Origin: an uncultured Propionivibrio sp.
Lineage (GTDB): Bacteria > Pseudomonadota > Gammaproteobacteria > Burkholderiales > Rhodocyclaceae
DNA length: 64,000 nucleotides
Assembly: GCF_963666255.1 (NCBI RefSeq)
Contig: NZ_OY762657.1
Location: 186,001 to 250,000 of the forward strand
Direction: 5' to 3'
Position 1 is the first letter of the stretch. Each line of letters begins with the position of its first letter. The notes below the pieces were generated by a model. That model made no database searches. It was not told the DNA's origin and saw only the letters and a list, made by a program, of their open reading frames with translations. Below are positions 1 to 64,000 of this stretch, in pieces. The translations under genes and the position numbers were made by a program.

Positions 1-675
1 GTAACGGAAGTTCGCTGTTGCACCTGGTACAAAGGCAATCCATAAAACGAGTACGGTCAGCACCGAATAAGCCGCTGTTTCCCCCCGGAAAATCGCATCA
101 AAAAAAACTCTGCGATGCTGCTCGCTTTGAAGCCACCAGAACAAGGGCATGGTAACGAAAATTCCAACGCTATCGCCAATCCAGAAACGCATGACAGCGT
201 CGCCCCATTCAGATCTCGGGAGCATATCTGTGATCAGCAATTGGGAAATGAAGAGAAGACTGTTGGCGAGCGACCCGAACACAATGATGCTCGTCCATAA
301 CAGCAGGCTTTTCCGGTCATTGAAGAGACCACCCTCGGGGAAATATCGCTTAAGGCAGAAAGCTATTGCCAGATAGCCAAAACTGAGTACACATCCGAGC
401 CAGAGAGTGACCGACAGCCCGCCAGGGATGTGACGGACAAGGATTTCGCTGGCAACCAGACTGGCGAAGAGTGCGTAGATCGACCCATATCCGTGACGCA
501 CGATAAACAACAGGCCGAGGGCCGGAGCTGGATTCCATGGGGTTACATTCAAATCGAGTAGCGGCGATACGTAGCTTGCCCAGTCGAGCAGTACATAGAG
601 CACGACAAAGAGAAAAGACGCTCCCACCGCCGTCAGCTTCTCCGCAACAGGCCGAAAACCAATCCGATTCGTCAT
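1..675 (-). CDS. MASE1-domain membrane sensor, 3' end cut by window edge
   Basis: The first 225 codons of a minus-strand gene continue past the left edge. The translation is a chain of hydrophobic helices typical of MASE1 sensor modules: an aspartate-containing first helix (VLLDWAS), the family-like segment WNPAPALGLLFIVRHG, and later RFWIGDSVGIFVTMPLFWW. MASE1 domains usually sit ahead of histidine kinase, GGDEF or PAS domains, so the missing part is probably a signalling output. The ATG at 675 was chosen because it opens the long frame directly before the first membrane helix. The gene diverges from the stress/antiporter genes at 873. The output domain cannot be known from this window. Confidence 0.8.
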   Translation of the reverse strand, partial: MTNRIGFRPVAEKLTAVGASFLFVVLYVLLDWASYVSPLLDLNVTPWNPAPALGLLFIVRHGYGSIYALFASLVASEILVRHIPGGLSVTLWLGCVLSFGYLAIAFCLKRYFPEGGLFNDRKSLLLWTSIIVFGSLANSLLFISQLLITDMLPRSEWGDAVMRFWIGDSVGIFVTMPLFWWLQSEQHRRVFFDAIFRGETAAYSVLTVLVLWIAFVPGATANFRY

Positions 676-872
676 GAGCTTTGGACGCAATCACAATAAT
701 TTGAAGACTATGCTAACAGTTCCCTTTCGTTTCTCTAACTGGGTTTACGTGATTGGCTCCGTGAAATTCAGCTGAATCGAATATTTCCCCGCAGACCATC
801 AGGAAATGTTGCTATCACGTACGGGGGTGCCCGAATTTTCAATGCCGCCTGATGCATTTAAGATAACTCGCT

Positions 873-1412
873 ATGAGTAACTCCTCTTTGCGCCAGACAG
901 GAAGCCTGCTACCCGGCCACGAAGACCCCATAACGCAGCGCTTGCTGGTTCCGGTCAAAAACAAGGGCGACTTGAGCCAGGTCATTACCTATGCCATACG
1001 TCGTCGCGCCGAAGGAATGCGCGTTGTCGTTGCCTTCCTGCACGTCGACGAATCACCGATAGTGCCATTGCCCCATGGCGATCGTTCGCGAAGCCAGAAC
1101 TCAGAGGAGCGCAATTCCATCGAGATATTTGGAAATGGAATTCAGATGCTGGAAGGTCTCGACATCCAGTACTTAACTTACTGTCGTTCGGGTTCAGTCG
1201 TCTTTTCAATTCTTGATAGTGCAGAGCAATTGGCGTGTCACGAAATTGTCGTGCCGGCACCTGGGCGATTGCATTTTCGCTGCTTGTCCCGGAATATTGT
1301 TTCTGCACTGCTGGATCGACAGCGTTCAATACGCGTGGTGGCAGTAAACAAGCGAGGGATAGAACAGAAACATGCTGCGCGATGGGAGAGCAACGAAATA
1401 GCCGATTACTGA
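873..1412 (+). CDS. UspA-like small protein upstream of antiporter
   Basis: This 179-residue protein starts its fold near residue 22 with QRLLVPVKNKG, followed by a helix and a strand (MRVVVAFLHVDE). That is the beta-alpha-beta opening of universal stress protein domains. The later G-x2-G-x9-G-S nucleotide-binding motif is not apparent, so ATP binding is doubtful. It lies 18 bp ahead of the YbaL/KefB-type antiporter and is probably co-transcribed with it, which hints at an accessory role in ion or stress homeostasis. Family assignment rests on weak pattern similarity. No strong ribosome binding site precedes the ATG. Confidence 0.6.
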   Translation: MSNSSLRQTGSLLPGHEDPITQRLLVPVKNKGDLSQVITYAIRRRAEGMRVVVAFLHVDESPIVPLPHGDRSRSQNSEERNSIEIFGNGIQMLEGLDIQYLTYCRSGSVVFSILDSAEQLACHEIVVPAPGRLHFRCLSRNIVSALLDRQRSIRVVAVNKRGIEQKHAARWESNEIADY

Positions 1413-1430
1413 TTAGGAAACGAGCACGCA

Positions 1431-3152
1431 ATGGATCATAATATTTCATTGATCACGACCATTTCTGCCGGCTTCGGGGTTGCTCTTGTTCTCGGCATTG
1501 CCTTTGAGCGGATCAAGATTCCTGCGCTGGTTGGCTATCTGGTTGCCGGCATTATCATCGGTCCGGCAACACCAGGATTCGTCGCCGATGTGCATCTCGC
1601 TTCTCAACTATCGGAAATCGGCGTGATGTTACTGATGTTCGGTGTTGGACTGCATTTCTCCCTCAACGATCTGCTGGCCGTCAAGCGTATTGCGCTCCCT
1701 GGCGCGGTGGTACAGATGGCGATGGCCACGGTTCTAGGAATGCTTCTGGCATGGTCATGGGGATGGCATTGGGGTAGTGGTCTGGTTTTCGGAATATCCC
1801 TGTCGTGCGCAAGTACCGTCGTTCTGCTCAAGGCTCTTGAATCGAGAAACGAGGTCGAGACGATGAATGGGCGGATAGCCGTCGGCTGGCTGGTCGTCGA
1901 AGATCTGGCCTGCGTGCTAGTCCTGGTGTTGCTGCCCCCACTCGTTGGCTTTCTTGGTGGCACAAGCGCAGTTGTCAGCGAAGGCAAGCCGCTGTGGATA
2001 GCCATCGGAAAAACTCTGCTGCAGGTTTCCGCCTTCATCGCGCTGATGCTGATCGTTGGTCGTCGCGTATTGCCGTGGCTGTTATGGCAGGTTGCCAGAA
2101 CCGGATCGCGCGAACTGTTCACCTTGTCCATCGTTGCGACGGCGATCGGCATCGCCTATGGAGCCTCTGAACTGTTTAGCGCGTCATTCGCATTAGGCGC
2201 ATTTTTTGCGGGAATGGTGATGCGGGAATCGAAGTTCAGTCATCGCGCTGCCCAGGAATCGTTGCCGCTACGCGACGCATTTTCGGTTCTATTTTTCGTT
2301 TCCGTTGGCATGTTGTTTGAACCGAGTGTCCTGATAGACGCGCCTATGCAGGTCGCTTGTGTGGTTGCGATCATTGTTTTCGGAAAAACATTGGCCGCGC
2401 TGGCCTTGGTCATTGCTTTTCGCTACCCGCTCAACACCGCTTTGACTGTTGCCGTCAGCCTGGCACAAATCGGCGAGTTCTCGTTTATTCTGGCGGGGCT
2501 TGGTGTGTCGCTCGGGGTGCTGCCTGCAGAGGGGATGAATCTGGTGCTCGCAGGCGCACTGATTTCGATTGCTCTTAATCCATTCATTTTTGCCGCGCTC
2601 AATCCCTTGCGGTCGTGGATACTCAGCCGGTCTGAACTGGCCAGGCAACTGGAACGACGAGATGATCCCTACGCCGAACTGCCGGAGGACACAGAGCGCA
2701 AATATCTTGACGGGCAGGTCGTGCTTGTCGGTTACGGAAAAATCGGAGAACAGATCGCCGGGGCATTAGATACTCGCGGCATTCCCTATGTGGTTGCGGA
2801 ACGGAATCGGGATCTGGTTGAAGGCCTGCGCAAGAACGGAGTTGCCGCCGTTTCGGGCAATGCGGCAGACCCTCCCGTGCTGATTCAGGCGCACATTGCC
2901 AATGCCGCCATGTTAGTGCTGGCGATGTCCGATCCGCTGGATATCCGACTCATGATAGAGACGGCACGAGCCCTCAACCCTGACATTGAGATCGTTGTGC
3001 GAATGCAAAATGACGATGCGTGCCAATTGCTGCGTAAGGAAGGGACATGCACCGTTTTTGCCTGCGAGGAAGAACTGGCCAAAGGTATGACTGGCCACAT
3101 TCTTCACCGCTTTTCACCTCCCAACTTGGGGGCTGAACACAGTCATGGTTGA
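1431..3152 (+). CDS. YbaL/KefB-type cation/proton antiporter (CPA2) with RCK domain
   Basis: The 573-residue product has the CPA2 layout: about 12 membrane helices over residues 1-390, then a cytosolic TrkA-N/RCK nucleotide-binding domain beginning near residue 428 with the Rossmann motif VGYGKIG. Segments such as LVGYLVAGIIIGPATPGF, MLLMFGVGLHFSL and FALGAFFAGMV closely match the E. coli YbaL type rather than glutathione-gated KefC. The likely role is K+ (or Na+)/H+ exchange across the inner membrane, gated by a nucleotide. AGGAAA lies upstream of the ATG. The gene ends 18 bp from the convergent stop of the tandem UspA gene. Confidence 0.9.
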   Translation: MDHNISLITTISAGFGVALVLGIAFERIKIPALVGYLVAGIIIGPATPGFVADVHLASQLSEIGVMLLMFGVGLHFSLNDLLAVKRIALPGAVVQMAMATVLGMLLAWSWGWHWGSGLVFGISLSCASTVVLLKALESRNEVETMNGRIAVGWLVVEDLACVLVLVLLPPLVGFLGGTSAVVSEGKPLWIAIGKTLLQVSAFIALMLIVGRRVLPWLLWQVARTGSRELFTLSIVATAIGIAYGASELFSASFALGAFFAGMVMRESKFSHRAAQESLPLRDAFSVLFFVSVGMLFEPSVLIDAPMQVACVVAIIVFGKTLAALALVIAFRYPLNTALTVAVSLAQIGEFSFILAGLGVSLGVLPAEGMNLVLAGALISIALNPFIFAALNPLRSWILSRSELARQLERRDDPYAELPEDTERKYLDGQVVLVGYGKIGEQIAGALDTRGIPYVVAERNRDLVEGLRKNGVAAVSGNAADPPVLIQAHIANAAMLVLAMSDPLDIRLMIETARALNPDIEIVVRMQNDDACQLLRKEGTCTVFACEEELAKGMTGHILHRFSPPNLGAEHSHG

Positions 3153-3170
3153 TGTGTTTGCTTTCTTGTC

Positions 3171-4055
3171 TTACACAGTAACCAAGATGTCGCATCGTGA
3201 TTTTGTCACAACCTGACGAGTCACACTTCCGACAAGCAGGTTTTCAAACATGCCTTCGCCATGCTTCCCCATGACGATCAGGTCACATTTTCTGAGCGTT
3301 TCCTGGGCAAGAATATGCAACGAGGGCTTTCCGTGAATTGCCAGGAAATTTGCTCGTTGAATGGGTATCTCTGCTTGCCGGCACAATCCCCGTAGCTTGT
3401 GTATCACCTCTTGTCGCGCGGCGGTCCTGTAGGTCCGGATCGTATCCTTTCCTATGCCGGCATAGCGCAGTTTGCCTTCAAACGGAGCCTCAAACGCGTG
3501 CAATAGCGATATTTCATTCTCAGGAGTGATCAGACGCGCACTTAGAACCGATCGCAGGGAAATTTCCGTAAAATCAACCGGCACGAGTACGGATCGATAT
3601 GCATCAGTTGCCGGGTTCTTAATCACGAGAAATGGACAGGGGGCTTTGGTCGTCAGCCTTTCCGCAGTTGACCCAAGCAGAAAATGCCTCATCAGGCTTG
3701 CGCCGCAGAAGCCGATGATGAGCAAATCGGCACGCAGGGCATTTGCACAATTTGTGATGCTCGTGACCAAGGAGCCAGATGCCACATGACTACCAACGGG
3801 GATACCGTGCTGTTCCCGAATTTTTCCGGCTAGCGTTTGCAGTTTATTCGTGGCGGCATCAAGCAGGTTTCCATTCGTCTCCGGTGAAACGCCTTCTGAG
3901 AGCTGCTGTAGCTTGTCCAGTAAAGCCGGCGTAAGCACATGGATGAGATGGAGATGTGCGCCCGTGAATTTGGCAATCCGGACCGCGCGTTCGATGGCAC
4001 AACCAGCCATTTGAGAAAAGTCTGTTGCGACTAATAGCCGTTGTAGTGAAGCCAT
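3171..4055 (-). CDS. Tandem universal stress protein (two UspA domains)
   Basis: The protein (about 294 residues) contains two UspA domains. Each carries an ATP-binding signature G-x2-G-x9-G-S: GFCGASLMRHFLLGS in the first half and GKHGEGMFENLLVGS in the second. The N-terminus LQRLLVATDFS is the usual opening strand. I chose the ATG at 4055 because GAGGA is well spaced before it; an in-frame ATG at 4070 lacks that support. It probably acts as a cytosolic ATP-binding stress protein, consistent with the adjacent antiporter and UspA-like genes. It is convergent with the antiporter gene. Confidence 0.88.
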   Translation of the reverse strand: MASLQRLLVATDFSQMAGCAIERAVRIAKFTGAHLHLIHVLTPALLDKLQQLSEGVSPETNGNLLDAATNKLQTLAGKIREQHGIPVGSHVASGSLVTSITNCANALRADLLIIGFCGASLMRHFLLGSTAERLTTKAPCPFLVIKNPATDAYRSVLVPVDFTEISLRSVLSARLITPENEISLLHAFEAPFEGKLRYAGIGKDTIRTYRTAARQEVIHKLRGLCRQAEIPIQRANFLAIHGKPSLHILAQETLRKCDLIVMGKHGEGMFENLLVGSVTRQVVTKSRCDILVTV

Positions 4056-4544
4056 ATGTATTCCTCGCACTCATCAACTTGTGTCACGCGAGTCTTCGTG
4101 TTTCGGTCAGCGATTTGCCCTGACCTCACGAATTTCCGCATACGAGCAATCGTATTCAAAAGTGCCTGGAAATGAATCAGTATGCCGCGTAGGTGTTCTA
4201 CTTATGGCGAGACAGTTGAATATTCTCATCAAGAGCGCCACGGATTGGCCGAGTCGTCAGATGCGCGCCAGTCGAATTTCAAAACGCTCACGACACGCAC
4301 GACGCACAGATTGCGGAGGCGCAGGGCGGTGGCTCGCCTGGTTCGAAACGCGGGTGGCTGCGGCCGGAAACCGGCCAAAACGGTCGCATCACGGATGGCG
4401 TCACTCGGGCGGCAATGCAGGGGAAAGCGATCGTCTGGTCTCTGACGTCCTTGTACCGTCGCTTCCCGATTCAGTGAACTCACGCAACCGTCGCTTGGTC
4501 AGGATTCGCTGCCTGACAAAACGGCTCGTCGGACTTTTTTGCGT
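4056..4544. other. Intergenic stretch without recognisable gene
   Basis: Between the tandem UspA start and the decayed VOC gene there are about 490 bases. Open frames exist on both strands, but their translations are Arg/Ser-rich, resemble no family I know and lack good ribosome binding sites. The left part should hold the promoter of the UspA gene. Nothing else could be supported. Confidence 0.5.
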
Positions 4545-4975
4545 CTAATCCTCGGGTAACAACTGCGGGTTCCACACCACCTCCCACAGGTGGCCATCGG
4601 GGTCTTGAAAGTAGCCTGCGTAGCCCCCCCCCCCGGAAAGTCTCTTGTGCCGTTTTTACGATCAAGGCTCCGGCAATCTTCGCTTGCTCCATAACCGTAT
4701 CAACCTCTGCCCTGGATCTGACATTATGCCCAAGGGTGAACTCGGTTGGCGCTGCGATGCCCAGAGGGATCGCGGTGTCGTGAGCGATGCTCCTGCGCGG
4801 CCAGAGTGCGAGTTTCAATCCTGCCTGCAGGTCAATAAAAGCCGCGGCGAATAGCCGCAACGATGTCACTTTCCCGCCGATCCGGGGCTTTTCGCCGGTG
4901 AGCAAGGTGATGGCGGTGACGCGCGCAAGCGAGTCGGAAAAAATCACCAACGCCTTCCTCGGGATTCTTCTTGCC
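4545..4975 (-). pseudogene. Decayed VOC/glyoxalase-fold protein
   Basis: Minus-strand translation shows pieces of a vicinal-oxygen-chelate protein: AGLKLALWPR, then TEFTLGHNVRSRAEVD and KIAGALIVKTAQETF. After a run of eleven C (4624-4634 on the plus strand) the frame shifts, and the characteristic C-terminus AGYFQDPDGHLWEVVWNPQ follows in another frame, ending at TAG. The expected 5' part (beta-alpha-beta ahead of LQAGLKLALWPR) is present only as degraded sequence. A one-base expansion in the homopolymer explains the main break. A sequencing error there is possible, but the eroded 5' end argues for a real pseudogene. Confidence 0.72.
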
Positions 4976-5088
4976 AACGCCGAGTAGACGCAACCGGACC
5001 GTTGCCGGGCGTCATGCTTCTTCACCACCGGGAAGCGCCGGTTGCAGACACGCGCCGGTCCGCGCTTCACCCGATACGCAAAAATCAT

Positions 5089-5112
5089 AAAAAAGGCCGG
5101 GAGCGGCCCGGC
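5089..5112 (-). terminator. Rho-independent terminator after RNase HI gene
   Basis: Read on the minus strand, a 6-bp GC stem (GCCGGG/CCCGGC, loop of five) is followed by six T residues. It sits just downstream of the RNase HI stop at 5123. Confidence 0.8.
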
Positions 5113-5122
5113 TTTGCGCCCG

Positions 5123-5773
5123 TCAATCGAGGAACAGCGCCTCCCTCAGGGCGGCAGGCAATAGCTGGCGATGCCAGTAGTCGTCGTGGCCGAAATTGTT
5201 GGGAACGCGGAGCACGACCCCCTTCTCGATCGCCAGTTGCGTCGGCTTGCCGTTCTCGCGCAACTTCGCCTTCGTCATTTTCTTGCCGAGCGCGACGGAC
5301 GAGAGCCCGAACGGCTTGGCGATCTCCGAGATCTTCATCCACACCGCGCGATCGATGGCATCGGCATCGATCACGCCGAGCGCCCGTTTGCTGAGGACGT
5401 CCGCCTCGGTATTCTCGGTTCTCGCCACCCAGCACAGTTTGACGTTCGGGATCTGGGCCTTGAGCGACACCGCCGTCTGGCACAGCGGCACCAGTTCCTT
5501 CGCCTTGATCAGCCAGGCGCCATTGACCTGATTGATGACGAGCTGACTGTCGCCATAAACGATCAGGTCTTTGACCCCCGCCTGGATCGCCGCGTCGAGC
5601 ACCGCCATGAGCGCGGTGTATTCGGCCTCGTTGTTCGTGCCGTGTCCGATCTCTTCGCAGATCTCGATCAATTCCCCATCCGGGCCCTTGAGGACCCCGC
5701 CGATGCCGCGAATCCCCGGGTTCGTTCCCTTGGTTGCACCGTCAAACCAGGCTTTCCAGGTATTCTCTTTCAT
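5123..5773 (-). CDS. Ribonuclease HI family protein with C-terminal extension
   Basis: The 216-residue product hydrolyses the RNA strand of RNA/DNA hybrids by family assignment. The four acidic positions are visible: Asp in WFDGATKG, Glu in NNEAEYTAL, Asp in VYGDSQLVINQV and Asp in TENTEADVLSKRAL. The form resembles plant/archaeal-type RNase HI more than E. coli RnhA. About 80 residues follow the catalytic core; KISEIAKPFGLSSVALGKKM within them may be a small nucleic-acid-binding helix pair. The ATG at 5773 follows GGGGAG and begins the RNase H beta strand; upstream in-frame codons encode no family sequence. A terminator follows. Confidence 0.85.
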   Translation of the reverse strand: MKENTWKAWFDGATKGTNPGIRGIGGVLKGPDGELIEICEEIGHGTNNEAEYTALMAVLDAAIQAGVKDLIVYGDSQLVINQVNGAWLIKAKELVPLCQTAVSLKAQIPNVKLCWVARTENTEADVLSKRALGVIDADAIDRAVWMKISEIAKPFGLSSVALGKKMTKAKLRENGKPTQLAIEKGVVLRVPNNFGHDDYWHRQLLPAALREALFLD

Positions 5774-5928
5774 GCACTCCCCGCCTCTCCGATAACGCGC
5801 GCTGCCGGCGGCAAGGTAAGACACCCCGCCACTCCATGATCCCGCAAGGTTTGCGATGCTAGCCCGGGAAAGCCCGTCTGTGAACTGCGGATTGCATCGG
5901 CGGCGCAGACCGTACGGATCGTGCCATG

Positions 5929-5963
5929 AAAAAAGACGACGCCCGCACACGGCAGGCGTCGTC
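5929..5963 (-). terminator. Strong rho-independent terminator after alkene reductase
   Basis: On the minus strand a 9-bp perfect stem (GACGACGCC/GGCGTCGTC) with an 11-nt loop is followed by six T residues, 23 bp beyond the stop of the Old Yellow Enzyme gene. Confidence 0.9.
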
Positions 5964-5985
5964 CCGGGAACTGCGTCTGAAGCGA

Positions 5986-7071
5986 TCAGCGCGACGCGCG
6001 TTCGGCCTGTTCCAGCGTCGGGTAATCGGTGTATCCGGTCACCGGGTCGCTCAGCCCATAGCCGTGGAAACTCTCGGGTCGCGCCGGATTGAGCGGCGCC
6101 TGCTTGAGCAGACGCAGCGGCAGATCGGGATTGGCGATGAAATCCTTGCCGAAGGCGACCGCATCGGCCTCGCCGGCGGCGATCACCTGTTCGGCCGCGT
6201 CGCGGGTCAGCGACTCGTTGGCGATATAGACGCCGCCGAATGCCGCCTTGAGTTGCGGCCCCAGGCGCGGCGCAGCGACCGATTCGCGCGCAAAGATAAA
6301 GGCGATCTTGCGCTTACCCAACTCACGCGCAACGTAGCTGAACGTCGCCAGCGGATCGCTGTCGCCCATGGTGTGGGCATCGCAGCGCGGCGCCAGATGG
6401 ACGCCGACGCGGCCGGCACCCCAGACGCCGATGGCGGCATCGGTAACTTCGAGGAGCAGACGCGCCCGGTTCTCGATCGACCCGCCATAACGGTCGGTGC
6501 GCCGGTTGGTGCTGTCCTGAAGGAACTGATCGAGCAGATAGCCGTTGGCGCCGTGCACCTCGACGCCGTCGAATCCGGCGAGCTTGGCATTCTCGGCCCC
6601 TCGGCGATAGGCCTCGACGATGGCCGGGATCTCTTCGGTTTCCAGCGCACGCGGCAGGACGTACGGCCGCTTCGGGCGCAGCAGGCTGACATGCCCTTCC
6701 GGCGCCAGGGCGCTGGGCGCGACGGGCAAGGCCCCGTCCAGGAAGTCCGGGTGCGAAACCCGGCCGACATGCCACAGTTGCAGGAAGATTCGTCCGCCCG
6801 CCGCATGCACGGCCTGCGTCACCCGCTTCCAGCCTTCGATCTGTTCCGCCGACCAGATGCCGGGGGTATCGGGATAACCGACGCCCATCGGCGTGACCGA
6901 GGTCGCCTCGGTCAGGATCAGCCCGGCGCTTGCGCGCTGCACGTAATACTCGGCCATCAGCGCGTTGGGGACGCGCCCCTCGCTGGCCCGGCAACGGGTC
7001 AGCGGAGCCATGAGGACACGATTCGGCAGGTTCAGGTCGCCCACCTGAACGGGGGTAAATAAGACGCTCAT
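5986..7071 (-). CDS. Old Yellow Enzyme family alkene reductase (NemA-like)
   Basis: This 361-residue FMN-dependent ene-reductase probably reduces activated C=C bonds or nitro compounds with NAD(P)H. Family marks are the N-terminal LPNRVLMAPLTRCRA, the His of LQLWHVGRVSH, the substrate/FMN segment FDGVEVHGANGYLLDQFLQD and RTDRYGGSIENR, followed by late phosphate-binding glycines. The start at 7071 (MSVLFTP) follows GAGAGGGAGAA and matches the usual N-terminus. The longer in-frame start at 7176 adds unrelated residues. A strong terminator ends it, so it is probably monocistronic. Confidence 0.92.
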   Translation of the reverse strand: MSVLFTPVQVGDLNLPNRVLMAPLTRCRASEGRVPNALMAEYYVQRASAGLILTEATSVTPMGVGYPDTPGIWSAEQIEGWKRVTQAVHAAGGRIFLQLWHVGRVSHPDFLDGALPVAPSALAPEGHVSLLRPKRPYVLPRALETEEIPAIVEAYRRGAENAKLAGFDGVEVHGANGYLLDQFLQDSTNRRTDRYGGSIENRARLLLEVTDAAIGVWGAGRVGVHLAPRCDAHTMGDSDPLATFSYVARELGKRKIAFIFARESVAAPRLGPQLKAAFGGVYIANESLTRDAAEQVIAAGEADAVAFGKDFIANPDLPLRLLKQAPLNPARPESFHGYGLSDPVTGYTDYPTLEQAERASR

Positions 7072-7138
7072 CGGAAATTCTCCCTCTCGGATTCGATAGT
7101 CATGCGGAAACAAGTGACAAAAGACAACGCCTCCGGCA

Positions 7139-7666
7139 TTAGGTTGCATCCATCGCGGCCGGGCTCTTTTTTTCACCCTGATGCAGGCGATAGATCGTGA
7201 TCGCGCTCATCACCGCAATGACACTTTCCATGACCGTGCCGCTGATCGACCCGGTCAGGAGGTTATTGATCAGCCAGAACAGCGTACAGACGAACATTGC
7301 ATAGCGGAGACGCAGGCCGTTCAGGCGAAACATCGAGACCGTGGCGATCGCCGTCGCCGCCAGGGGGATGACGTTCCAGGCTGCCTTGACGAGCCAGAAC
7401 CCGAGCATCACGTTGGCGGCCACCAGGATGAGCGCCGCCCACATCGAGCGCGTGCGCAAGGACACCAGGTTGCGCAGGGCCGACAGCAGGGTTCCCGCCA
7501 TGCCGGCGGGATTACCCATCAGGAACAGATGGGTCGCATAACAGAGGTTCTGAAGCGTCAGCCACAGCTTGAATTGCTTGTCGTGCTTGCGGGAGAAAGT
7601 CACCATGCTCAGCATCAGCGTGGCATGGCCAAACATCTGAGCGGTCGAGAAAAAATCGTGCGTCAT
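7139..7666 (-). CDS. YgjV-family inner membrane protein
   Basis: The protein has about 175 residues and five or six predicted membrane helices. Its pattern matches the YgjV/Imp family: an early helix with MVTFSRKHDKQFKLWL, then LFLMGNPAGMAGTLLSALRN, LRTRSMW and a late helix LFWLINNLLTGSISGTVME. No biochemical function is established for the family. The ATG at 7666 (MTHDFFS) was preferred because upstream in-frame residues are Arg-rich and not membrane-like. It is divergent from the lipoprotein/sigma-factor operon. Confidence 0.8.
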   Translation of the reverse strand: MTHDFFSTAQMFGHATLMLSMVTFSRKHDKQFKLWLTLQNLCYATHLFLMGNPAGMAGTLLSALRNLVSLRTRSMWAALILVAANVMLGFWLVKAAWNVIPLAATAIATVSMFRLNGLRLRYAMFVCTLFWLINNLLTGSISGTVMESVIAVMSAITIYRLHQGEKKSPAAMDAT

Positions 7667-7951
7667 CGATCGTCGGCTGGGGCGCCGGGGTTCCTGAAGA
7701 AACCGATAGCATAACCCCGGATGCAGCGCCCGGCGACCCGCGCGCATTCCAGCGCTCATTCCACCAATCTCTCCCGTCCCCGATCGCGACCGACTCGCCC
7801 CCGATTGTCCCGGCTTTCGTTCGCCGATTCGCGTGGCAACGGCAACTCTGCGGCCAAAAGAAATGTCGAAGGAACGGGAATATTCCGACCCGTGGGCACG
7901 TTAACGGTCATGAAGACGCAGACCCCGCAACCCCACCCAGGAGGAAACGAC

Positions 7952-8341
7952 ATGAACATCATCAGGACAACGGCACCACTGGTGTTATCCGCCGCGCTGC
8001 TGGCCGCATGTGCCGGCTATGGAACGCAGACGGCCGGGCCGGCGATGGTTGCCGATGGAATACTCACCGGCGCGAACGGCATGGCCCTCTATACCTTCGA
8101 CAAGGACGCCACCGGCAGCGGCAAGAGCGTCTGCAACGGCCCCTGCGCGACAAACTGGCCGCCCTTGTTCGTCACCGAAGGCGCGTCGGCCGGCAACGAC
8201 TACAGCATCGTGGTCCGTGACGACGGCATGAAACAATGGGCCTATAAAGGCAAACCGCTGTATTTCTGGGTCAAGGACCAGAAACCCGGCGACAGGACCG
8301 GTGACGGCGTCAACAACGCCTGGCGTGTCGCCAAACCCTGA
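7952..8341 (+). CDS. COG4315-type secreted lipoprotein
   Basis: The 129-residue protein has a lipoprotein signal peptide with lipobox LAAC ending at Cys20. It then carries the repeat typical of COG4315 proteins: GMALYTFDKD with SVCNGPCATNWPP, and a second copy around GKPLYFWVKDQKPGD. The role is unknown; such proteins are exported and often sit beside ECF sigma factors. The start follows GGAGGAAACGAC. The sigma factor gene begins 5 bp downstream, so they form one operon, and the lipoprotein may be a target or input of that system. Confidence 0.88.
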   Translation: MNIIRTTAPLVLSAALLAACAGYGTQTAGPAMVADGILTGANGMALYTFDKDATGSGKSVCNGPCATNWPPLFVTEGASAGNDYSIVVRDDGMKQWAYKGKPLYFWVKDQKPGDRTGDGVNNAWRVAKP

Positions 8342-8346
8342 CCCCC

Positions 8347-8853
8347 ATGGACAGCCTCGCGATCCTGGCCGTGCTGCCGCGTCTGCGCCGTTATGCGCGC
8401 GCGCTGGCCGGCAGTCGCGAGGCGGCCGACGATCTGGTCCAGGACACCCTGGAACGCGCCTGGTCGCGGCTATCCCAATGGCAACCGGGAAGCGATCTGC
8501 GCGCGTGGCTGTTTTCGATCATGCATAACGTACGGATTGACCAGATGCGGCGGCAGGCGCCGCCGGAGGCGTCGCTTGAGGAAGACGCCATCGACCTGCC
8601 GGTGCGCGCCACCCAGTCGGACCGGATCGAAGTCTCTGACCTCGAAGCGGCGCTCGCTGCGCTGCCGGACGAGCAACGCGCGGTCGTGCTGCTCGTCGCG
8701 CTCGAGGACATGCGTTACGCCGACGTCGCCGCGACGCTGGACATCCCGATCGGCACCGTGATGTCCCGCCTCGCACGGGGCCGCGAACGCCTGCGCCAGA
8801 TCCTCGACCATGACCACCACGCCCACCCTGTTCAGCTGAAGATAGTGCGATGA
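8347..8853 (+). CDS. ECF-family RNA polymerase sigma factor
   Basis: The 168-residue protein contains sigma-70 region 2 (AADDLVQDTLERAWSRL, then DLRAWLFSIMHNVRIDQMRR) and region 4 (LPDEQRAVVLLVALEDMRYADVAATLDIPIGTVMSRLARGRERL). There is no region 1 or 3, as usual for ECF factors. It should direct RNA polymerase to a stress or envelope regulon. Its last four bases overlap the start of the anti-sigma gene (ATGA), implying translational coupling. Confidence 0.93.
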   Translation: MDSLAILAVLPRLRRYARALAGSREAADDLVQDTLERAWSRLSQWQPGSDLRAWLFSIMHNVRIDQMRRQAPPEASLEEDAIDLPVRATQSDRIEVSDLEAALAALPDEQRAVVLLVALEDMRYADVAATLDIPIGTVMSRLARGRERLRQILDHDHHAHPVQLKIVR

Positions 8854-9650
8854 CTGCCAGCCCTGTCCCGACTTCCGACCTCCACGCCTATATCGACGGC
8901 GAGCTTCCGGCGGCGCGTCACGCCGAGCTGGCGGCATGGCTGAACGAACACCCCGAGGAACAGGCACGCGCCGACGCCTACCGGAAGCAGAAAGATGCGC
9001 TGCGGCAACTGTTCGACCCCGTGCTCGACGAGCCGCTGCCGGACCGCCTGACGGCGCTGGCCAGCGAGCCAACGCCGCCGGCGCGGCCCATGCACCGGCC
9101 GCGCCCGAGCCTGTTCCTGCAACGCCTTGCCGCCGGACTGGCCATCGCCTTCGTGAGCGGCGCGAGTGGCTGGCTGGCGCATGATCTGGTCCGTCCGCCG
9201 GTGACACTGGCGCAACGTTCGCCGCTGCCGCGTCAGGCCGCGATCGCCCACGCCGTGTTCAGTCCCGACGTGCGGCGGCCGGTCGAGATCAGCGCCGAGC
9301 ACGAAGATCAACTGATTACCTGGCTGTCCAAGCGGCTTGGCGCGCCGATCCGTCCGCCACGCCTGGGCCGGCTGGGTTACGAACTGATCGGCGGACGCCT
9401 GTTACCGGGCGACAACGGACCGGTGGCGCAATTCATGTATCAGGATGCGGGCGGCGAACGACTGACGCTGTATGTCGGCACGGAAAACACGAACAACCGT
9501 AACACCGCCTTCCGCTTCGCGCAGGAAGGCCCGGTCAATGTGTTTTACTGGATCGACGGCAAGTTCGGCTATGCGATTTCCGCCGGCATGCCGAAGGATG
9601 CGCTGGCGCGGGTGGCGACGGCGGTTTATGACGAATTCCAGCACGACTAG
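8850..9650 (+). CDS. Transmembrane anti-sigma factor
   Basis: The 266-residue protein starts with the anti-sigma helix bundle (SDLHAYIDGELPAARHAELAAWL) and has one membrane helix near residues 93-112. A periplasmic domain of about 150 residues follows. It presumably holds the upstream ECF factor at the inner membrane. The Cys/His zinc motif (H-x3-C-x2-C) of ZAS-type anti-sigma factors is absent, so control is more likely by proteolysis or protein contact than by zinc-thiol redox. Overlap with the sigma gene supports a cognate pair. It converges on the Gfo/Idh gene. Confidence 0.87.
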   Translation: MTASPVPTSDLHAYIDGELPAARHAELAAWLNEHPEEQARADAYRKQKDALRQLFDPVLDEPLPDRLTALASEPTPPARPMHRPRPSLFLQRLAAGLAIAFVSGASGWLAHDLVRPPVTLAQRSPLPRQAAIAHAVFSPDVRRPVEISAEHEDQLITWLSKRLGAPIRPPRLGRLGYELIGGRLLPGDNGPVAQFMYQDAGGERLTLYVGTENTNNRNTAFRFAQEGPVNVFYWIDGKFGYAISAGMPKDALARVATAVYDEFQHD

Positions 9651-9690
9651 CCCCTCGTCGGGAAGCGCCCGGCCACACCGGCATGGCGCC

Positions 9691-10755
9691 TTACGCAATC
9701 GTACTGACGGTACTTCCCGTGGCAGCCGCTTCCAGCACCGCATCGACGACACGCAGATTCTGCAGGCCGTCGCGCGCACTGACCAGCGGCTCGCACTCCC
9801 CGCGGATGACCGCGGCAAAGTGTTCGATCTGCTCCGCCAGCGGATCCTTGCGCTGAACGTCCAGCGCACCGCACTCGAATGGCTTGTACCATGAGCGGTC
9901 TTCCGCCCTGGAATAGTATTTGAGGCGCATCGTCGGGATGGAGATGGAACCGAAGGCGCCGACGACCGTGTAGCAGTCTTCGTCGGGATAGGTCGGATAA
10001 TCCTTGTTTTCCTGCGAGGTCTGCTCCCAGCTCCTGGCACATCCGGCCGTATCGGACAGCAGAAACGACCCCAGCGCGCCATTCTCGAATTTCAGATTGA
10101 TGGCAACGGTATCTTCAACCTTGAAGCCGCGCGTCGCATTCGAGCTGAATGCCTGGACGGCGACGATTTCCCCGACCAGTGCGCGCAGATTGCCGATCTC
10201 GTGAATGAGATTGAGCAGGATCGGTCCGCCGCCTGGCTCGCGGCGCCATGCGTTGGGACCGTCGTAATAGCCCTCGCTGTCGGGCTTGTAGAAGACCGCG
10301 CTGCCCATGACACCGACAATCCGGCCGAGGAGTCCCGACTGGATGACCTTGGTCGCGTGCTGCAGGATCGGGCTGTGGAGCCGGTGATGGCCCACCAGGA
10401 TCTTGACCCCGGCCGCCTCGGCGGCCTCGCAAAGCCGAATTCCGGCCGACAGCGTATGCGCAATGGGTTTTTCCACCAGCGTCGGGATGCCGGCCCTGAC
10501 GCATTCCATCGCCTGATCGGCATGGAGCTGGTTCGGTGTCGCCAGGATGATGCCGTCGGGCCGGTCAGCCGCCAGCATCGCGGCGATCGACGCATGGATG
10601 CTGACGCCCGAACCCCGCACGATGTCCGCAAACCTGGCCGGCGGAGAAGGATCGACGATCGACGCCAGCCGACAGGTCTTGCTCCTGTTGATTTCCTCGA
10701 TATGACGATGGCCAATGAGCCCGGCCCCGGCGACGGCGATTCTGACTGTGTTCAC
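9691..10755 (-). CDS. Gfo/Idh/MocA-family oxidoreductase
   Basis: The 354-residue protein has an N-terminal Rossmann fold (RIAVAGAGLIGHRHIEEI), the family motif LVEKPIAHT near residue 95 with its catalytic-type Lys, and a GGGPILLNLIHEIGNLR segment where His usually contacts substrate. The family oxidises or reduces sugars, inositols or related polyols with NAD(P). It is the last gene of the TRAP/isomerase transcription unit, separated from the binding-protein gene by a stem-loop. It probably handles the imported compound or an intermediate. The precise substrate is unknown. Confidence 0.88.
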   Translation of the reverse strand: MNTVRIAVAGAGLIGHRHIEEINRSKTCRLASIVDPSPPARFADIVRGSGVSIHASIAAMLAADRPDGIILATPNQLHADQAMECVRAGIPTLVEKPIAHTLSAGIRLCEAAEAAGVKILVGHHRLHSPILQHATKVIQSGLLGRIVGVMGSAVFYKPDSEGYYDGPNAWRREPGGGPILLNLIHEIGNLRALVGEIVAVQAFSSNATRGFKVEDTVAINLKFENGALGSFLLSDTAGCARSWEQTSQENKDYPTYPDEDCYTVVGAFGSISIPTMRLKYYSRAEDRSWYKPFECGALDVQRKDPLAEQIEHFAAVIRGECEPLVSARDGLQNLRVVDAVLEAAATGSTVSTIA

Positions 10756-10843
10756 TGCACCAAGCCTCGAAGATGGAAATCACGCGCGATAACGCGGCCC
10801 GGGCCTCCGTTGCGCGGATCTATTGACGGCGACCCAGAAGGAA

Positions 10844-10867
10844 CCATGGCACCCGGCGGTGCCATGG
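10844..10867 (-). repeat. Perfect 10-bp inverted repeat between dctP-like and Gfo/Idh genes
   Basis: CCATGGCACC and GGTGCCATGG flank a 4-nt loop. Only a poor T-rich tail (TTCCTTC) follows on the minus strand. It could act as an attenuator or mRNA-stabilising hairpin that sets apart expression of the binding protein from the last gene. Confidence 0.6.
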
Positions 10868-10900
10868 ACAAACAGGCGGTCCTTTGCGCAAACGTCCCGA

Positions 10901-11911
10901 CTACTTCTTTCGTCCCTTCTCCAGCTCGGACTGCAGTTGCTGAACCAGTTCCGGCCCGACGTTGGCGGCGAACTTGTCAATGACCGGCTTGATCTTGGCG
11001 CGGATCTTGGCGGTTTCTTCCGGCGGCAGCACGCTGACCTGCATGCTCTTCTTGAGGTTGGTCAGCGACTGGTCCGCCAGCGTGCGGGCGTTTTCGCGCT
11101 GCCACTTGGTCGCTTCCTGCATCGCGGCCATCAGGACGTCCTGCTCGTCCTTGGTCAGGGCGTCCCATTTCTTCTTGCTCGCCAGCACCGACTGCGGATT
11201 GTAGATGTGGTTGCTGACCGTCAGGAATTTCTGCACTTCGTTGAATTTGCTGGTTTCGATCACCGAGAACGGATTCTCGTGTCCGTCGATGATCTTCTGT
11301 TCCATGGCGGTATACACTTCCGTGATCGGCATCGGGATCGCGTTGGCGCCAAGGGCGTTGAAGGTTTCGATGTAGATCGGCGACTGGATCACGCGGATCT
11401 TCAGTCCCGCGATGTCGTCGGCCTTGGCGATCGGACGCTTGCTGTTGGTCAGGTTGCGGAAACCAAGCTCCCAGTAGGCGAGGTTAACCAGATTTTTCGC
11501 CGGCAGCAGGTCTGCCAGTTTCTTGCCGAATGCGCCGTCAAGAATCGGATCGGCTTCCTTGCCGTTCTCGAACATGAACGGGAAGTCGAAGATTGCGAAT
11601 TCCTTCACCTGCGATTGCAGGATGCCGGAATTCATCGAGGTGAAATCGATCGTTCCGCCCTGGACCGCCGACAGCACCTGCACGTCGCCGCCGAGCAAGC
11701 CGTTCGGGAAAACCTTGATCGTCATCTTGCCGCCGCTCTTTTGCTTCACCAGCTCGGCCCACTTTTCCGCGCCCATGACAGACGGGTGGCCCGGCGCGCC
11801 GGCAATCGAAATCCTGAAGGTGTGCTCGTTGACCTGTGCCTGCACGGTCGAGAAGAGACCGAGGGCGCAGAGAGCGATTGCCGTCTTGCCAAGCAAATTG
11901 CCAATTCTCAT
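10901..11911 (-). CDS. TRAP transporter solute-binding protein (DctP family)
   Basis: The 336-residue periplasmic protein has a signal peptide (ALCALGLFSTVQAQ) and the DctP fold. The conserved segment GLKIRVIQSP carries the Arg that binds a substrate carboxylate in this family, and MEQKIIDGHENP is another family block. It should deliver a carboxylated compound, such as a sugar acid or hydroxy acid, to the membrane subunits encoded just upstream. A ribosome binding site (AGGAGGAAGTG) precedes the ATG. It lies 72 bp after the DctM gene and 145 bp before the Gfo/Idh gene. Confidence 0.92.
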   Translation of the reverse strand: MRIGNLLGKTAIALCALGLFSTVQAQVNEHTFRISIAGAPGHPSVMGAEKWAELVKQKSGGKMTIKVFPNGLLGGDVQVLSAVQGGTIDFTSMNSGILQSQVKEFAIFDFPFMFENGKEADPILDGAFGKKLADLLPAKNLVNLAYWELGFRNLTNSKRPIAKADDIAGLKIRVIQSPIYIETFNALGANAIPMPITEVYTAMEQKIIDGHENPFSVIETSKFNEVQKFLTVSNHIYNPQSVLASKKKWDALTKDEQDVLMAAMQEATKWQRENARTLADQSLTNLKKSMQVSVLPPEETAKIRAKIKPVIDKFAANVGPELVQQLQSELEKGRKK

Positions 11912-11983
11912 TTCACTTCCTCCTAATCAAGTTAGCCTCTAATCGGAGAGACTTTCCGTACAGAAATCGTCGCGGCGCCGGCC

Positions 11984-13264
11984 TCATCCCATCAGCATTC
12001 GCATCGGGACCAGCACCAGCTCGGGGAACACGATCAGCAGCGTCATCACCACCAGTTGCGCGACCATGAACGGCAAGACACCGACAATGACGTTGTCCAT
12101 GGTGACCCGGGTCACGCCGCAGACGACGTTGAGCGTCGTGCCGACTGGCGGTGTCACAAGACCGATCGCGTTGTTGATGATGAAGACGACGCCGAAATAG
12201 ATCGGGTCGATGCCGGCGGCAACGATGACCGGCACCAGCACCGGCGTGAGGATCAGGATGGTCGGCGTCATGTCGAGCGCCGTGCCGATGATGACGACCA
12301 GGATGTTCACCGCGATCATCAGCAGGATCTTGCTGCCCATGAACGGACGCAGGATTTCGACGACCTGCTGCGGAATCTCGGCGATGGCAATCAGCCACGC
12401 CGAGACCAGCGCGGCGGCGACCAGGAACATGACGATTGCGGCCGTCTGTCCGGCTTGCGCGAGCACCCCGTAAAGCTGCGACCACTTCAATTCCTTGTAG
12501 ATGAACATGGCCACGAACAGCGCATAGGCGGAGCACACGACGCCGGCTTCGGTCGGCGTGAAGATGCCGAATTTCAGGCCGAACACGAGGATGCCCGGCA
12601 TCACCAGCGCCCAGAGACCTTCCCGGATGGCCTTGGCGATTTCCTTGCCCGAGGCTTTCGGCGGCACCTCGAAATCGGCATTGCGGGCAATCCACCACCA
12701 GGCGATGGTGATTCCGATGGCGATCATCAATCCCGGCACGATCGCCGCCATGAACAGCTTGGTAATCGACAGCCCGCCCGTGACCCCGAACAGGATCAGG
12801 TTCGGCGAGGGCGGCACCATCGGTCCGATGATGCTGCCGGACGCGATGAGCCCGGCCGATTTCTCCGGGTTGTAGCCGGACTTGACCATCATCGGAAACA
12901 GCAACGCGGACATCGCCGCCGCATCGGCGGCGGCCGAGCCGGACAGCGACGCCAGGATGCACGACGCCAGGATGACGACATAGCCAAGCCCGCCCCGGAT
13001 GTGACCGACCAGCGTCATCGCCACGTGGATGATTCGCCGCGATAGTCCGCCGGCATTCATCGTCGTTCCGGCGAGCATGAAGAACGGGATGGCCATCAGC
13101 GGAAAGCTGTCGGCGCCGTTGATCAGGTTCTGCGCGATGATCTGGGTATCGAACATGCTCAGGTGCGCCATGAGCGCGACGCCGCACGCGATCAGGGCGA
13201 ATGCGATCGGCATCCCGAGGGCCATCGCCCCGAGCAGCGAGAAAGTGAAGATGGCTATGGTCAT
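11984..13264 (-). CDS. TRAP transporter large permease (DctM family)
   Basis: The 426-residue integral membrane protein is the DctM subunit, the Na+- or H+-coupled transport channel. Blocks such as NGADSFPLMAIPFFMLAG, GSIIGPMVPPSPNLILFG and NNAIGLVTPPVGTTLNVV are diagnostic. Around twelve hydrophobic segments are visible. Its ATG overlaps the stop of the small permease gene by four bases (ATGA), so the pair is translationally coupled. Confidence 0.94.
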   Translation of the reverse strand: MTIAIFTFSLLGAMALGMPIAFALIACGVALMAHLSMFDTQIIAQNLINGADSFPLMAIPFFMLAGTTMNAGGLSRRIIHVAMTLVGHIRGGLGYVVILASCILASLSGSAAADAAAMSALLFPMMVKSGYNPEKSAGLIASGSIIGPMVPPSPNLILFGVTGGLSITKLFMAAIVPGLMIAIGITIAWWWIARNADFEVPPKASGKEIAKAIREGLWALVMPGILVFGLKFGIFTPTEAGVVCSAYALFVAMFIYKELKWSQLYGVLAQAGQTAAIVMFLVAAALVSAWLIAIAEIPQQVVEILRPFMGSKILLMIAVNILVVIIGTALDMTPTILILTPVLVPVIVAAGIDPIYFGVVFIINNAIGLVTPPVGTTLNVVCGVTRVTMDNVIVGVLPFMVAQLVVMTLLIVFPELVLVPMRMLMG

Positions 13265-13863
13265 GGCGTCTCCCGCTTCAGGTCATGATTGGCGGCGAGC
13301 GCGTTCTTTTCGCGCTCCATTTCGCGTTGCAGCTCTTCCAGCTTGCCGTCCTCGAGATCCTCCTGCGATTCCTTGACACCGATGAGCTGGTGTTCCTGCA
13401 GTTGGCCGGTCAGCATCAGGTACAGGTCGTAGATCAGGATCAGCGCCGCCGGTACGCTGAAGAACAGGCCGACGCCGTAGTAGAAGCCGGAGGAGAGCCC
13501 GGACGCCGGCGCCTCGACGCCAAGGTTGATGACGGTCTGTTTCCAGCTGCCATCGGCGAAGAGATAGACGCAGTAAATCATGATGAGATGGCTCAGCACG
13601 AAGCAGAGCTTCTTGCCCGCCACCGGCAGACGCGAGACAACGGTGTCCATGCCAAGATGCGAGTGTTCGCGCATCGCGATGACCGCCCCGGTGAAGGTGA
13701 GCCAGACGAAGCCCCAGCGCGCGAGTTCTTCCGACACGGTGATTCCCGAGTTGAACCCGTAACGCAGGATCACGTTGCCAAGCACCAGAACGACCATCGA
13801 TCCGATGAAAAACACGACCAGAAACTTCAGTCCCCTGAAGTACAAATCGATGAGATATGCCAT
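13261..13863 (-). CDS. TRAP transporter small permease (DctQ family)
   Basis: The 200-residue protein has four membrane helices in the DctQ pattern (LVLGNVILRYGFNSGITVSEELARWGFVWL, abridged family block around residues 30-60, and LGMDTVVSRLP). A charged C-terminal tail of about 40 residues (EDLEDGKLEELQ) is longer than usual. The ATG at 13863 follows AGGAGG and begins directly with the first helix; an upstream in-frame ATG at 13950 was rejected. It is encoded between the AroE-like enzyme and DctM. Confidence 0.9.
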   Translation of the reverse strand: MAYLIDLYFRGLKFLVVFFIGSMVVLVLGNVILRYGFNSGITVSEELARWGFVWLTFTGAVIAMREHSHLGMDTVVSRLPVAGKKLCFVLSHLIMIYCVYLFADGSWKQTVINLGVEAPASGLSSGFYYGVGLFFSVPAALILIYDLYLMLTGQLQEHQLIGVKESQEDLEDGKLEELQREMEREKNALAANHDLKRETP

Positions 13864-13946
13864 ACCCCCTCCTGCTGAACAAAGTGCCGGCGACGCTGCT
13901 GTCCGGCTTCCCGTTTTTCGAGCCACGCCGTCGCCGTTCACGTCGA

Positions 13947-14783
13947 TCAATACGAAATGCGCGCCACCGACTTCAGTTCGTCGGGCGTTGCCGTGCCAAA
14001 GCCGAAGAATTCGAGATAGGCAGGAATCATCTCGAACAGCATCTCGGTCCCGAGCACGTAGCGACAGCCCTTGGCGCGGGCGATTTCCAGCAGTGGCGTG
14101 ATCTCCTTCTTCATGACCACCTCGCCGACAAAGGTCGCCGGCGAGAGATTGCTCAGGTCGAAGGGCAGCGGGTCATCGTCCTTCATGCCAAGCGGCGACC
14201 CGTTGACGATGAGGTCGTAGCCGGCAACGTCGGTGCTGAACACGACCTGCGTATCGATCTGCGGATAGTGTTCCCGCAAACGGGCTGCCAGATTGACGGC
14301 GGCATCGCTACGGGTCTTGTACACCGAGATCGCGCGAATACCCGCGGCAGCCAGCGACGCGGCGATGGCCGAGCCGACGCCGCCGGCCCCGACCAGCAAC
14401 ACCTTCGCGCCTTCGCACCGGAAGCCGTTGCGCTGGATGCCGCGGACGAACCCGGCACCGTCGAACATGTCGCCGAGCAGGGTCCCGTCGGGACGTTTGA
14501 GAATGGCGTTGCAAGCGCCGGCGATCCTGGCCGTTGTCGAGATTTCATCGACCAGGCCGACCGTGCTCACCTTGTGCGGCATGGTGATCAAGGCGCCATG
14601 CACGTTGCTCATCCTGAAGATCGATGCCAACGACGCCGGATAGTCTTTCGCCTCGACGCCCATCGGTACGACCATGGCATCAATGCCGTGTTTGTCGAAC
14701 CACGGGTTGTAGATCAACGGTGCCTTGAACGCATGGGTCGGGAAACCGATGTGGGCGATCAGGGTGGTTTTTCCGCTCAGCAT
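13947..14783 (-). CDS. AroE-like dehydrogenase with altered substrate pocket
   Basis: The 278-residue protein has the shikimate dehydrogenase fold: catalytic Lys in ITMPHKVSTVG, the Asp-containing FDGAGFVRGI block and a Rossmann motif LLVGAGGVGSAIA. In E. coli AroE the substrate carboxylate is held by two serines in HSKSP. The aligned stretch here reads AFKAP, so both serines are gone. It is therefore unlikely to be the biosynthetic AroE and probably oxidises or reduces a different compound taken up by the adjoining TRAP system. GGAGAG precedes the ATG, 11 bp after the isomerase gene. Confidence 0.85.
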   Translation of the reverse strand: MLSGKTTLIAHIGFPTHAFKAPLIYNPWFDKHGIDAMVVPMGVEAKDYPASLASIFRMSNVHGALITMPHKVSTVGLVDEISTTARIAGACNAILKRPDGTLLGDMFDGAGFVRGIQRNGFRCEGAKVLLVGAGGVGSAIAASLAAAGIRAISVYKTRSDAAVNLAARLREHYPQIDTQVVFSTDVAGYDLIVNGSPLGMKDDDPLPFDLSNLSPATFVGEVVMKKEITPLLEIARAKGCRYVLGTEMLFEMIPAYLEFFGFGTATPDELKSVARISY

Positions 14784-14794
14784 TACGACTCTCC

Positions 14795-15643
14795 TCAGGC
14801 GGCGCCATGACGCTTGGATTGCGGCGACGAGGGAAGATGCTCCCTGACGTATTTCTTCGCCGATTCGAGACAGCGGAACGCATGTTCGGCAAAGCCGAAT
14901 TCCTGGGCGCGGGCAAGATGCGGCAATTCGATCGAAATGATCGATGACGGGATGCGCCTGAGAATATCCGCGATGTCGATGCCGCCTTCGCCGACATAGA
15001 GGCGCTCACCGCGCATGATGCGGATGAATTCGTCGCGATCGGTGGGAATCTCTGCCTGGGCGTCGCACAGATGGGCGAAGTGGAACCATTCGCGCGGCAA
15101 ACGATCGAGATCCTCCGGATTGTCATGGGAGCGATGGAAGTGGTGCATGTCGATCATCAATCCCGCATTCGACCGATTCACATCGCGCAACATCTTGGCC
15201 GCGCCGGCGAGATTGTTGATGCCGGCAATCGGAACGAACTCCAGGTCAACCGTAAAGCCGAAGGGCTTCGCCAGATCGCAGACCTCCGCGAATTTCTCCG
15301 TGGCGTAATCGAGATTCGTCGTCCACACGCTCGACAGCACCGCCTTGGCACCAAGTTCGGCCGCGACTTCCATGGCCGGCAGGTACTTCGTCGGATGCAT
15401 GTCGTCATAGATGCGGGCCAGTTCGATGTCATGGACCCTGATGCCGGTCGATGCCATCGCACGCTTCGTCTGGCGCAACATCTCGGGGTTATCCGCCAGT
15501 GCGTAATTGGGTTCCCCCGGCAATCCCATATAGATGAGGCGGGGACTGAAGAAGTCGTAGCCGGCACGGGCGGCAACATAGGCCAGCTCCGGCGGCGGAC
15601 AGCCAAGCGCCGTCAGGTGCGCCAGTGAATACTGATAAGCCAT
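14795..15643 (-). CDS. Sugar phosphate isomerase/epimerase-like TIM barrel (AP_endonuc_2 family)
   Basis: The 282-residue protein shows the xylose-isomerase-like TIM barrel seen in epimerases, inosose dehydratases and 3-dehydroshikimate dehydratases. Likely metal ligands are Glu in TVDLEFVP, Asp/His in GLMIDMHHFHRS, His/Asp in FAHLCDAQ and a late Glu in ISIELPH. It is the first gene of the second transcription unit of the catabolic cluster, with AGGAGG before its ATG and a LysR-type element about 210 bp upstream. Whether it isomerises, epimerises or dehydrates its substrate cannot be decided here. Confidence 0.83.
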   Translation of the reverse strand: MAYQYSLAHLTALGCPPPELAYVAARAGYDFFSPRLIYMGLPGEPNYALADNPEMLRQTKRAMASTGIRVHDIELARIYDDMHPTKYLPAMEVAAELGAKAVLSSVWTTNLDYATEKFAEVCDLAKPFGFTVDLEFVPIAGINNLAGAAKMLRDVNRSNAGLMIDMHHFHRSHDNPEDLDRLPREWFHFAHLCDAQAEIPTDRDEFIRIMRGERLYVGEGGIDIADILRRIPSSIISIELPHLARAQEFGFAEHAFRCLESAKKYVREHLPSSPQSKRHGAA

Positions 15644-16262
15644 ATTTCCTCCTGGAGAATACGTCGTTGGATACCGGTCATCGGAACACGGCGGCCCACG
15701 GTGGCGGATCGGATCGCATCGCCGATCGACGATGCGGATTCACGATCGATCACGTTCGCCAATGGCATTTGATGTCATCGCGAGGACAGCTGACAGTTAC
15801 CGGACCTGACCCTTGAAATTGGTGTATGGGGATACTAGAAGAGCCAAAAATAAAAATGAAATACTCATTTTCTATCCGCTTATAGACGCATTCTATGAGT
15901 CGCAATCATCAATTTTTATGCGCAAAAACATGGCCTTGCATCGCCTGTCAAGGCAACCGCAGAGGGCATGCGTTTGTGTAAATGCACCGGCTGGCGGCAT
16001 CGCCCTGATGCGCACGACGGAGCCGCCGAAACTATGCCATCGTCCTTATATCCGGCATCGCGACGTATCAGCGCGCAGGCGACTTGCCGCTACCGGAATG
16101 GCCCATCGTCGGGCACCTTTCGGCGAAACCACGGCGCTTATGCCAGCGCCTCCTGTGCCTGGCGCGCGCTTCGCGACAGATCCTCGACGACGTTGCAAGG
16201 AAGCATCCGCCCCCGGACGATTCCGACAACAAAGGAGTCTCCGGGGGTGGCGCGATGCGGCA
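15644..16262. other. Long leader/promoter region of isomerase-TRAP unit
   Basis: These 619 bases separate the TPP enzyme from the isomerase gene. They hold the first copy of the 43-bp element (15854-15896), and at 15909-15923 a further 15-base identity to the second copy's neighbourhood (20662-20676). The remaining sequence has no supportable gene; frames crossing it are extensions of antisense frames. The length is unusual for a within-operon gap and argues for an independent promoter here. Confidence 0.7.
15854..15896 (-). promoter_or_regulatory. 43-bp LysR-type operator element, copy 1
   Basis: The stretch contains AAATGAAATACTCA, then a dyad TAT-CCGCTT-ATA abutting ATAGA-CGCAT-TCTAT (15882-15896), a T-N11-A motif of LysR-type activators. 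It matches copy 2 at 20651-20693 in 36 of 43 positions with no gap. It lies about 210 bp upstream of the isomerase start. Regulator identity is inferred from the two neighbouring LysR genes. Confidence 0.72.
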
Positions 16263-18026
16263 TCAGTCGGTGCTGACGTGGTGCACCGTCTTGCCCGGCG
16301 AGAAGACCGTCATGATGTCCCAGTGGCCTTCGGTCGGCGTCGGGATATTCACCATGCGTACGTCGAGCACGACCGGCTTGTTCGCCTTGATCGCCTTCTC
16401 CAGTTCGGGCTTGAAGTCTTCGGCGCGCTCGATGCTGATGCCATCGATCCCGTAATTCCGCGCGATGCCGGCGTAATCGGGCGCGTATTCCTCGCCATTG
16501 CGGGTGAACAGGGTCCCGAAGGTGGTGTCGTAGTGCGCCTTGATGAGGCCGGCGATCGTACCGAAGGCGTTGTTGTTCATGATGACGACGACAACCGGAA
16601 CGTTCTCCGCAGCGATCGAGGCCAGCACCGCCGGATTCTGGCCGAAGCCGCCGTCACCGACGACGGCAATGACGGTCTTGTCCGGCGCGCCGATCTTGAC
16701 GCCCATCGCGCCCGGCACACCAAAGCCCATCGTTGCCAATCCGCCCGGGGTGATGAAGGTGTCGGCGGTATAGAACGAGAACTGCTGCCCGATACCGTTC
16801 TTGTTCCAGCCCACGTCAGTCACGATCAGCGCGTCGGCGGGCGCGGCCGCACGCAAATCGGCGAGGATACGCTGCGGGCTCATCGGGAACTGGTTGGTTT
16901 CCTCGACCGCCCGATTGGCCTCGCGGAACGCCTGCTTGGCCTGCGCGATCTCCTGCTCCGCTGCCGGGTTCCTGCGCGGCGTCGGATACAGGCGCCGGGC
17001 GACCTTGTTCAGCACCGTCAGCGCCTTCTTCAGGTCGGCAACGACGCCGATCTCGACCGGATAATTGCGACCGATTTCGGCCGGGTCGATGTCGATGTGG
17101 ATCAGCTTGGTCGGCGGGCCGGCAAAGGTAAAATCGGGGTACCAGGAACTGGAGTCGCATTCCTTGAAGCTCGTCCCCATCGCCAGGATGTAGTCGGCAC
17201 CGCGACATTTGTCGTTGATGAACTTGGTTCCCCAGAAACCGGTCATGCCCATCATCAGCGGATTGGTATCCGGCAGGGTCGCCTTGCCCATCAGCGTGCA
17301 GCTGACGGGAATGCCCATGTGATTGACGAAGGCTTCGAATTCCCTGGTTGCGCAGGCCCCCTTGACGCCGCCGCCGACGTGGATGACCGGATTCTTCGCC
17401 GCCGCGATCTCCCTGATGACGCGTTCGGCCAGTTCCTCGTCGATCGACGGCTTCTCAAGCTTGCGCGTATTGCATTTCACCCGGCTGAACAGGGATTCCT
17501 CGACATGGGCCGAGAACATGTCCATCGGCACGTCGATCAGTACCGGTCCGGGTCGCCCCGACTCGGCCATGGTGAAGGCCTTTTCGAGGATTTCCGGGAA
17601 CAGTTCGGCGCGATCGACACGCCATACGCGCTTGACGAACGGCCGGAAAATCTCGCTCTGCGCGCCGTCCGCGTGCAGATTGACCTCCTGGTGCGGATGC
17701 TTGCCAAAGTAATATGACTGGACATCGCCGGCGATGACCACCATCGGAATCGAGTCGAGCGCAGCCGTGGCGACGCCGGTCACGTTATTGGTGATGCCCG
17801 GGCCGAGCGTGCTCAGCACGACCGACGCCTTCTTCGTCACCCGTGCATAGCCGTCGGCGGCATGGGACGCGATCTGTTCGTGGCGGACATTGACGAACTT
17901 GATCCTGTCGCTCTTGGCCAGCTCCGCCAGAAAGGCGATGTTCGTGTGGCCGCACATCCCGAAAATGTACTCAATGCCACGATCCTCAAGATACTTGACG
18001 ATCTGTTCCGACATGTTCTTCTTCAT
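16263..18026 (-). CDS. Thiamine-pyrophosphate enzyme, acetolactate-synthase-like
   Basis: The 587-residue protein has the three-domain layout of the acetolactate synthase/benzoylformate decarboxylase family. It has an N-terminal domain with the activating Glu in VRHEQIASHAADGYAR, a middle nucleotide-type domain, and a C-terminal TPP site that begins GDGGFGQNPAV and ends VIMNNNAFG (GDG-to-NN motif). It should make or break C-C bonds next to a carbonyl, such as 2-oxoacid decarboxylation or carboligation. The ATG at 18026 follows CAGGAGAGATTGC. It is the last gene of the racemase-transketolase unit. The product is unlikely to be housekeeping IlvB given its context. Confidence 0.87.
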   Translation of the reverse strand: MKKNMSEQIVKYLEDRGIEYIFGMCGHTNIAFLAELAKSDRIKFVNVRHEQIASHAADGYARVTKKASVVLSTLGPGITNNVTGVATAALDSIPMVVIAGDVQSYYFGKHPHQEVNLHADGAQSEIFRPFVKRVWRVDRAELFPEILEKAFTMAESGRPGPVLIDVPMDMFSAHVEESLFSRVKCNTRKLEKPSIDEELAERVIREIAAAKNPVIHVGGGVKGACATREFEAFVNHMGIPVSCTLMGKATLPDTNPLMMGMTGFWGTKFINDKCRGADYILAMGTSFKECDSSSWYPDFTFAGPPTKLIHIDIDPAEIGRNYPVEIGVVADLKKALTVLNKVARRLYPTPRRNPAAEQEIAQAKQAFREANRAVEETNQFPMSPQRILADLRAAAPADALIVTDVGWNKNGIGQQFSFYTADTFITPGGLATMGFGVPGAMGVKIGAPDKTVIAVVGDGGFGQNPAVLASIAAENVPVVVVIMNNNAFGTIAGLIKAHYDTTFGTLFTRNGEEYAPDYAGIARNYGIDGISIERAEDFKPELEKAIKANKPVVLDVRMVNIPTPTEGHWDIMTVFSPGKTVHHVSTD

Positions 18027-18082
18027 TGCAATCTCTCCTGAATGCCAAAAATATTCCTGCTGTTCAATCTGCTGAGGCGAAC

Positions 18083-19015
18083 CTATTTCTTCTTCGCCGC
18101 CACCTGCTCGGCGGCGGCGACGATACTGGGGACATCCATGTGGTGCTTGGCGTACAAAACCTCGCTCGGCCCGGACTCGCCAAACACATCGGGTATGCCG
18201 ATGCACTTGACATGGCAAGGATGCTTCTCGGCAAGGAGCTGGGCCACCGCCGCCCCCAGCCCGCCGATCAGCGAGTGATCCTCGATCGTGACGATCGCAT
18301 TCGTGGCACGGGCGGCTTCCAGCACCGCGTCTTCGTCGAGCGGCTTCAGGGTGCTCATGTCAATGACGCGGGCCTTGATCCCACGCTCCTTGAGGACGCC
18401 GGCGGCATCGAGGGCCTTTTGCAGCATGATCCCCGAACTGATCAGGGCAACGTCATCACCGAAATTCAGCACCCGGGTGGCCTTGCCGAGCTCGAACCGG
18501 TAGGACTCGTCGTAGATGACCGGCGAGGGATTCCGATGCAGGCGGACGTAGAGCGGACCGTGGAACTTGTGGGCGGCATGGGCAATCGCCTTCGCCGCCA
18601 CGGCATCGGCCGGCTGGATGATCGTCATGTTGGGGAACGCACGCATGATCGCCACGTCTTCCACGGCCGCGTGCGTTGCGCCGTCCTCGCCAACCTGCAG
18701 GCCGGTATGCGTACCGACGACGGTCACGTTGAGATGCGGATAGCAAATGAAGTTGCGCACTTGCTCGCAGCAACGCATGGTCACGAAGACGGCGAAGGTG
18801 CAGGCGAAAACCTTGAAGTCTTCCGCCGCCAGTCCCGCAGCGACGTTGATCAGATTCTGCTCGGCAATGCCGATCGAGTATGAACGCGTCGGGAACAGGT
18901 CGCCCATCGCTTCGATGCCGCAGGCCTTCGTATCTGCGTTGCAGACCACGAAATCGTCATGCACCTTGGCAATCTCGAGCATTTCCTTGCCAAAAACAAA
19001 TCGTGTCGCTTCCAT
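18083..19015 (-). CDS. Transketolase, C-terminal subunit
   Basis: The 310-residue protein carries the pyrimidine-binding and C-terminal domains of transketolase. They include SIGIAEQNLINVAAGLA with its catalytic-type Glu, and HAAVEDVAIMRAFPNMTIIQPADA. With the adjacent N-terminal subunit it forms a split transketolase, as found in several dedicated sugar-catabolic clusters. It should transfer a two-carbon ketol unit between sugar phosphates. Its ATG overlaps the stop of the N-terminal subunit gene by one base (TAATG). Confidence 0.92.
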   Translation of the reverse strand: MEATRFVFGKEMLEIAKVHDDFVVCNADTKACGIEAMGDLFPTRSYSIGIAEQNLINVAAGLAAEDFKVFACTFAVFVTMRCCEQVRNFICYPHLNVTVVGTHTGLQVGEDGATHAAVEDVAIMRAFPNMTIIQPADAVAAKAIAHAAHKFHGPLYVRLHRNPSPVIYDESYRFELGKATRVLNFGDDVALISSGIMLQKALDAAGVLKERGIKARVIDMSTLKPLDEDAVLEAARATNAIVTIEDHSLIGGLGAAVAQLLAEKHPCHVKCIGIPDVFGESGPSEVLYAKHHMDVPSIVAAAEQVAAKKK

Positions 19016-19851
19016 TATCTTGCCGCTCCTTCGATTTCATTCAGTGCCAACCCCAGTTCCTTGTCGCTCGGTGCCGCGCCATGCCATTTGATGACGTCTT
19101 CCATGAACGAAACGCCCTTGCCCTTGACGGTAGCGGCCAGAATGGCGACCGGACCGTCAATCGATTTGGCATAGTTCAGGGTGTCGAGCACTTCCGCCAT
19201 GTCGTGGCCGTCGATCTCCAGGACCTTCCAGCCGAACGAACGCCACTTGTCGGCGAGCGGTTCGATCTTCATGACCTTGTCGGTGGTATCGAGGATTTGC
19301 AGGCGATTGACGTCGACGATGGCGACAAGATTTCCGAGCGCATGGTGCGCGCCGCACATGGCCGCTTCCCACACCGAACCCTCCTGGCATTCCCCGTCGC
19401 CAAGCAGGACGAAGATTTTGTGGCTGTCACCGCGAACCTTGGCGGCGATCGCCATGCCCACCGCGCATCCGATGCCATTGCCCAGGGAGCCGGCGCTCAT
19501 CTCCACGCCCGGGCACTTGTGCATGTCCGGATGCCCCTGTAGCTTGCTGCCGAATTTTCGCAAGGTGCCGAGATCCTCGACGTCAATGAATCCGCGCCGG
19601 GCCAGGACCGCATAGAGAACCGGACAGCAATGGCCTTTCGACAGGACGAAACGGTCCCGCCCTTTCCATTTGGGATTTTCGGGATCGAGGTTCAAGACGT
19701 TGAAATACAACGCGGTCATGATATCGGCTGCCGACAGGCTGCCGCCCGGATGACCTGATCCCGCCGCATGGACCATCTTGACGATGTCCTGGCGGATGAT
19801 GCGTGCCATCTCCTTCAGTTCTGGCACATCGAGTTTCTTGAAGTCGACCAT
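19015..19851 (-). CDS. Transketolase, N-terminal subunit
   Basis: The 278-residue protein is the thiamine-diphosphate-binding half: GSGHPGGSLSAADI near residue 32, LSKGHCCPVLYAVLA, and the TPP motif GDGECQEGSVWEAA ending in IVDVNRLQ. It pairs with the next gene. The ATG at 19851 follows a purine-rich GAAGAGAGAAG and matches the family N-terminus; the in-frame ATG at 19971 would overlap the racemase gene. Split transketolases are common in specialised carbohydrate clusters, supporting a role beside the TPP enzyme and isomerase. Confidence 0.92.
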   Translation of the reverse strand: MVDFKKLDVPELKEMARIIRQDIVKMVHAAGSGHPGGSLSAADIMTALYFNVLNLDPENPKWKGRDRFVLSKGHCCPVLYAVLARRGFIDVEDLGTLRKFGSKLQGHPDMHKCPGVEMSAGSLGNGIGCAVGMAIAAKVRGDSHKIFVLLGDGECQEGSVWEAAMCGAHHALGNLVAIVDVNRLQILDTTDKVMKIEPLADKWRSFGWKVLEIDGHDMAEVLDTLNYAKSIDGPVAILAATVKGKGVSFMEDVIKWHGAAPSDKELGLALNEIEGAAR

Positions 19852-19907
19852 CTTTCTTCTCTCTTCACAGAATTGCGTGGAATGCGGGGATACGCGCGCT
19901 TCGACGA

Positions 19908-20588
19908 TTACGCCTTGCACATGTCCTTGACGGTGTCGATCACCAGGTCCAGACCGCTGTAGAAGCTGCACAGCACTGGTGTTTTGACGTCCTTGAGGTC
20001 GGGCAGGAGCGCCCGCATGCTGACCTGAGCCATCACGATCGCATCGAAGCCGGCAGCATCGAGGCGGCGAATGCTCTCGATCAGGATGGCGTTATGACGT
20101 TTGCTGTCTCCGGCGGCGAGCGCCTCCCAGGCGGGCTGATCGAGATATTCGGTGAACCGGATGTCGCGCCCGCGCTCCTGACCATAGCGCTGGATGGCGC
20201 GACGGCTGGGGCCGAGCGTCGTCGGCAGGGTCGCGATGAGGGCGATGTTGTCGCCAAGATCCGCAGCCCGCCGGGCCATCGGGTCATCGATCTTGATCAC
20301 CGGCACGGAGACGACTTTTGCGTAGATGTCGGCGACTTCGCCCACCGTCGAGCAGGAGTTCAGAATCAGATCGGCGCCCATCGCCTCGGCCGCCATCGCG
20401 TACAATGTCATGCGCCGGATGACCGGCTGTGTCGGCTTGCCGGCCTTCCGGATTTCAGGCAGGAGGGAACTGTCGGTAATGAAGTCCACCGTGATTCCCG
20501 GCAAACGCTCCTCAAGATACGCGATCGTGTCTTCCCTTTTGGCGAAACTGGTCTGCAGGACAGTGATGCGCTTCTCGTATTTCATCAA
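19908..20588 (-). CDS. Asp/Glu/hydantoin racemase-family protein lacking the second Cys
   Basis: The 226-residue protein has the two-lobed Asp/Glu racemase fold. The first catalytic block is clear (LILNSCSTVGE), but the second lobe reads IVMAQVSMRAL where two-base racemases have a Cys. Members with one Cys are known among isomerases and lyases of this superfamily, so simple amino-acid racemisation is doubtful. It is the first gene of the racemase-transketolase-TPP unit, 62 bp downstream of the 43-bp LysR-type element. The substrate is unknown. Confidence 0.78.
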   Translation of the reverse strand: MMKYEKRITVLQTSFAKREDTIAYLEERLPGITVDFITDSSLLPEIRKAGKPTQPVIRRMTLYAMAAEAMGADLILNSCSTVGEVADIYAKVVSVPVIKIDDPMARRAADLGDNIALIATLPTTLGPSRRAIQRYGQERGRDIRFTEYLDQPAWEALAAGDSKRHNAILIESIRRLDAAGFDAIVMAQVSMRALLPDLKDVKTPVLCSFYSGLDLVIDTVKDMCKA

Positions 20589-20890
20589 TTTTCTCCGCTC
20601 TACTCATCGTCGGTCAGGTGGCGTTTTTAGAGTAAAGACATGCGGCGACAAAATGAAATACTCAATTTTTATGCGCTCATAGAGACAGTCTATAGCGCCA
20701 TAAGTCGCTTTTTTTCAATGGCTTGAGCCATTGTTACGACCACCATAGATTGCATATGGCATAGACGCGGACGTGCCGGATGACAGCCTGTGCGAGCATC
20801 GCCCGGAGGGGAAATACCGGATTTCCATCGGCTGGAGGAGATTGATACGCAGGCGCGGCGAAAACCGTCGTCGCCGACGATCTGAAACGC
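20589..20890. other. Regulatory gap between LysR regulator and racemase unit
   Basis: About 300 bases without a gene. They contain copy 2 of the 43-bp LysR-type element and should hold the promoter of the racemase-transketolase-TPP unit. The LysR gene upstream reads in the same direction and ends at 20891. Confidence 0.7.
20651..20693 (-). promoter_or_regulatory. 43-bp LysR-type operator element, copy 2
   Basis: Same architecture as copy 1 with identical spacing: AAATGAAATACTCA, dyad TATG-CGCT-CATA, then ATAGA-GACAG-TCTAT (20679-20693). The dyad arms are exact, while the 5-nt spacer differs from copy 1 at three positions, as expected for a binding site rather than a recent duplication. It lies 62 bp before the racemase-like start codon. 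Confidence 0.75.
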
Positions 20891-21811
20891 TTACGCCGGT
20901 TTTCTCAGGAAGAGTTCGCTGCAGATCCCGCGTAGCCAGCGATTGGCCGCATCGCGATGGTACCTGGCGTGCCAGTGCTGCTTCACGGTGAATTTTTCGA
21001 TCGGGAACGGGCAGTCGAAAACCTGGAGACCGTTGGCATGAGCGAGCGTTTCCCCGATATGGCGCGGCAGGGTTACCAGCAGGTCTGTACTGGAAATGAC
21101 GGCGGGAAGCCCGAGGAACCCGGGCAAATCGAGTGCGACCTCGCGGTCGATCTGCAGCTTGCTGATGGCCGCGTTCAACAGGCGATGCCCGGTTCCGGAA
21201 ACGATGCCGACATGCGCTTCCCTGAGGTAGTTCTTCATCGTCAATCGGGTCTTGATCCTCGGGTGGTCATGGCGGGCGAGGCACACCCAATCCTGTTCGA
21301 ACAGGCTCTGCTGATAGAAACCCTGACCGAGTTCCGGGATGAGGCCGATGGCGATGTCGGCTTCGCCGGATTCCAGCAGGCGCGGGACCTGCGCGTCGAT
21401 CCGGACGACCCCGAGCTGCACCTTCGGCGCGACGATCCTGACGCGCGCCAGTATCTGCGGCAACAGCGTGACGTGGCTGGCATCGCTCATGCAGATCCGG
21501 AAATGGCGCGGCTCGCGGTTCGGATCGAAGGTCGGCTCCCAGCTCGAAAAATGCCTCAAGCATTCGAGCGCTTCCCTTGCCGTGGAGATCAGTTCATCGG
21601 CAGCCGGTGTCGGCTCCATCCCGGTGGCCGTGCGAACGAACAGCGGGTCCTTGAGGTGCCGCCGCAATCGATTGAGCTGGTTGCTGACGGTCGGCTGAGC
21701 CATGCCGAGACGTTCGGCCGCACGCGTAACGCTGCGGGTTGCGTACAAGGACTCGAAGAGCTGAAGCGCCTGGCTATCCAGGAGTTCCGATGAGCGGATG
21801 GGCTTCTTCAT
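20891..21811 (-). CDS. LysR-family transcriptional regulator (NodD/NahR-like)
   Basis: The 306-residue protein has the N-terminal winged helix (LFESLYATRSVTRAAERLGMAQPTVSNQLNRLR) and a periplasmic-binding-like effector domain. Its HTH wording (LKDPLFVRTATGMEPT) resembles the NodD/NahR/PcaQ branch. The gene sits immediately upstream of the racemase-transketolase-TPP unit in the same orientation and is the best candidate to bind the two 43-bp elements. The effector is presumably the imported acid or an intermediate. Confidence 0.92.
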   Translation of the reverse strand: MKKPIRSSELLDSQALQLFESLYATRSVTRAAERLGMAQPTVSNQLNRLRRHLKDPLFVRTATGMEPTPAADELISTAREALECLRHFSSWEPTFDPNREPRHFRICMSDASHVTLLPQILARVRIVAPKVQLGVVRIDAQVPRLLESGEADIAIGLIPELGQGFYQQSLFEQDWVCLARHDHPRIKTRLTMKNYLREAHVGIVSGTGHRLLNAAISKLQIDREVALDLPGFLGLPAVISSTDLLVTLPRHIGETLAHANGLQVFDCPFPIEKFTVKQHWHARYHRDAANRWLRGICSELFLRKPA

Positions 21812-22307
21812 TATTTATTTATCGAATGATCCGTATTCAGAGTATTGCATGTACATAATTTGTTGCAAGCATTAAATTGTGCGTGAACTTGCCGCGCGAT
21901 GCCCTTACCGGCGCCGCCGAATACGGTCTTACCTCCGTGCCGACATTGCTCCGGCAGTGCCGGTGCATTATCGCCAACCATGGGAGCTGCCCTTCCCTGG
22001 TTGGCATTTTTCTATGCGCCGCCGGCGCGAAGGATATTCCTTTCCCCGGCACGCCGTCCGCGCTTATCGGCGATACGCGGCAGTGCGTCGCCGATATTCC
22101 CCATACGAATAGTTCCTATTCCACTTATACGATAGACAGGATTTTGTTCAACCACTACGTTGGAGATTTTTGGCTCGGGGCGCGCCCGCCGAACGCCGGA
22201 TGTCGATGCGGGTCGCAGGCCGGAATGCGTCACCCGATCGACGGCATCCGCCCGGACGCCGGACATGCCAGACCCAACAGCAACTGTCATTCGGAAGGAA
22301 TGCGTCG
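21812..22307. other. Divergent intergenic region between two LysR genes
   Basis: Roughly 500 bases lie between divergently transcribed regulators. The left third is AT-rich next to the first LysR start. A dyad GAATAG-TTC-CTATTC sits at 22107-22121, and ATAGACAGG just after it resembles one arm of the 43-bp elements. No gene is supported; open frames through it have no recognisable content. Confidence 0.6.
22107..22121 (+). promoter_or_regulatory. Candidate autoregulatory LysR dyad
   Basis: Perfect 6-bp inverted repeat GAATAG/CTATTC with a 3-nt spacer, about 190 bp upstream of the second LysR gene. Size and position suit an autoregulatory LysR-type site. No second copy was found. Confidence 0.4.
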
Positions 22308-23201
22308 ATGACCCTGCAACAACTCAAGTGCTTTCTGGCGATGGCGGAAGTGCTGCACTACACCAAGGCTGCCAACCAACTCTACATTTCTCAGCCCAGT
22401 CTCAGCTACGCCATTTCGGAACTCGAAAAGGAATTGGGCGTTCCCTTCTTCGAGCGGCAGGGCAACCATACCTTGATCACCAAGTACGGCGAGAGCTTCC
22501 TTCCCTATGTCAAACAGATCTTCTCGACATTGAATGAAGCCAAGGCGCATCTCTACGAAATGCTCGATGCATCGACAGGCAAGGTCAATCTCGGCTACAT
22601 CTACAGCATCAGTTTCGATTATGTTCCGAGAATGCTGGAGCTGTTCTATGCCGACCAGGGCAACAGCCAGATCACTTTCGAATTTTTCCAGGGCCTGCAC
22701 TACACGCTGATAGAAAAGCTCAAGTCGGGAAGTGTCGACCTGTTGCTGTCAGCCAATCCGGACGATCGGACCATCGAAGGGGTTCCCGTGTACAAACAGG
22801 AACTGTTCGTGATCGTTCCGGAGGGGCATCGCCTGGCCGACAAGGAGGTCGTCAGCCTCAATGACGTCAAGGGCGAACCGCTGATCAGCCTGAGCAAGAC
22901 GAGCGATATTCGCAATCATCTCGTCAAGTGCTTCGAAAAGATCGGCGCCAAACCGCTTATCGCGGGAGAGGTGGCCGAGTGCATCGGCATGTCGGCGCTG
23001 GTCCGTGCCAATCTCGGCATCGCCATCACCCCCTTGTCGCCGACCTTCGAAGGCGGAAAACTGAAGGTGCTGCGATTCCGTGAAGAGGAGCGCGAGACGA
23101 TGCATCGCGACATCCATCTCTTGTGGATGAAGGATCATCAGCTGGAACCGTCTGTCAAGCGATTCCGTGACTTCATCATCGACCAATCGAACCGGCTGTA
23201 A
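22308..23201 (+). CDS. LysR-family transcriptional regulator (CynR/GltC-like)
   Basis: The 297-residue protein starts TLQQLKCFLAMAEVLHYT, followed by the helix-turn-helix AANQLYISQPSLSYAISELEKELG and a full effector domain. The ATG at 22308 follows GGAAGGAA and matches the canonical LysR N-terminus; longer frames add unrelated residues. It is divergent from the other LysR gene and the catabolic regulon, and may control part of that regulon or itself. A hairpin straddles its stop codon (GAACCGGC/GCCGGTTC, 23189-23212) without a T tract. Confidence 0.92.
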   Translation: MTLQQLKCFLAMAEVLHYTKAANQLYISQPSLSYAISELEKELGVPFFERQGNHTLITKYGESFLPYVKQIFSTLNEAKAHLYEMLDASTGKVNLGYIYSISFDYVPRMLELFYADQGNSQITFEFFQGLHYTLIEKLKSGSVDLLLSANPDDRTIEGVPVYKQELFVIVPEGHRLADKEVVSLNDVKGEPLISLSKTSDIRNHLVKCFEKIGAKPLIAGEVAECIGMSALVRANLGIAITPLSPTFEGGKLKVLRFREEERETMHRDIHLLWMKDHQLEPSVKRFRDFIIDQSNRL

Positions 23202-23569
23202 GACGCCGGTTCCGCTGTCAGGCGACGTGGCGCCGAGGCGATCGCCTGAACAAACCCGGCGGCAATGAAGCGCCCGGGCATTCCCGTCGGCTTTTCGGCA
23301 GCCGACCGACTAGGCGTTGCGGGAGGCGTCCAGCAACGTCAGTGACAGTGACGGGCCGAAGCGATGCTGTGAGCATAGACTCCCGTCCTGCTGGCGCAAT
23401 CGGCCATTGCGTCATTCTTTTGTCTGCTGACGTCGAAAAAAATGACGCTGGCGACTCGCCGTCCAGGTCGCTACAATGATCCTCGATCCAATCCGGGAGA
23501 CCTCGCAAGCTCCCGGGACAGCAGGATTTTTACAGGCTCCACGCTACCGGATAACGCATTCACAACGCC
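23202..23569. other. Intergenic region before the GGDEF gene
   Basis: About 370 bases without a supportable gene. Besides the hairpin over the LysR stop, a 7-bp dyad (GTCGGCT/AGCCGAC) occurs near 23288-23308. A promoter for the diguanylate cyclase is expected here but no clear hexamers were identified. Confidence 0.45.
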
Positions 23570-24589
23570 ATGTCGACCAATCGTCATCAGCTGATCCGTG
23601 CATTGTTCGGCCAATACATCGAGATGTATGCGTCGCGGGACGATCGACTCACCGAATTCTTCAGCGAGAACTTCAGCGGCTACACCGGTGGCGGCAATTT
23701 CCTGGTCAAGGACCGGCAAGAGTGGGTGCGGATCACGCGTCAGGATTTCGCCCAGGTGAAAGACCGTATCCGCATTGAAATGCTGGACATCTCGACCCAG
23801 GACCTCAGCGATGACGTTGTCGTGGTGACGGGGTTCTTCCGGATTCATCTGCCCATACCGGACCATATCCTGTCCCGGGAGACGGCGCGACTGGTACTGA
23901 TTTTCCGGCTTGAGGGCGCGCAATGGATGATCGTGCATAGCGGCATCTCCATTCCCTACCACCTTGTCCAGGACGGAGAAGTCTATCCCCTGCATGGATT
24001 GCAGGAACGCAACGATGCCCTTCAGTCGCTGGTCGAAGAACGAACACGCGAACTGGCAGAAGCCAACCGCAAGCTGGAACTGCTGAGCAACACCGACGGA
24101 CTGACCGGAATCGCCAACCGCCGCAGCTTCGACCTCGTCCTCAGGCAGGAATGGAATCGCGCGCAGCGTTCCGCCACACCGCTCGCCATGATCCTGCTCG
24201 ATGTCGATCATTTCAAGCGCTTCAACGACCACTACGGTCATCTGGCGGGCGATGATTGCCTGCGCTCCCTTGCCCGGGTATTGGTCAGCTCGGTTCGGCG
24301 TTCGGGGGAACTTGTCGCACGCTATGGCGGCGAGGAATTCGTCGTGCTGATGCCCGATACCGACCAGGATGCCGCACTCGAAGTCGCCCGGCGCATTCAG
24401 GAGGCGGTCTGGTCGCTGGCGCTGCCGCATGACGAAACGGCGCCCGGCATCGTCACTTTCAGCCTCGGCGTTGCGTGTCTCGTGCCGAGCGACCGCTACG
24501 TCGCGGACAACTTGCTGCGACAGGCGGATGTGGCGCTCTACCGGGCCAAGGAGCGGGGTCGCAACCGGATCGAACTGGCAGCGGACTGA
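23570..24589 (+). CDS. Diguanylate cyclase with N-terminal SnoaL/NTF2-like domain
   Basis: The 339-residue cytosolic protein has two parts. Residues 1-140 look like a SnoaL-type NTF2 fold (YIEMYASRDDRLTEFFSENFSGYTG and later GAQWMIVHSGIS). A coiled-coil linker (QERNDALQSLVEERTRELAEANRKLELL) joins a GGDEF domain with NTDGLTGIANRRSF and the active-site variant RYGGEEF. The product-inhibition RxxD site is not preserved (RSGE), so cyclic-di-GMP synthesis may lack that feedback. The NTF2-like part may sense a small ligand. The gene converges on the Lrp regulator with 7 bp between stops. Confidence 0.88.
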   Translation: MSTNRHQLIRALFGQYIEMYASRDDRLTEFFSENFSGYTGGGNFLVKDRQEWVRITRQDFAQVKDRIRIEMLDISTQDLSDDVVVVTGFFRIHLPIPDHILSRETARLVLIFRLEGAQWMIVHSGISIPYHLVQDGEVYPLHGLQERNDALQSLVEERTRELAEANRKLELLSNTDGLTGIANRRSFDLVLRQEWNRAQRSATPLAMILLDVDHFKRFNDHYGHLAGDDCLRSLARVLVSSVRRSGELVARYGGEEFVVLMPDTDQDAALEVARRIQEAVWSLALPHDETAPGIVTFSLGVACLVPSDRYVADNLLRQADVALYRAKERGRNRIELAAD

Positions 24590-24596
24590 TCCGGAA

Positions 24597-25055
24597 TCAC
24601 ATGCAAAGCATCCGGTCCTGGAAGACCGTTTTCATGACCAGCGTGGAAATGAGGCGGCGGACGTTGGGAAGCGACGAGAGCTGGTCGTCGTAGAGCTTCT
24701 GGAACGCGTTCAAATCGCTGGTGGTCACCTGAAGCAGATAATCCGGCTCGCCGAAAAGCCGCTTCGCGTCGACGATTTGCGGGATGTCGACGACAGCGCG
24801 CTCAAATGCCTCCACCGCCGTCCGGTCTCCCTCCCGCAGCGTCACGAACACAATGGCTGAAAACTTCAGCCCGAGCGCTGCGGAATCCAGCTGCGCGCGA
24901 TAGCCCTTGATCACCCCTTCCTGTTCGAGCGTCCGCACGCGGCGGTGGCACGGGGAAAGGCTGAGCCCGACCCGATCCGCCAGTTCCGTGACAGAAAGTC
25001 GGCCATCCGCTTGAAGCTCGGCAAGAATTTTTCTATCTATCTTGTCAATTTCCAT
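24597..25055 (-). CDS. Lrp/AsnC-family transcriptional regulator
   Basis: The 152-residue protein opens with the typical DKIDRKILAELQADGRLSVTELADRVGLSLSPCHRRVRTLE helix-turn-helix block (abridged across residues 4-43) and ends with a RAM ligand-binding domain (DYLLQVTTSDLNAFQKLYDDQLSSLP). It probably senses an amino acid. It is divergent from the DUF2917 gene, separated by 175 bp that should hold both promoters; autoregulation or control of DUF2917 would be usual for such an arrangement. Confidence 0.92.
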   Translation of the reverse strand: MEIDKIDRKILAELQADGRLSVTELADRVGLSLSPCHRRVRTLEQEGVIKGYRAQLDSAALGLKFSAIVFVTLREGDRTAVEAFERAVVDIPQIVDAKRLFGEPDYLLQVTTSDLNAFQKLYDDQLSSLPNVRRLISTLVMKTVFQDRMLCM

Positions 25056-25230
25056 TTTTCTTCCAATTCATGACGAATATCGGGAAGGATTTGGAAGCAC
25101 ATTCTACAGCTAAAAGCATATTCTTTTCATACGCCAGACACATCGATGCTTCCCGCGCTTCTGCACCCGGAACGTCGACGCGACGGGCGAACCAGGCAAG
25201 CGCCAGACAGGATCAATCGGGAGAATATCC

Positions 25231-25470
25231 ATGAGCGAGAATACATTTTCCATCGACCGTCACCAGGCCGTTCTGCTGCCACCGCAACGCCCCTTGACCG
25301 TGATTTCCGGGGAAAGCCCGGTCTGGATCACCCAGACCGGCGATCCACGCGATTACATCGTGAGACACGGCGAATCCGTCGCGTTTTCCGGCACCGGAGC
25401 GCTGATTGCCCAAGCCTTGTCGCAAGACGCGCAATTCCTCGTCAGAACGCCGAACACCCCCCTCAGCTAG
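25231..25470 (+). CDS. DUF2917 family small protein
   Basis: The 79-residue protein fits DUF2917: SPVWITQTGDPRDYIVRHGESVAF followed by a short tail. The family is short, beta-rich (cupin-like in appearance), common in betaproteobacteria and without known function. A ribosome binding site (GGGAGAATATCC) precedes the ATG. It stands alone between the divergent Lrp gene and the convergent Hsp70-like gene. Confidence 0.75.
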   Translation: MSENTFSIDRHQAVLLPPQRPLTVISGESPVWITQTGDPRDYIVRHGESVAFSGTGALIAQALSQDAQFLVRTPNTPLS

Positions 25471-25548
25471 ACGGATGTGCGCCGGCTGGCGCGCCGCACG
25501 ATTGCGTCATAAAACGCGACCGGGCGACAGCGGGGAAAGACGAGGCGC

Positions 25549-26814
25549 TTACCCGTAGCGCCGGGCAGCCTCGATCGCGAGTCCGGCGCCGATGCTTCCG
25601 AACAGGTCGCCCTCGACCGGGCGCGCCTGCGGCAGCATGGCGGCGATCCGGCGGCGCAGTTGCGGCACGCCGCTGGCGCCGCCGGTGAAGAAGATCGTAT
25701 CGATGCGTTCCGGCGCAACGCCGGCATCGCGCAGGAGTTCGGCAAGCTTCGTTTCGATCTTGCCAACCAGACCGGTCGTTGCCGCGTCGAATTCCTCGCG
25801 GGTCAGCCGCTGCTGCAGGCCGGTCTCGATGCGATCCAATGCCAGCGTCGTATACTCGTGATCCGACAAAGCGATCTTTGCCTGTTCCACCTCGTTGGCC
25901 AGCCAGTGGCCGGCACGCTTCTCGATCAGCGTGAGCAGGCGTCCGGTTTTCTCCGGCGCCTGCGAATCCAGCGCAAAGCGCTTCTGCTCGGTCAATACCC
26001 GGTAGGTGTAGGCCGCGTTGATGCTGTGCCAGGTGGCGAGGTCGTAATAGATGCGGGACGGGATTTCGCGCCGGCTTTTCAGCAAACTGCGGAAACCGAA
26101 CAGCGGCATGACGCTGGCAAGGCTGAAGAGGCGATCGAAGTCGGTTCCTCCGATATGCACGCCGCCGTTGGCCAGCAGATCCTCGCGGCGATCGGCCTGC
26201 GCCGCGCGTTGCGGCGAGAGGCGGACGAGCGAAAAGTCCGAGGTGCCGCCGCCGATATCGACGACGAGCACCAGCTCCTCGCGACCAATCCCGGTTTCAT
26301 AATGAAAGGCCGCGGCGATCGGCTCGTACTGGAAACTCACCTCCTTGAAACCGACGCTCCGGGCGATCTCGGCCAGCGTCGTTTCCGCCATCCGGTCGGC
26401 CGCCGGATCGTCGTCGACGAAATACACCGGACGCCCCAGCACCACGTGTTCGAAAGCGCGCCCGCCCTGCGCGTCGGCCCGCCGCTTGAGTTCACCGATG
26501 AACTGACTGAGCAGGTCGCGGAACAGCAGCGAACGGCCATGCACCTCGGTTCTTCCGTCGAGGAGGCGGCTGCCGAGCAGGCTTTTCATCGACCGCATCA
26601 GGCGACCGTCATAACCCGACAGATACTCCTGCAGCGCGGCACGGCCAAAGTAGGTACGACCATCGTCGGCATTGAAGAACACCACCGAGGGCAGCGTCAC
26701 CTTGTCCTCTTCCAGCGGCAGCAGGGTTTCCCGCCCCGGCCTGACGCAGCCGACGGTGGAATTGGAGGTGCCGAAATCGAGACCGCAGGCGCGGACAGAG
26801 GAAACGTGGGGCAT
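25549..26814 (-). CDS. Hsp70-family protein, YegD-like, without substrate-binding domain
   Basis: The 421-residue protein is an actin/Hsp70-fold ATPase: phosphate-1 loop GLDFGTSNSTVG near residue 11, phosphate-2 loop VVDIGGGTSDFSLVR, and the adenosine motif FFTGGASGVPQLRR. It ends shortly after the nucleotide-binding domain, so the peptide-binding domain of DnaK is missing, as in E. coli YegD. Its client or role is unknown. It is monocistronic and convergent with DUF2917. Confidence 0.88.
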   Translation of the reverse strand: MPHVSSVRACGLDFGTSNSTVGCVRPGRETLLPLEEDKVTLPSVVFFNADDGRTYFGRAALQEYLSGYDGRLMRSMKSLLGSRLLDGRTEVHGRSLLFRDLLSQFIGELKRRADAQGGRAFEHVVLGRPVYFVDDDPAADRMAETTLAEIARSVGFKEVSFQYEPIAAAFHYETGIGREELVLVVDIGGGTSDFSLVRLSPQRAAQADRREDLLANGGVHIGGTDFDRLFSLASVMPLFGFRSLLKSRREIPSRIYYDLATWHSINAAYTYRVLTEQKRFALDSQAPEKTGRLLTLIEKRAGHWLANEVEQAKIALSDHEYTTLALDRIETGLQQRLTREEFDAATTGLVGKIETKLAELLRDAGVAPERIDTIFFTGGASGVPQLRRRIAAMLPQARPVEGDLFGSIGAGLAIEAARRYG

Positions 26815-27359
26815 GAAAAAAACGGGGGGATATGCAGCGGGGCGGCGATGCTACGCGAGCCGGCGGCACTTGTCCAGACCGACTGTCATTCGCTTGCGGT
26901 GGGGAACGCCGCCGCTCTCGCCACTGAATCTGCTTTTTCCTCTGGAGAGCCTGCGTCCGCGTCTTCGTCGATTACCGGGGCGAGAAGGCCTGGGAAATCT
27001 GTGGCCCAGCCTGAGTCCGGTCGACGGTCAGAGCAAACCTCCTCCGCACGGTGCACAAAGCAGGATACTTCGCCACCACCGCGACGGTACCGGAACGCCC
27101 CCGCCCTCCGTCAATGGAAAAGACATATCCGCGGCGGGCAATTTTCAGGAGATGCACTACGCTGAGGACGTACGCATTCTTCCGGTAGCGCCAAGCCTTC
27201 CGCCCCACTCGGCCCGCCTCGGAACCGGCACCGCGGGACATTAGCCAAGCTGCTGATATAACGCGGGAATTATCGCCGGAGTTGCGTGTCTTACACCTTT
27301 TCGCCAGGACTCATCCGGGCAATCCGCAAGCCTGCCCGAATAGCTTCGAAGGAGGCCCT
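26815..27359. other. Intergenic region before NIT-domain chemoreceptor
   Basis: About 545 bases between the Hsp70-like gene and the chemoreceptor, which are divergent. Frames on both strands are open in part, but their products are Arg/Pro-rich and unrecognisable. Promoters for both genes should lie here; none could be located with confidence. Confidence 0.5.
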
Positions 27360-29357
27360 ATGCGCAAGCACAGCACGATCAAGCAACGACTGGCGCTTCT
27401 CGTCGCAGCCCCGCTTGTTTCTCTGACAATACTTGCCGGCATCCTGATCGCCGATAGCTACTCGGGATATCACAGCGCGACCGGCATGCTGGCGATGCTC
27501 AAGCTGGCCGTCGCGTCGGGCAACGCCATTCATGCACTGCAGATCGAGCGCGGCGCCACCGCGGGATTCATCCAATCCAGGGGAACGAAGTTCGCTGACG
27601 TACTGCCCGGCATTCGAACCAGGACGGACGAACAGATTTCCGCATTCGTCTCGGAAGCCGGCAACGTCAGCCAGCGCGCAGGCAAGTCGCTTGAGGCCAC
27701 GACACAATCGGTACAGGAAGGACTGAAGAACATTCCGAAGCTGCGTGAACGGACCGGGCGGCACGAAATCTCGGTCCCGGAACATGTGACGGCATATACC
27801 AACGCAATCACCGGTTTGATTACCGTGATCGCTTCCGGGAACCAGATAAATACCGATGCCGACATTGGCCGCGAACTGCTCGCCTATCTTTCCTTCGTGC
27901 AGGCCAAGGAACAGGCCGGCCAGGAGCGTGCGCTGACGACCGCGGCCTTCGCCGGCGACTCCATATCTCCCGAGTTGTTCCGGCAGATACTCGAACGACA
28001 TTTCCGGCAGGAAGCCTTCCTCGATGTCTTCCGGTCAACCGGCGGGCAGGAGGCAAAGCAGGCGTTCACTGCTGTACTCGAAACTCCCGCCGCCCGCGAC
28101 GTTCTGGCGATGCGCCGGGGGCTCTACGACAAGGCGCAGGAATCCGGCGCGAAGGTCGATCCGCAAGTCTGGTTCAAGACCATCACCGAAAAAATCGACG
28201 CGATGCTCGGCGTCGAAAGCATGATTGCAAGAAGCATCGAAAGCCGGGCGGCCGATATTGTCACGACACGTCGCAATCACCTCATCGGCTATGTCGTGCT
28301 CTCGATCGCCGCTCTCGGCATGATGCTGGCGGTATCGGCGTGGGTTTCGATCAGCATCAGCCGTCCTTTGAAGGACGAGATCCGTGTCGCCGAACATGCC
28401 GTCAAGGAAAACGATTTTTCCGACAGCGTGCCCGAAATGGGCCCGGCCGAGGTAGTTCGCGCCGGAAAGGCCTTCAACGACCTCATGAAGGAATTTCGCA
28501 CCATTATCAACGAGGTGAAGCTCTCCAGCCAAAGCATCACAATGGCCGCGCACGATCTCTCGTCGTCCAGCCAGCTGGTTCAAAGCAGCTCATCCTCCCA
28601 GGCAGAGGCCGCCGGATCGGTCGCCGCTTCGGTCGAGGAAGCGTCGACCAGCCTGAGCGAGACCGCAGCCAACGCGAAGGATGCGACCGCCGTGGTCGAT
28701 CGCGCCAAGCGCGACACCGATTCGGCAATTCACGTCATGCGGGAAGCCGTCGACACGATGAGAACCATCGCCGACCTGATCAGCCGTTCGTCATCGGACG
28801 TGGATAGCCTGAGCGTCAGTTCCGAAAAAATCGGCGGCATTGTCAATGTCATCCGCGACATTGCGGACCAGACCAACCTGCTGGCGCTCAATGCCGCGAT
28901 CGAAGCCGCTCGCGCCGGAGAACAAGGGCGCGGATTCGCCGTCGTCGCCGATGAAGTCAGAAAGCTCGCGGAACGCACCGCCAAGGCGACAGGTGAAATT
29001 GGCGCGTTGATCTCGGTCATTCAGCAAGGCATCGTCTGCGCGGTCGCGTCGATGAAGCAGGCGGACATTCGGGCGAGTGAAAGCCTGGCGCTGGTCGGCA
29101 ACACGGAAGGCGCGCTTGCCAGAATCGGCGACGGATCCCAGCGGGTCGGCGAATGCGTCTTCGCCATTTCCAGCGCATTGGCGCAACTGGACGCGGCGAT
29201 CCACGACATCGCCCAGCATGTGGAGACGATCGCGCTGATGACGGACGAGAACACCAGGGCATCGGACTCGAATTATGCGACGGCACGGTTGCTCGACGAA
29301 CTTTCGTCGAACCTCAAGGGGTCGGTCAATCGCTACAGGACAGAAGCATTGACCTGA
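27360..29357 (+). CDS. Methyl-accepting chemotaxis protein with NIT sensor domain
   Basis: The 665-residue receptor has an N-terminal helix ([21 protein letters not shown]) and a periplasmic region of about 270 residues. The pattern [17 protein letters not shown] is typical of the nitrate/nitrite-sensing NIT domain. A second helix near residues 305-330, a HAMP linker and a signalling domain with the hairpin tip [38 protein letters not shown] (abridged) follow. The ATG at 27360 follows AAGGAGG. It lacks the C-terminal CheR-binding pentapeptide and is not next to other che genes. Confidence 0.9.
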
Positions 29358-29561
29358 GAAAAGACGAATAACGATTGAGCATGCCGACGGGCAAATCCGC
29401 CTGCGGCGTTTTACCGGCCGGCACCCCGTGGGACGGCCGATTGCCGCTGCTTGCCACCGGGCCCGCGGATCCTTGCGCCACAACCAGCCGCAAGGCAGTC
29501 GTCCGGGTTATCCCGGACGACCACCACGACCAAAGAGACGCCTGCAGTCCCGATTGAACGC

Positions 29562-29828
29562 TTACTTTGCGGTCTTGCCTTTGCGTTGGCCTTGTTTCTG
29601 CTGCACCACCCCATGGCTCGCGCCGGATGTGCTCATCCTGTCACTGGCTCGATCCAGGCCCTTGTCGCGATCCATTGAAGCCGGACCGTTCGTGTTTGCC
29701 AGCCCGGACTGACTCATGTGACTTGCCGCCCCTCCGCCAGGCGACCCGCCTCCTTTCGCTGCAAGGACGTCGGTTGCGAAGCCCGCCAGAAAACAGGAAA
29801 GCACAAAGACAAATGCATTTTTCAGCAT
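29562..29828 (-). CDS. Small secreted Gly/Ser/Asp-rich protein
   Basis: The 88-residue product has a signal peptide (NAFVFVLSCFLAGFATDVLAA) followed by a low-complexity, hydrophilic tail rich in Gly, Ser, Asp and Lys (GGGSPGGGAASHM, KQGQRKGKTAK). No family was recognised. A clear AGGAG precedes the ATG at 29828. It is probably a small periplasmic or surface protein; the next gene upstream in the same direction also encodes an envelope protein. Confidence 0.6.
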   Translation of the reverse strand: MLKNAFVFVLSCFLAGFATDVLAAKGGGSPGGGAASHMSQSGLANTNGPASMDRDKGLDRASDRMSTSGASHGVVQQKQGQRKGKTAK

Positions 29829-30067
29829 GACAACTCCTCCTGGGAAATGTCCGACTTGAAGCCTTGATCGCTTGTCGTCGGTCTTGGCCTGGAGCAAAAG
29901 CGGCGCGAGTACGGTAGCGGAACTGGAAGCTCCGAAACCCCACCACGCCTGGCATCATGTCCACGCGCCGCTCCGCAACGGATCGTCCAACCGGAACATG
30001 ATGTCGAACCCCAAACAACCTTTACGGCATGAACACAGCTCTTTGACCGGATATCCCGGCGAGACGC

Positions 30068-30616
30068 CTACTTTGCCCGTTCGGGCGGCTCTAGCACCAG
30101 TTTCCCGTCCTTTACCGGAATCCGGTTCCCCGGATCGTAGGCAAGCTGGACATGGTCTTCCTTTCCATCCAGTCGATAGCTGACGTCGTAGCCGACGATC
30201 TTTTCGGAAACATCGAAGACGGTCTTGCAACGATGCTCGACCGTTGAAACGACATCCTTGTTCTGCATGTCTTTCTGGATCGAATTTCCGGCATATCCGC
30301 CTGCGGCCGCGCCGGCGATCGTGGCCACGGTATTACCACCACCTCGTCCGATCTGGCTGCCAACCAGGCCACCGAGCACGCCGCCAATTACTGTTCCGGC
30401 GATACGATTCCTGTCCTCCACCGCCGCCCTCTTCTGGACCGGCACGTCCTGGCATTCTTCGCGCGGTGTTCTTACCTTTTCCTTGATGTCCTTGACCGCG
30501 AGCACTTCAGCGTAACTCGGTCGCACCAGCGTTTTGTAGCCGACGATGCCGCTTGCACTAAGGGCAACGACCGACACGGCTCCGATTGCAAGCCCCTTGA
30601 TCATTGAGGTGTCCAT
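30068..30616 (-). CDS. Glycine-zipper 2TM (SlyB/OmpA-like) envelope protein
   Basis: The 182-residue protein has an N-terminal hydrophobic anchor (MIKGLAIGAVSVVALSASGIVG) and a central glycine zipper, GTVIGGVLGGLVGSQIGRGG followed by IAGAAAGGYAGNSI. The C-terminal part has paired cysteines (ECQDVP, HRCKTVFD) and a VGYDVSYRLDGKEDHV block usual in these proteins. They sit in the envelope and are linked to its integrity, but no specific activity is known. The ATG at 30616 follows AAAGGAG. Confidence 0.82.
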   Translation of the reverse strand: MDTSMIKGLAIGAVSVVALSASGIVGYKTLVRPSYAEVLAVKDIKEKVRTPREECQDVPVQKRAAVEDRNRIAGTVIGGVLGGLVGSQIGRGGGNTVATIAGAAAGGYAGNSIQKDMQNKDVVSTVEHRCKTVFDVSEKIVGYDVSYRLDGKEDHVQLAYDPGNRIPVKDGKLVLEPPERAK

Positions 30617-31238
30617 GGCAACTCCTTTCCTCATGAATGCGACTGCACGTACTCAATGAATACGTACACCAACACGTGCGAGTTAGATCGCGGGTCCCGT
30701 ATACCGTTCCGTCAAAAGCGGTACCAATCCGATCCCGAGTGTCCCATTCCCGCCTTGACTTGCCGGCGCGCGACGGCGAGGGAGAGGCGCATCACCATCG
30801 GAGCGTTGTCGCACGCTTGACCTGGTTGCGTGGTGACAACGACTCACCGGGTTTTGGCTCCGCTGACTGTTTGTCGCACGGGCGGCCCTTGCCAACATCC
30901 GTTCCTCCGCCTCAGCGGTCATTCACGGTCCGTCCAGGCTCTGGCGGAAATGCGCCGGTAATCAGCCGCTTATTCGAAAGCGACGTTGAACGGCAGCTTC
31001 TCAATCTGGCGAACTCAAACTTTCGACTGCGGATTCAACCGATCGACGCAACAGATTGACGCAATCGTTCAGCGCTCCGTTTTACAAAAAGAGCTCGTTT
31101 ATAATTCGCGCGCAACACTGTGCCGAAACTGATACGAACTCTGTCAGATCATCGGCTCAACCAACCGGGCATCTCAGCAATCCATGCGGATAAACGAGAC
31201 CGCCAACGTAGTAACTTCAGCGACGTAAGGACGGTAGT
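30617..31238. other. Non-coding region upstream of aroP
   Basis: About 620 bases without a recognisable gene. A perfect TATAAT lies at 31100-31105, about 135 bp upstream of the permease start, but no convincing -35 box stands at normal distance (TTTACA at 31081 is too close), so I call it only a possible promoter. The composition differs from surrounding GC-rich genes. Confidence 0.45.
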
Positions 31239-32615
31239 ATGGAGCTTCAACAAAACAGCGAAGAGCTGAAACGCGGCCTAAAAAACCGCCATATCCAGCT
31301 CATCGCACTGGGCGGTGCCATTGGTACCGGTCTGTTTCTCGGCATCGCCGACACCATCAAGATGGCGGGACCGGCCGTGCTGCTCGGCTACGCCATCGGC
31401 GGCTTCATCGCCTTCCTCATCATGCGCCAACTCGGCGAGATGGCGGTCGAAGAGCCGGTTGCCGGCTCCTTCAGCCACTTTGCCCACAAGTACTGGGGTG
31501 AGTCAGCGGGTTTCGCCTCCGGCTGGAACTACTGGGTGCTCTACGTGCTGGTGAGCATGGCCGAGTTGACTGCGGTCGGTATCTACGTGCAGTACTGGTG
31601 GCCCGGGATCCCGACCTGGATGTCGGCGGCCTTCTTTTTCGTGATTATCAACGCGATTAATTTGAGCAACGTCAAGGCATTCGGTGAGATGGAGTTCTGG
31701 TTCGCCATCATCAAGGTGGTCGCCATCCTCTGCATGATCGGCTTTGGCGGTTACCTGCTGTTCTCCGGCAGTGGCGGTCCCGAGGCCACGATAAGCAACC
31801 TCTGGGCTCAGGGCGGCTTCTTCCCCAACGGGTTGGGCGGTCTGGTAATGGCCATGGCCTTCATCATGTTTTCCTTCGGCGGTCTGGAGCTGGTCGGCAT
31901 CACCGCGGCGGAAGCTGACGATCCCGAGAAGAGCATCCCCAAGGCCACTAACCAGGTGATCTACCGCATCCTCATCTTCTATATTGGCGCCCTGACCGTA
32001 CTGCTCTCCCTCTACCCCTGGGGCAAGGTGGTGGAAGGAGGCAGCCCCTTCGTGATGATCTTCCATGCCCTGGACAGCGATCTGGTGGCCAACGTGCTGA
32101 ACCTGGTCGTACTGACCGCCGCGCTCTCCGTCTACAACAGCTGTGTCTACTGCAACAGCCGCATGCTGTTCGGTCTCGCCAAGCAGGGCGACGCCCCCAC
32201 GGCGCTGCTCAAGACCACCCAAAGCGGAGTTCCCCTGGTGGCACTCAGCATCTCGGCCGCCGCTACCCTGCTGTGCGTGCTGATCAACTACCTGATCCCG
32301 GGCAAGGCCTTTGGTCTGCTGATGTCACTGGTGGTCTCAGCCCTGGTCATCAACTGGGCCATGATCAGCCTGGCGCACCTCAAATTCCGCAAGGTCAAGT
32401 CCGCCGAGGGGGTGACCACCAAGTTCAAGGCGCTGTGGAGTCCGTTTGGTAACTACCTCTGCCTCGCCTTCATGGCCGCAATCCTGATGATCATGTACAT
32501 GAACGACAGTACTCGCATCTCGGTCGAGTTGATCCCGGCCTGGCTGGTCGTGCTGGGGCTGGGGTCTCTATTCAAGCAGAAACGTCAGGACCAGGTTGCG
32601 ACCGATCTGACCTGA
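31239..32615 (+). CDS. aroP: Aromatic amino acid permease
   Basis: The 458-residue protein is an AAT-family proton symporter with 12 membrane helices. It tracks E. coli AroP almost block by block: LKRGLKNRHIQLIALGGAIG, MRQLGEMAVEEPVAGSFSHF, SGWNYWVLYVLVSMAELTAVG, FSFGGLELVGITAAEADDP and SVYNSCVYCNSRMLFGLA. It should import Phe, Tyr and Trp. Similarity to enterobacterial or Aeromonas-type AroP looks unusually high for this genomic background, and the flanks are gene-poor, so acquisition by transfer is plausible. A rho-independent terminator follows. Confidence 0.92.
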   Translation: MELQQNSEELKRGLKNRHIQLIALGGAIGTGLFLGIADTIKMAGPAVLLGYAIGGFIAFLIMRQLGEMAVEEPVAGSFSHFAHKYWGESAGFASGWNYWVLYVLVSMAELTAVGIYVQYWWPGIPTWMSAAFFFVIINAINLSNVKAFGEMEFWFAIIKVVAILCMIGFGGYLLFSGSGGPEATISNLWAQGGFFPNGLGGLVMAMAFIMFSFGGLELVGITAAEADDPEKSIPKATNQVIYRILIFYIGALTVLLSLYPWGKVVEGGSPFVMIFHALDSDLVANVLNLVVLTAALSVYNSCVYCNSRMLFGLAKQGDAPTALLKTTQSGVPLVALSISAAATLLCVLINYLIPGKAFGLLMSLVVSALVINWAMISLAHLKFRKVKSAEGVTTKFKALWSPFGNYLCLAFMAAILMIMYMNDSTRISVELIPAWLVVLGLGSLFKQKRQDQVATDLT

Positions 32616-32638
32616 GCATGGCCACTCTTTTCACGCAC

Positions 32639-32668
32639 ATGCCGGTCAATGATCGGCATTTTTCTTTC
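32639..32668 (+). terminator. Rho-independent terminator after aroP
   Basis: ATGCCG and CGGCAT form a 6-bp stem (extendable by weaker pairs) over the loop GTCAATGAT, followed by TTTTCTTT. It starts 24 bp after the aroP stop codon. Confidence 0.85.
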
Positions 32669-33022
32669 TGCCGTCCGAGTCTGATCCAGGACAGAAGGTC
32701 GGCAAAAGCCGCCCTTCTGTCCGTGAGTAATTGTGACGGGCAACCGTTTCGCTCAACAAGCGGTCGCCAAACGCCATGCGGCCAGACCGGCAGCATTGGG
32801 TCGAGTGCGACTGTAGGCTGGAATGCCAAGCGGTCATTGCCCCCTTCAACATCTGTGCGCCCGTTAACCAGCGCATAGCCGCTCGATTTTGGCCAAAGGC
32901 CCAGCGGCAGCAGAAGCCGAGCACGGTCGCCGGCCAAAACTGATCTTGGATGTACGGGGAGAGGTTGGCTGGGGTGAGCGGACGCCTTCTGCACGATCAT
33001 TTACAGTCCTTGACGCCTTTAT
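32669..33022. other. Intergenic region downstream of aroP
   Basis: About 350 bases with no supportable gene. The stretch 32690-32960 has open frames but no family content and no ribosome binding sites, and resembles degenerate intergenic sequence. No transposase or terminal inverted repeat was recognised. Confidence 0.45.
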
Positions 33023-33661
33023 CTACGCATCTGCCTTGCCAGATGGGCCATGTGCAATCGAATATCGGCGGAGATCGTCCATTCCTTCCAGTTCCAGTTT
33101 TTCCATGATTCGAGTGCAATAGGTTTCAACGGTTCGGTCGCTGACACGTAGAGCCACCGCAATTTCCCGTCGCCGGTAGCCTTTACCGAGCAAATCAAAC
33201 GCCTGCTTTTCACGATCGCTAAGGAGCGTACTTAAGCTCTTCGCTTTGGGTGCGATCAGATCGGTAGCCAGGTTTAGTGACGCAAGAGGACTCAGGAATT
33301 GCTTGCCAGATATTACCGATGCGATTCCGTCCAAAAGAACCGATGCCATCTCACGCTTACAGACATAGCCATCCGCGCCGAGATCAAAAACCTGCTTAAC
33401 GATGTGGGCGGATTCGTGCATCGAGTAAATAATGCATGGTATTCCGCGCGCTTTTACGACGGGCAGGAAATCCAATCCGCGACTGTCACCCAGAGACAAA
33501 TCAAGCAACACCAATTCAGGGGTCATCATTTCAAGTTGCCGCAAGGCTTCTTCGAAAGAACTGGCCTCTCCGCAGATTTCATGAGAAGCGGCCTCGAGCA
33601 TTGCTGAAAGCCCCATGCGAACCGCAGGATGGTCATCAACCAATAGTATTCGAACGCCCAT
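33023..33661 (-). CDS. NarL/FixJ-family response regulator
   Basis: The 212-residue protein has a receiver domain (ILLVDDHPAVRMGL, phosphoacceptor Asp in LVLLDLSLGDS, Lys in GYVCKREM) and a LuxR-type helix-turn-helix (LSDREKQAFDLLGKGYRRREIAVALRVSDRTVETY, abridged). It is encoded 6 bp downstream of the 7TMR-DISM histidine kinase and is its likely partner. The HTH should bind DNA when phosphorylated; targets are unknown. Confidence 0.93.
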   Translation of the reverse strand: MGVRILLVDDHPAVRMGLSAMLEAASHEICGEASSFEEALRQLEMMTPELVLLDLSLGDSRGLDFLPVVKARGIPCIIYSMHESAHIVKQVFDLGADGYVCKREMASVLLDGIASVISGKQFLSPLASLNLATDLIAPKAKSLSTLLSDREKQAFDLLGKGYRRREIAVALRVSDRTVETYCTRIMEKLELEGMDDLRRYSIAHGPSGKADA

Positions 33662-33667
33662 GTCTGT

Positions 33668-35698
33668 TCATTCCTTGGATAAGCACTTCTGTTGCCCCTT
33701 CGTGTGGCAATCACACTCGACAATGCAACAAATTTTCGTTCCGGATGGTCGGACGTCTTCCACACTGAATATCCCTCCGATCAATTGAGAACGGTAGGCC
33801 ATGATTTTCATTCCAAGCCCTCCGCCAGAGGAAGAGTCGCTATGCATGCGCCCGACTCCGTTATCTTCAATCGTCAGTTTAAGACTCGGGAAATTATCCG
33901 CACAATTCAAGTCCACCTTGATCAAGTCAGACTTTGCATGACGCACTGCATTGTTAATTGCCTCCTGAGCTATTCGATATAGCTGTGGCAGATGGCTGTT
34001 CGCGCAAATGGCGCACCTGGCAAGGTTCGAGAGCCTGATGTCTATCTTGTGCAGATCCGAAGTGCGGCGGCAAAATTCCTCAAGGAATGAAGCTCTACCG
34101 GATTTGTCGACATCGATTGGCCATAGTCCTCGCGACATGTCATACGCACGATTAACGGCACCTTCGAGCAATTCGGACAAACGACGGAGTTGCTTGTGCA
34201 ATGATTGCTCCTCAGCAGAACAATCCCCCTCCGGCTCTGGAAGCAGGTCCTGCTTGTTGGCAAATATCTTGGTAGCACTGTCCTTGAGCATGCCGCAATA
34301 CAACTGTGCCGCAACCAAATCCTGGCAAATCCCGTCGTGGAGATCGTGGCTGACATTACGCCTTTCTTCCTCGCTGATTTTAATGATCTCCGATTCGAGC
34401 CTTTGCCGTTCCCTTATCTGGGAAACGAGGGTCATATTTTTCTGCTTCAGTCGCCTTGTCATCGTCTTTACGGTAGTCACCGAGCGCGACATTTTCATAA
34501 TGACCAAGAATTCCTGAGTAGCGACAAAAACGACGAATCCAATAATCTGCAGATATTGTGTTTTGATTATCCTTAGGTCATACAGCATGTCATTGGCGGC
34601 GATGACCAACAAAACTGTGAAGCCGGCCAAAATGATGTTTGCGCCCTCTCTTTGATGCTTCCTCGCATCAAGCAATCGGAGGTACGAATATGCAGAAATG
34701 AATGCCGTGCAAAGATAAACAAGGGGAAGCGCCTGCAAAAAATCCTTCACGGGAACGATCAGCGAGACGATCGCAATTAAACCGAATATCGCCCAAATGA
34801 GCGCATGCGGGCGATGCTTGAACTCGTATGGAAAAGTTGCCTGTAAGAACGAGAAGCAACTCGGAACCACCAGACAAAAGCAGACAAATGTAATGCGGAA
34901 AAGACTATCGAGAGAAAGACCGGGGTATGCCGGTTGTATAACCCAGTCGCTTGCACCGCAAGCGACAAAGTTGCCCACGCAGAAAATAATGAACAGGCCC
35001 AAGTAGAACGAGATTCGGGTCCCTCGGTGGTAAAGAAAAAAGCAAAAGTTAAACCAGGCACAAGCAGCAAGAAATCCGACAGCGAGGAGTGCGGAATAGC
35101 GTCTCGAGACCTGTAAACTGACAATGCTCTCTTCGTCTCCCAGCAGCACGGAACTACCGACTCCCCCCATTGGCAATGCGTAATTCGATACTTCGAGAAG
35201 CAGTTCAATCGGACTCCCATCGTTCTTGATGCGCGCCGTTGCGACGAATACATGCGGCGATCTCTGTTGATCGGGTCCCATCGAGCCTTCCGCACTGACC
35301 AACTCGCGATTTATCCATAGCCGATGCGCGGATCGCACGTCCTTGAGCAATATGGAGAGGACAGGTACATCACCGGGGGGCAGAATCGTCAGCCGGTAAG
35401 TCCCCACCCCGTAAGCGCAGTGAGGTGGTGTGCATATCGGACTGTCGCGCCATAGCGCAGGGACTTGGATAAAACGCCTCTGATCAGAGGGGATGAAACT
35501 GGTGAAATTGCCATTGGATGCGATTTTGTCGGGATAGAACTCCCACTGACCATCAAGTTCAGTACTGAATTTCCCCTGACGACTCGCAGCTGAAAGATCA
35601 ATCAATCCGGCATCGACGCGTGGTTCACCGTTCAATCGCCCGCAATAGGCAAAAATGAATCCGATACAGAGCCACAGAAGGAATTTGTTCAGTTTCAC
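33668..35698 (-). CDS. 7TMR-DISM sensor histidine kinase (NarX-type kinase core)
   Basis: The 676-residue protein has a signal-like N-terminus and a periplasmic 7TMR-DISM extracellular jelly-roll (LDGQWEFYPDKI, VPALWRD, GVGTYRLTILPPGD). Seven membrane helices span about residues 200-400, followed by a coiled coil and a HisKA_3 dimerisation domain with the phosphorylated His in RRNVSHDLHDGICQDLV. The HATPase has QEAINNAVRHAKS and EDNGVG with late GGGLGMKIM. The DISM domain suggests detection of a carbohydrate-like or other periplasmic ligand. It is first in a two-gene unit with the NarL-type regulator. Confidence 0.9.
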   Translation of the reverse strand: MKLNKFLLWLCIGFIFAYCGRLNGEPRVDAGLIDLSAASRQGKFSTELDGQWEFYPDKIASNGNFTSFIPSDQRRFIQVPALWRDSPICTPPHCAYGVGTYRLTILPPGDVPVLSILLKDVRSAHRLWINRELVSAEGSMGPDQQRSPHVFVATARIKNDGSPIELLLEVSNYALPMGGVGSSVLLGDEESIVSLQVSRRYSALLAVGFLAACAWFNFCFFLYHRGTRISFYLGLFIIFCVGNFVACGASDWVIQPAYPGLSLDSLFRITFVCFCLVVPSCFSFLQATFPYEFKHRPHALIWAIFGLIAIVSLIVPVKDFLQALPLVYLCTAFISAYSYLRLLDARKHQREGANIILAGFTVLLVIAANDMLYDLRIIKTQYLQIIGFVVFVATQEFLVIMKMSRSVTTVKTMTRRLKQKNMTLVSQIRERQRLESEIIKISEEERRNVSHDLHDGICQDLVAAQLYCGMLKDSATKIFANKQDLLPEPEGDCSAEEQSLHKQLRRLSELLEGAVNRAYDMSRGLWPIDVDKSGRASFLEEFCRRTSDLHKIDIRLSNLARCAICANSHLPQLYRIAQEAINNAVRHAKSDLIKVDLNCADNFPSLKLTIEDNGVGRMHSDSSSGGGLGMKIMAYRSQLIGGIFSVEDVRPSGTKICCIVECDCHTKGQQKCLSKE

Positions 35699-36278
35699 GG
35701 CAGTATCTCAATCGCTAGAGGAATGGCCTGTTAGCGCGAGCGGACAATCAATTCCATTCCTTGAAGGAAAGATCATAACTGCTTGATCAACAACGTCATG
35801 TACGTACTTTTACGGACACCAACTGTCAGGGTTGTCGCTCTCATTGCCACGCCGGCCAAGGGCCTATCATACGCATACAACATAATAAATCGGTCTTCGT
35901 GGCATCGGTTCATGGAGCTAGTTCTTTGTCCTTGGCGATGGCACGGGGTTTTAATTCGGAAGTTCGGTTTGGGGTGCGTTTGGGTGGATGCGTGAGTGCG
36001 TAATACGTGGGCTGTCGGCGACCTAGAACTGAACGCCCGATTCGTTTTTCTCTGGTGTTGGACCAGCAGGCCGAATCGCGTTGGTCCGAATTCAGATCTT
36101 TCAGCAGTGCGGGGCCACCAACCTCCCGAACAACGGGAGAGGTCGCAACTATCTGTGCAACATTTCTGGCGATTCCGGATATTCACCGACATTTCACGCG
36201 TCACGTCTCGCGCGGCAAATCGTCAAGCTCCTGTGACGACAAACCAACGGTACCTTCGAACCATAAGGGGACGCGAGT
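35699..36278. other. Divergent intergenic region, kinase versus chemoreceptor
   Basis: About 580 bases of relatively AT-rich DNA between the kinase and the 4HB chemoreceptor. Short open frames on both strands have no recognisable product. The purine-rich AAGGGGACG just before 36279 is the chemoreceptor's ribosome binding site. Promoters for both genes are expected here but none is clear. Confidence 0.5.
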
Positions 36279-37901
36279 ATGAGAGCACTAAATATCGGTC
36301 AACGCCTGATGATCATGACGGCGACAGCAATTGGCGCAATCGTGTTGATGGCTGTTTCGGAGAAGTTCGTTACATCCAGCTTAAGATCCAGTTTAACCTA
36401 CGTCTACGCCAACACCGTGCCAAGCATCGAATCAATTGATGCCATCAATCAAGGGGTTCTTAACCTGCGAGTGCGTGTTCTAAGTCACATCGCCCAAAAG
36501 GATCTCGACAAAAAACTTGCCGCAGAAGAACAGATTCGGGAGATCAAGGATCAGATCCTTAAGGAGATATCGCACTACGGCAAAGAGTTGGCATCCGATA
36601 ACAAAGATCGTGATTTTCTGGACAGGGAAAAACAGGCGCTGGAAGCATATTTGGCTTCGGTGAGCGAGCCACTCAAACATTCCCGTGATGGCGACTACGC
36701 GCATGTCTGGCAAAATCTCTCGCAATCCTCAGCGGCGATGGAAAGTCTGGCTGCGGCGGTTTCCGAGCACAAGCGCTACAACAAACAAATGGCCGATGAC
36801 TTCATCAGAACTGCCGAGGCAAGCGATGAACGAGGAACGACCATTTCAATGATGCTTGTTGTCATCGCGTTAGTCATCGTCGGAACGCTAAGTTACGTGG
36901 TGACGAGAGAGATTCGTTCGCGGATGACGCGCCTCGCCGAACTGATGAGAAATGTCGCGGAGACGCTCGATTTTACAGCGAGAGTCAAAATCACAAGGAT
37001 GGATGAGCTTGGCATGTCGGGCGATGCATTTAATCAATTGCTCGATCGCATGCAAACCAACTTGCGCGACATTGCCGGGCATGCGAAGTCAGTATTTACC
37101 GCAGCGGAGGAATTGGCGACAAATTCGACGCAGGTTGCAACAGCGTCGAGTCAACAGGCGGAGTCGGCGTCAAATATGGCCGCGACTGTCGAACAGATGA
37201 CAGTCAGCGTCAATCATGTGGCCGACCGCGCGCTTGAGACCAGTAGTCTGGCAAATGAGTCAGGTCGTCTGTCGGGCGAGGGTGAAATTGTCATTAATGA
37301 TGCCACCGAAGAAATTCAGAACATCGCCAATACGGTCACCGAGGCTTCCGCACTCATTCGCGAGTTGGAAGAAAGCAGTCAGCAGATTTCGAATGTTGTT
37401 CAGGTGATCAAGGAAGTTGCCGAGCAAACCAATCTGCTGGCACTTAATGCAGCGATCGAGGCAGCAAGAGCCGGCGAACAGGGACGTGGGTTCGCTGTTG
37501 TTGCCGATGAGGTGCGAAAGCTGGCCGAGCGCACCTCGGTATCGACCCAAGAAATTGCGACGACAATCACTGCCATGCGCAATAGTGCGAGTAACGCGGT
37601 ATCCAGCATGACCGAGATTGTCGCAAAGGTTCATGTTGGTGTCGGCAAAGCTCAGACAGCCAACGCATCGATAAAACAGATTGGCGAGCGCGCGCGCGGT
37701 TCTGTCGGAATGGTCGAAGAAATCGCGGAAGCCATTCGCGAACAAGGCGCGGCAACGAACAATATCGCCACGCAGGTGGAACGCATTGCACAGATGTCGG
37801 AGGAGTGTAGCGCCGCCGCTGCCAACAGCGCCGAATCGGCCAGGTCGCTCGACGAACTCGCCGCGAAAATGCTCAGGATTGTTGCCGAATACAAACTGTG
37901 A
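36279..37901 (+). CDS. Methyl-accepting chemotaxis protein, 4HB sensor type
   Basis: The 540-residue receptor has two membrane helices (near residues 8-30 and 188-208) that bracket a four-helix-bundle periplasmic domain of about 155 residues. A HAMP domain and a signalling domain with tip [20 protein letters not shown] follow. The C-terminus (VAEYKL) lacks a CheR-tethering pentapeptide. It lies 64 bp before the PAS-GGDEF-EAL gene and may share transcription with it, tying taxis to cyclic-di-GMP turnover. Confidence 0.92.
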
Positions 37902-37965
37902 ACGTCATCGGCGAACTCAAGCCAGCGTCCTGCCGTTTAGGCCACCTTCGACAAAGGAAGAACTC

Positions 37966-40900
37966 ATGCGCTCTCGTGATTCTGCACTGAGTTCTCTGAT
38001 CCAGTTGATCCCTTTCAAAACAATATCGGGAGGGCTCGTCACTCTCCTGGTGATTCTTAATGTCGCGGCAATCTTTGTTTCTCTGGGGGGCGCCACCGAG
38101 TTTCACGACTCCAGCATGAGAAATGCCGAAATACGGACACAGAACTTCGCACTGGCGGCAGATATTGGGATCAGCAGCGAAATACGAAAAGTGGACCTAT
38201 CCTTGCGTTCCGTAGTTGCCGGCCTCGAGGAGGTGGGCCCGAAGGCAGCATCCGGAACTGCAAACGGACAGGGTGTCCATGGCATTTTCAACAAACACCG
38301 TTCATTGCTCTTGGAAACAGAGGGGTGGAACATCTCTGATGCCGATGGCAACATCGTATCCTCTGATAGCGCAGTAAGCCCAGTCGGCTTATCAATCGCC
38401 GATCGCGACTATTTCAACGAGCTCAAACGGGACACCACGGAACGCTTGATTATTTCCAAGCCGATAGTGAGCCGTCGTACCGGCAATCAGGTACTCGCGT
38501 TCGCGAGAGCCATTCGCGATCCGCATAAGAAGTTCCTGGGGGCCGTAATCATTCCACTGCCGATATCGTATTTCTCGGAGATGTTCTCGACCTTTAACCC
38601 GGGTATCTACGGATATCTGGCGCTGCGTGACATGGATCTCGGATTGATTGCCAGGTCTGCTCAGAACGCCGGTCGCCACGAGATCGCCGATCAGCAGCAG
38701 ATCGGCGATGCAACAGTTTCCGATGAATTGAAGCGCCTCGTTCATTCCGGCGCTCGGCAAGCAACCTACCACGGCATTCGGGCGCACGACGGCATAAGTC
38801 ATGTAGCGACATTCCGACGCATAGACGAGACGCCGTTGTTAGTGACAGCGTTCATCTCTGCAAAGCACTATCTTGCCGAGTGGGGAGGAAGTACACGCCG
38901 TCTATTGGGTTTTCTTGCCATATTTCTGGCGATTGGCAACGGCACCGGCATATTGCTGATACGCCTTCTGAAACAGCAGCACGGCGATGCGAGGCTGCTC
39001 CGGAAAACGAACGAGCAACTTGAAAATTCGTTAAGACAGCTACGGGATCGCGATATGGCTCTTATCGCCGCTCAGGATGCCGGAGGGTTGGGAACCTATA
39101 CGCTGGACATCCCCGGCGGCTCATGGTCCGTATCAAGCAAGCTGCGCGAAATCCTCGGTATTCGCATGCACCAGCATTTATCTATCGACCAGTCCTGGTT
39201 GCTTGTTCACCCTGATGACCGGGAATCCTTGCGACGCCACTTGCATGACGAAGTGCTGGAACAACGGTGCATGTTTAATCGGGAGTACCGCATTATCCGA
39301 GCGGACAATGCCGAGGTCGTCTGGGTGCACTCTCTTGGCAAGCTCGAATTCGACGATCGGGGCAATCCGCTCCGTCTGTGCGGAACGATGCAAGATGTCA
39401 GCCGGCGAAAGGTTGCCGACGACCGGTTACGTCTGACGAGCGAGGTCTTCCAATGCGTGACCGAGGGGATCATTGTCATGGGAAAGGACGGTCGCATCAT
39501 CGAGACAAACCCGGCTTTCTCGAAGATCACCGGCTATTCTTGCGAAGAGGTCAAGGGGCACTTGTCGGACATTCTCAATTCAGGTGCGCAAACTCCCGAG
39601 TTTTATCAGCAACGGCAAAAGACGCTCCTTGAGCAAGGCCTCTGGGAGGGCGAAACCGCCAATCAACGTAAGGATGGAACCCGATACATACAGTACTCGC
39701 GTGTCTCTGCAATCCGGAATGTCGATGGTGAGATCAGTCATCTTTGTAGTGTCATTTCCGACATTACCGAACTCAAGGAGAGCCATCGACGGCTCGAGCA
39801 TCTTGCGTATCACGATGAGCTTACCGGGCTGACCAACCGCGTCCTCCTTACCGACCGGATGCGTCAGGCAATGGCGCAGTGTTTGCGCAGGACGGGTGAG
39901 CTACTGGGCGTGTGCTACCTGGATCTCGACAACTTCAAATCAATCAACGATCGATGGGGGCATGAAACAGGCGACCTGGTCCTGCAAAAAGTGGCAGAGC
40001 GCCTTACGCTGTGCGTGCGTTCAGGCGACACCATTTCCCGACTTGGCGGGGATGAATTTGTCGTCATGTTCTGCCAACTGGACCGTGAGTGCGAGATCGA
40101 GGCCGCTGTTCAGCGATTGATGCATGCGGTCTCCGAACCACTCAGCCTTGATGAAATCCGCGTCCAGGTCGCATTCAGTGTTGGCGTATCCGTCTTCCCT
40201 ATTGACGATGCCGACGAGCCCGACGTGCTTCTTCGCCACGCTGATCAGGCAATGTATGAAGCCAAGAGAAGCGGAAAAAGGAGAGTATGTTTCTTTGACC
40301 CGGAAAGTGAGCGTCGGGTACGCGAGCATCTGCAAATGAGAGAACGTTTGATCGACGCTCTCCCTCGGCACGAATTGCTGCTCCATTTCCAGCCCCAAGT
40401 CGATTTACGTTCAGGTCGGGTCGTAGGCATGGAAGCACTTCTGCGTTGGCAGCATCCGCACTACGGCCTGCTGATGCCTGGCGAATTCCTGCCTTCGATA
40501 GAGGCAACGGAACTCACCCTTCCGCTCGGCGAATGGATTTTTCATGAGGCAATACAGCAGCAGCAGATGCTGACCCAACGAGGAGTCTGTTTGCCCGTGA
40601 GTGTCAATGTATTTACTTTGCATTTGCAGAGGGCTGATTTCGTTGCCCGTCTCGAGGCGATATTGGCCACCTATCCGACTTTCGAGCCGTCCAATCTGGA
40701 GCTGGAAATTCTCGAAACAACCGCTCTGGAAAATATCGAAGACATCGCTCTCAGAATTGACGATTGCATGCGTCTTGGTGTTCGGTTCTCATTGGATGAT
40801 TTCGGGACGGGCTTTTCGTCGTTGACATACCTTCGGCAACTATCCGCCGGCGCCGTAAAAATCGATCGCTCATTCGTTCGCGACATTCTCAACGACACCG

Positions 40901-41145
40901 AAGATGAAGCGCTGGTCACCGGTATAACAGGGCTCGCTCACACGTTGGGTCGTCGCGTCATCGCGGAAGGCGTGGAAACACTCGAGCATGGTGCAGCATT
41001 ACTGCGTTGCGGATGCGATTGCGCCCAAGGATTTGGAATCGCCCGTCCGATGCCGGCGGATGGATTGGCCTCTTGGATCAGTCAATGGTCGCCTCCGGAA
41101 AACTGGCGAGCCAAAGCGGATTACGAAGAGACCATGAACGCGTAG
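37966..41145 (+). CDS. Membrane-bound Cache-PAS-PAS-GGDEF-EAL protein
   Basis: The 1059-residue protein has a first membrane helix (residues 21-41), a periplasmic Cache-like domain (GWNISDADGNIVSSDS, RDYFNELK, GNQVLAFARAI) and a second helix near 311-332. Two PAS domains follow, then a GGDEF domain with intact RLGGDEF near residue 692 preceded by an RSGD inhibitory site. The EAL domain has GMEALLRW near 822, DDFGTGFSS and AEGVET. Both cyclic-di-GMP synthesis and hydrolysis motifs are therefore present. The ATG at 37966 follows AAAGGAAG; longer frames overlap the chemoreceptor gene and are shadows. Confidence 0.93.
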   Translation: MRSRDSALSSLIQLIPFKTISGGLVTLLVILNVAAIFVSLGGATEFHDSSMRNAEIRTQNFALAADIGISSEIRKVDLSLRSVVAGLEEVGPKAASGTANGQGVHGIFNKHRSLLLETEGWNISDADGNIVSSDSAVSPVGLSIADRDYFNELKRDTTERLIISKPIVSRRTGNQVLAFARAIRDPHKKFLGAVIIPLPISYFSEMFSTFNPGIYGYLALRDMDLGLIARSAQNAGRHEIADQQQIGDATVSDELKRLVHSGARQATYHGIRAHDGISHVATFRRIDETPLLVTAFISAKHYLAEWGGSTRRLLGFLAIFLAIGNGTGILLIRLLKQQHGDARLLRKTNEQLENSLRQLRDRDMALIAAQDAGGLGTYTLDIPGGSWSVSSKLREILGIRMHQHLSIDQSWLLVHPDDRESLRRHLHDEVLEQRCMFNREYRIIRADNAEVVWVHSLGKLEFDDRGNPLRLCGTMQDVSRRKVADDRLRLTSEVFQCVTEGIIVMGKDGRIIETNPAFSKITGYSCEEVKGHLSDILNSGAQTPEFYQQRQKTLLEQGLWEGETANQRKDGTRYIQYSRVSAIRNVDGEISHLCSVISDITELKESHRRLEHLAYHDELTGLTNRVLLTDRMRQAMAQCLRRTGELLGVCYLDLDNFKSINDRWGHETGDLVLQKVAERLTLCVRSGDTISRLGGDEFVVMFCQLDRECEIEAAVQRLMHAVSEPLSLDEIRVQVAFSVGVSVFPIDDADEPDVLLRHADQAMYEAKRSGKRRVCFFDPESERRVREHLQMRERLIDALPRHELLLHFQPQVDLRSGRVVGMEALLRWQHPHYGLLMPGEFLPSIEATELTLPLGEWIFHEAIQQQQMLTQRGVCLPVSVNVFTLHLQRADFVARLEAILATYPTFEPSNLELEILETTALENIEDIALRIDDCMRLGVRFSLDDFGTGFSSLTYLRQLSAGAVKIDRSFVRDILNDTEDEALVTGITGLAHTLGRRVIAEGVETLEHGAALLRCGCDCAQGFGIARPMPADGLASWISQWSPPENWRAKADYEETMNA

Positions 41146-41196
41146 AGCAGCGTTCCGTGCATTAGCTCGTCAAGTGATTGGAAGGAGGTGGTTATC

Positions 41197-41571
41197 ATGG
41201 CATTCGAGATTATTCGAGAGCCTAGAGGCGTCATAAAGAGACTGTCTGGCTTTGTTTCGGTTGAGGAGTACCAACGATCAATCGAACTAGTACTGGACAG
41301 CGCGTTTTTCGACGATCTGCGATACGTCATTGTGGATGCATCGAAAATCGATGACTACGATTTCACCGGGGAATCTCTTGGTGAGATTGCATTACTGCGC
41401 CATGTTGTATTTAGAAGCAATCCCCGGTGTGTCATTGCCTTTGTCGTAACGTCAACACATTTGGCTCGCTTGATTGTGCACGCCGTATTTCCTGTGAAAG
41501 ACATCATTACTGTCGGGATCGTCACAAGTCTGGAAGAAGCCCGGTTATGGATCGAGCGGCAACGACAATAG
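41197..41571 (+). CDS. Small STAS/SpoIIAA-like protein
   Basis: The 124-residue protein (FEIIREPRGVIKRLSGFVSVEEYQRS, abridged opening) has alternating beta strands and helices, with LRYVIVDASKIDDYDFTG in the position of a STAS-like strand-turn. It resembles SpoIIAA/STAS-like cytosolic proteins, but the match is by pattern only. GGAGG stands 8 nt before the ATG. It lies 51 bp downstream of the GGDEF-EAL gene and is probably in the same unit, perhaps as a partner-binding accessory. Confidence 0.65.
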   Translation: MAFEIIREPRGVIKRLSGFVSVEEYQRSIELVLDSAFFDDLRYVIVDASKIDDYDFTGESLGEIALLRHVVFRSNPRCVIAFVVTSTHLARLIVHAVFPVKDIITVGIVTSLEEARLWIERQRQ

Positions 41572-41822
41572 AAGATATCGAGTTGCGCCGCGTTTCGCTG
41601 GCTGAAAAATCCCGATGATCGGTTCTTTCGCGGCCGTGGAATACGGAAGAACAGGCTGCCGTCCAAGTTGCCGCAAAAATTGTACTGAGGCCGCAGGTCG
41701 GCTCTGGCCGAGCACGGGGCTTCGACCTTGGCAGCCACCCCGTTGCGCCGCTGACTCGGTTGGCAAGCTATCGTTTGCCCACTGTTCAACGTCGAGCATC
41801 AGCAAACGGCGGATTCGGCAGG

Positions 41823-42419
41823 ATGGCTGGTAAGATTCTCCTTCCGACTCTACCGAAAACCAATGCGATGCAACCGAAATCCCCGCCCAAGTATCTCGCC
41901 GGCTACCCGCCGGCGCTGGTGGAGCAGGTGCATCGGTTGATCGAGCAAGGCAGGCTGGCGGAGATGTTGCTGCAGAAATATCCAAGCGTCCACGGGGTGC
42001 GCACCGACAAGGCGCTGTATGACTACGTTTCGGAAATCAAGAACACATACCTGCGCAATGTCGGGCAGTTGAGCAAGGTGATGTTCGATAGCCGGTTGCA
42101 GGTGATCCGGCATGCCTTGGGGACGCACACCAGCATTTCCCGGGTGCAAGGCACCAAGCTTCAGGCAAAACGTGAAATTCGCATTGCATCGATTTTCAGG
42201 GATATGCCACTCGAGTTTCTACGCATGATCGCGGTGCACGAGATCGCCCACATGAAGGAGCGGGGGCACGACAAAGCCTTCTATCAACTCTGCCGGCATA
42301 TGGAACCCAGCTATCATCAGATCGAGTTCGATCTGCGCACCTGCCTGAGCTACATGGAAATCACCGGCCAGCCTCTCTGGGCTGTGACCGCCCCGCTCCC
42401 CCCGGAATTGCCGGTCTGA
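41823..42419 (+). CDS. YgjP/M48-like zinc metallopeptidase-fold protein
   Basis: The protein (about 198 residues) carries a zincin motif HEIAH near residue 139 in the context FLRMIAVHEIAHMKERGHDKAFYQLCRHMEPSYHQIEFDL (abridged), as in the YgjP-like DUF45 group. In that group the second His in RGHDKAF and a downstream Glu/His complete the metal site. Activity in this group is uncertain. The start is ambiguous: ATG at 41823 follows GGCAGG weakly, and 41868 is also possible. It precedes the chemotaxis operon by 455 bp. Confidence 0.78.
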   Translation: MAGKILLPTLPKTNAMQPKSPPKYLAGYPPALVEQVHRLIEQGRLAEMLLQKYPSVHGVRTDKALYDYVSEIKNTYLRNVGQLSKVMFDSRLQVIRHALGTHTSISRVQGTKLQAKREIRIASIFRDMPLEFLRMIAVHEIAHMKERGHDKAFYQLCRHMEPSYHQIEFDLRTCLSYMEITGQPLWAVTAPLPPELPV

Positions 42420-42874
42420 CGCCGACAGTCCCGTAACCTCCCCGCGGAGGGAGGTGAATGCCCCTCGGCATTTCCCGGCTATTCCGCAGAAGAACCCGAT
42501 AGCGGCGCGAGGTAACTCTCGCGATTTCAGGCACACCGAAACGAGAACGGCGCAGACGTACCGCACCGCCGAACGGCCGCCGAATAACATTCCTTCTGCA
42601 TAACAGCACCTGCCGTATAAGTATTCGCACGGATGCCAACGGATGCAACTATTACCCCCCCCAACAGACAAAGATCGAAGACGGCACTGGTGCATCCGGA
42701 AGTCGGATGGTTATGAAAACCGCATGTCTGGCCTGCCGTTTCGCGTCGTTCTGTTGTCATCAATGCACTTCCTTCACACCTGTTCGGTGTGACGGCTACT
42801 TCAATGCACGCATCCCGGGAGGGGGCGTTTTTCGGATCCAGCAGATCGCGTTTGCTGGCCAGGGGGCTGACCAA
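42420..42874. other. Region upstream of the chemotaxis operon
   Basis: About 455 bases without a gene. A hairpin (ACCTCCC/GGGAGGT, 42436-42455) just after the metallopeptidase stop has no T tract. The rest should contain the cheY promoter; I looked for the TAAA-N15-GCCGATAA sigma-28 pattern and found no convincing match. A GGGGG purine run precedes the cheY ATG. Confidence 0.5.
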
Positions 42875-43240
42875 ATGGGGAAAAAAATTCTGACCGTTGA
42901 TGACTCTCCGTCGATCAGGCAACTGGTCGGCTTTGTCCTCAAGGGGGCGGGCTATTCGGTTGACGAAGCGCCCGATGGCGCAGCCGGCCTGGCGAAAGCA
43001 CAAGGAAGCAACTTCGATCTGATTCTGACCGATCAGAACATGCCGACCATGGACGGGATGACGATGATCAAGCGTCTTCGGGCCAGTGCGGCTTATGCCA
43101 GAACGCCGATCCTGATCCTGACCACAGAAAGCAGCGATGCAATGAAGGCCCAGGGCCGGGAAGCAGGCGCGACGGGCTGGCTGGTCAAGCCCTTCGAACC
43201 CAGCAAGCTGCTCGAGGTGGTCAAGAAAGTCATCGGCTGA
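42875..43240 (+). CDS. cheY: Chemotaxis response regulator
   Basis: The 121-residue single-domain receiver has TVDDSPSIRQL, the phosphoacceptor Asp in LILTDQNMPTMDG (family position 57), Thr in ILTTESS and Lys in WLVKPF. As the first gene of a cheY-A-W-mcp-R-D-B row it should carry phosphoryl groups from CheA to the flagellar motor or another target. The ATG at 42875 begins the conserved strand; longer frames add nonsense. Confidence 0.92.
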   Translation: MGKKILTVDDSPSIRQLVGFVLKGAGYSVDEAPDGAAGLAKAQGSNFDLILTDQNMPTMDGMTMIKRLRASAAYARTPILILTTESSDAMKAQGREAGATGWLVKPFEPSKLLEVVKKVIG

Positions 43241-43250
43241 GGAAAGGCCC

Positions 43251-45449
43251 ATGAGCTACGATCTCAGCCAGTTTGAAAAGGTCTTTTTCGAGGAAGCGCG
43301 CGAGCATCTCGAAACGATGGAGCGCCTGCTGCTTTCCATTGATCTGTCATCGCCCGATCCCGAAGACCTCAACGCGATTTTCCGCGCGGCCCATTCGATC
43401 AAGGGCGGCAGTGGAATTTTCGGTTTTCCCGACATGGCCGAAGTGACCCATGTCCTGGAGTCGCTGCTGGACCGCGTTCGGCGCGGCGACAAACCGCTGA
43501 CGCCGGAAATCATCGACGCATCATTGAAGGCCGGCGACGTGCTTAACACCCAACTCGCCAATCACCGCAGCGGTGTCGACAGCGACCCGGCCGAAGCGGC
43601 TCCGGTCATCGCAACGCTGACGCAGCTGATGGCCACCGACACGCCCGCCCCCGCGCCCTTGCCGACCATCCCGACGACGGAGGCCGGGACCGAGACGATG
43701 ACAACGGCGACACCGGAATCGCCGGCACCGGGCTTCCGTATCGAATACCGCGTGCCGCCGCCCTGCCCCGTCCCCTTCGATATTCTGCGTGCCGAGCTCG
43801 AACGGCTGGGGCGAGTGTCCTCGCGGAGCGAGGACGCCGGCACCGAGCATATCGTCCTTCACACCGACGCCACGCGCGAAACGGTCGAGAACATTCTGGC
43901 CTTTGCCGCCTCGCCGGACCAGTACCGCATCGATCCGCTGACAGACGACGCGGGCGGCGACGGAGAGGCGCAGGAAAGCGCGACGATGGCGTCGCTCGAC
44001 GGTGACGGCTTCGGCTTCTTCTTTCCCCCTGAACCACTCCAGCCGGCAGCCGACGAGGAAGACGGCTTCGGCTTCTTCGTCGATGTCGAGACAGTCAAGG
44101 GCGTCGCCGACGCTCGCCAGGAAGATCAGGATGGCTACGGGCTATTCGTCGATCCCCCGGCCGCCCCTGCTGCCGCCACCGCGATGACGCCGGTGCCGGC
44201 CCCCGCCACCGCGGCGGAAGCGTCCCGACCCGGCAAACCCGCTGTCACGCCGGACCATCCGATGCGCCGCGCTGGCGACCGCGAGACCGAGACGTCGATC
44301 CGCGTCAGCGTGGAAAAAGTCGATCAGCTGATCAACCTGATCGGCGAGCTGGTAATCACCCATGCCATGCTGGCCCAGACGATATCGCGCTTCGATCCGG
44401 TGCTGCACGAGAACCTCTTCAACGGGATGGCCCAGCTGGAGCGCAACAGTCGCGACATGCAGGAAGCGGTGATGTCGATCCGCATGTTGCCGATCGGCTC
44501 GGTCTTCAGCCGCTTCCCCCGACTGGTCCGCGATCTGGCCGGAAAACTCGGCAAGGATGTCGAGCTCAAGCTGGTCGGTGAAAACACCGAACTGGACAAA
44601 GGTCTGATCGAACGTCTTTCCGACCCGCTTAACCACCTCGTCCGCAACAGCCTGGATCATGGCATCGAGCGGCCCGAGGTGCGCCTGGCAGCGGGCAAGC
44701 CCGCCAAGGGGCGGCTCTCCCTGCAGGCTTTTCACCAGGGCGGCAACATCATCATCGAAGTGATTGACGACGGCGGCGGGCTCAATCGCGAACGCATCAT
44801 TGCCAAGGCACAACAGAAGGGCATTCCGGTCAATCCGGAGGCGCCCGATCAGGAAATCTGGCCGCTGATCTTCGCGCCGGGCTTTTCGACAGCAGCCGAA
44901 ATCACAGATGTTTCCGGGCGCGGTGTCGGCATGGATGTCGTCAAACGCAACATCGAAGGCATGGGCGGCCGGGTTGAAATCAGCTCACAGCAAGGCTGCG
45001 GGACGCGCATTTCGATCCGTCTGCCGCTGACACTGGCGATTCTCGACGGCATGTCGATCGGCGTCGGCGACCAGGTCTTCATCCTCCCGCTCAACATGAT
45101 CGTCGAGTCGCTGCAGCCGAAGGTCGACGAGGTATCGTCGGTCTCCGGACAGAAGCGGGTGGTGCATGTGCGCGGCGAATATCTGCCGCTGGTGGCGCTG
45201 CACGACGTCTTCCGCATCCCGGCCAAGACCGTCAATCCCTGCGAAGGCATCGTCGTGATTCTCGAGGTCGATGGCGGCCGTGTGGCCTTGCTGGTGGATG
45301 ACCTGCTCGGCCAGCACCAGGTCGTCATCAAGAGCCTGGAAACCAACTATCGCAAAGTGCGCGGAATATCCGGCGCCACCATCATGGGCGACGGTCGTGT
45401 CGCGCTGATCGTCGACGTCGTGGCGCTGATCCATTTGAGTCGCAGCTAG
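43251..45449 (+). CDS. cheA: Chemotaxis histidine kinase
   Basis: The 732-residue kinase has the HPt domain with phosphorylated His48 (FRAAHSIKGGSG), a P2-like segment (residues 160-230), and a long acidic linker with three DG-aromatic-G-hydrophobic-F motifs (residues 251-257, 271-276, 294-299). The dimerisation helices (VEKVDQLINLIGELVITHAML), an ATPase domain (NHLVRNSLDHGIE, DDGGGLN, GRGVGMDVV) and a CheW-like C-terminus follow. It couples chemoreceptors to CheY and CheB, and is 10 bp downstream of cheY. Confidence 0.95.
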   Translation: MSYDLSQFEKVFFEEAREHLETMERLLLSIDLSSPDPEDLNAIFRAAHSIKGGSGIFGFPDMAEVTHVLESLLDRVRRGDKPLTPEIIDASLKAGDVLNTQLANHRSGVDSDPAEAAPVIATLTQLMATDTPAPAPLPTIPTTEAGTETMTTATPESPAPGFRIEYRVPPPCPVPFDILRAELERLGRVSSRSEDAGTEHIVLHTDATRETVENILAFAASPDQYRIDPLTDDAGGDGEAQESATMASLDGDGFGFFFPPEPLQPAADEEDGFGFFVDVETVKGVADARQEDQDGYGLFVDPPAAPAAATAMTPVPAPATAAEASRPGKPAVTPDHPMRRAGDRETETSIRVSVEKVDQLINLIGELVITHAMLAQTISRFDPVLHENLFNGMAQLERNSRDMQEAVMSIRMLPIGSVFSRFPRLVRDLAGKLGKDVELKLVGENTELDKGLIERLSDPLNHLVRNSLDHGIERPEVRLAAGKPAKGRLSLQAFHQGGNIIIEVIDDGGGLNRERIIAKAQQKGIPVNPEAPDQEIWPLIFAPGFSTAAEITDVSGRGVGMDVVKRNIEGMGGRVEISSQQGCGTRISIRLPLTLAILDGMSIGVGDQVFILPLNMIVESLQPKVDEVSSVSGQKRVVHVRGEYLPLVALHDVFRIPAKTVNPCEGIVVILEVDGGRVALLVDDLLGQHQVVIKSLETNYRKVRGISGATIMGDGRVALIVDVVALIHLSRS

Positions 45450-45476
45450 GCGGTTTCGCCTTTTCGTAAGGAGTCC

Positions 45477-45989
45477 ATGGTGAACATGATGGAAGAAAAC
45501 AACCGCGTCCTTGCAGATGCGACGACGGCGGCCGATGGGGCGGCGCAGTACCTGACCTTCACCCTCGGCTCCGAGGAATATGCCGTCGATATTCTCAAGG
45601 TCCAGGAGATTCGAGGTTATGACGCCGTCACGGCGATCGCCAACGCGCCGGCCTTTATCAAAGGGGTGATCAATCTGCGCGGCGTCATCGTGCCGATCGT
45701 CGATATGCGGATCAAGTTCAACGTCAGTGAAGTGAATTACAACCAGTTCACCGTCGTGATCATTCTCAATGTCATCAATCGCGTCGTTGGAATTGTTGTC
45801 GATGGCGTTTCCGACGTCATCACGCTGCCGGGCGAGCAGATGAAGCCGGCGCCAGAATTTGGCGCTGCGCTCGACACCCGGTACATCAAGGGTCTCGGCA
45901 CCATCGATCAGCGCATGATCATCCTCGTCGATATCGAAAAACTCATGAGCAGCCGGGACATGGAGCTCATGGACGAAGCGACGGCATAA
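45477..45989 (+). CDS. cheW: Chemotaxis coupling protein
   Basis: The 170-residue CheW-fold adaptor links receptors with CheA. Diagnostic blocks are [39 protein letters not shown] and [17 protein letters not shown] precedes the ATG. It lies 27 bp after cheA and 79 bp before the operon's own receptor gene. Confidence 0.95.
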
Positions 45990-46068
45990 ATTCGATGACA
46001 AGACGAATTGAAGCCGCAGCACTGTTTTTGTCGTACAAAAATGGATTGACCTACTCAAGGAGCAGGAA

Positions 46069-48333
46069 ATGAAAATGACTTTGGCACGCCGCTTAGGCGC
46101 GATGATTTTGACTGCCGTTGTCGCGCTTATCGTAGTTGGTTCAGTGGGTCTCTGGCAGCTAAACAAAATGTCAGGCATCACGCATTACATCAACATTAAT
46201 ACTGTTCCAAGTATTCTGACTTTGGACGAAGCACAGTATGAATTCATGCGCTATCGGAGTCTATTGCTCCAGCATGTCATCAATACTGACGACACCAAAA
46301 TGGCAGAGCTGGAAGCACAGATGAAAATCGCGAAGGAGTCATACGACAAAGCGATTTCATCATACGAAAAAGAGTTGATTTCTGATGATACCGACAAAAA
46401 AATGACTTTGGACGACAAAGCGCTCGTTCAGGGCTATTTTGATGTTGCGCAGAAAATTCTTGCGCATTCTCGAAAAAACGAAACAAGAGACGCGGCCAAT
46501 GTCATAAATACGATTGGTTTGCCTACAGCATCGAAGGCACAGGCAGCACTTCAGGCACACATGGACTACAACAAGAAGCTTGCCACCGATCTGGAAAAAC
46601 AAGCTGAGTCGCAGGCGACGCTGGCCAATTACACGGTTGTTATTTTGATCATAATCGGCGCCCTGATTACCGGCGTGCTCGGACTCATCGTCGTTAGCCG
46701 TGTGATGCGTCAGTTAGGAGGCGAGCCGGACTACGCGGCCGACGCCGTGCGCCGGGTGGCCGAGGGCGATTTCTCGCAGATACCGGAGGTCAAGGCCGGC
46801 GACAGTGAAAGCCTGCTGGCCAAGATGAAGGGGATGCAAAGCGTGCTCATGCAGTTCATTGCCGACATGAATCACATGTCGGCCGAGCACGACAAAGGCG
46901 ATATCGACGTCAAGATCGACGAGTCGAAATTCCGCGGCGATTTCCGCAAAATGGCCGAAGGCGTCAACGACATGGTCTTCGGGCACATCGCGGTCAAGAA
47001 GAAGGCGATGGCGTGCATCAAGGAATTCGGCGAAGGCAATCTCGACGCGCCGATCGAACAATTCCCCGGCAAGAAGAAATTCATCAACGACGCTATTGAG
47101 CAGTTGCGCGAGAATCTGCGCCGCATCGTTGCCGAAATCCAGGAAATCACTACGGCCGCCAACAAGGGCGATTTCTCGGTCAAACTCAGTCTCGACGGCA
47201 AGCAAGGTTTCCCGAGAACGCTATCCGAACTGCTCAACCAGTTGTCGGACACCATCGACACGGCGTTCAAGGACATCATTCAAGTCGCCGATGCGCTGGC
47301 CAAGGGCAATCTGACCCGGACGATCGAAAAGCAATACCCGGGTTCTTTCGGCGATGTGCGCAACGGCATCAATACGACGGTCGACAATCTCAAGGAACTG
47401 GTCGCACAACTGAAAGCGTCGATCGATACGATCAACACCGCGTCGAAGGAAATTGCAGCCGGGAACTCCGATCTCTCGCAACGGACCGAAGAGCAGGCAT
47501 CGAGCTTGGAAGAGACCGCCTCGAGCATCGAGGAACTCACTTCGACGGTCAAGCTCAACGCCGAAAACGCCGCCAACGCCAACAAGCTGGCACGCGGCGC
47601 CTCGGAAATCGCCATCAAGGGCGGGACCGTTGTCGGTCACGTGGTCGAGACGATGAACGGCATCAACGAAGCCTCACGCAAGATCGTCGACATCATCTCG
47701 GTGATTGACGGCATTGCCTTCCAGACCAATATCCTGGCGCTCAACGCCGCTGTCGAGGCCGCGCGTGCCGGCGAGCAGGGACGCGGCTTTGCCGTGGTGG
47801 CCGGAGAAGTCCGCAATCTGGCGCAGCGTTCAGCCGCGGCGGCCAAGGAAATCAAGTCGCTGATCAACGACTCGGTCGAGCGTGTCGACGATGGGACAAA
47901 GCAGGTCGAGGAAGCCGGACAAACCATGTCTGAAATCGTCTCCTCGGTCAAACGCGTCTCTGAAATCATCAGCGAGATATCGAATGCATCGATGGAGCAA
48001 AGTTCGGGCATCGAGCAGGTCAACCAGGCCATCAACCAGATGGACCAGGTCACGCAGCAGAATGCGGCGTTGGTCGAAGAAGCCGCGGCAGCCGCCGAAT
48101 CGCTGGAGAGTCAGGCACAGAATCTGGCCGAGGCTGTCGCTGTCTTCAAGATGGATCAGACCGGCATCAGCGCGCCGATCGTTTCCGCGCGCACCGCAGC
48201 GCCGCGTTCCTCGATGCACGTCTCTGCAGCGAAAAAACTGCCGCCCAGGCCAGCCCTGAAGTCGCCCACCCACTCGGCAGGCAGTTCGGAATCCTCCGCA
48301 TCACATGAGGCCGACGACTGGAAAGAGTTTTAA
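46069..48333 (+). CDS. Methyl-accepting chemotaxis protein with poly-HAMP linker
   Basis: The 754-residue receptor has a 4HB periplasmic domain (membrane helices near 10-30 and 187-208) and then an extended cytosolic linker. The linker shows at least five HAMP-like modules: [40 protein letters not shown] and [10 protein letters not shown]. The signalling tip is [20 protein letters not shown]. The last residues DDWKEF fit the xWxxF CheR/CheB-tethering pentapeptide, apt since cheR is next. The first 640 bases are clearly lower in GC than the rest, suggesting domain replacement. Confidence 0.93.
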
Positions 48334-48350
48334 ACACGGGATGCTGTGCC

Positions 48351-49193
48351 ATGGAAGGCGTTGATGACCTCTCACCCCTGCTTCCGGAGTCGGCGTTTCT
48401 GCGGACACGTCGACTCCTGCATGCGTGGGGGGGCATATCGCTCAGCGACTCGAAAAGGTCGATGGTCGGCAACCGCCTGAAAAAGCGCTTGCGTTCCCTC
48501 GGTTTGAATGATTTTGAAGACTATCTCGACCTGGTCGAGCAGGATGAACCGGAGCGTCAGAATTTCATCAACGCACTGACCACGAATCTCACCGCTTTTT
48601 TTCGCGAAGAACATCATTTTGCCGTGCTCGCCGATTATCTGCGCGAACAGCCGGACAGCAAGACGATCAACATCTGGTGTGCGGCCGCCTCGACCGGAGA
48701 GGAGCCGTATTCGATTGCCATGACCGCCATCGAAACGCTTGGCGAGACCGCGGCGAAGCGCGTTCGGATCGTCGCCAGCGACCTCGATACCGGCGTACTG
48801 GCGCACGCCGAGACCGGCGTCTACGGCATCGACCGGATCGAGCGGCTGTCGCGGGACAGACTGCGGCGATTTTTCTTCCGGGGCACGGGAAAGTACGACG
48901 GAAAGGTCAAGGTCAAGCCACACCTGCGCGGAATGATCAGCTTCCGCCAGATCAATCTGTTGGGGCCGCAATGGCCGGTGCCGCAACATATCGATGTACT
49001 TTTTTGCCGCAATGTCATGATCTACTTCAACAAGGAGACGCAGGCGCAGATCCTTGAGCGTTTTGTCCCCTTGCTGGCGCCGACCAGCCTGCTGATCGCC
49101 GGGCATTCGGAAAGCTACAGTCACGTTTCCCACCTGTTCAAGCCGGTGGGGAGAACCATCTACCGCCTCGTCAATCCTCGGGAGCGGAAGTGA
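48351..49193 (+). CDS. cheR: Chemotaxis protein methyltransferase
   Basis: The 280-residue enzyme methylates receptor glutamates using S-adenosylmethionine. It has the N-terminal helical domain (IGNRLKKRLRSLG-like: MVGNRLKKRLRSLG), the SAM loop IWCAAASTGEEPYSIAM and the later VLFCRNVMIYFNKETQ block. It follows the pentapeptide-bearing receptor by 17 bp and overlaps cheD by four bases (ATGA), indicating coupled translation. Confidence 0.94.
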   Translation: MEGVDDLSPLLPESAFLRTRRLLHAWGGISLSDSKRSMVGNRLKKRLRSLGLNDFEDYLDLVEQDEPERQNFINALTTNLTAFFREEHHFAVLADYLREQPDSKTINIWCAAASTGEEPYSIAMTAIETLGETAAKRVRIVASDLDTGVLAHAETGVYGIDRIERLSRDRLRRFFFRGTGKYDGKVKVKPHLRGMISFRQINLLGPQWPVPQHIDVLFCRNVMIYFNKETQAQILERFVPLLAPTSLLIAGHSESYSHVSHLFKPVGRTIYRLVNPRERK

Positions 49194-49807
49194 AACGTCA
49201 CCATGCCCATCACCGCCACCTCCCGCCCGAGCCCCGTGCCTACCACGACTCGACCTTCAAGTGCGATGCCGTCAAGATAATGCCCAGCGAGTATTACGTG
49301 ACGTCGCGAGACATGGTGATTGTCACAGTGCTCGGGTCGTGCATTTCGGCGTGTATCCGCGACCCCGTTTCGGGCATCGGCGGCATGAATCATTTCATGC
49401 TGCCGGGGAAGGATGGAGACGACATCACCTCGGCGTCTGCCCGCTACGGCGGTTACGCCATGGAAATCCTGATCAACCAGATCCAGAAACTCGGCGGCCG
49501 GCGAGACAATCTCGAAGCCAAGCTTTTCGGCGGCGCAGTGGCGCTGCCGGGCCTGGCGACCCATTCCGTCGGTGAAATGAACGCGGAATTCGCCTTGCAC
49601 TACCTCGATGCTGAAGGCATTCCGGTGGTTGCGCATGATTTGCTCGGCTTCCACCCGCGCAAGGTCTATTTTTTTCCGAAAAGCGGGCGCGTCATGGTGC
49701 GGGTACTGAAGACCATCCATAACAACACCATTCTTGAACGTGAGCAGGCGTACGAACAGCGCTTGCGGCGTACTCCGATCGAAGGCGATGTGGAGCTGTT
49801 CTCATGA
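49190..49807 (+). CDS. cheD: Chemoreceptor glutamine deamidase
   Basis: The 205-residue protein has the CheD catalytic pattern: Cys in [12 protein letters not shown], His in [12 protein letters not shown], and a Thr near [13 protein letters not shown]. It deamidates specific receptor glutamines and so tunes the receptors and adaptation. It overlaps both cheR and cheB by four bases (ATGA at each junction), so the three adaptation enzymes are translationally coupled. Confidence 0.93.
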
Positions 49808-50910
49808 CGAAGAAGATCACCGTTCTGGTCCTCGACGACTCGGCGCTCATCCGGCACGTGTTGTCCGACATCATCAACCGCCATCCGGACATGGAAGTCA
49901 TCGGCACGGCGCCGGATCCCCTCATCGCACGCGAGATGATTCGCAATCTCAACCCGGACGTACTGACGCTGGATGTCGAGATGCCGAAGATGGACGGGCT
50001 GGATTTTCTCGAACGCCTGATGCGCTTGCGGCCGATGCCGGTGCTGATGGTATCGACGCTGACGCAGGAAGGCTCGGATACCACGCTGCGGGCGCTTGAG
50101 CTGGGCGCTGTCGACTTCGTCGCCAAGCCTCGGACAAATGTCGGCGAAGGGCTGGAAGACTATGCCGAAGAAATCGCCGACAAGATCCGCGCCGTGGCGC
50201 GGGCGCAGATCAGGAACATCGCGTTCAAGCGTCCGCTCGGCGAAAAACTGATTGAGGACAGATATTCGGCGGACGTGATTCTGCCTGCCATCCCGAGAGC
50301 GGTGAATTTCACCACCGAGCCGATCATTTTTCTCGGCGCCTCGACCGGCGGCACCGAAGCCATCCGCGTCGTGCTTCAGGAAATTCCGCCATCATTGCCG
50401 GGAATTCTGATCACCCAGCATATGCCGCCGGGGTATACGCGCTCCTTCGCCCAGCGCCTCGACAAGCTGTGCCGGATCACCGTCAAGGAAGCCGAGCATG
50501 GGGAGCGCGTTCTTCCCGGGCACGCCTATATTGCTCCCGGAGGGCCGGCGCATATGCTGGCAAAGCGGGCTGGCGCCAGCTACTTTATCGAACTCAGCGA
50601 AGGGCCGCCGGTCAACCGCCACCGCCCTTCGGTCGATGTACTGTTCCGGTCGGCGGCCAATCAGGCCGGAAAGAATGCGGTCGGCATCATCCTGACCGGC
50701 ATGGGAAACGATGGTGCACAAGGGATGAAGGAAATGCACGAGGTCGGCGCCTTCACCATCGCCCAGAATGAGGAAACCTGCGTGGTTTATGGAATGCCCA
50801 AGGAAGCGGTCAGCAAGGGCGGTGTCGATGACATTTTGCCCCTGGGCAGCATCGCGAAACGTGTCACAACGCTGTTCAGATCCCGGGGGTATGGCGCAGC
50901 GATGTCATGA
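49804..50910 (+). CDS. cheB: Chemotaxis methylesterase/response regulator
   Basis: The 368-residue protein has a receiver domain ([17 protein letters not shown], phosphoacceptor in [15 protein letters not shown]) and a methylesterase domain whose Ser-His-Asp triad appears in [20 protein letters not shown] and [10 protein letters not shown]. It removes receptor methyl groups when phosphorylated by CheA. It closes the operon; no cheZ was found nearby. Confidence 0.95.
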
Positions 50911-51089
50911 CCGGGGCGCCTCGGATCAATACGATGTCATTCAAGTTGATTGTCGGCTGAACGTCAGGCTGACGGGCGTATGCCCGCCGCGTCTGACCTG
51001 AAACCTGCCGTCTGCTTTGCTTGGCGGGCAGACCGTTCCCCAGCCCTAAGCGCACCCCCCGGCCGCACCACTCCAGTCACATCATGATC

Positions 51090-51118
51090 TTGCATGCCGC
51101 GCTATATTTTCATAATAT
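51090..51118 (+). promoter_or_regulatory. Predicted sigma-70 promoter of the ars operon
   Basis: TTGCAT (51090-51095) and TAATAT (51113-51118) are separated by 17 bases. The expected start of transcription (about 7 bases after the -10) falls at or next to the arsR ATG at 51126, which would leave almost no leader. Confidence 0.6.
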
Positions 51119-51127
51119 TGGAAATAT
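51104..51127 (+). promoter_or_regulatory. Candidate ArsR operator overlapping -10 box and start codon
   Basis: A 24-bp imperfect inverted repeat (ATATTT arm at 51104 and AAATAT arm ending 51127, with inner CA/TG matches) covers the -10 box and reaches into the arsR ATG. Position and AT-rich dyad are as expected for an ArsR-family autorepressor. Confidence 0.6.
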
Positions 51128-51446
51128 GGAAAACAAAACCGCAGTCACCGCCTTGTCCGCCCTCGCCCAGGAAAGCCGCCTGGCGGTCTTTCGCCTGCTC
51201 GTCCAGAACGGTCCGGATGGCCTGAATCCGGGCGTGATCGCTGAACACCTCAACCTGCCGCTGCCGACGCTGTCGTTTCATCTCAAGACGCTGGCGCAAT
51301 CCGGGCTAGTAACGACCGTCCAGGAAGGCCGCTTCATCCGCTACCGGGCCGACATGGCCGTTTTCAACCGCCTCACCGATTTCCTCCTCGAAGACTGCTG
51401 CGGCGGAAATCTTCAACGCTGCGCCACCCAAAAAACCGACCAATGA
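51126..51446 (+). CDS. arsR: Arsenic-responsive ArsR-family repressor
   Basis: The 106-residue winged-helix repressor begins ALSALAQESRLAVFRLLVQNG, with the recognition region LNLPLPTLSFHLKTLAQSGLV. Cysteines near the C-terminus (EDCCGGNLQRC) are suitable As(III) ligands, unlike the CVC site of plasmid R773 ArsR. The ATG at 51126 matches the family N-terminus; an in-frame ATG at 51084 lies inside the predicted promoter. It overlaps arsC by four bases (ATGA). It should repress the downstream ars genes until arsenite binds. Confidence 0.92.
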   Translation: MENKTAVTALSALAQESRLAVFRLLVQNGPDGLNPGVIAEHLNLPLPTLSFHLKTLAQSGLVTTVQEGRFIRYRADMAVFNRLTDFLLEDCCGGNLQRCATQKTDQ

Positions 51447-51946
51447 ACCCGAAGCCGCCTTTCAACGTGCTGGTGCTGTGCACCGGCAACTCGGCCCGCT
51501 CGATCCTCGGCGAGTCGCTGTTCAACCATCTGGGCAAAGGCCGCATCCGCGCCTTTTCGGCCGGCAGCCGGCCTTCCGGCGCGGTCAACCCGGTCGCCAT
51601 CGAGACCCTGGAACACCACGGCATCCCGCGCCCGACCGACCTGCGCAGCAAGTCCTGGGACGAATTCGCCGTTGCCGGCGCACCACGGATCGATTTCATC
51701 TTCACCGTCTGCGCCAGCGCCGCCAGAGAAGCCTGCCCCGTCTGGCCGGGCCACCCGGTCACCGCCCACTGGGGCATCGACGATCCGGCGCATGTCGAGC
51801 CGATGGCGGCACGCCGCGTCGCCTTCGAAAACGCGTACCAGGCGCTGGAAATGCGAATCGCCGCCTTCCTGGCCCTGGATCTTGAAAACCTGTCGGCCGA
51901 GGCGATTGCCGCAGCCGCCCGATCCATCCACGAGGCCTGCCAATGA
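51443..51946 (+). CDS. arsC: Arsenate reductase, LMW-phosphatase type
   Basis: The 167-residue protein has the P-loop CTGNSARS at residues 13-20 and the cysteines in TVCASAAREACPVWPG, as in thioredoxin-coupled arsenate reductases related to low-molecular-weight protein tyrosine phosphatases. It reduces As(V) to As(III) for export by the next gene's product. It overlaps both arsR and acr3 by four bases. Confidence 0.92.
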   Translation: MNPKPPFNVLVLCTGNSARSILGESLFNHLGKGRIRAFSAGSRPSGAVNPVAIETLEHHGIPRPTDLRSKSWDEFAVAGAPRIDFIFTVCASAAREACPVWPGHPVTAHWGIDDPAHVEPMAARRVAFENAYQALEMRIAAFLALDLENLSAEAIAAAARSIHEACQ

Positions 51947-53016
51947 GCGTCCAATGCGAACTCGCCGGTAAGCGCGCAACACCGGCACCGATGAGCGTCT
52001 TCGAGCGCTTCCTGACCGTCTGGGTCTTTCTCTGCATCATCGCCGGCGTCGTGCTCGGCCAGTGGTTCCCCACGCTGTTCCAGTCAATCGGCCGGCTGGA
52101 AGTCGCGCAGGTGAATCTGCCGGTCGGCATCCTGATCTGGGTCATGATCATCCCGATGCTGGTCAAGGTCGATTTCGGCGCCCTTCACGAAGTACGACAG
52201 CATGGACGCGGCATCGGCGTCACGCTCTTCATCAACTGGCTGGTGAAACCCTTCTCGATGGCCTTCCTCGGCTGGCTCTTCGTCCGCCAACTCTTCGCGC
52301 CTTATCTCCCGCAGGATCAACTGGATAGCTACATCGCCGGCCTCATCTTGCTCGCCGCGGCGCCGTGCACCGCCATGGTCTTCGTCTGGAGCCGCCTGTC
52401 CAACGGCGACCCGCTGTTCACGCTGTCGCAAGTCGCACTCAATGACACGATCATGGTCATCGCCTTCGCGCCGCTGGTCGCCTTCCTGCTCGGCATTTCG
52501 GCCATCACGGTGCCATGGGACACGCTCTTCACCTCGGTCGTGCTCTACATCGTCATTCCGGTGATTCTCGCCCAGCTCTGGCGGAAGTCGCTGCTCAGCC
52601 GGGGCCAAGCCGCTTTCGACGCAGCCATGGCGAAGATCGGTCCGTGGTCGATCTCCGCGCTCCTGCTCACCCTCGTCCTGCTCTTCGCCTTTCAGGGCAA
52701 GGCCATCATCGCCCAGCCACTGGTCATCGCCCTGCTGGCGGTGCCGATCCTGATCCAGGTCTTCTTCAACGCCAGCCTGGCGTACTGGCTCAACCGCCTC
52801 CTCGGCGAAAAGCATTCGGTGGCCTGCCCTTCGGCCCTGATCGGCGCCTCGAATTTCTTCGAACTGGCCGTCGCCGCCGCCATCAGCCTGTTTGGCTTCG
52901 AATCGGGCGCGGCACTCGCCACCGTCGTCGGCGTGCTGATCGAAGTGCCGGTCATGCTGCTGGTGGTGAACGTGGTCAATCGCAGCCGCGCCTGGTACGA
53001 GCGGCCTGGGACTTGA
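51943..53016 (+). CDS. Arsenite efflux transporter, ACR3 family
   Basis: The 357-residue protein has ten membrane helices of the ACR3/BASS fold. The conserved Cys lies in [15 protein letters not shown], and the discontinuous-helix region [18 protein letters not shown] is present. It exports arsenite produced by ArsC. The start overlaps the arsC stop; an internal Met at residue 17 ([11 protein letters not shown]) is a possible alternative nearer the first helix. Confidence 0.93.
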
Positions 53017-53034
53017 ACAAACAGGGAGAATGAC

Positions 53035-54291
53035 ATGAGTGCCGTTCAACACGACGCGATTCGCCAGACCGTGCGCCAACGCTACACGCATATCGCCGAA
53101 AACGAAGGTTGCGGCTGCGCCCCATCCTGCTGCGGCGGTCCGGACAACGACTCGGCGGCAACGTCGCAGAGCGTCGGCTACTCGGCGGCCGACACCACGG
53201 TCGTTCCTGACGGCGCCAACATGGGCCTCGGTTGCGGCACGCCACTGGCAATCGCCGACCTCAAGCCCGGCGAAACCGTGCTCGACCTCGGCAGCGGCGG
53301 TGGTTTCGACTGCTTTCTCGCGGCACGGGAGGTCGGCGCAACGGGTCATGTCATCGGCATCGACATGACACCGGCAATGATCACCAAGGCGCGCGGGAAC
53401 GCCGAGAAAGGTGGCTACGCGAACGTCGAGTTCCGGCTCGGCGAGATCGAACACCTGCCGGTCGCCGACGGGTGTGTCGATGTCATCATCTCCAACTGCG
53501 TCATCAACCTGTCGCCGCACAAGGCGCAGGTGTTCGCCGATGCCTTTCGCGTCCTGAAACCGGGCGGCCGACTCGCCGTTTCCGACGTCGTCGCCTTCGC
53601 CGACCTGCCCGATGACATCCGCAATGACCCGACCCTGCTGACCGGCTGCATGGCCGGCGCGTCTTCGATTGCCGACATCGGGGCAATGCTCGGCGCAGGC
53701 GGTTTCGAGCAGATTCGCATCCGCCCGAAGGATGAAAGCAAGTCCTTCATCCGCGACTGGGCGCCGGACAAGCCCATCACCGATTACGTCGTCTCCGCCA
53801 CGATCGAAGCCGTCAAACCCGGCGCGTGCACGTGCTGCTGCAGCGATACGGACACACCGACGCTGCGCCAGGCATCTGCCGACGATCTGGATGCGATCAG
53901 GTCGCTGCTGTCGCGTTGCCAGTTGCCCGGCGAGGATCTTACCGAAGCGAGCCTGCGCCACTTCAGCGTGCTGGCATCGGGCAGGCGAATCGTCGGAGTG
54001 TGCGGCATCGAGCGCTTCGGCAGCGATGGCCTGATTCGCTCGCTGGCCGTCGACCCCGTTCTGCGCGGCCGGAAATTCGGCGAGCAACTGGTCGCCGCAT
54101 GCGAATCGGCGGCCCAAGACATCGGCATCGAACGGCTGTACCTGCTGACGACCACCGCCCGTGACTATTTGCTGCGCCTCGGTTATGCGGACGTCGCCCG
54201 TGAATCGGCGCCGGACGGCGTGCGCACTCACCCGCAGTTCCGGGGGCTGTGCCCCGCCAGCGCGCGCTGCCTGGTCAAGCGACTCCAATGA
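53035..54291 (+). CDS. arsM: Arsenite methyltransferase fused to ArsN2-like acetyltransferase
   Basis: The 418-residue protein joins two enzymes. Residues 1-262 form ArsM: the SAM motif VLDLGSGGGFDCF and all three arsenite-binding cysteines (Cys67 in GLGCG, Cys155 in SNCVINLS, Cys205 in LTGCMAGAS). Further Cys-rich patches are GCGCAPSCCGG and CTCCC. Residues 275-418 form a GNAT domain with IRSLAVDPVLRGRKFGEQL and the C-terminal LLTTTARDYLLRLGY and QFRGLCPASARC, as in ArsN2. It should methylate As(III); the GNAT part may acetylate an arsenical or other small molecule. It lies 18 bp after acr3. Confidence 0.9.
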   Translation: MSAVQHDAIRQTVRQRYTHIAENEGCGCAPSCCGGPDNDSAATSQSVGYSAADTTVVPDGANMGLGCGTPLAIADLKPGETVLDLGSGGGFDCFLAAREVGATGHVIGIDMTPAMITKARGNAEKGGYANVEFRLGEIEHLPVADGCVDVIISNCVINLSPHKAQVFADAFRVLKPGGRLAVSDVVAFADLPDDIRNDPTLLTGCMAGASSIADIGAMLGAGGFEQIRIRPKDESKSFIRDWAPDKPITDYVVSATIEAVKPGACTCCCSDTDTPTLRQASADDLDAIRSLLSRCQLPGEDLTEASLRHFSVLASGRRIVGVCGIERFGSDGLIRSLAVDPVLRGRKFGEQLVAACESAAQDIGIERLYLLTTTARDYLLRLGYADVARESAPDGVRTHPQFRGLCPASARCLVKRLQ

Positions 54292-54341
54292 AGCCGCAAG
54301 CGCTTTCCCGAACTAACCGATCGACGACGCGATAACAGGAC

Positions 54342-54896
54342 ATGGACTCGACTTCAGCTTTCTCCTGCCTCAACCGGGCCTGGCGCGCGCACCGGACCGA
54401 GATTGGCGTTTTCCTGGGGCGTCGCGTCAGCGACCAGGCCGAGAGCGACGATCTTTTGCAGGACGTCTTCATGCGAGCCCTGCTCCTCGGCCGTTCGTTC
54501 TGCGACCTCGACAACCCGCGCGCCTGGCTGTTCCAGGTGGCACGGAACATGTTGATCGACCGCTTCCGGCTGAGTCGCGAGCAAGTGCCCTTGCCCGATG
54601 ACCTGCCCGCCGACACTGTGCCACAGCAGGACGTTGTCGATACCCTGACGCAATGCCTACCGAGGGTCCTGACCGAACTGTCGCCCGAGGATCGCGAGGC
54701 CATTACCCTGTGCGATCTGAATGGCATGACGCAACAGGCGTTCGCCGCACGTACCGGACTCTCGCTTCCGGCGGCAAAATCGCGAGTGCAACGGGCACGG
54801 CGGCGTTTGCGGGAACAGATGCTCAGCGCCTGCCAGGTCCGCTTCGACGAAGACGGAAAAGTCTGCTGTTTCGTGCCGCGCCCGCCGCTCGGGTAG
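54342..54896 (+). CDS. ECF sigma factor of the SigZ type in the ars locus
   Basis: The 184-residue protein has sigma region 2 (ESDDLLQDVFMRALL, LDNPRAWLFQVARNMLIDRFR) and region 4 (LSPEDREAITLCDLNGMTQQAFAARTGLSLPAAKSRVQRARRRLREQM, abridged). A tail with CQVRF and VCCFVPRPP carries three cysteines, as in SigZ-like factors. No anti-sigma gene is adjacent, so the Cys tail may itself sense thiol or metalloid stress. It lies 50 bp after the arsM fusion and 90 bp before the permease. Confidence 0.87.
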   Translation: MDSTSAFSCLNRAWRAHRTEIGVFLGRRVSDQAESDDLLQDVFMRALLLGRSFCDLDNPRAWLFQVARNMLIDRFRLSREQVPLPDDLPADTVPQQDVVDTLTQCLPRVLTELSPEDREAITLCDLNGMTQQAFAARTGLSLPAAKSRVQRARRRLREQMLSACQVRFDEDGKVCCFVPRPPLG

Positions 54897-54986
54897 CCAT
54901 AACGGCGTCATTGCCGGCGACCCGCTGCATCCTTTTTCAACCGGCTTCGTCTACCTTCTCGAAACGCTGCCAATCCGGAGACTGAA

Positions 54987-56045
54987 ATGTTCACCGATTC
55001 GATGACGAACGCCCACAAGGCGAAGCCCGGCCTCAATGGCTGGCTGGCGATGATTGCTGTCGCCACCTGCGCCTGGTTCGCCGTCTACAGTCACCTGACC
55101 GACTTCGCCGATGCGCTGATCGGCGCACTGGGCCTCACCCGGGACACACGGCTCGGCGAGGCGATCCACTTCTTCAGCTATGACACGCCCAAGGTGCTGA
55201 TGCTGCTGGTCGGCGTTGTCTTCGTCATGGGCATCGTCCAGACCTTCTTCGTCCCCGAGCGCACCCGCGCCTTGCTATCGGGCAAGCGACTCGGCCTCGG
55301 CAACATGCTGGCGGCAACGCTCGGCATCGTCACGCCATTCTGCTCCTGCTCGGCGGTGCCGCTGTTCATCGGCTTCCTGTCGGCCGGGGTACCGCTCGGC
55401 GTGACCTTCTCGTTCCTGATCTCGGCGCCGATGGTCAACGAAGTGGCGCTGGTGCTGCTGTTCGGGATGTTCGGCTGGAAAGTCGCCGGCCTGTATCTCG
55501 GTATGGGACTCCTGGTCGCCATCGTTTCCGGCCTGGTCATCGGCGCACTCCGAATGGAAAAGCACCTCGAAGACTGGGTGCAGAAACTCCAGTCGGGCGC
55601 CGATCTGCCCGCCGGCACCTTCTCAATGAGCTGGGTCGAGCGCTTCGAAGCCGGTTGGTCGCACGTCAAGCAGATCGTCGGCAAGGTCTGGCCCTACATC
55701 CTGCTTGGCATCGGACTCGGCGCGGCCATTCACGGCTACGTGCCCGAAGACCTGATGGCCAGCTTCATGGGCCGCGACGTCTGGTGGGCGGTTCCCGCCG
55801 CCGTCGTGCTCGGCGTACCGATGTACTCCAATGCCGCCGGCATCATTCCCGTGGTCGAGGCCCTGATCGGCAAGGGGGCCGCGCTCGGCACCGTGCTGGC
55901 TTTCATGATGGCGGTAATCGCGCTTTCGGCGCCCGAGATGATCATCCTGCGCAAGGTCTTGAAGCCGCGCCTGATCGCCGTCTTCGCCTGCGTCGTGGCC
56001 ACCGGCATCCTGATGGTCGGCTATGTGTTCAATGCCACGTTCTGA
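54987..56045 (+). CDS. COG0701 permease (ArsP-like)
   Basis: The 352-residue membrane protein has the COG0701/DUF318 pattern of two homologous halves: GLGNMLAATLGIVTPFCSCSAVPLFIGFL with the Cys-x-Cys pair, and VLGVPMYSNAAGIIPVVEAL. ArsP members of the family export methylated arsenicals, which fits the upstream ArsM. Other members act in different metal contexts, so substrate is inferred from neighbours. A small thioredoxin follows at 48 bp, a common pairing for this family. Confidence 0.85.
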   Translation: MFTDSMTNAHKAKPGLNGWLAMIAVATCAWFAVYSHLTDFADALIGALGLTRDTRLGEAIHFFSYDTPKVLMLLVGVVFVMGIVQTFFVPERTRALLSGKRLGLGNMLAATLGIVTPFCSCSAVPLFIGFLSAGVPLGVTFSFLISAPMVNEVALVLLFGMFGWKVAGLYLGMGLLVAIVSGLVIGALRMEKHLEDWVQKLQSGADLPAGTFSMSWVERFEAGWSHVKQIVGKVWPYILLGIGLGAAIHGYVPEDLMASFMGRDVWWAVPAAVVLGVPMYSNAAGIIPVVEALIGKGAALGTVLAFMMAVIALSAPEMIILRKVLKPRLIAVFACVVATGILMVGYVFNATF

Positions 56046-56092
56046 GCGACGCGGTTTTATTACTGCCGAATTATTCGAGGAGACTATCCAGA

Positions 56093-56323
56093 ATGAAAGA
56101 CATCAAGATTCTCGGTACCGGCTGTGCCAACTGCCGTAGTACCTACGCGCTCGTCGAGACCGTCGCCAGGGAGAAAGGCGTCGCCGTCACCCTGGGCAAA
56201 GTAGAGGACTTTCCGTCGATTGCCGCTTACGGCGTGATGTCGACGCCGGGCGTCGTCATCGACGGTGTCGTCGTCCATGCCGGTGGCGTACCGAGCCGGG
56301 AAAAAGTTGAAGGCTGGTTCTAG
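56093..56323 (+). CDS. Small thioredoxin-like (redox-active disulfide) protein
   Basis: The 76-residue protein has IKILGTGCANCRSTYALVE with a CANC redox pair near residues 11-14 and a cis-proline loop MSTPGVVIDG, as in redox-active disulfide protein 2-type thioredoxins. It likely delivers or accepts electrons for the neighbouring permease or arsenic enzymes. The ATG follows GAGGAGACTATCCAG. Confidence 0.87.
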   Translation: MKDIKILGTGCANCRSTYALVETVAREKGVAVTLGKVEDFPSIAAYGVMSTPGVVIDGVVVHAGGVPSREKVEGWF

Positions 56324-56367
56324 AAGGTGCTTACCGTGACTCTTGCGGCGCTCCAACGCCACGAGCA

Positions 56368-56541
56368 TCAGCGTCCCGGATCGATCGGAACCCCCGCCTC
56401 GCAGGGGTCGCGGTAGCGGCAGCGGGCGCATTGACCGGTGCAGCCGGTCCATTCATCGGTCGCCGGAGCGGACGCCGGCATTTCGGCCGGCGGCGCGACG
56501 ACGCCATCGTCCATGCATTCATCATCCGACGCCGGCATCAT
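56368..56541 (-). CDS. Small Cys-rich protein downstream of MOT1
   Basis: The frame begins ATGATG 11 bp after the MOT1 stop and encodes 57 residues. The N-terminal two thirds are acidic and Ala/Pro-rich; the last third has four cysteines spaced C-x3-C-x2-C-x5-C (CTGQCARCRYRDPC), suitable for an iron-sulfur or zinc site. It may be translated with MOT1. No known family was recognised; coding status rests on position and the compact Cys cluster. Confidence 0.5.
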   Translation of the reverse strand: MMPASDDECMDDGVVAPPAEMPASAPATDEWTGCTGQCARCRYRDPCEAGVPIDPGR

Positions 56542-56552
56542 CGCCACCGGCC

Positions 56553-57707
56553 TCAGGCCCGGATCCAGCCGCGTCGTACGGCCCACACGAACAGGCAGCC
56601 GTAGAGCGCGGCGACGCCGACATGCCAGGTCGCCAATGCCGCGGTCGTCAGCACGACGAAGCGGCCGCCGCGCTCGGCGTCCTGCGTGCGTCCGCTGATC
56701 GCCAGCTCGGCACCGGCGAGGAAGAGCACGACGCCGAGCACCGGCGCCGGAAAGAGCTGCAGGATCAGCAGCAGCGAGTCGCCGAAGCAAAGCGCCATCA
56801 GCACCAGCAAACCGCCGAGCAGGATCGACGCGCCGCCCGTGCGGGCACCGAAACGGACATGCCCGGCCATGCCGCCGGCACCATGACACATCGGTATGCC
56901 GCCGATCGCGCTCGCCCAGACATTCATCAGCCCGGTCGTCAGCGCGACGCGGCGCACATCGATCGGCCGGTCGGCGAATTCGCGATTGTTCTCGTCGACG
57001 AGCGCGACGAGGCCGTTGCCGAAGGTCAGCGGCAGTTGCGGCAGCGCCAGGAGCAGCGCGCCCTGCCAGAGATCGTTCGCCGCGAGCGCCGGCCAGGCGA
57101 AGGACGGCAGGCGGAAGTCCGGCCGGATCAGCGCCAGCCGGTCGGCCAGCGTCGGCTGCGCGCACAGCGCCACGACGACGCCGATCAGCAGCAGTACCAG
57201 CATCGCCGGCAGGCGCGAGCGCGCCAGCAGTACCAGCGCGACAACGAGGACCGCCGCCGCCAGCCAGGCGTTCTGCCCCATCATGCCGATGCCCTCGCGC
57301 ATGAAGCTCAAGCCAAGTCCCATGACGATGCCGATCAGCACCTGCGCCGGCACAAGACGCGCGAGCCTCGTCGCCAGCCCGGAGACGGCGAGCAGCAGCC
57401 AGAAGACGCCGGTGACGAGGCCGGCGCCGACGACCGTGGCCGGCGTCAGGACTGCGCTGCCGGCGGTCTGCGCGATGGCGATGGCGCCGATCGCCTTCAT
57501 CGGTTGCACCGGCACCGGCGTGCGATAGATGAGGCCGGCGGCGATCAGCGCACCGCCGACGCCGAGCAGCAAGCCGGTCGGATCGACCTTGAGGATCGAG
57601 ACGTAGGCGACGACAAACGGAATCAGCGTACCCAGGTCGCCGAAGGCGCCGGCGAGCTCGGCCAGATCGAAGCGGTTGCGCCCGCCGGCAGGCGTCGCGT
57701 CAGCCAT
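56553..57707 (-). CDS. Molybdate/sulfate transporter (MOT1/SulP-related)
   Basis: The 384-residue membrane protein fits the MOT1 family: FDLAELAGAFGDLGTLIPFVVAYV at the N-terminus and PVPVQPMKAIGAIAIA, where the conserved P-x-Q-P-M-K is typical. A matching second half around LPLTFGNGLVALVDEN follows. It should import molybdate. The ATG at 57707 was chosen over 57749 because the longer form overlaps the upstream moeB-like remnant. It is in the locus for cofactor synthesis and a tungsten enzyme. Confidence 0.86.
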   Translation of the reverse strand: MADATPAGGRNRFDLAELAGAFGDLGTLIPFVVAYVSILKVDPTGLLLGVGGALIAAGLIYRTPVPVQPMKAIGAIAIAQTAGSAVLTPATVVGAGLVTGVFWLLLAVSGLATRLARLVPAQVLIGIVMGLGLSFMREGIGMMGQNAWLAAAVLVVALVLLARSRLPAMLVLLLIGVVVALCAQPTLADRLALIRPDFRLPSFAWPALAANDLWQGALLLALPQLPLTFGNGLVALVDENNREFADRPIDVRRVALTTGLMNVWASAIGGIPMCHGAGGMAGHVRFGARTGGASILLGGLLVLMALCFGDSLLLILQLFPAPVLGVVLFLAGAELAISGRTQDAERGGRFVVLTTAALATWHVGVAALYGCLFVWAVRRGWIRA

Positions 57708-57828
57708 CGCTGGACTCCGGCGCGCCTGCCGCCACGCTTTCCTCCACATTGAGGCACCGCTGTCCCTCGAGGTCGATTTCTGGCAGCATGATGTGCCGGC
57801 TGCAGCGCATCAAGCGTTTGTCATCCAT
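57700..57828 (-). pseudogene. 5' remnant of a MoeB/ThiF/HesA-type gene
   Basis: A 42-codon frame with a good ribosome binding site (GCGGAGGC) encodes an N-terminus LMRCSRHIMLPEIDLEGQ that closely follows the MoeB/ThiF opening (LLRYSRHILLPEIG-EGQ). The similarity ends after about 26 residues and the frame stops, overlapping the start of the MOT1 gene. The adenylating domain is missing. It looks like the trace of a deleted MoaD-activating enzyme, but could still be translated as a leader peptide coupled to MOT1. Confidence 0.68.
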
Positions 57829-57880
57829 GCCTCCGCTCCCTTCATCTTGTTCTTAGTTCTCTTGCGCTTCGCGTCCCGCC

Positions 57881-58276
57881 ATGTCTTCCGCCAAACCGCC
57901 CGCCCCGCCGAACGAGAAACCCGATCGCCGCGACCCGCCGCTGCGTCGCTGGCTCAACGTCGCCTGCCGCAGTCTCCATGTCGTCGGCATCATCCTGCTC
58001 GGTGCCGCGCTGCTGGCCGGCACCGCGACGACCTCCGGCGCGCTGCTGACGGCGGCTTCCGGCCTCGGCATGCTGGCCCTCGACACCTGGCGCAAGCCGG
58101 CGCACCTCGCCGAAGTCTCCGGCCTCGGCGTCCTCGCCAAGCTGCCCTTCGTCGCGCTGGCGGCCTTCATTCCGTCGGCATCGCTCGCGCTATTCTGGTC
58201 GATTGTCATCGTTTCCATGGTGCTCTCGCACGCACCGGCGGCCTTCCGGCACCGGCGCCTCTTCGAGCGCCGCTGA
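57881..58276 (+). CDS. Small four-helix membrane protein, unknown function
   Basis: The 131-residue protein has a Pro-rich hydrophilic N-terminus and four hydrophobic segments (VVGIILLGAALLAG, ALLTAASGLGMLAL, FVALAAFIPSAS, FWSIVIVSMVL), ending in a His/Arg-rich tail. No family was recognised. It is the only plus-strand gene within the molybdenum/tungsten locus, divergent from the moeB remnant and convergent with moeA. Ribosome binding site support is weak. Confidence 0.6.
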   Translation: MSSAKPPAPPNEKPDRRDPPLRRWLNVACRSLHVVGIILLGAALLAGTATTSGALLTAASGLGMLALDTWRKPAHLAEVSGLGVLAKLPFVALAAFIPSASLALFWSIVIVSMVLSHAPAAFRHRRLFERR

Positions 58277-58281
58277 CACCG

Positions 58282-58320
58282 GGCGGGCGACGGCCCGCGC
58301 GCCCGCCGCCGGATTTCTTA
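58282..58320 (+). terminator. GC-rich terminator-like hairpin after membrane protein gene
   Basis: GGCGGGCG and CGCCCGCC pair over a 10-nt loop, followed within a few bases by ATTTCTTATTCTT. It sits between convergent genes; the T tract is interrupted. Confidence 0.5.
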
Positions 58321-58358
58321 TTCTTCCTGTCGTTCTCCCCTTATTTCGCTGCGTCGCT

Positions 58359-59633
58359 TCAGCAGCCCGGCGACAATCCCTCGAAGGGCTGCACGCTGAC
58401 GATGTCGCCGGGCGACACCGAGGCGCAGTCCTCGGGCAAGACGATGAAGCAGTTGGCCTCAGTCATCGAGCGCAGCACGCCCGAGCCCTGGTTGTCGGTG
58501 GTGCGCACTTCCCACTGGCCATCGACGGCGCAGAGCACGCCGCGCTGGTACTCGCGCCGGCCGTGCGGCTTGCGGATCGAGCAGGCGGCACGCACCTTCA
58601 CTTCGAGCGGCAAGGGCGAGACGTCGCCGCCGGCGAGCTTGAGCAGCGCCGGCCGCGCGAACTGGCTGAAGCTGACCATCACCGACACCGGATTGCCCGG
58701 CAGGCCGAACAGCCAGGCCTTGCCGACGCGGCCGAAAGCCATCGGCCGCCCCGGTTTGACGTTGACCTTCCAGAACTTGACCTCGCCCGACTTGGCCAGG
58801 ATTTCCTTGACGAAATCGGCCTCGCCGACCGACACGCCGCCGCTGGTGATGATCGCATCGGCCTGCGTGGCGGCTTCGTTGAGCGTCTGTTCGAGTTTTT
58901 CCGGCTGGTCGGGCACGACCCCCTTGTCGATGATGTCGACGCCGAGCCGGCTGAGCAGGCCGAACAGCGTGTAGCGGTTGCTGTCGTAGATCTGGCCCGG
59001 CACCAGCGTCTGGCCGATCGACGCCAGTTCGTCGCCGGTCGAGAAATAGGCGACGCGCAGGCGGCGCTTGACCTCGACCTCGGCAACGCCGAGCGAGGCG
59101 ATGACACCGAGTTCGGCCGCGCCGATGCGCTTGCCGGCCCGCAGCGCGACGACGCCGCGGGCGAGATCCTCGCCGGCATGCCGGATATTCTTGCCGCGCG
59201 CCTGTCCCGGCGGAATGACAACAACATCACCGCCCTCACCCAGCTCAACGCGCACCAGCTCCTGCTCGACGACGACATTGGCACCGGCCGGCAGCACGGC
59301 GCCGGTCATGATGCGCACCGCCTGTCCCTTGCCGACGAGGCCCGAGAACGGACGGCCGGCGAAAGCGGTGCCGACGACCACCAGCGCGGTGTCGCCCGCC
59401 GCGTCCAGGCTGTCGGCGCAGAGCGCGTAGCCGTCCATCGCCGAATTGTCGTGCGCCGGCACGTCGTAGGGAGAGGTCACATCGGCGGCGAGGATGCGCC
59501 CGAGCGCGGCGCGCAAGGGGACGCATTCGCTGCCGCTGATCGGCGCGACCGCCGACAACATGTAGTCAAGGGCCTGGGAAACGCTGAGCGCGGCGTTCTC
59601 GCCGTCGCCGGAAGATTTCGGTGTCATTGCCAT
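58359..59633 (-). CDS. moeA: Molybdopterin molybdenumtransferase
   Basis: The 424-residue protein inserts molybdate or tungstate into adenylylated molybdopterin. Family blocks are VPAHDNSAMDGYAL, VRIMTGAVLPAGANVVV, STGDEL, YDSNRYTLFGLL, TSGGVSVGEADFVK and LPGNPVSVMVSF. It lies 16 bp downstream of tupA in the same direction and thus in the AOR-tup operon, suggesting a paralogue dedicated to the tungsten enzyme. Confidence 0.93.
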   Translation of the reverse strand: MAMTPKSSGDGENAALSVSQALDYMLSAVAPISGSECVPLRAALGRILAADVTSPYDVPAHDNSAMDGYALCADSLDAAGDTALVVVGTAFAGRPFSGLVGKGQAVRIMTGAVLPAGANVVVEQELVRVELGEGGDVVVIPPGQARGKNIRHAGEDLARGVVALRAGKRIGAAELGVIASLGVAEVEVKRRLRVAYFSTGDELASIGQTLVPGQIYDSNRYTLFGLLSRLGVDIIDKGVVPDQPEKLEQTLNEAATQADAIITSGGVSVGEADFVKEILAKSGEVKFWKVNVKPGRPMAFGRVGKAWLFGLPGNPVSVMVSFSQFARPALLKLAGGDVSPLPLEVKVRAACSIRKPHGRREYQRGVLCAVDGQWEVRTTDNQGSGVLRSMTEANCFIVLPEDCASVSPGDIVSVQPFEGLSPGC

Positions 59634-59649
59634 TTAGGAGTCTCTGTAA

Positions 59650-60477
59650 TCACTTTTTCGAGTTCGGGAAGAAGACCTGCTGCCCGTCGGCGCGGAAGCT
59701 CGCGATCGCCTCGCGCCCGGTGTCGGACGTCAGCCAGTCGCTGAACTGCTGCGCCGCGCGCGCCTTGACGTGCGGATGCCGCGCGGGATTGACCGGAATG
59801 ACGCTGTAAGGATTGAACAAGGCCGGATCGCCGTCAAGCACCATGACGAGTTCGCGACGGTTCTTAAACGCGCCCCAGGTGGCGCGGTCGGCCAGCGTAT
59901 AGGCGTTGATCGCCGCCGCCATGTTCAGCGTCGGCCCCATGCCGCTGCCGGTTTCCTTGTAGCCCGACAAAGCCTTGGGATCGACGCCGGCGGCCTTCCA
60001 CAGGCGCAACTCGGCGGCGTGCGTGCCGCTCTTGTCGCCGCGCGAGATGAAGCCCTGGCCACTGGCCGCGATCGCCTTGAACGCGCCCTGGGCATTGCCC
60101 GCCGCAGCGAGCCTGGCCGGGTCGTCCTTGGGACCGACAAAAATGAAGTCGTTGTACATCACATCCTTACGTTGCGTGCCAAACCCCTCGGCGACGAATT
60201 TCTCCTCCGCCTCGCGGTCATGAACGAGCAGGACGTCGGCATCGCCCCGGCGACCGATGTCGATCGCCTGGCCGGTGCCGACGGCAACGATTCTGACCTT
60301 GATTCCGCTCGCTTGTTCAAAACGCGGGATGATCCACGAAAACAGGCCGGACTGTTCGGTCGAGGTGGTCGAGGCGACGACCAGGGTTTCCTCGGCCGCC
60401 AGCGGCAGCGATGCCGCCAGGGTAAGACCGAGACCGAGGCCGACACCGGCCATCAACGATCGAATGCGATTCGCCAT
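59650..60477 (-). CDS. tupA: Tungstate ABC transporter, substrate-binding protein
   Basis: The 275-residue protein has a signal peptide (MAGVGLGLGLTLAASLPLAA). It then carries the TupA pattern: VVASTTSTEQSGLFSWIIP, VRIVAVGTGQAIDIGRRGDADVLLVHD and VMYNDFIFVGP. TupA binds tungstate in preference to molybdate, fitting the AOR encoded upstream. AAGGAG precedes the ATG. Its start overlaps the end of the ATPase gene by 25 bp. Confidence 0.92.
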   Translation of the reverse strand: MANRIRSLMAGVGLGLGLTLAASLPLAAEETLVVASTTSTEQSGLFSWIIPRFEQASGIKVRIVAVGTGQAIDIGRRGDADVLLVHDREAEEKFVAEGFGTQRKDVMYNDFIFVGPKDDPARLAAAGNAQGAFKAIAASGQGFISRGDKSGTHAAELRLWKAAGVDPKALSGYKETGSGMGPTLNMAAAINAYTLADRATWGAFKNRRELVMVLDGDPALFNPYSVIPVNPARHPHVKARAAQQFSDWLTSDTGREAIASFRADGQQVFFPNSKK

Positions 60478-61172
60478 GGTAGTTCTCCTTGCAGAAAGGC
60501 CCGCGCCGCGGGCGACTGAGGTTGGGAAAAGAAGCGCCGCACCGGCGCATGCTCCTGCACGCGGCCGTCGGCGAGAAAGACGACGTCATCGGCGAGGCGC
60601 TGCGCCTGGCCGAGGTTGTGGGTGGTCATCAGGATCTTGGCACCGTCGGTGCGGATCTCGCGGATAATGCGCTCGACCGCCTCGGTGGCGCTCGGATCGA
60701 GGCTCGCGGTCGGTTCGTCGAGCAGCAGCATGCGCGGCCGCAACACCCAGGCGCGGGCCAGCGCGAGGCGCTGCCGCTCGCCACCCGAAAGCAGGCGCGC
60801 GCTGGCATCGACGCGATGGGCGAGCCCGACGCGTTCGAGCACCGCCAGCGTGCGGGCGCGCCGCGCGGCGCGGCCTTCGCCCTGCGCGGCAAGTGCGAAT
60901 TCAACATTGCGGAAGACCGACAGGCGCAGCAGCGCCGGATGCTGGAAGACCATCGCCAGGCGCCCGTCCGGCTGCGGTCGCCCGCCCCAGTCGATGCTGC
61001 CTGCAGCGGGTGTCAGGAGTCCGGAAAGCAGGCGCAGCAGTACCGTCTTGCCGCTGCCGTTCGGCCCGAGGATGACGCTGATGCCCTCGCCCGACAGGTC
61101 GAGATCGAGGTCCTGCAGCACCGTCTGCCGTTCCGGGCGGAACGCCAGTCCCTGTACCCTGAGCGGAAACAT
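60453..61172 (-). CDS. tupC: Tungstate ABC transporter, ATPase
   Basis: The 239-residue ATPase has Walker A GPNGSGKTVLL, the signature LLSGGERQRLALARA, Walker B MLLLDEPTAS and the switch His in MTTHNLGQA. It energises tungstate import with the TupB permease. The ATG at 61172 overlaps the permease stop (TGATG), which decides the start; an upstream in-frame ATG at 61208 lies inside the permease gene. Confidence 0.93.
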   Translation of the reverse strand: MFPLRVQGLAFRPERQTVLQDLDLDLSGEGISVILGPNGSGKTVLLRLLSGLLTPAAGSIDWGGRPQPDGRLAMVFQHPALLRLSVFRNVEFALAAQGEGRAARRARTLAVLERVGLAHRVDASARLLSGGERQRLALARAWVLRPRMLLLDEPTASLDPSATEAVERIIREIRTDGAKILMTTHNLGQAQRLADDVVFLADGRVQEHAPVRRFFSQPQSPAARAFLQGELPWRIAFDR

Positions 61173-61867
61173 CAGCCAACCCTCCGCAAGGCCCAGCATC
61201 GCAGGCAATAGGCCAGCGCGTTGAGCAGCAGGATCAGGCCGATCAGCACCATGCCGAGCGCGATCGACAGCGCCAGGTTACCCTTGCTGGTTTCCAGTGC
61301 GATTGCCGTCGTCATGACACGCGTAAACCCGTCGATGTTGCCACCGACGATCATCACCGCGCCGACCTCGGACATCGCCCGGCCAAGTCCGGCCAGCGCC
61401 GCCAGCGACAGCGAGAAGCGGCAATCGGCGATGAGCAGGACGACGGCATCGAAGCGGCGCACGCCGATGAGCGCCAGTTCCGGAGCATAGTCGTTCCAGG
61501 CATCCTCGACGATCTGCCGGCTGACCGCCGCGATCAGCGGCATCACCAGCAGCGTCTGGGCAAAGATCATCGCCGTCGGCGAGAAGAGCAGGCCGAATTC
61601 GCCGAAGGGGCCGCTGCGCGACAGCAGCAGATAGACGATGACGCCGACAACGACCGACGGCAGGCCCATCATCGCGTTCAGCACAACGATCAGCGCCCCG
61701 CGACCGGGAAAGCGATGCACGGCGATCGCGGCACCGACCGGCACGCCGATCAGCACGCCAATCGCCAGCGCGCTCAGGCTGACCCGCAGCGAGAGCGCGA
61801 CAATGGCTGCCAGCTGGTAGTCGAGATCGAGCACCAGCCGCAAGGCTTCAAGCAATGTCTCCGTCAT
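61172..61867 (-). CDS. tupB: Tungstate ABC transporter, permease
   Basis: The 231-residue permease has five or six membrane helices. Its cytosolic EAA-type loop (YAPELALIGVRRFDAVVLLIADCRFSL, abridged) and the later LAALAGLGRAMSEVGAVMIVGGNIDG block fit tungstate/molybdate permeases. It is 39 bp downstream of the AOR gene and coupled to the ATPase gene by a one-base-type TGATG overlap. Confidence 0.92.
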   Translation of the reverse strand: MTETLLEALRLVLDLDYQLAAIVALSLRVSLSALAIGVLIGVPVGAAIAVHRFPGRGALIVVLNAMMGLPSVVVGVIVYLLLSRSGPFGEFGLLFSPTAMIFAQTLLVMPLIAAVSRQIVEDAWNDYAPELALIGVRRFDAVVLLIADCRFSLSLAALAGLGRAMSEVGAVMIVGGNIDGFTRVMTTAIALETSKGNLALSIALGMVLIGLILLLNALAYCLRCWALRRVG

Positions 61868-61906
61868 CGGCGGCGGCCGGCGACGCCGGCCGCGCCGAAT
61901 CGAACG

Positions 61907-63784
61907 TCAGAAATCGTCAATCGCGAACTCCAGTCCCAACTCCCTGAGCTTGGCGGGCGTCGGGTTGCCAGTCCGCTTGTCCCAGCCGCGATACTCGTAA
62001 TAATCGTCCTTGAGGCGTTCGAGCGTTTCGCGACTGATGACGCTGCCCTTCATCGGTCCCTCGGGGATCGGTTCCTCCATGAAGCGGATCGGCAACTGGT
62101 CGTAGTCGCGCGTGAAGCCTTCGCGCGCCGACAGGCAGCGTATCATGTTCCACTGGCGCTCGGCGATCTTCCGCGCTTCGTCATACGAGAGGTTCCAGTC
62201 GGTGATGGCGTTGAGCGCCTCGATCTGGTTCTGGCTGATCTTGAGTGGTCCCCAGATCGGCTCGCCAAGATGGCACAGGCCCATCGAGTCGGCGAAGATC
62301 AGCCAGTGGTTGACCTCGACCGCCAGCGCGCCCTTGCCTTCGAGCACCTTGCGATCGACGAGGCCGCTCTTCTCGGCGGTCGGCCGGATGTCATGGTGGC
62401 TGCCGCCGCGCGGCCCGGTGGCATAGCCGACAGCGCAGGCCGGGAAGGGACGGCAGGTATGCCCGGCCCATTCGATGCCCTTGTTCTGCATGGCGAAGCG
62501 CTCGGTTCCCTTGCCGACGATGCGCGCCGCCTCGCGTGTGCCCTTGGCCAGCAGCGCACCGATGCCCGGCTCGTTGCGGCCGATCTTCTCGAGCACCTCG
62601 ATCATCGCATCGGCATTGCCGAAGCGCAGGTCGATGCCGTCGGTATCGTCCCTGGTCAACATGCCTTTCTCATAGGCTTCCATCGCCCAGGAGATGCACA
62701 CCGAGGCCGAGATCAGGTCGATGCCGTACTCGTCGCAAAGCTCATCGGCCTTGCACAGGGCTTCCATGTTATCGACGGCGCAGCAGCTGCCGAAGCCGTA
62801 GATCGTCTCGTAGTCGGCGCCGTTGATGATCGACTTGTAGGGGCCGTCGGGGACGACGCTGTACTTAGTGCAGTTGATCGAGCAGGCCATGCAGGCGCGG
62901 TTGCCCTTGACGATCTTCTCCTTCATCGCCTCGCCGGTGATGTTCTGCATGCCTTCGAACACCTCGGTCTGCCAGTTGCGCGTCGGCAGGATGCCGGCAT
63001 CATTCATCGAGGCGACGTTGCGCGGCGTGCCGTAGCTCGACAGGCCCTGAATCGCCGGCGTCGTCGCGACGAGATCGTTGAGCCGCTGCGCCTTGTTATA
63101 GACGCCGAACATGTTGGGCACGCTGACACCGCCGGTGCCGCGCACCGCCATCGCCTTGAGATTCTTCGAGCCCATCACCGCACCGACGCCGCCGCGCCCG
63201 GCGGCGCGCATGTCGAGCAGGACCATGGCATAGGCCAGCCCGGCCTCGCCGGCGACACCGATCGTCGCGACGTGGATTTCGTCGTCGCCGATTTCCTTGC
63301 GGATCGCGGACTGCGCGTGGAAGGTGCTCTGACCCCAGAGATGGCGCGCGTCGCGGATCTCGACCGTGTCGTCGTCGATCCACAGATAGACGGGATGCTC
63401 GGCCTTGCCCTCGATGATCATGCCGTCATAGCCGGCGGCCTTGAGTTCGGGCGCGAAAAAGCCGCCGAAGCTGCTGTGGAAGAACGAACCGGTCGTCGGC
63501 GACTTGGCGCACAGGACGGCGCGCGAAGCGGTCGGCACCATCGTGCCATTGACCGGGCCGGTCATCATGATCAGCTTGTTTTCCGGCGCGAACGCGTCGA
63601 TCTTCGCCGGCACCTCCTCGTAGAAAATGCGGGCGGCGAGGCCGGCGCCGCCGACGAAATCGCGGACCAGGTCCTCGTACAGCGGTTCCTTGCCGATCGC
63701 GCCGCTTTCGAGGTTGACCCGCAGGATCCAGCCGACATAGCCCTGCCCCTGGATCTGCTTGCGCGTGCCGTTCTTTCCTTGCAT
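61907..63784 (-). CDS. Aldehyde ferredoxin oxidoreductase family protein (W/Mo-bispyranopterin)
   Basis: The protein of about 625 residues has the AOR N-terminal pattern GYVGWILRVNLESGAI, then GGAGLAARIFYEE, RGGVGAVMGSKNLKAMAVRG and the 4Fe-4S ligands CMACSINC with a later Cys in DSMGLCHLGEP. It should oxidise an aldehyde to the acid, or reduce the acid, using tungsten or molybdenum bispyranopterin. Tungstate uptake genes downstream favour tungsten. GGGGAGAA precedes the ATG at 63784; 63805 is possible. No partner iron-sulfur or flavin subunit is visible here, but one may lie beyond the edge. Confidence 0.92.
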   Translation of the reverse strand: MQGKNGTRKQIQGQGYVGWILRVNLESGAIGKEPLYEDLVRDFVGGAGLAARIFYEEVPAKIDAFAPENKLIMMTGPVNGTMVPTASRAVLCAKSPTTGSFFHSSFGGFFAPELKAAGYDGMIIEGKAEHPVYLWIDDDTVEIRDARHLWGQSTFHAQSAIRKEIGDDEIHVATIGVAGEAGLAYAMVLLDMRAAGRGGVGAVMGSKNLKAMAVRGTGGVSVPNMFGVYNKAQRLNDLVATTPAIQGLSSYGTPRNVASMNDAGILPTRNWQTEVFEGMQNITGEAMKEKIVKGNRACMACSINCTKYSVVPDGPYKSIINGADYETIYGFGSCCAVDNMEALCKADELCDEYGIDLISASVCISWAMEAYEKGMLTRDDTDGIDLRFGNADAMIEVLEKIGRNEPGIGALLAKGTREAARIVGKGTERFAMQNKGIEWAGHTCRPFPACAVGYATGPRGGSHHDIRPTAEKSGLVDRKVLEGKGALAVEVNHWLIFADSMGLCHLGEPIWGPLKISQNQIEALNAITDWNLSYDEARKIAERQWNMIRCLSAREGFTRDYDQLPIRFMEEPIPEGPMKGSVISRETLERLKDDYYEYRGWDKRTGNPTPAKLRELGLEFAIDDF

Positions 63785-63807
63785 CGTTTTCTCCCCTGTG
63801 TTCATGC

Positions 63808-64000
63808 TCAACCCCCGCCAATCGGAAATATGAAGGCCACCTCGCCGCCGTCCTCGACCGACCGGCCCATGTCGAAACGCGACCGGATGATTTCGTCATT
63901 GAGACGGATGAGGAAAGGCGTCATCGCGTTTTCCTCGCGATCCCAGAGCTTTTCCCTGAGATCCTCGCCAAAGCGCGCCAGCAGCGCGTCCATCACGTCC
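63808..64000 (-). CDS. MoaD/ThiS-like sulfur carrier, 5' end beyond window
   Basis: The visible 63 codons encode the C-terminal part of a ubiquitin-like sulfur carrier: LLARFGEDLREKLWD, then FLIRLNDEIIRSRF and DGGEVAFIFPIGGG at the very end. The terminal Gly-Gly is the site of thiocarboxylation for molybdopterin synthesis. The frame stays open to the right edge. Its stop is 23 bp before the AOR start, so it is probably an AOR-dedicated MoaD. Confidence 0.85.
   Translation of the reverse strand, partial: DVMDALLARFGEDLREKLWDREENAMTPFLIRLNDEIIRSRFDMGRSVEDGGEVAFIFPIGGG

Follow-up and report, generated by a model that had tools for sequence, protein, structure and literature searches.

Target promoters of the LysR-type regulators (LTTRs) GcvA, MetR, OxyR, IlvY, CynR and LysR hold a recognition site and an activation site, as set out in the excerpted text of PMC5002191, which places the ATAG-n7-CTAT repeats of E. 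coli oxyS at −66, −44 and −35. OxyR sites are described as tandem ATAG-N7-CTAT repeats in excerpts of PMC5002191 and PMC8787470, and an excerpt of PMC8407307 reports that BsrA of Pseudomonas aeruginosa binds T-N11-A sites. Here we describe two matching 43-bp elements, A and B, in a window of 64,000 nucleotides (positions 186,001–250,000 of contig NZ_OY762657.1) from an uncultured Propionivibrio sp., and we consider it probable (roughly 0.8) that they are the upstream parts of twin LTTR promoters under one local LysR-type protein, LysR2.

Like the LTTR targets covered in the PMC5002191 excerpt, the two sites carry two 15-bp inverted repeats of the T-N11-A type upstream of the target, about 21–22 bp centre to centre. 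They differ from that set in that one element is common to two target promoters and that the Propionivibrio regulator gene is neither divergent from nor adjacent to its targets. The likeness to OxyR lies in the ATAG/CTAT half sites and their placement (oxyS repeats at −66/−44, compared with about −64/−43 predicted here), whereas the interval between the dyads is 6 bp here and 7–10 bp in the figures quoted for OxyR, and the targets here are catabolic.

Sequence and layout of the two elements

The first-pass annotation had reported that positions 15854–15896 and 20651–20693 match without gaps at 36 of 43 positions and share the block AAATGAAATACTCA. Direct comparison confirmed the match and the presence of the block in both elements, and the identity of the two copies extends one base further, starting at 15853 and 20650. 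By a rough binomial estimate, the expected number of 36/43 matches to a given 43-mer is 3e-8 per genome, or 1e-6 at 70% A+T composition. No other place in the rest of the window exceeded 24/43 to either copy on either strand. A motif search, which the annotation had proposed, found only A and B in the whole genome (3,993,109 bases, 4 contigs): a 33-base pattern allowing up to three mismatches gave these two matches, a looser 39-base half-site pattern allowing up to two mismatches gave the same two places, and the reversed control gave 0 in both cases. The features of the two sites, in window coordinates, are as follows.

15882–15896, minus strand: copy A recognition site, ATAGA-N5-TCTAT (T-N11-A), identical in P. 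dicarboxylicus
15861–15875, minus strand: copy A activation site, ATAG-N7-GTAT (ATA-N9-TAT), centre at about −43 from the predicted start
15832–15837, minus strand: copy A −10-like hexamer TAGTAT, 20 bases after TATTTC
20679–20693, minus strand: copy B recognition site, ATAGA-N5-TCTAT, from the alignment
20658–20672, minus strand: copy B activation site, ATAA-N7-GTAT (ATA-N9-TAT), from the alignment
20629–20634, minus strand: copy B −10-like hexamer TACTCT, 20 bases after TATTTC
15909–15923, minus strand: 15 bases identical to the central part of element B, absent at this place in P. dicarboxylicus
20807–20849, minus strand: degenerate third copy with the activation-site half only, fuller in P. 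dicarboxylicus (L035:8736-8778)

The two dyads originally described, ATAGA-N5-TCTAT and TAT-N6-ATA, occur in both copies, but the second was rejected as a separate dyad, being merely the facing halves of the neighbouring recognition and activation sites. The seven A/B mismatches fall at element positions 6, 9, 10, 16, 21, 25 and 29 of the minus strand; the claim that they sit mainly in spacers held for six of them (spacers, linker or dyad centre) but not for position 25 (G/A), which is the fourth base of an activation half site. A further 15-base match, 15909–15923 with 20662–20676, is exact, but its reading as an extra half site was abandoned because the 15-mer is absent upstream of element A in P. 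dicarboxylicus; the window holds 23 directly repeated 15-mers, of which this is one.

Seven sites were aligned, comprising A and B in two Propionivibrio species and three Firmicutes loci. All seven show the same order of recognition dyad, 6 bp, ATA-N9-TAT and a −10-like hexamer at one fixed spacing. The recognition site is ATAGA-N5-TCTAT in A and B of both Propionivibrio species and in a Negativicutes MAG, and ATCGA-N5-TCTAT in two loci; the activation site is ATAG-N7-CTAT in Anaerospora and a Clostridia-labelled MAG, and ATAA-N7-TTAT in the Negativicutes MAG. All three Firmicutes loci have TATACT as the hexamer, 20 bases beyond TATTTC as in A and B. Provided that the hexamer at this spacing is the −10, the dyad centres lie at about −64 (recognition) and −43 (activation), with predicted starts near 15825 for copy A and 20622 for copy B. 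Over four non-redundant sites, 15 of 18 half-site positions are invariant, and 12 of 25 in the rest of the element. From its sequence, the element reads as an LTTR promoter with a recognition-site and activation-site layout. A consensus scan of 15600–16300 found no sigma-70-like promoter, a result that fits an activator-dependent promoter without demonstrating one.

Two further candidate features were rejected. A weak third dyad, TGA-N5-TCA, seen by eye over the −35 region of both A and B, is at a distance from the activation site other than one helical turn. An RNA element was discarded as a reading of the two copies because no Rfam family reached its gathering score in 15400–22400 and no inverted repeat of at least 10 bp within 40 bases occurs in 15640–16270 or 20580–20900.

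Genes behind the elements and conservation in other genomes

Each element heads a minus-strand unit, as had been proposed, with the racemase-like gene first behind B and the isomerase-like gene first behind A.

19908–20585, minus strand: Asp/Glu-racemase-like protein, first gene behind element B
19015–19851, minus strand: transketolase, N-terminal half
18083–19015, minus strand: transketolase, C-terminal half
16263–18029, minus strand: acetolactate-synthase-like ThDP enzyme
14795–15643, minus strand: xylose-isomerase-like TIM barrel, first gene behind element A, best solved match IolI
13947–14783, minus strand: shikimate/quinate-dehydrogenase-like protein
13261–13950, minus strand: TRAP transporter DctQ
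11984–13264, minus strand: TRAP transporter DctM
10901–11911, minus strand: TRAP transporter DctP
9691–10755, minus strand: Gfo/Idh/MocA oxidoreductase, taken as the last gene of the unit

The gene set looks sugar- or acid-degrading; for the ThDP enzyme, no NCBIfam equivalog cut-off was reached among the 25 matches listed. The regulon would comprise ten genes if the oxidoreductase belongs to it, and the earlier figure of about ten genes in one regulon, counted here as 4 + 6, is supported by conservation between genomes and by the LTTR promoter geometry. A single same-strand run behind one element in the Negativicutes MAG encodes the racemase, the two transketolase halves, an HMGL-like protein, the ThDP enzyme, the isomerase and an aldehyde dehydrogenase, so that the two Propionivibrio units correspond to one run there. 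Among the matches listed for literature naming P. dicarboxylicus, no title concerned this operon.

Comparison of the racemase-like protein with genome contigs gave 8 loci, four of them at 79–94% identity: Propionivibrio dicarboxylicus DSM 5885, of the same genus as the window genome, Anaerospora hongkongensis, the Clostridia-labelled MAG and the Negativicutes MAG. The element precedes the racemase-like gene in all four. It was scanned for in 12 of 42 loci, and was present in 5/5 with a close racemase orthologue (two of these belonging to the same P. dicarboxylicus genome) and absent from 7/7 with more distant racemase relatives (best 21–24/43). Because the Anaerospora and Clostridia MAG loci are nearly identical, these amount to about four independent sites. 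Racemase relatives were found in 25 of 148 related genomes at E 0.001 (two of them close), in 6 of 300 genomes of the class of Anaerospora at E 1e-40 (two close, Anaerospora and the Negativicutes MAG), and in 146 plasmid records, all below 60% identity.

P. dicarboxylicus holds both copies, A at 43/43 and B at 42/43. Each Firmicutes copy agrees with A at 34/43 positions and with B at 31/43, so a recent origin of A by duplication of B is excluded. Between the two Propionivibrio species, identity at A is 100% in the element, 97% in the next 29 bases, 70% in the following stretch and 60% in the 100 bases upstream; at B the corresponding values are 98%, 76%, 86% and, upstream, 69%. Conservation at B thus drops in the core that follows the element (76%) and rises again beyond it (86%), which speaks against the promoter reading. 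In P. dicarboxylicus, a third site resembling the element lies 155 bases upstream of B; it has one mismatch to a relaxed pattern of the element and TAGTCT at the same spacing.

Assignment of the regulator

Two LysR-type genes lie near the operon.

20891–21811, minus strand: LysR1, the candidate of the first-pass annotation; Pfam LysR family, nearest NCBIfam model BsrA, below cut-off
22308–23201, plus strand: LysR2, the most likely regulator; orthologues beside the operon, co-occurrence with the element

LysR2 contains HTH_1 (Pfam E 9.9e-18) and LysR_substrate (1.4e-32) domains. By tblastn, each of the three Firmicutes loci has a LysR2 orthologue (76–78% identity) beside its operon, and 44 of the first 50 residues agree between the window and Anaerospora. 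Counting both Propionivibrio species, LysR2 accompanies the operon in 5/5 loci, with LysR1 intervening in Propionivibrio. In genome searches that scored the best first-look candidates of each genome, close orthologues of LysR2 occurred in 2 of 198 relatives (E 1e-60); the class of Anaerospora gave 3 of 300 (E 1e-65), two close and one (G242) 41% identical, and the class of the Clostridia MAG 1 of 331 (E 1e-80). Exact matches to the relaxed pattern fell in the same 2/198 and 2/300 genomes as the close orthologues; for the third class, the pattern was scanned in the Clostridia MAG's genome (G150) itself, which also gave an exact match. Close LysR2 orthologues tracked the element in the genomes sampled. 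The solved structure closest to LysR2 by sequence is Lmo0488 (9.8e-27), with OxyR chains lower at 2.1e-21. OxyR is marked by a peroxide-sensing cysteine pair.

LysR1 binding both elements, alone or together with LysR2, is unlikely, even though LysR1 lies directly upstream of promoter B in both Propionivibrio species and has as its nearest NCBIfam model BsrA, itself a binder of T-N11-A sites (PMC8407307, in excerpt); the score of 221.6 bits does not reach the cut-off of 480. The three element-bearing Firmicutes genomes hold no LysR1 orthologue: the best match in the whole Anaerospora genome is 30% identical over part of its length, and the genomes of the Clostridia and Negativicutes MAGs gave no match at E 1e-10. 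Among relatives, tblastn found LysR1 at the locus only in P. dicarboxylicus. Relatives of LysR1 at 61–67% identity occur in seven further Propionivibrio genomes, none of which has the element when 0 or 1 mismatch is allowed; G018 and G027 among them each have a single two-mismatch match, which is not near a LysR homologue. The region upstream of LysR1 is conserved between the two Propionivibrio species, yet differs in sequence from the element. LysR2 is the better candidate regulator, and LysR1 may add control in Propionivibrio. On this evidence, the first-pass annotation was right about the kind of element and wrong about its regulator.

It is also quite improbable that the element is the site of another, unlinked regulator or a general promoter feature, its link to LysR2 being a passenger effect of whole-cluster movement. 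Linked genes moving together would co-occur under any regulator, but ATAG/CTAT-type half sites two helical turns apart, at the predicted −64/−43, are the LTTR layout published in the excerpted PMC5002191, and the element stands at only two places in the genome. Across 300 genomes, the relaxed pattern with at most one mismatch hit seven other places, a number that does not exceed the reversed control (5). Each of the seven nevertheless has a LysR-type gene (22–30% identical to LysR2) no more than about 400 bases away, which held for 0 of 17 arbitrary stretches matched in length and taken from four genomes. Four of the seven belong to one near-identical family, leaving four independent cases. 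In the 198 relatives, outside this operon, the pattern matched 6 times (one at one mismatch, five at two) against a control of 6, and none of these lies near a LysR homologue, so that we regard them as chance hits. Finally, a small duplicated or mobile repeat with no regulatory role is hardly credible. The two near copies, the degenerate third and the 15-base fragment all lie within 5 kb, as such a repeat might, but the genome has no further copies, the element is conserved while its flanks diverge and stands at the same place in another phylum, and A is nearer the Firmicutes copies than B is.

Proposed regulation and origin of the module

Under control by LysR2, a LysR2 tetramer would anchor one dimer on ATAGA-N5-TCTAT at about −64. 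With a co-inducer, the other dimer would be set on ATA-N9-TAT at about −43, two helical turns downstream, where LysR2 would bring in RNA polymerase at a promoter whose −35 is poor and whose −10-like hexamer keeps a fixed distance. Transcription from promoter B would run from the racemase-like gene through both transketolase halves to the acetolactate-synthase-like gene. Promoter A would serve the isomerase-like and shikimate-dehydrogenase-like genes, those of the TRAP transporter and, at the presumed end of the unit, the oxidoreductase gene.

The patchy occurrence in two phyla suggests joint transfer of regulator, operon and promoter. We propose tentatively, at odds slightly short of even, that a functional module made of the regulator, the operon and its entire promoter passed between Firmicutes and Betaproteobacteria. 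On this view, the splitting of the operon in Propionivibrio came with copying of the promoter, so that a single local LTTR would have retained sole control, through two promoters, of a catabolic pathway not described before, and a second LysR gene would have been inserted beside it. The switch is of an ordinary type; regulator, genes and switch are common to very distant bacteria. The analysis corrects which LysR protein to examine first and defines a two-promoter regulon of about ten catabolic genes with predicted sites. Two phyla here clearly share an LTTR promoter layout that has been retained along with its regulator, and the element is a marker for finding the pathway in other genomes.

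Regions upstream of the two LysR-type genes

Upstream of LysR1 (window 20891-21811, minus strand), a conserved TTGCA...TGCAA dyad lies at window 21840-21870 and at about 7645-7680 of L035, the Propionivibrio dicarboxylicus locus; it is of another type than the 43-bp element and is possibly LysR1's own site. The window's genome also holds a second LysR1-like gene, 59% identical (G000:C1:752930-753817). Upstream of LysR2 (22308-23201, plus strand), a block kept in both Propionivibrio species (window 22100-22155, L035 about 7320-7375) contains ATAG-N3-CTAT and additional ATAG/CTAT halves, and may be an autoregulatory site.

Element-like promoters and gene content

P. dicarboxylicus carries a third element-like promoter (L035:8736-8778), 155 bases upstream of copy B, with TAGTCT at −10 spacing, the decayed counterpart of which is found at window 20807-20849. 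Between its ThDP-enzyme gene and element A sits a second DctP gene (L035:13420-14436; 47% to window 10901-11911), compared with which the matching window interval, 15897-16262, contains no DctP gene. In the Anaerospora locus, the ThDP-enzyme gene match spans only 74 residues (L036:11619-11948) and is followed by unrelated genes; by this alignment, the gene is truncated or lost.

LTTR sites of similar layout

A near-identical site, ATAGGA...TCTATTAG...GATA...TATTTC, adjoins another LysR-type gene in four genomes (L078-L081, loci matching the relaxed element pattern with one mismatch). On sequence grounds, these sites are an LTTR family of their own, with a layout similar to that of the 43-bp element.
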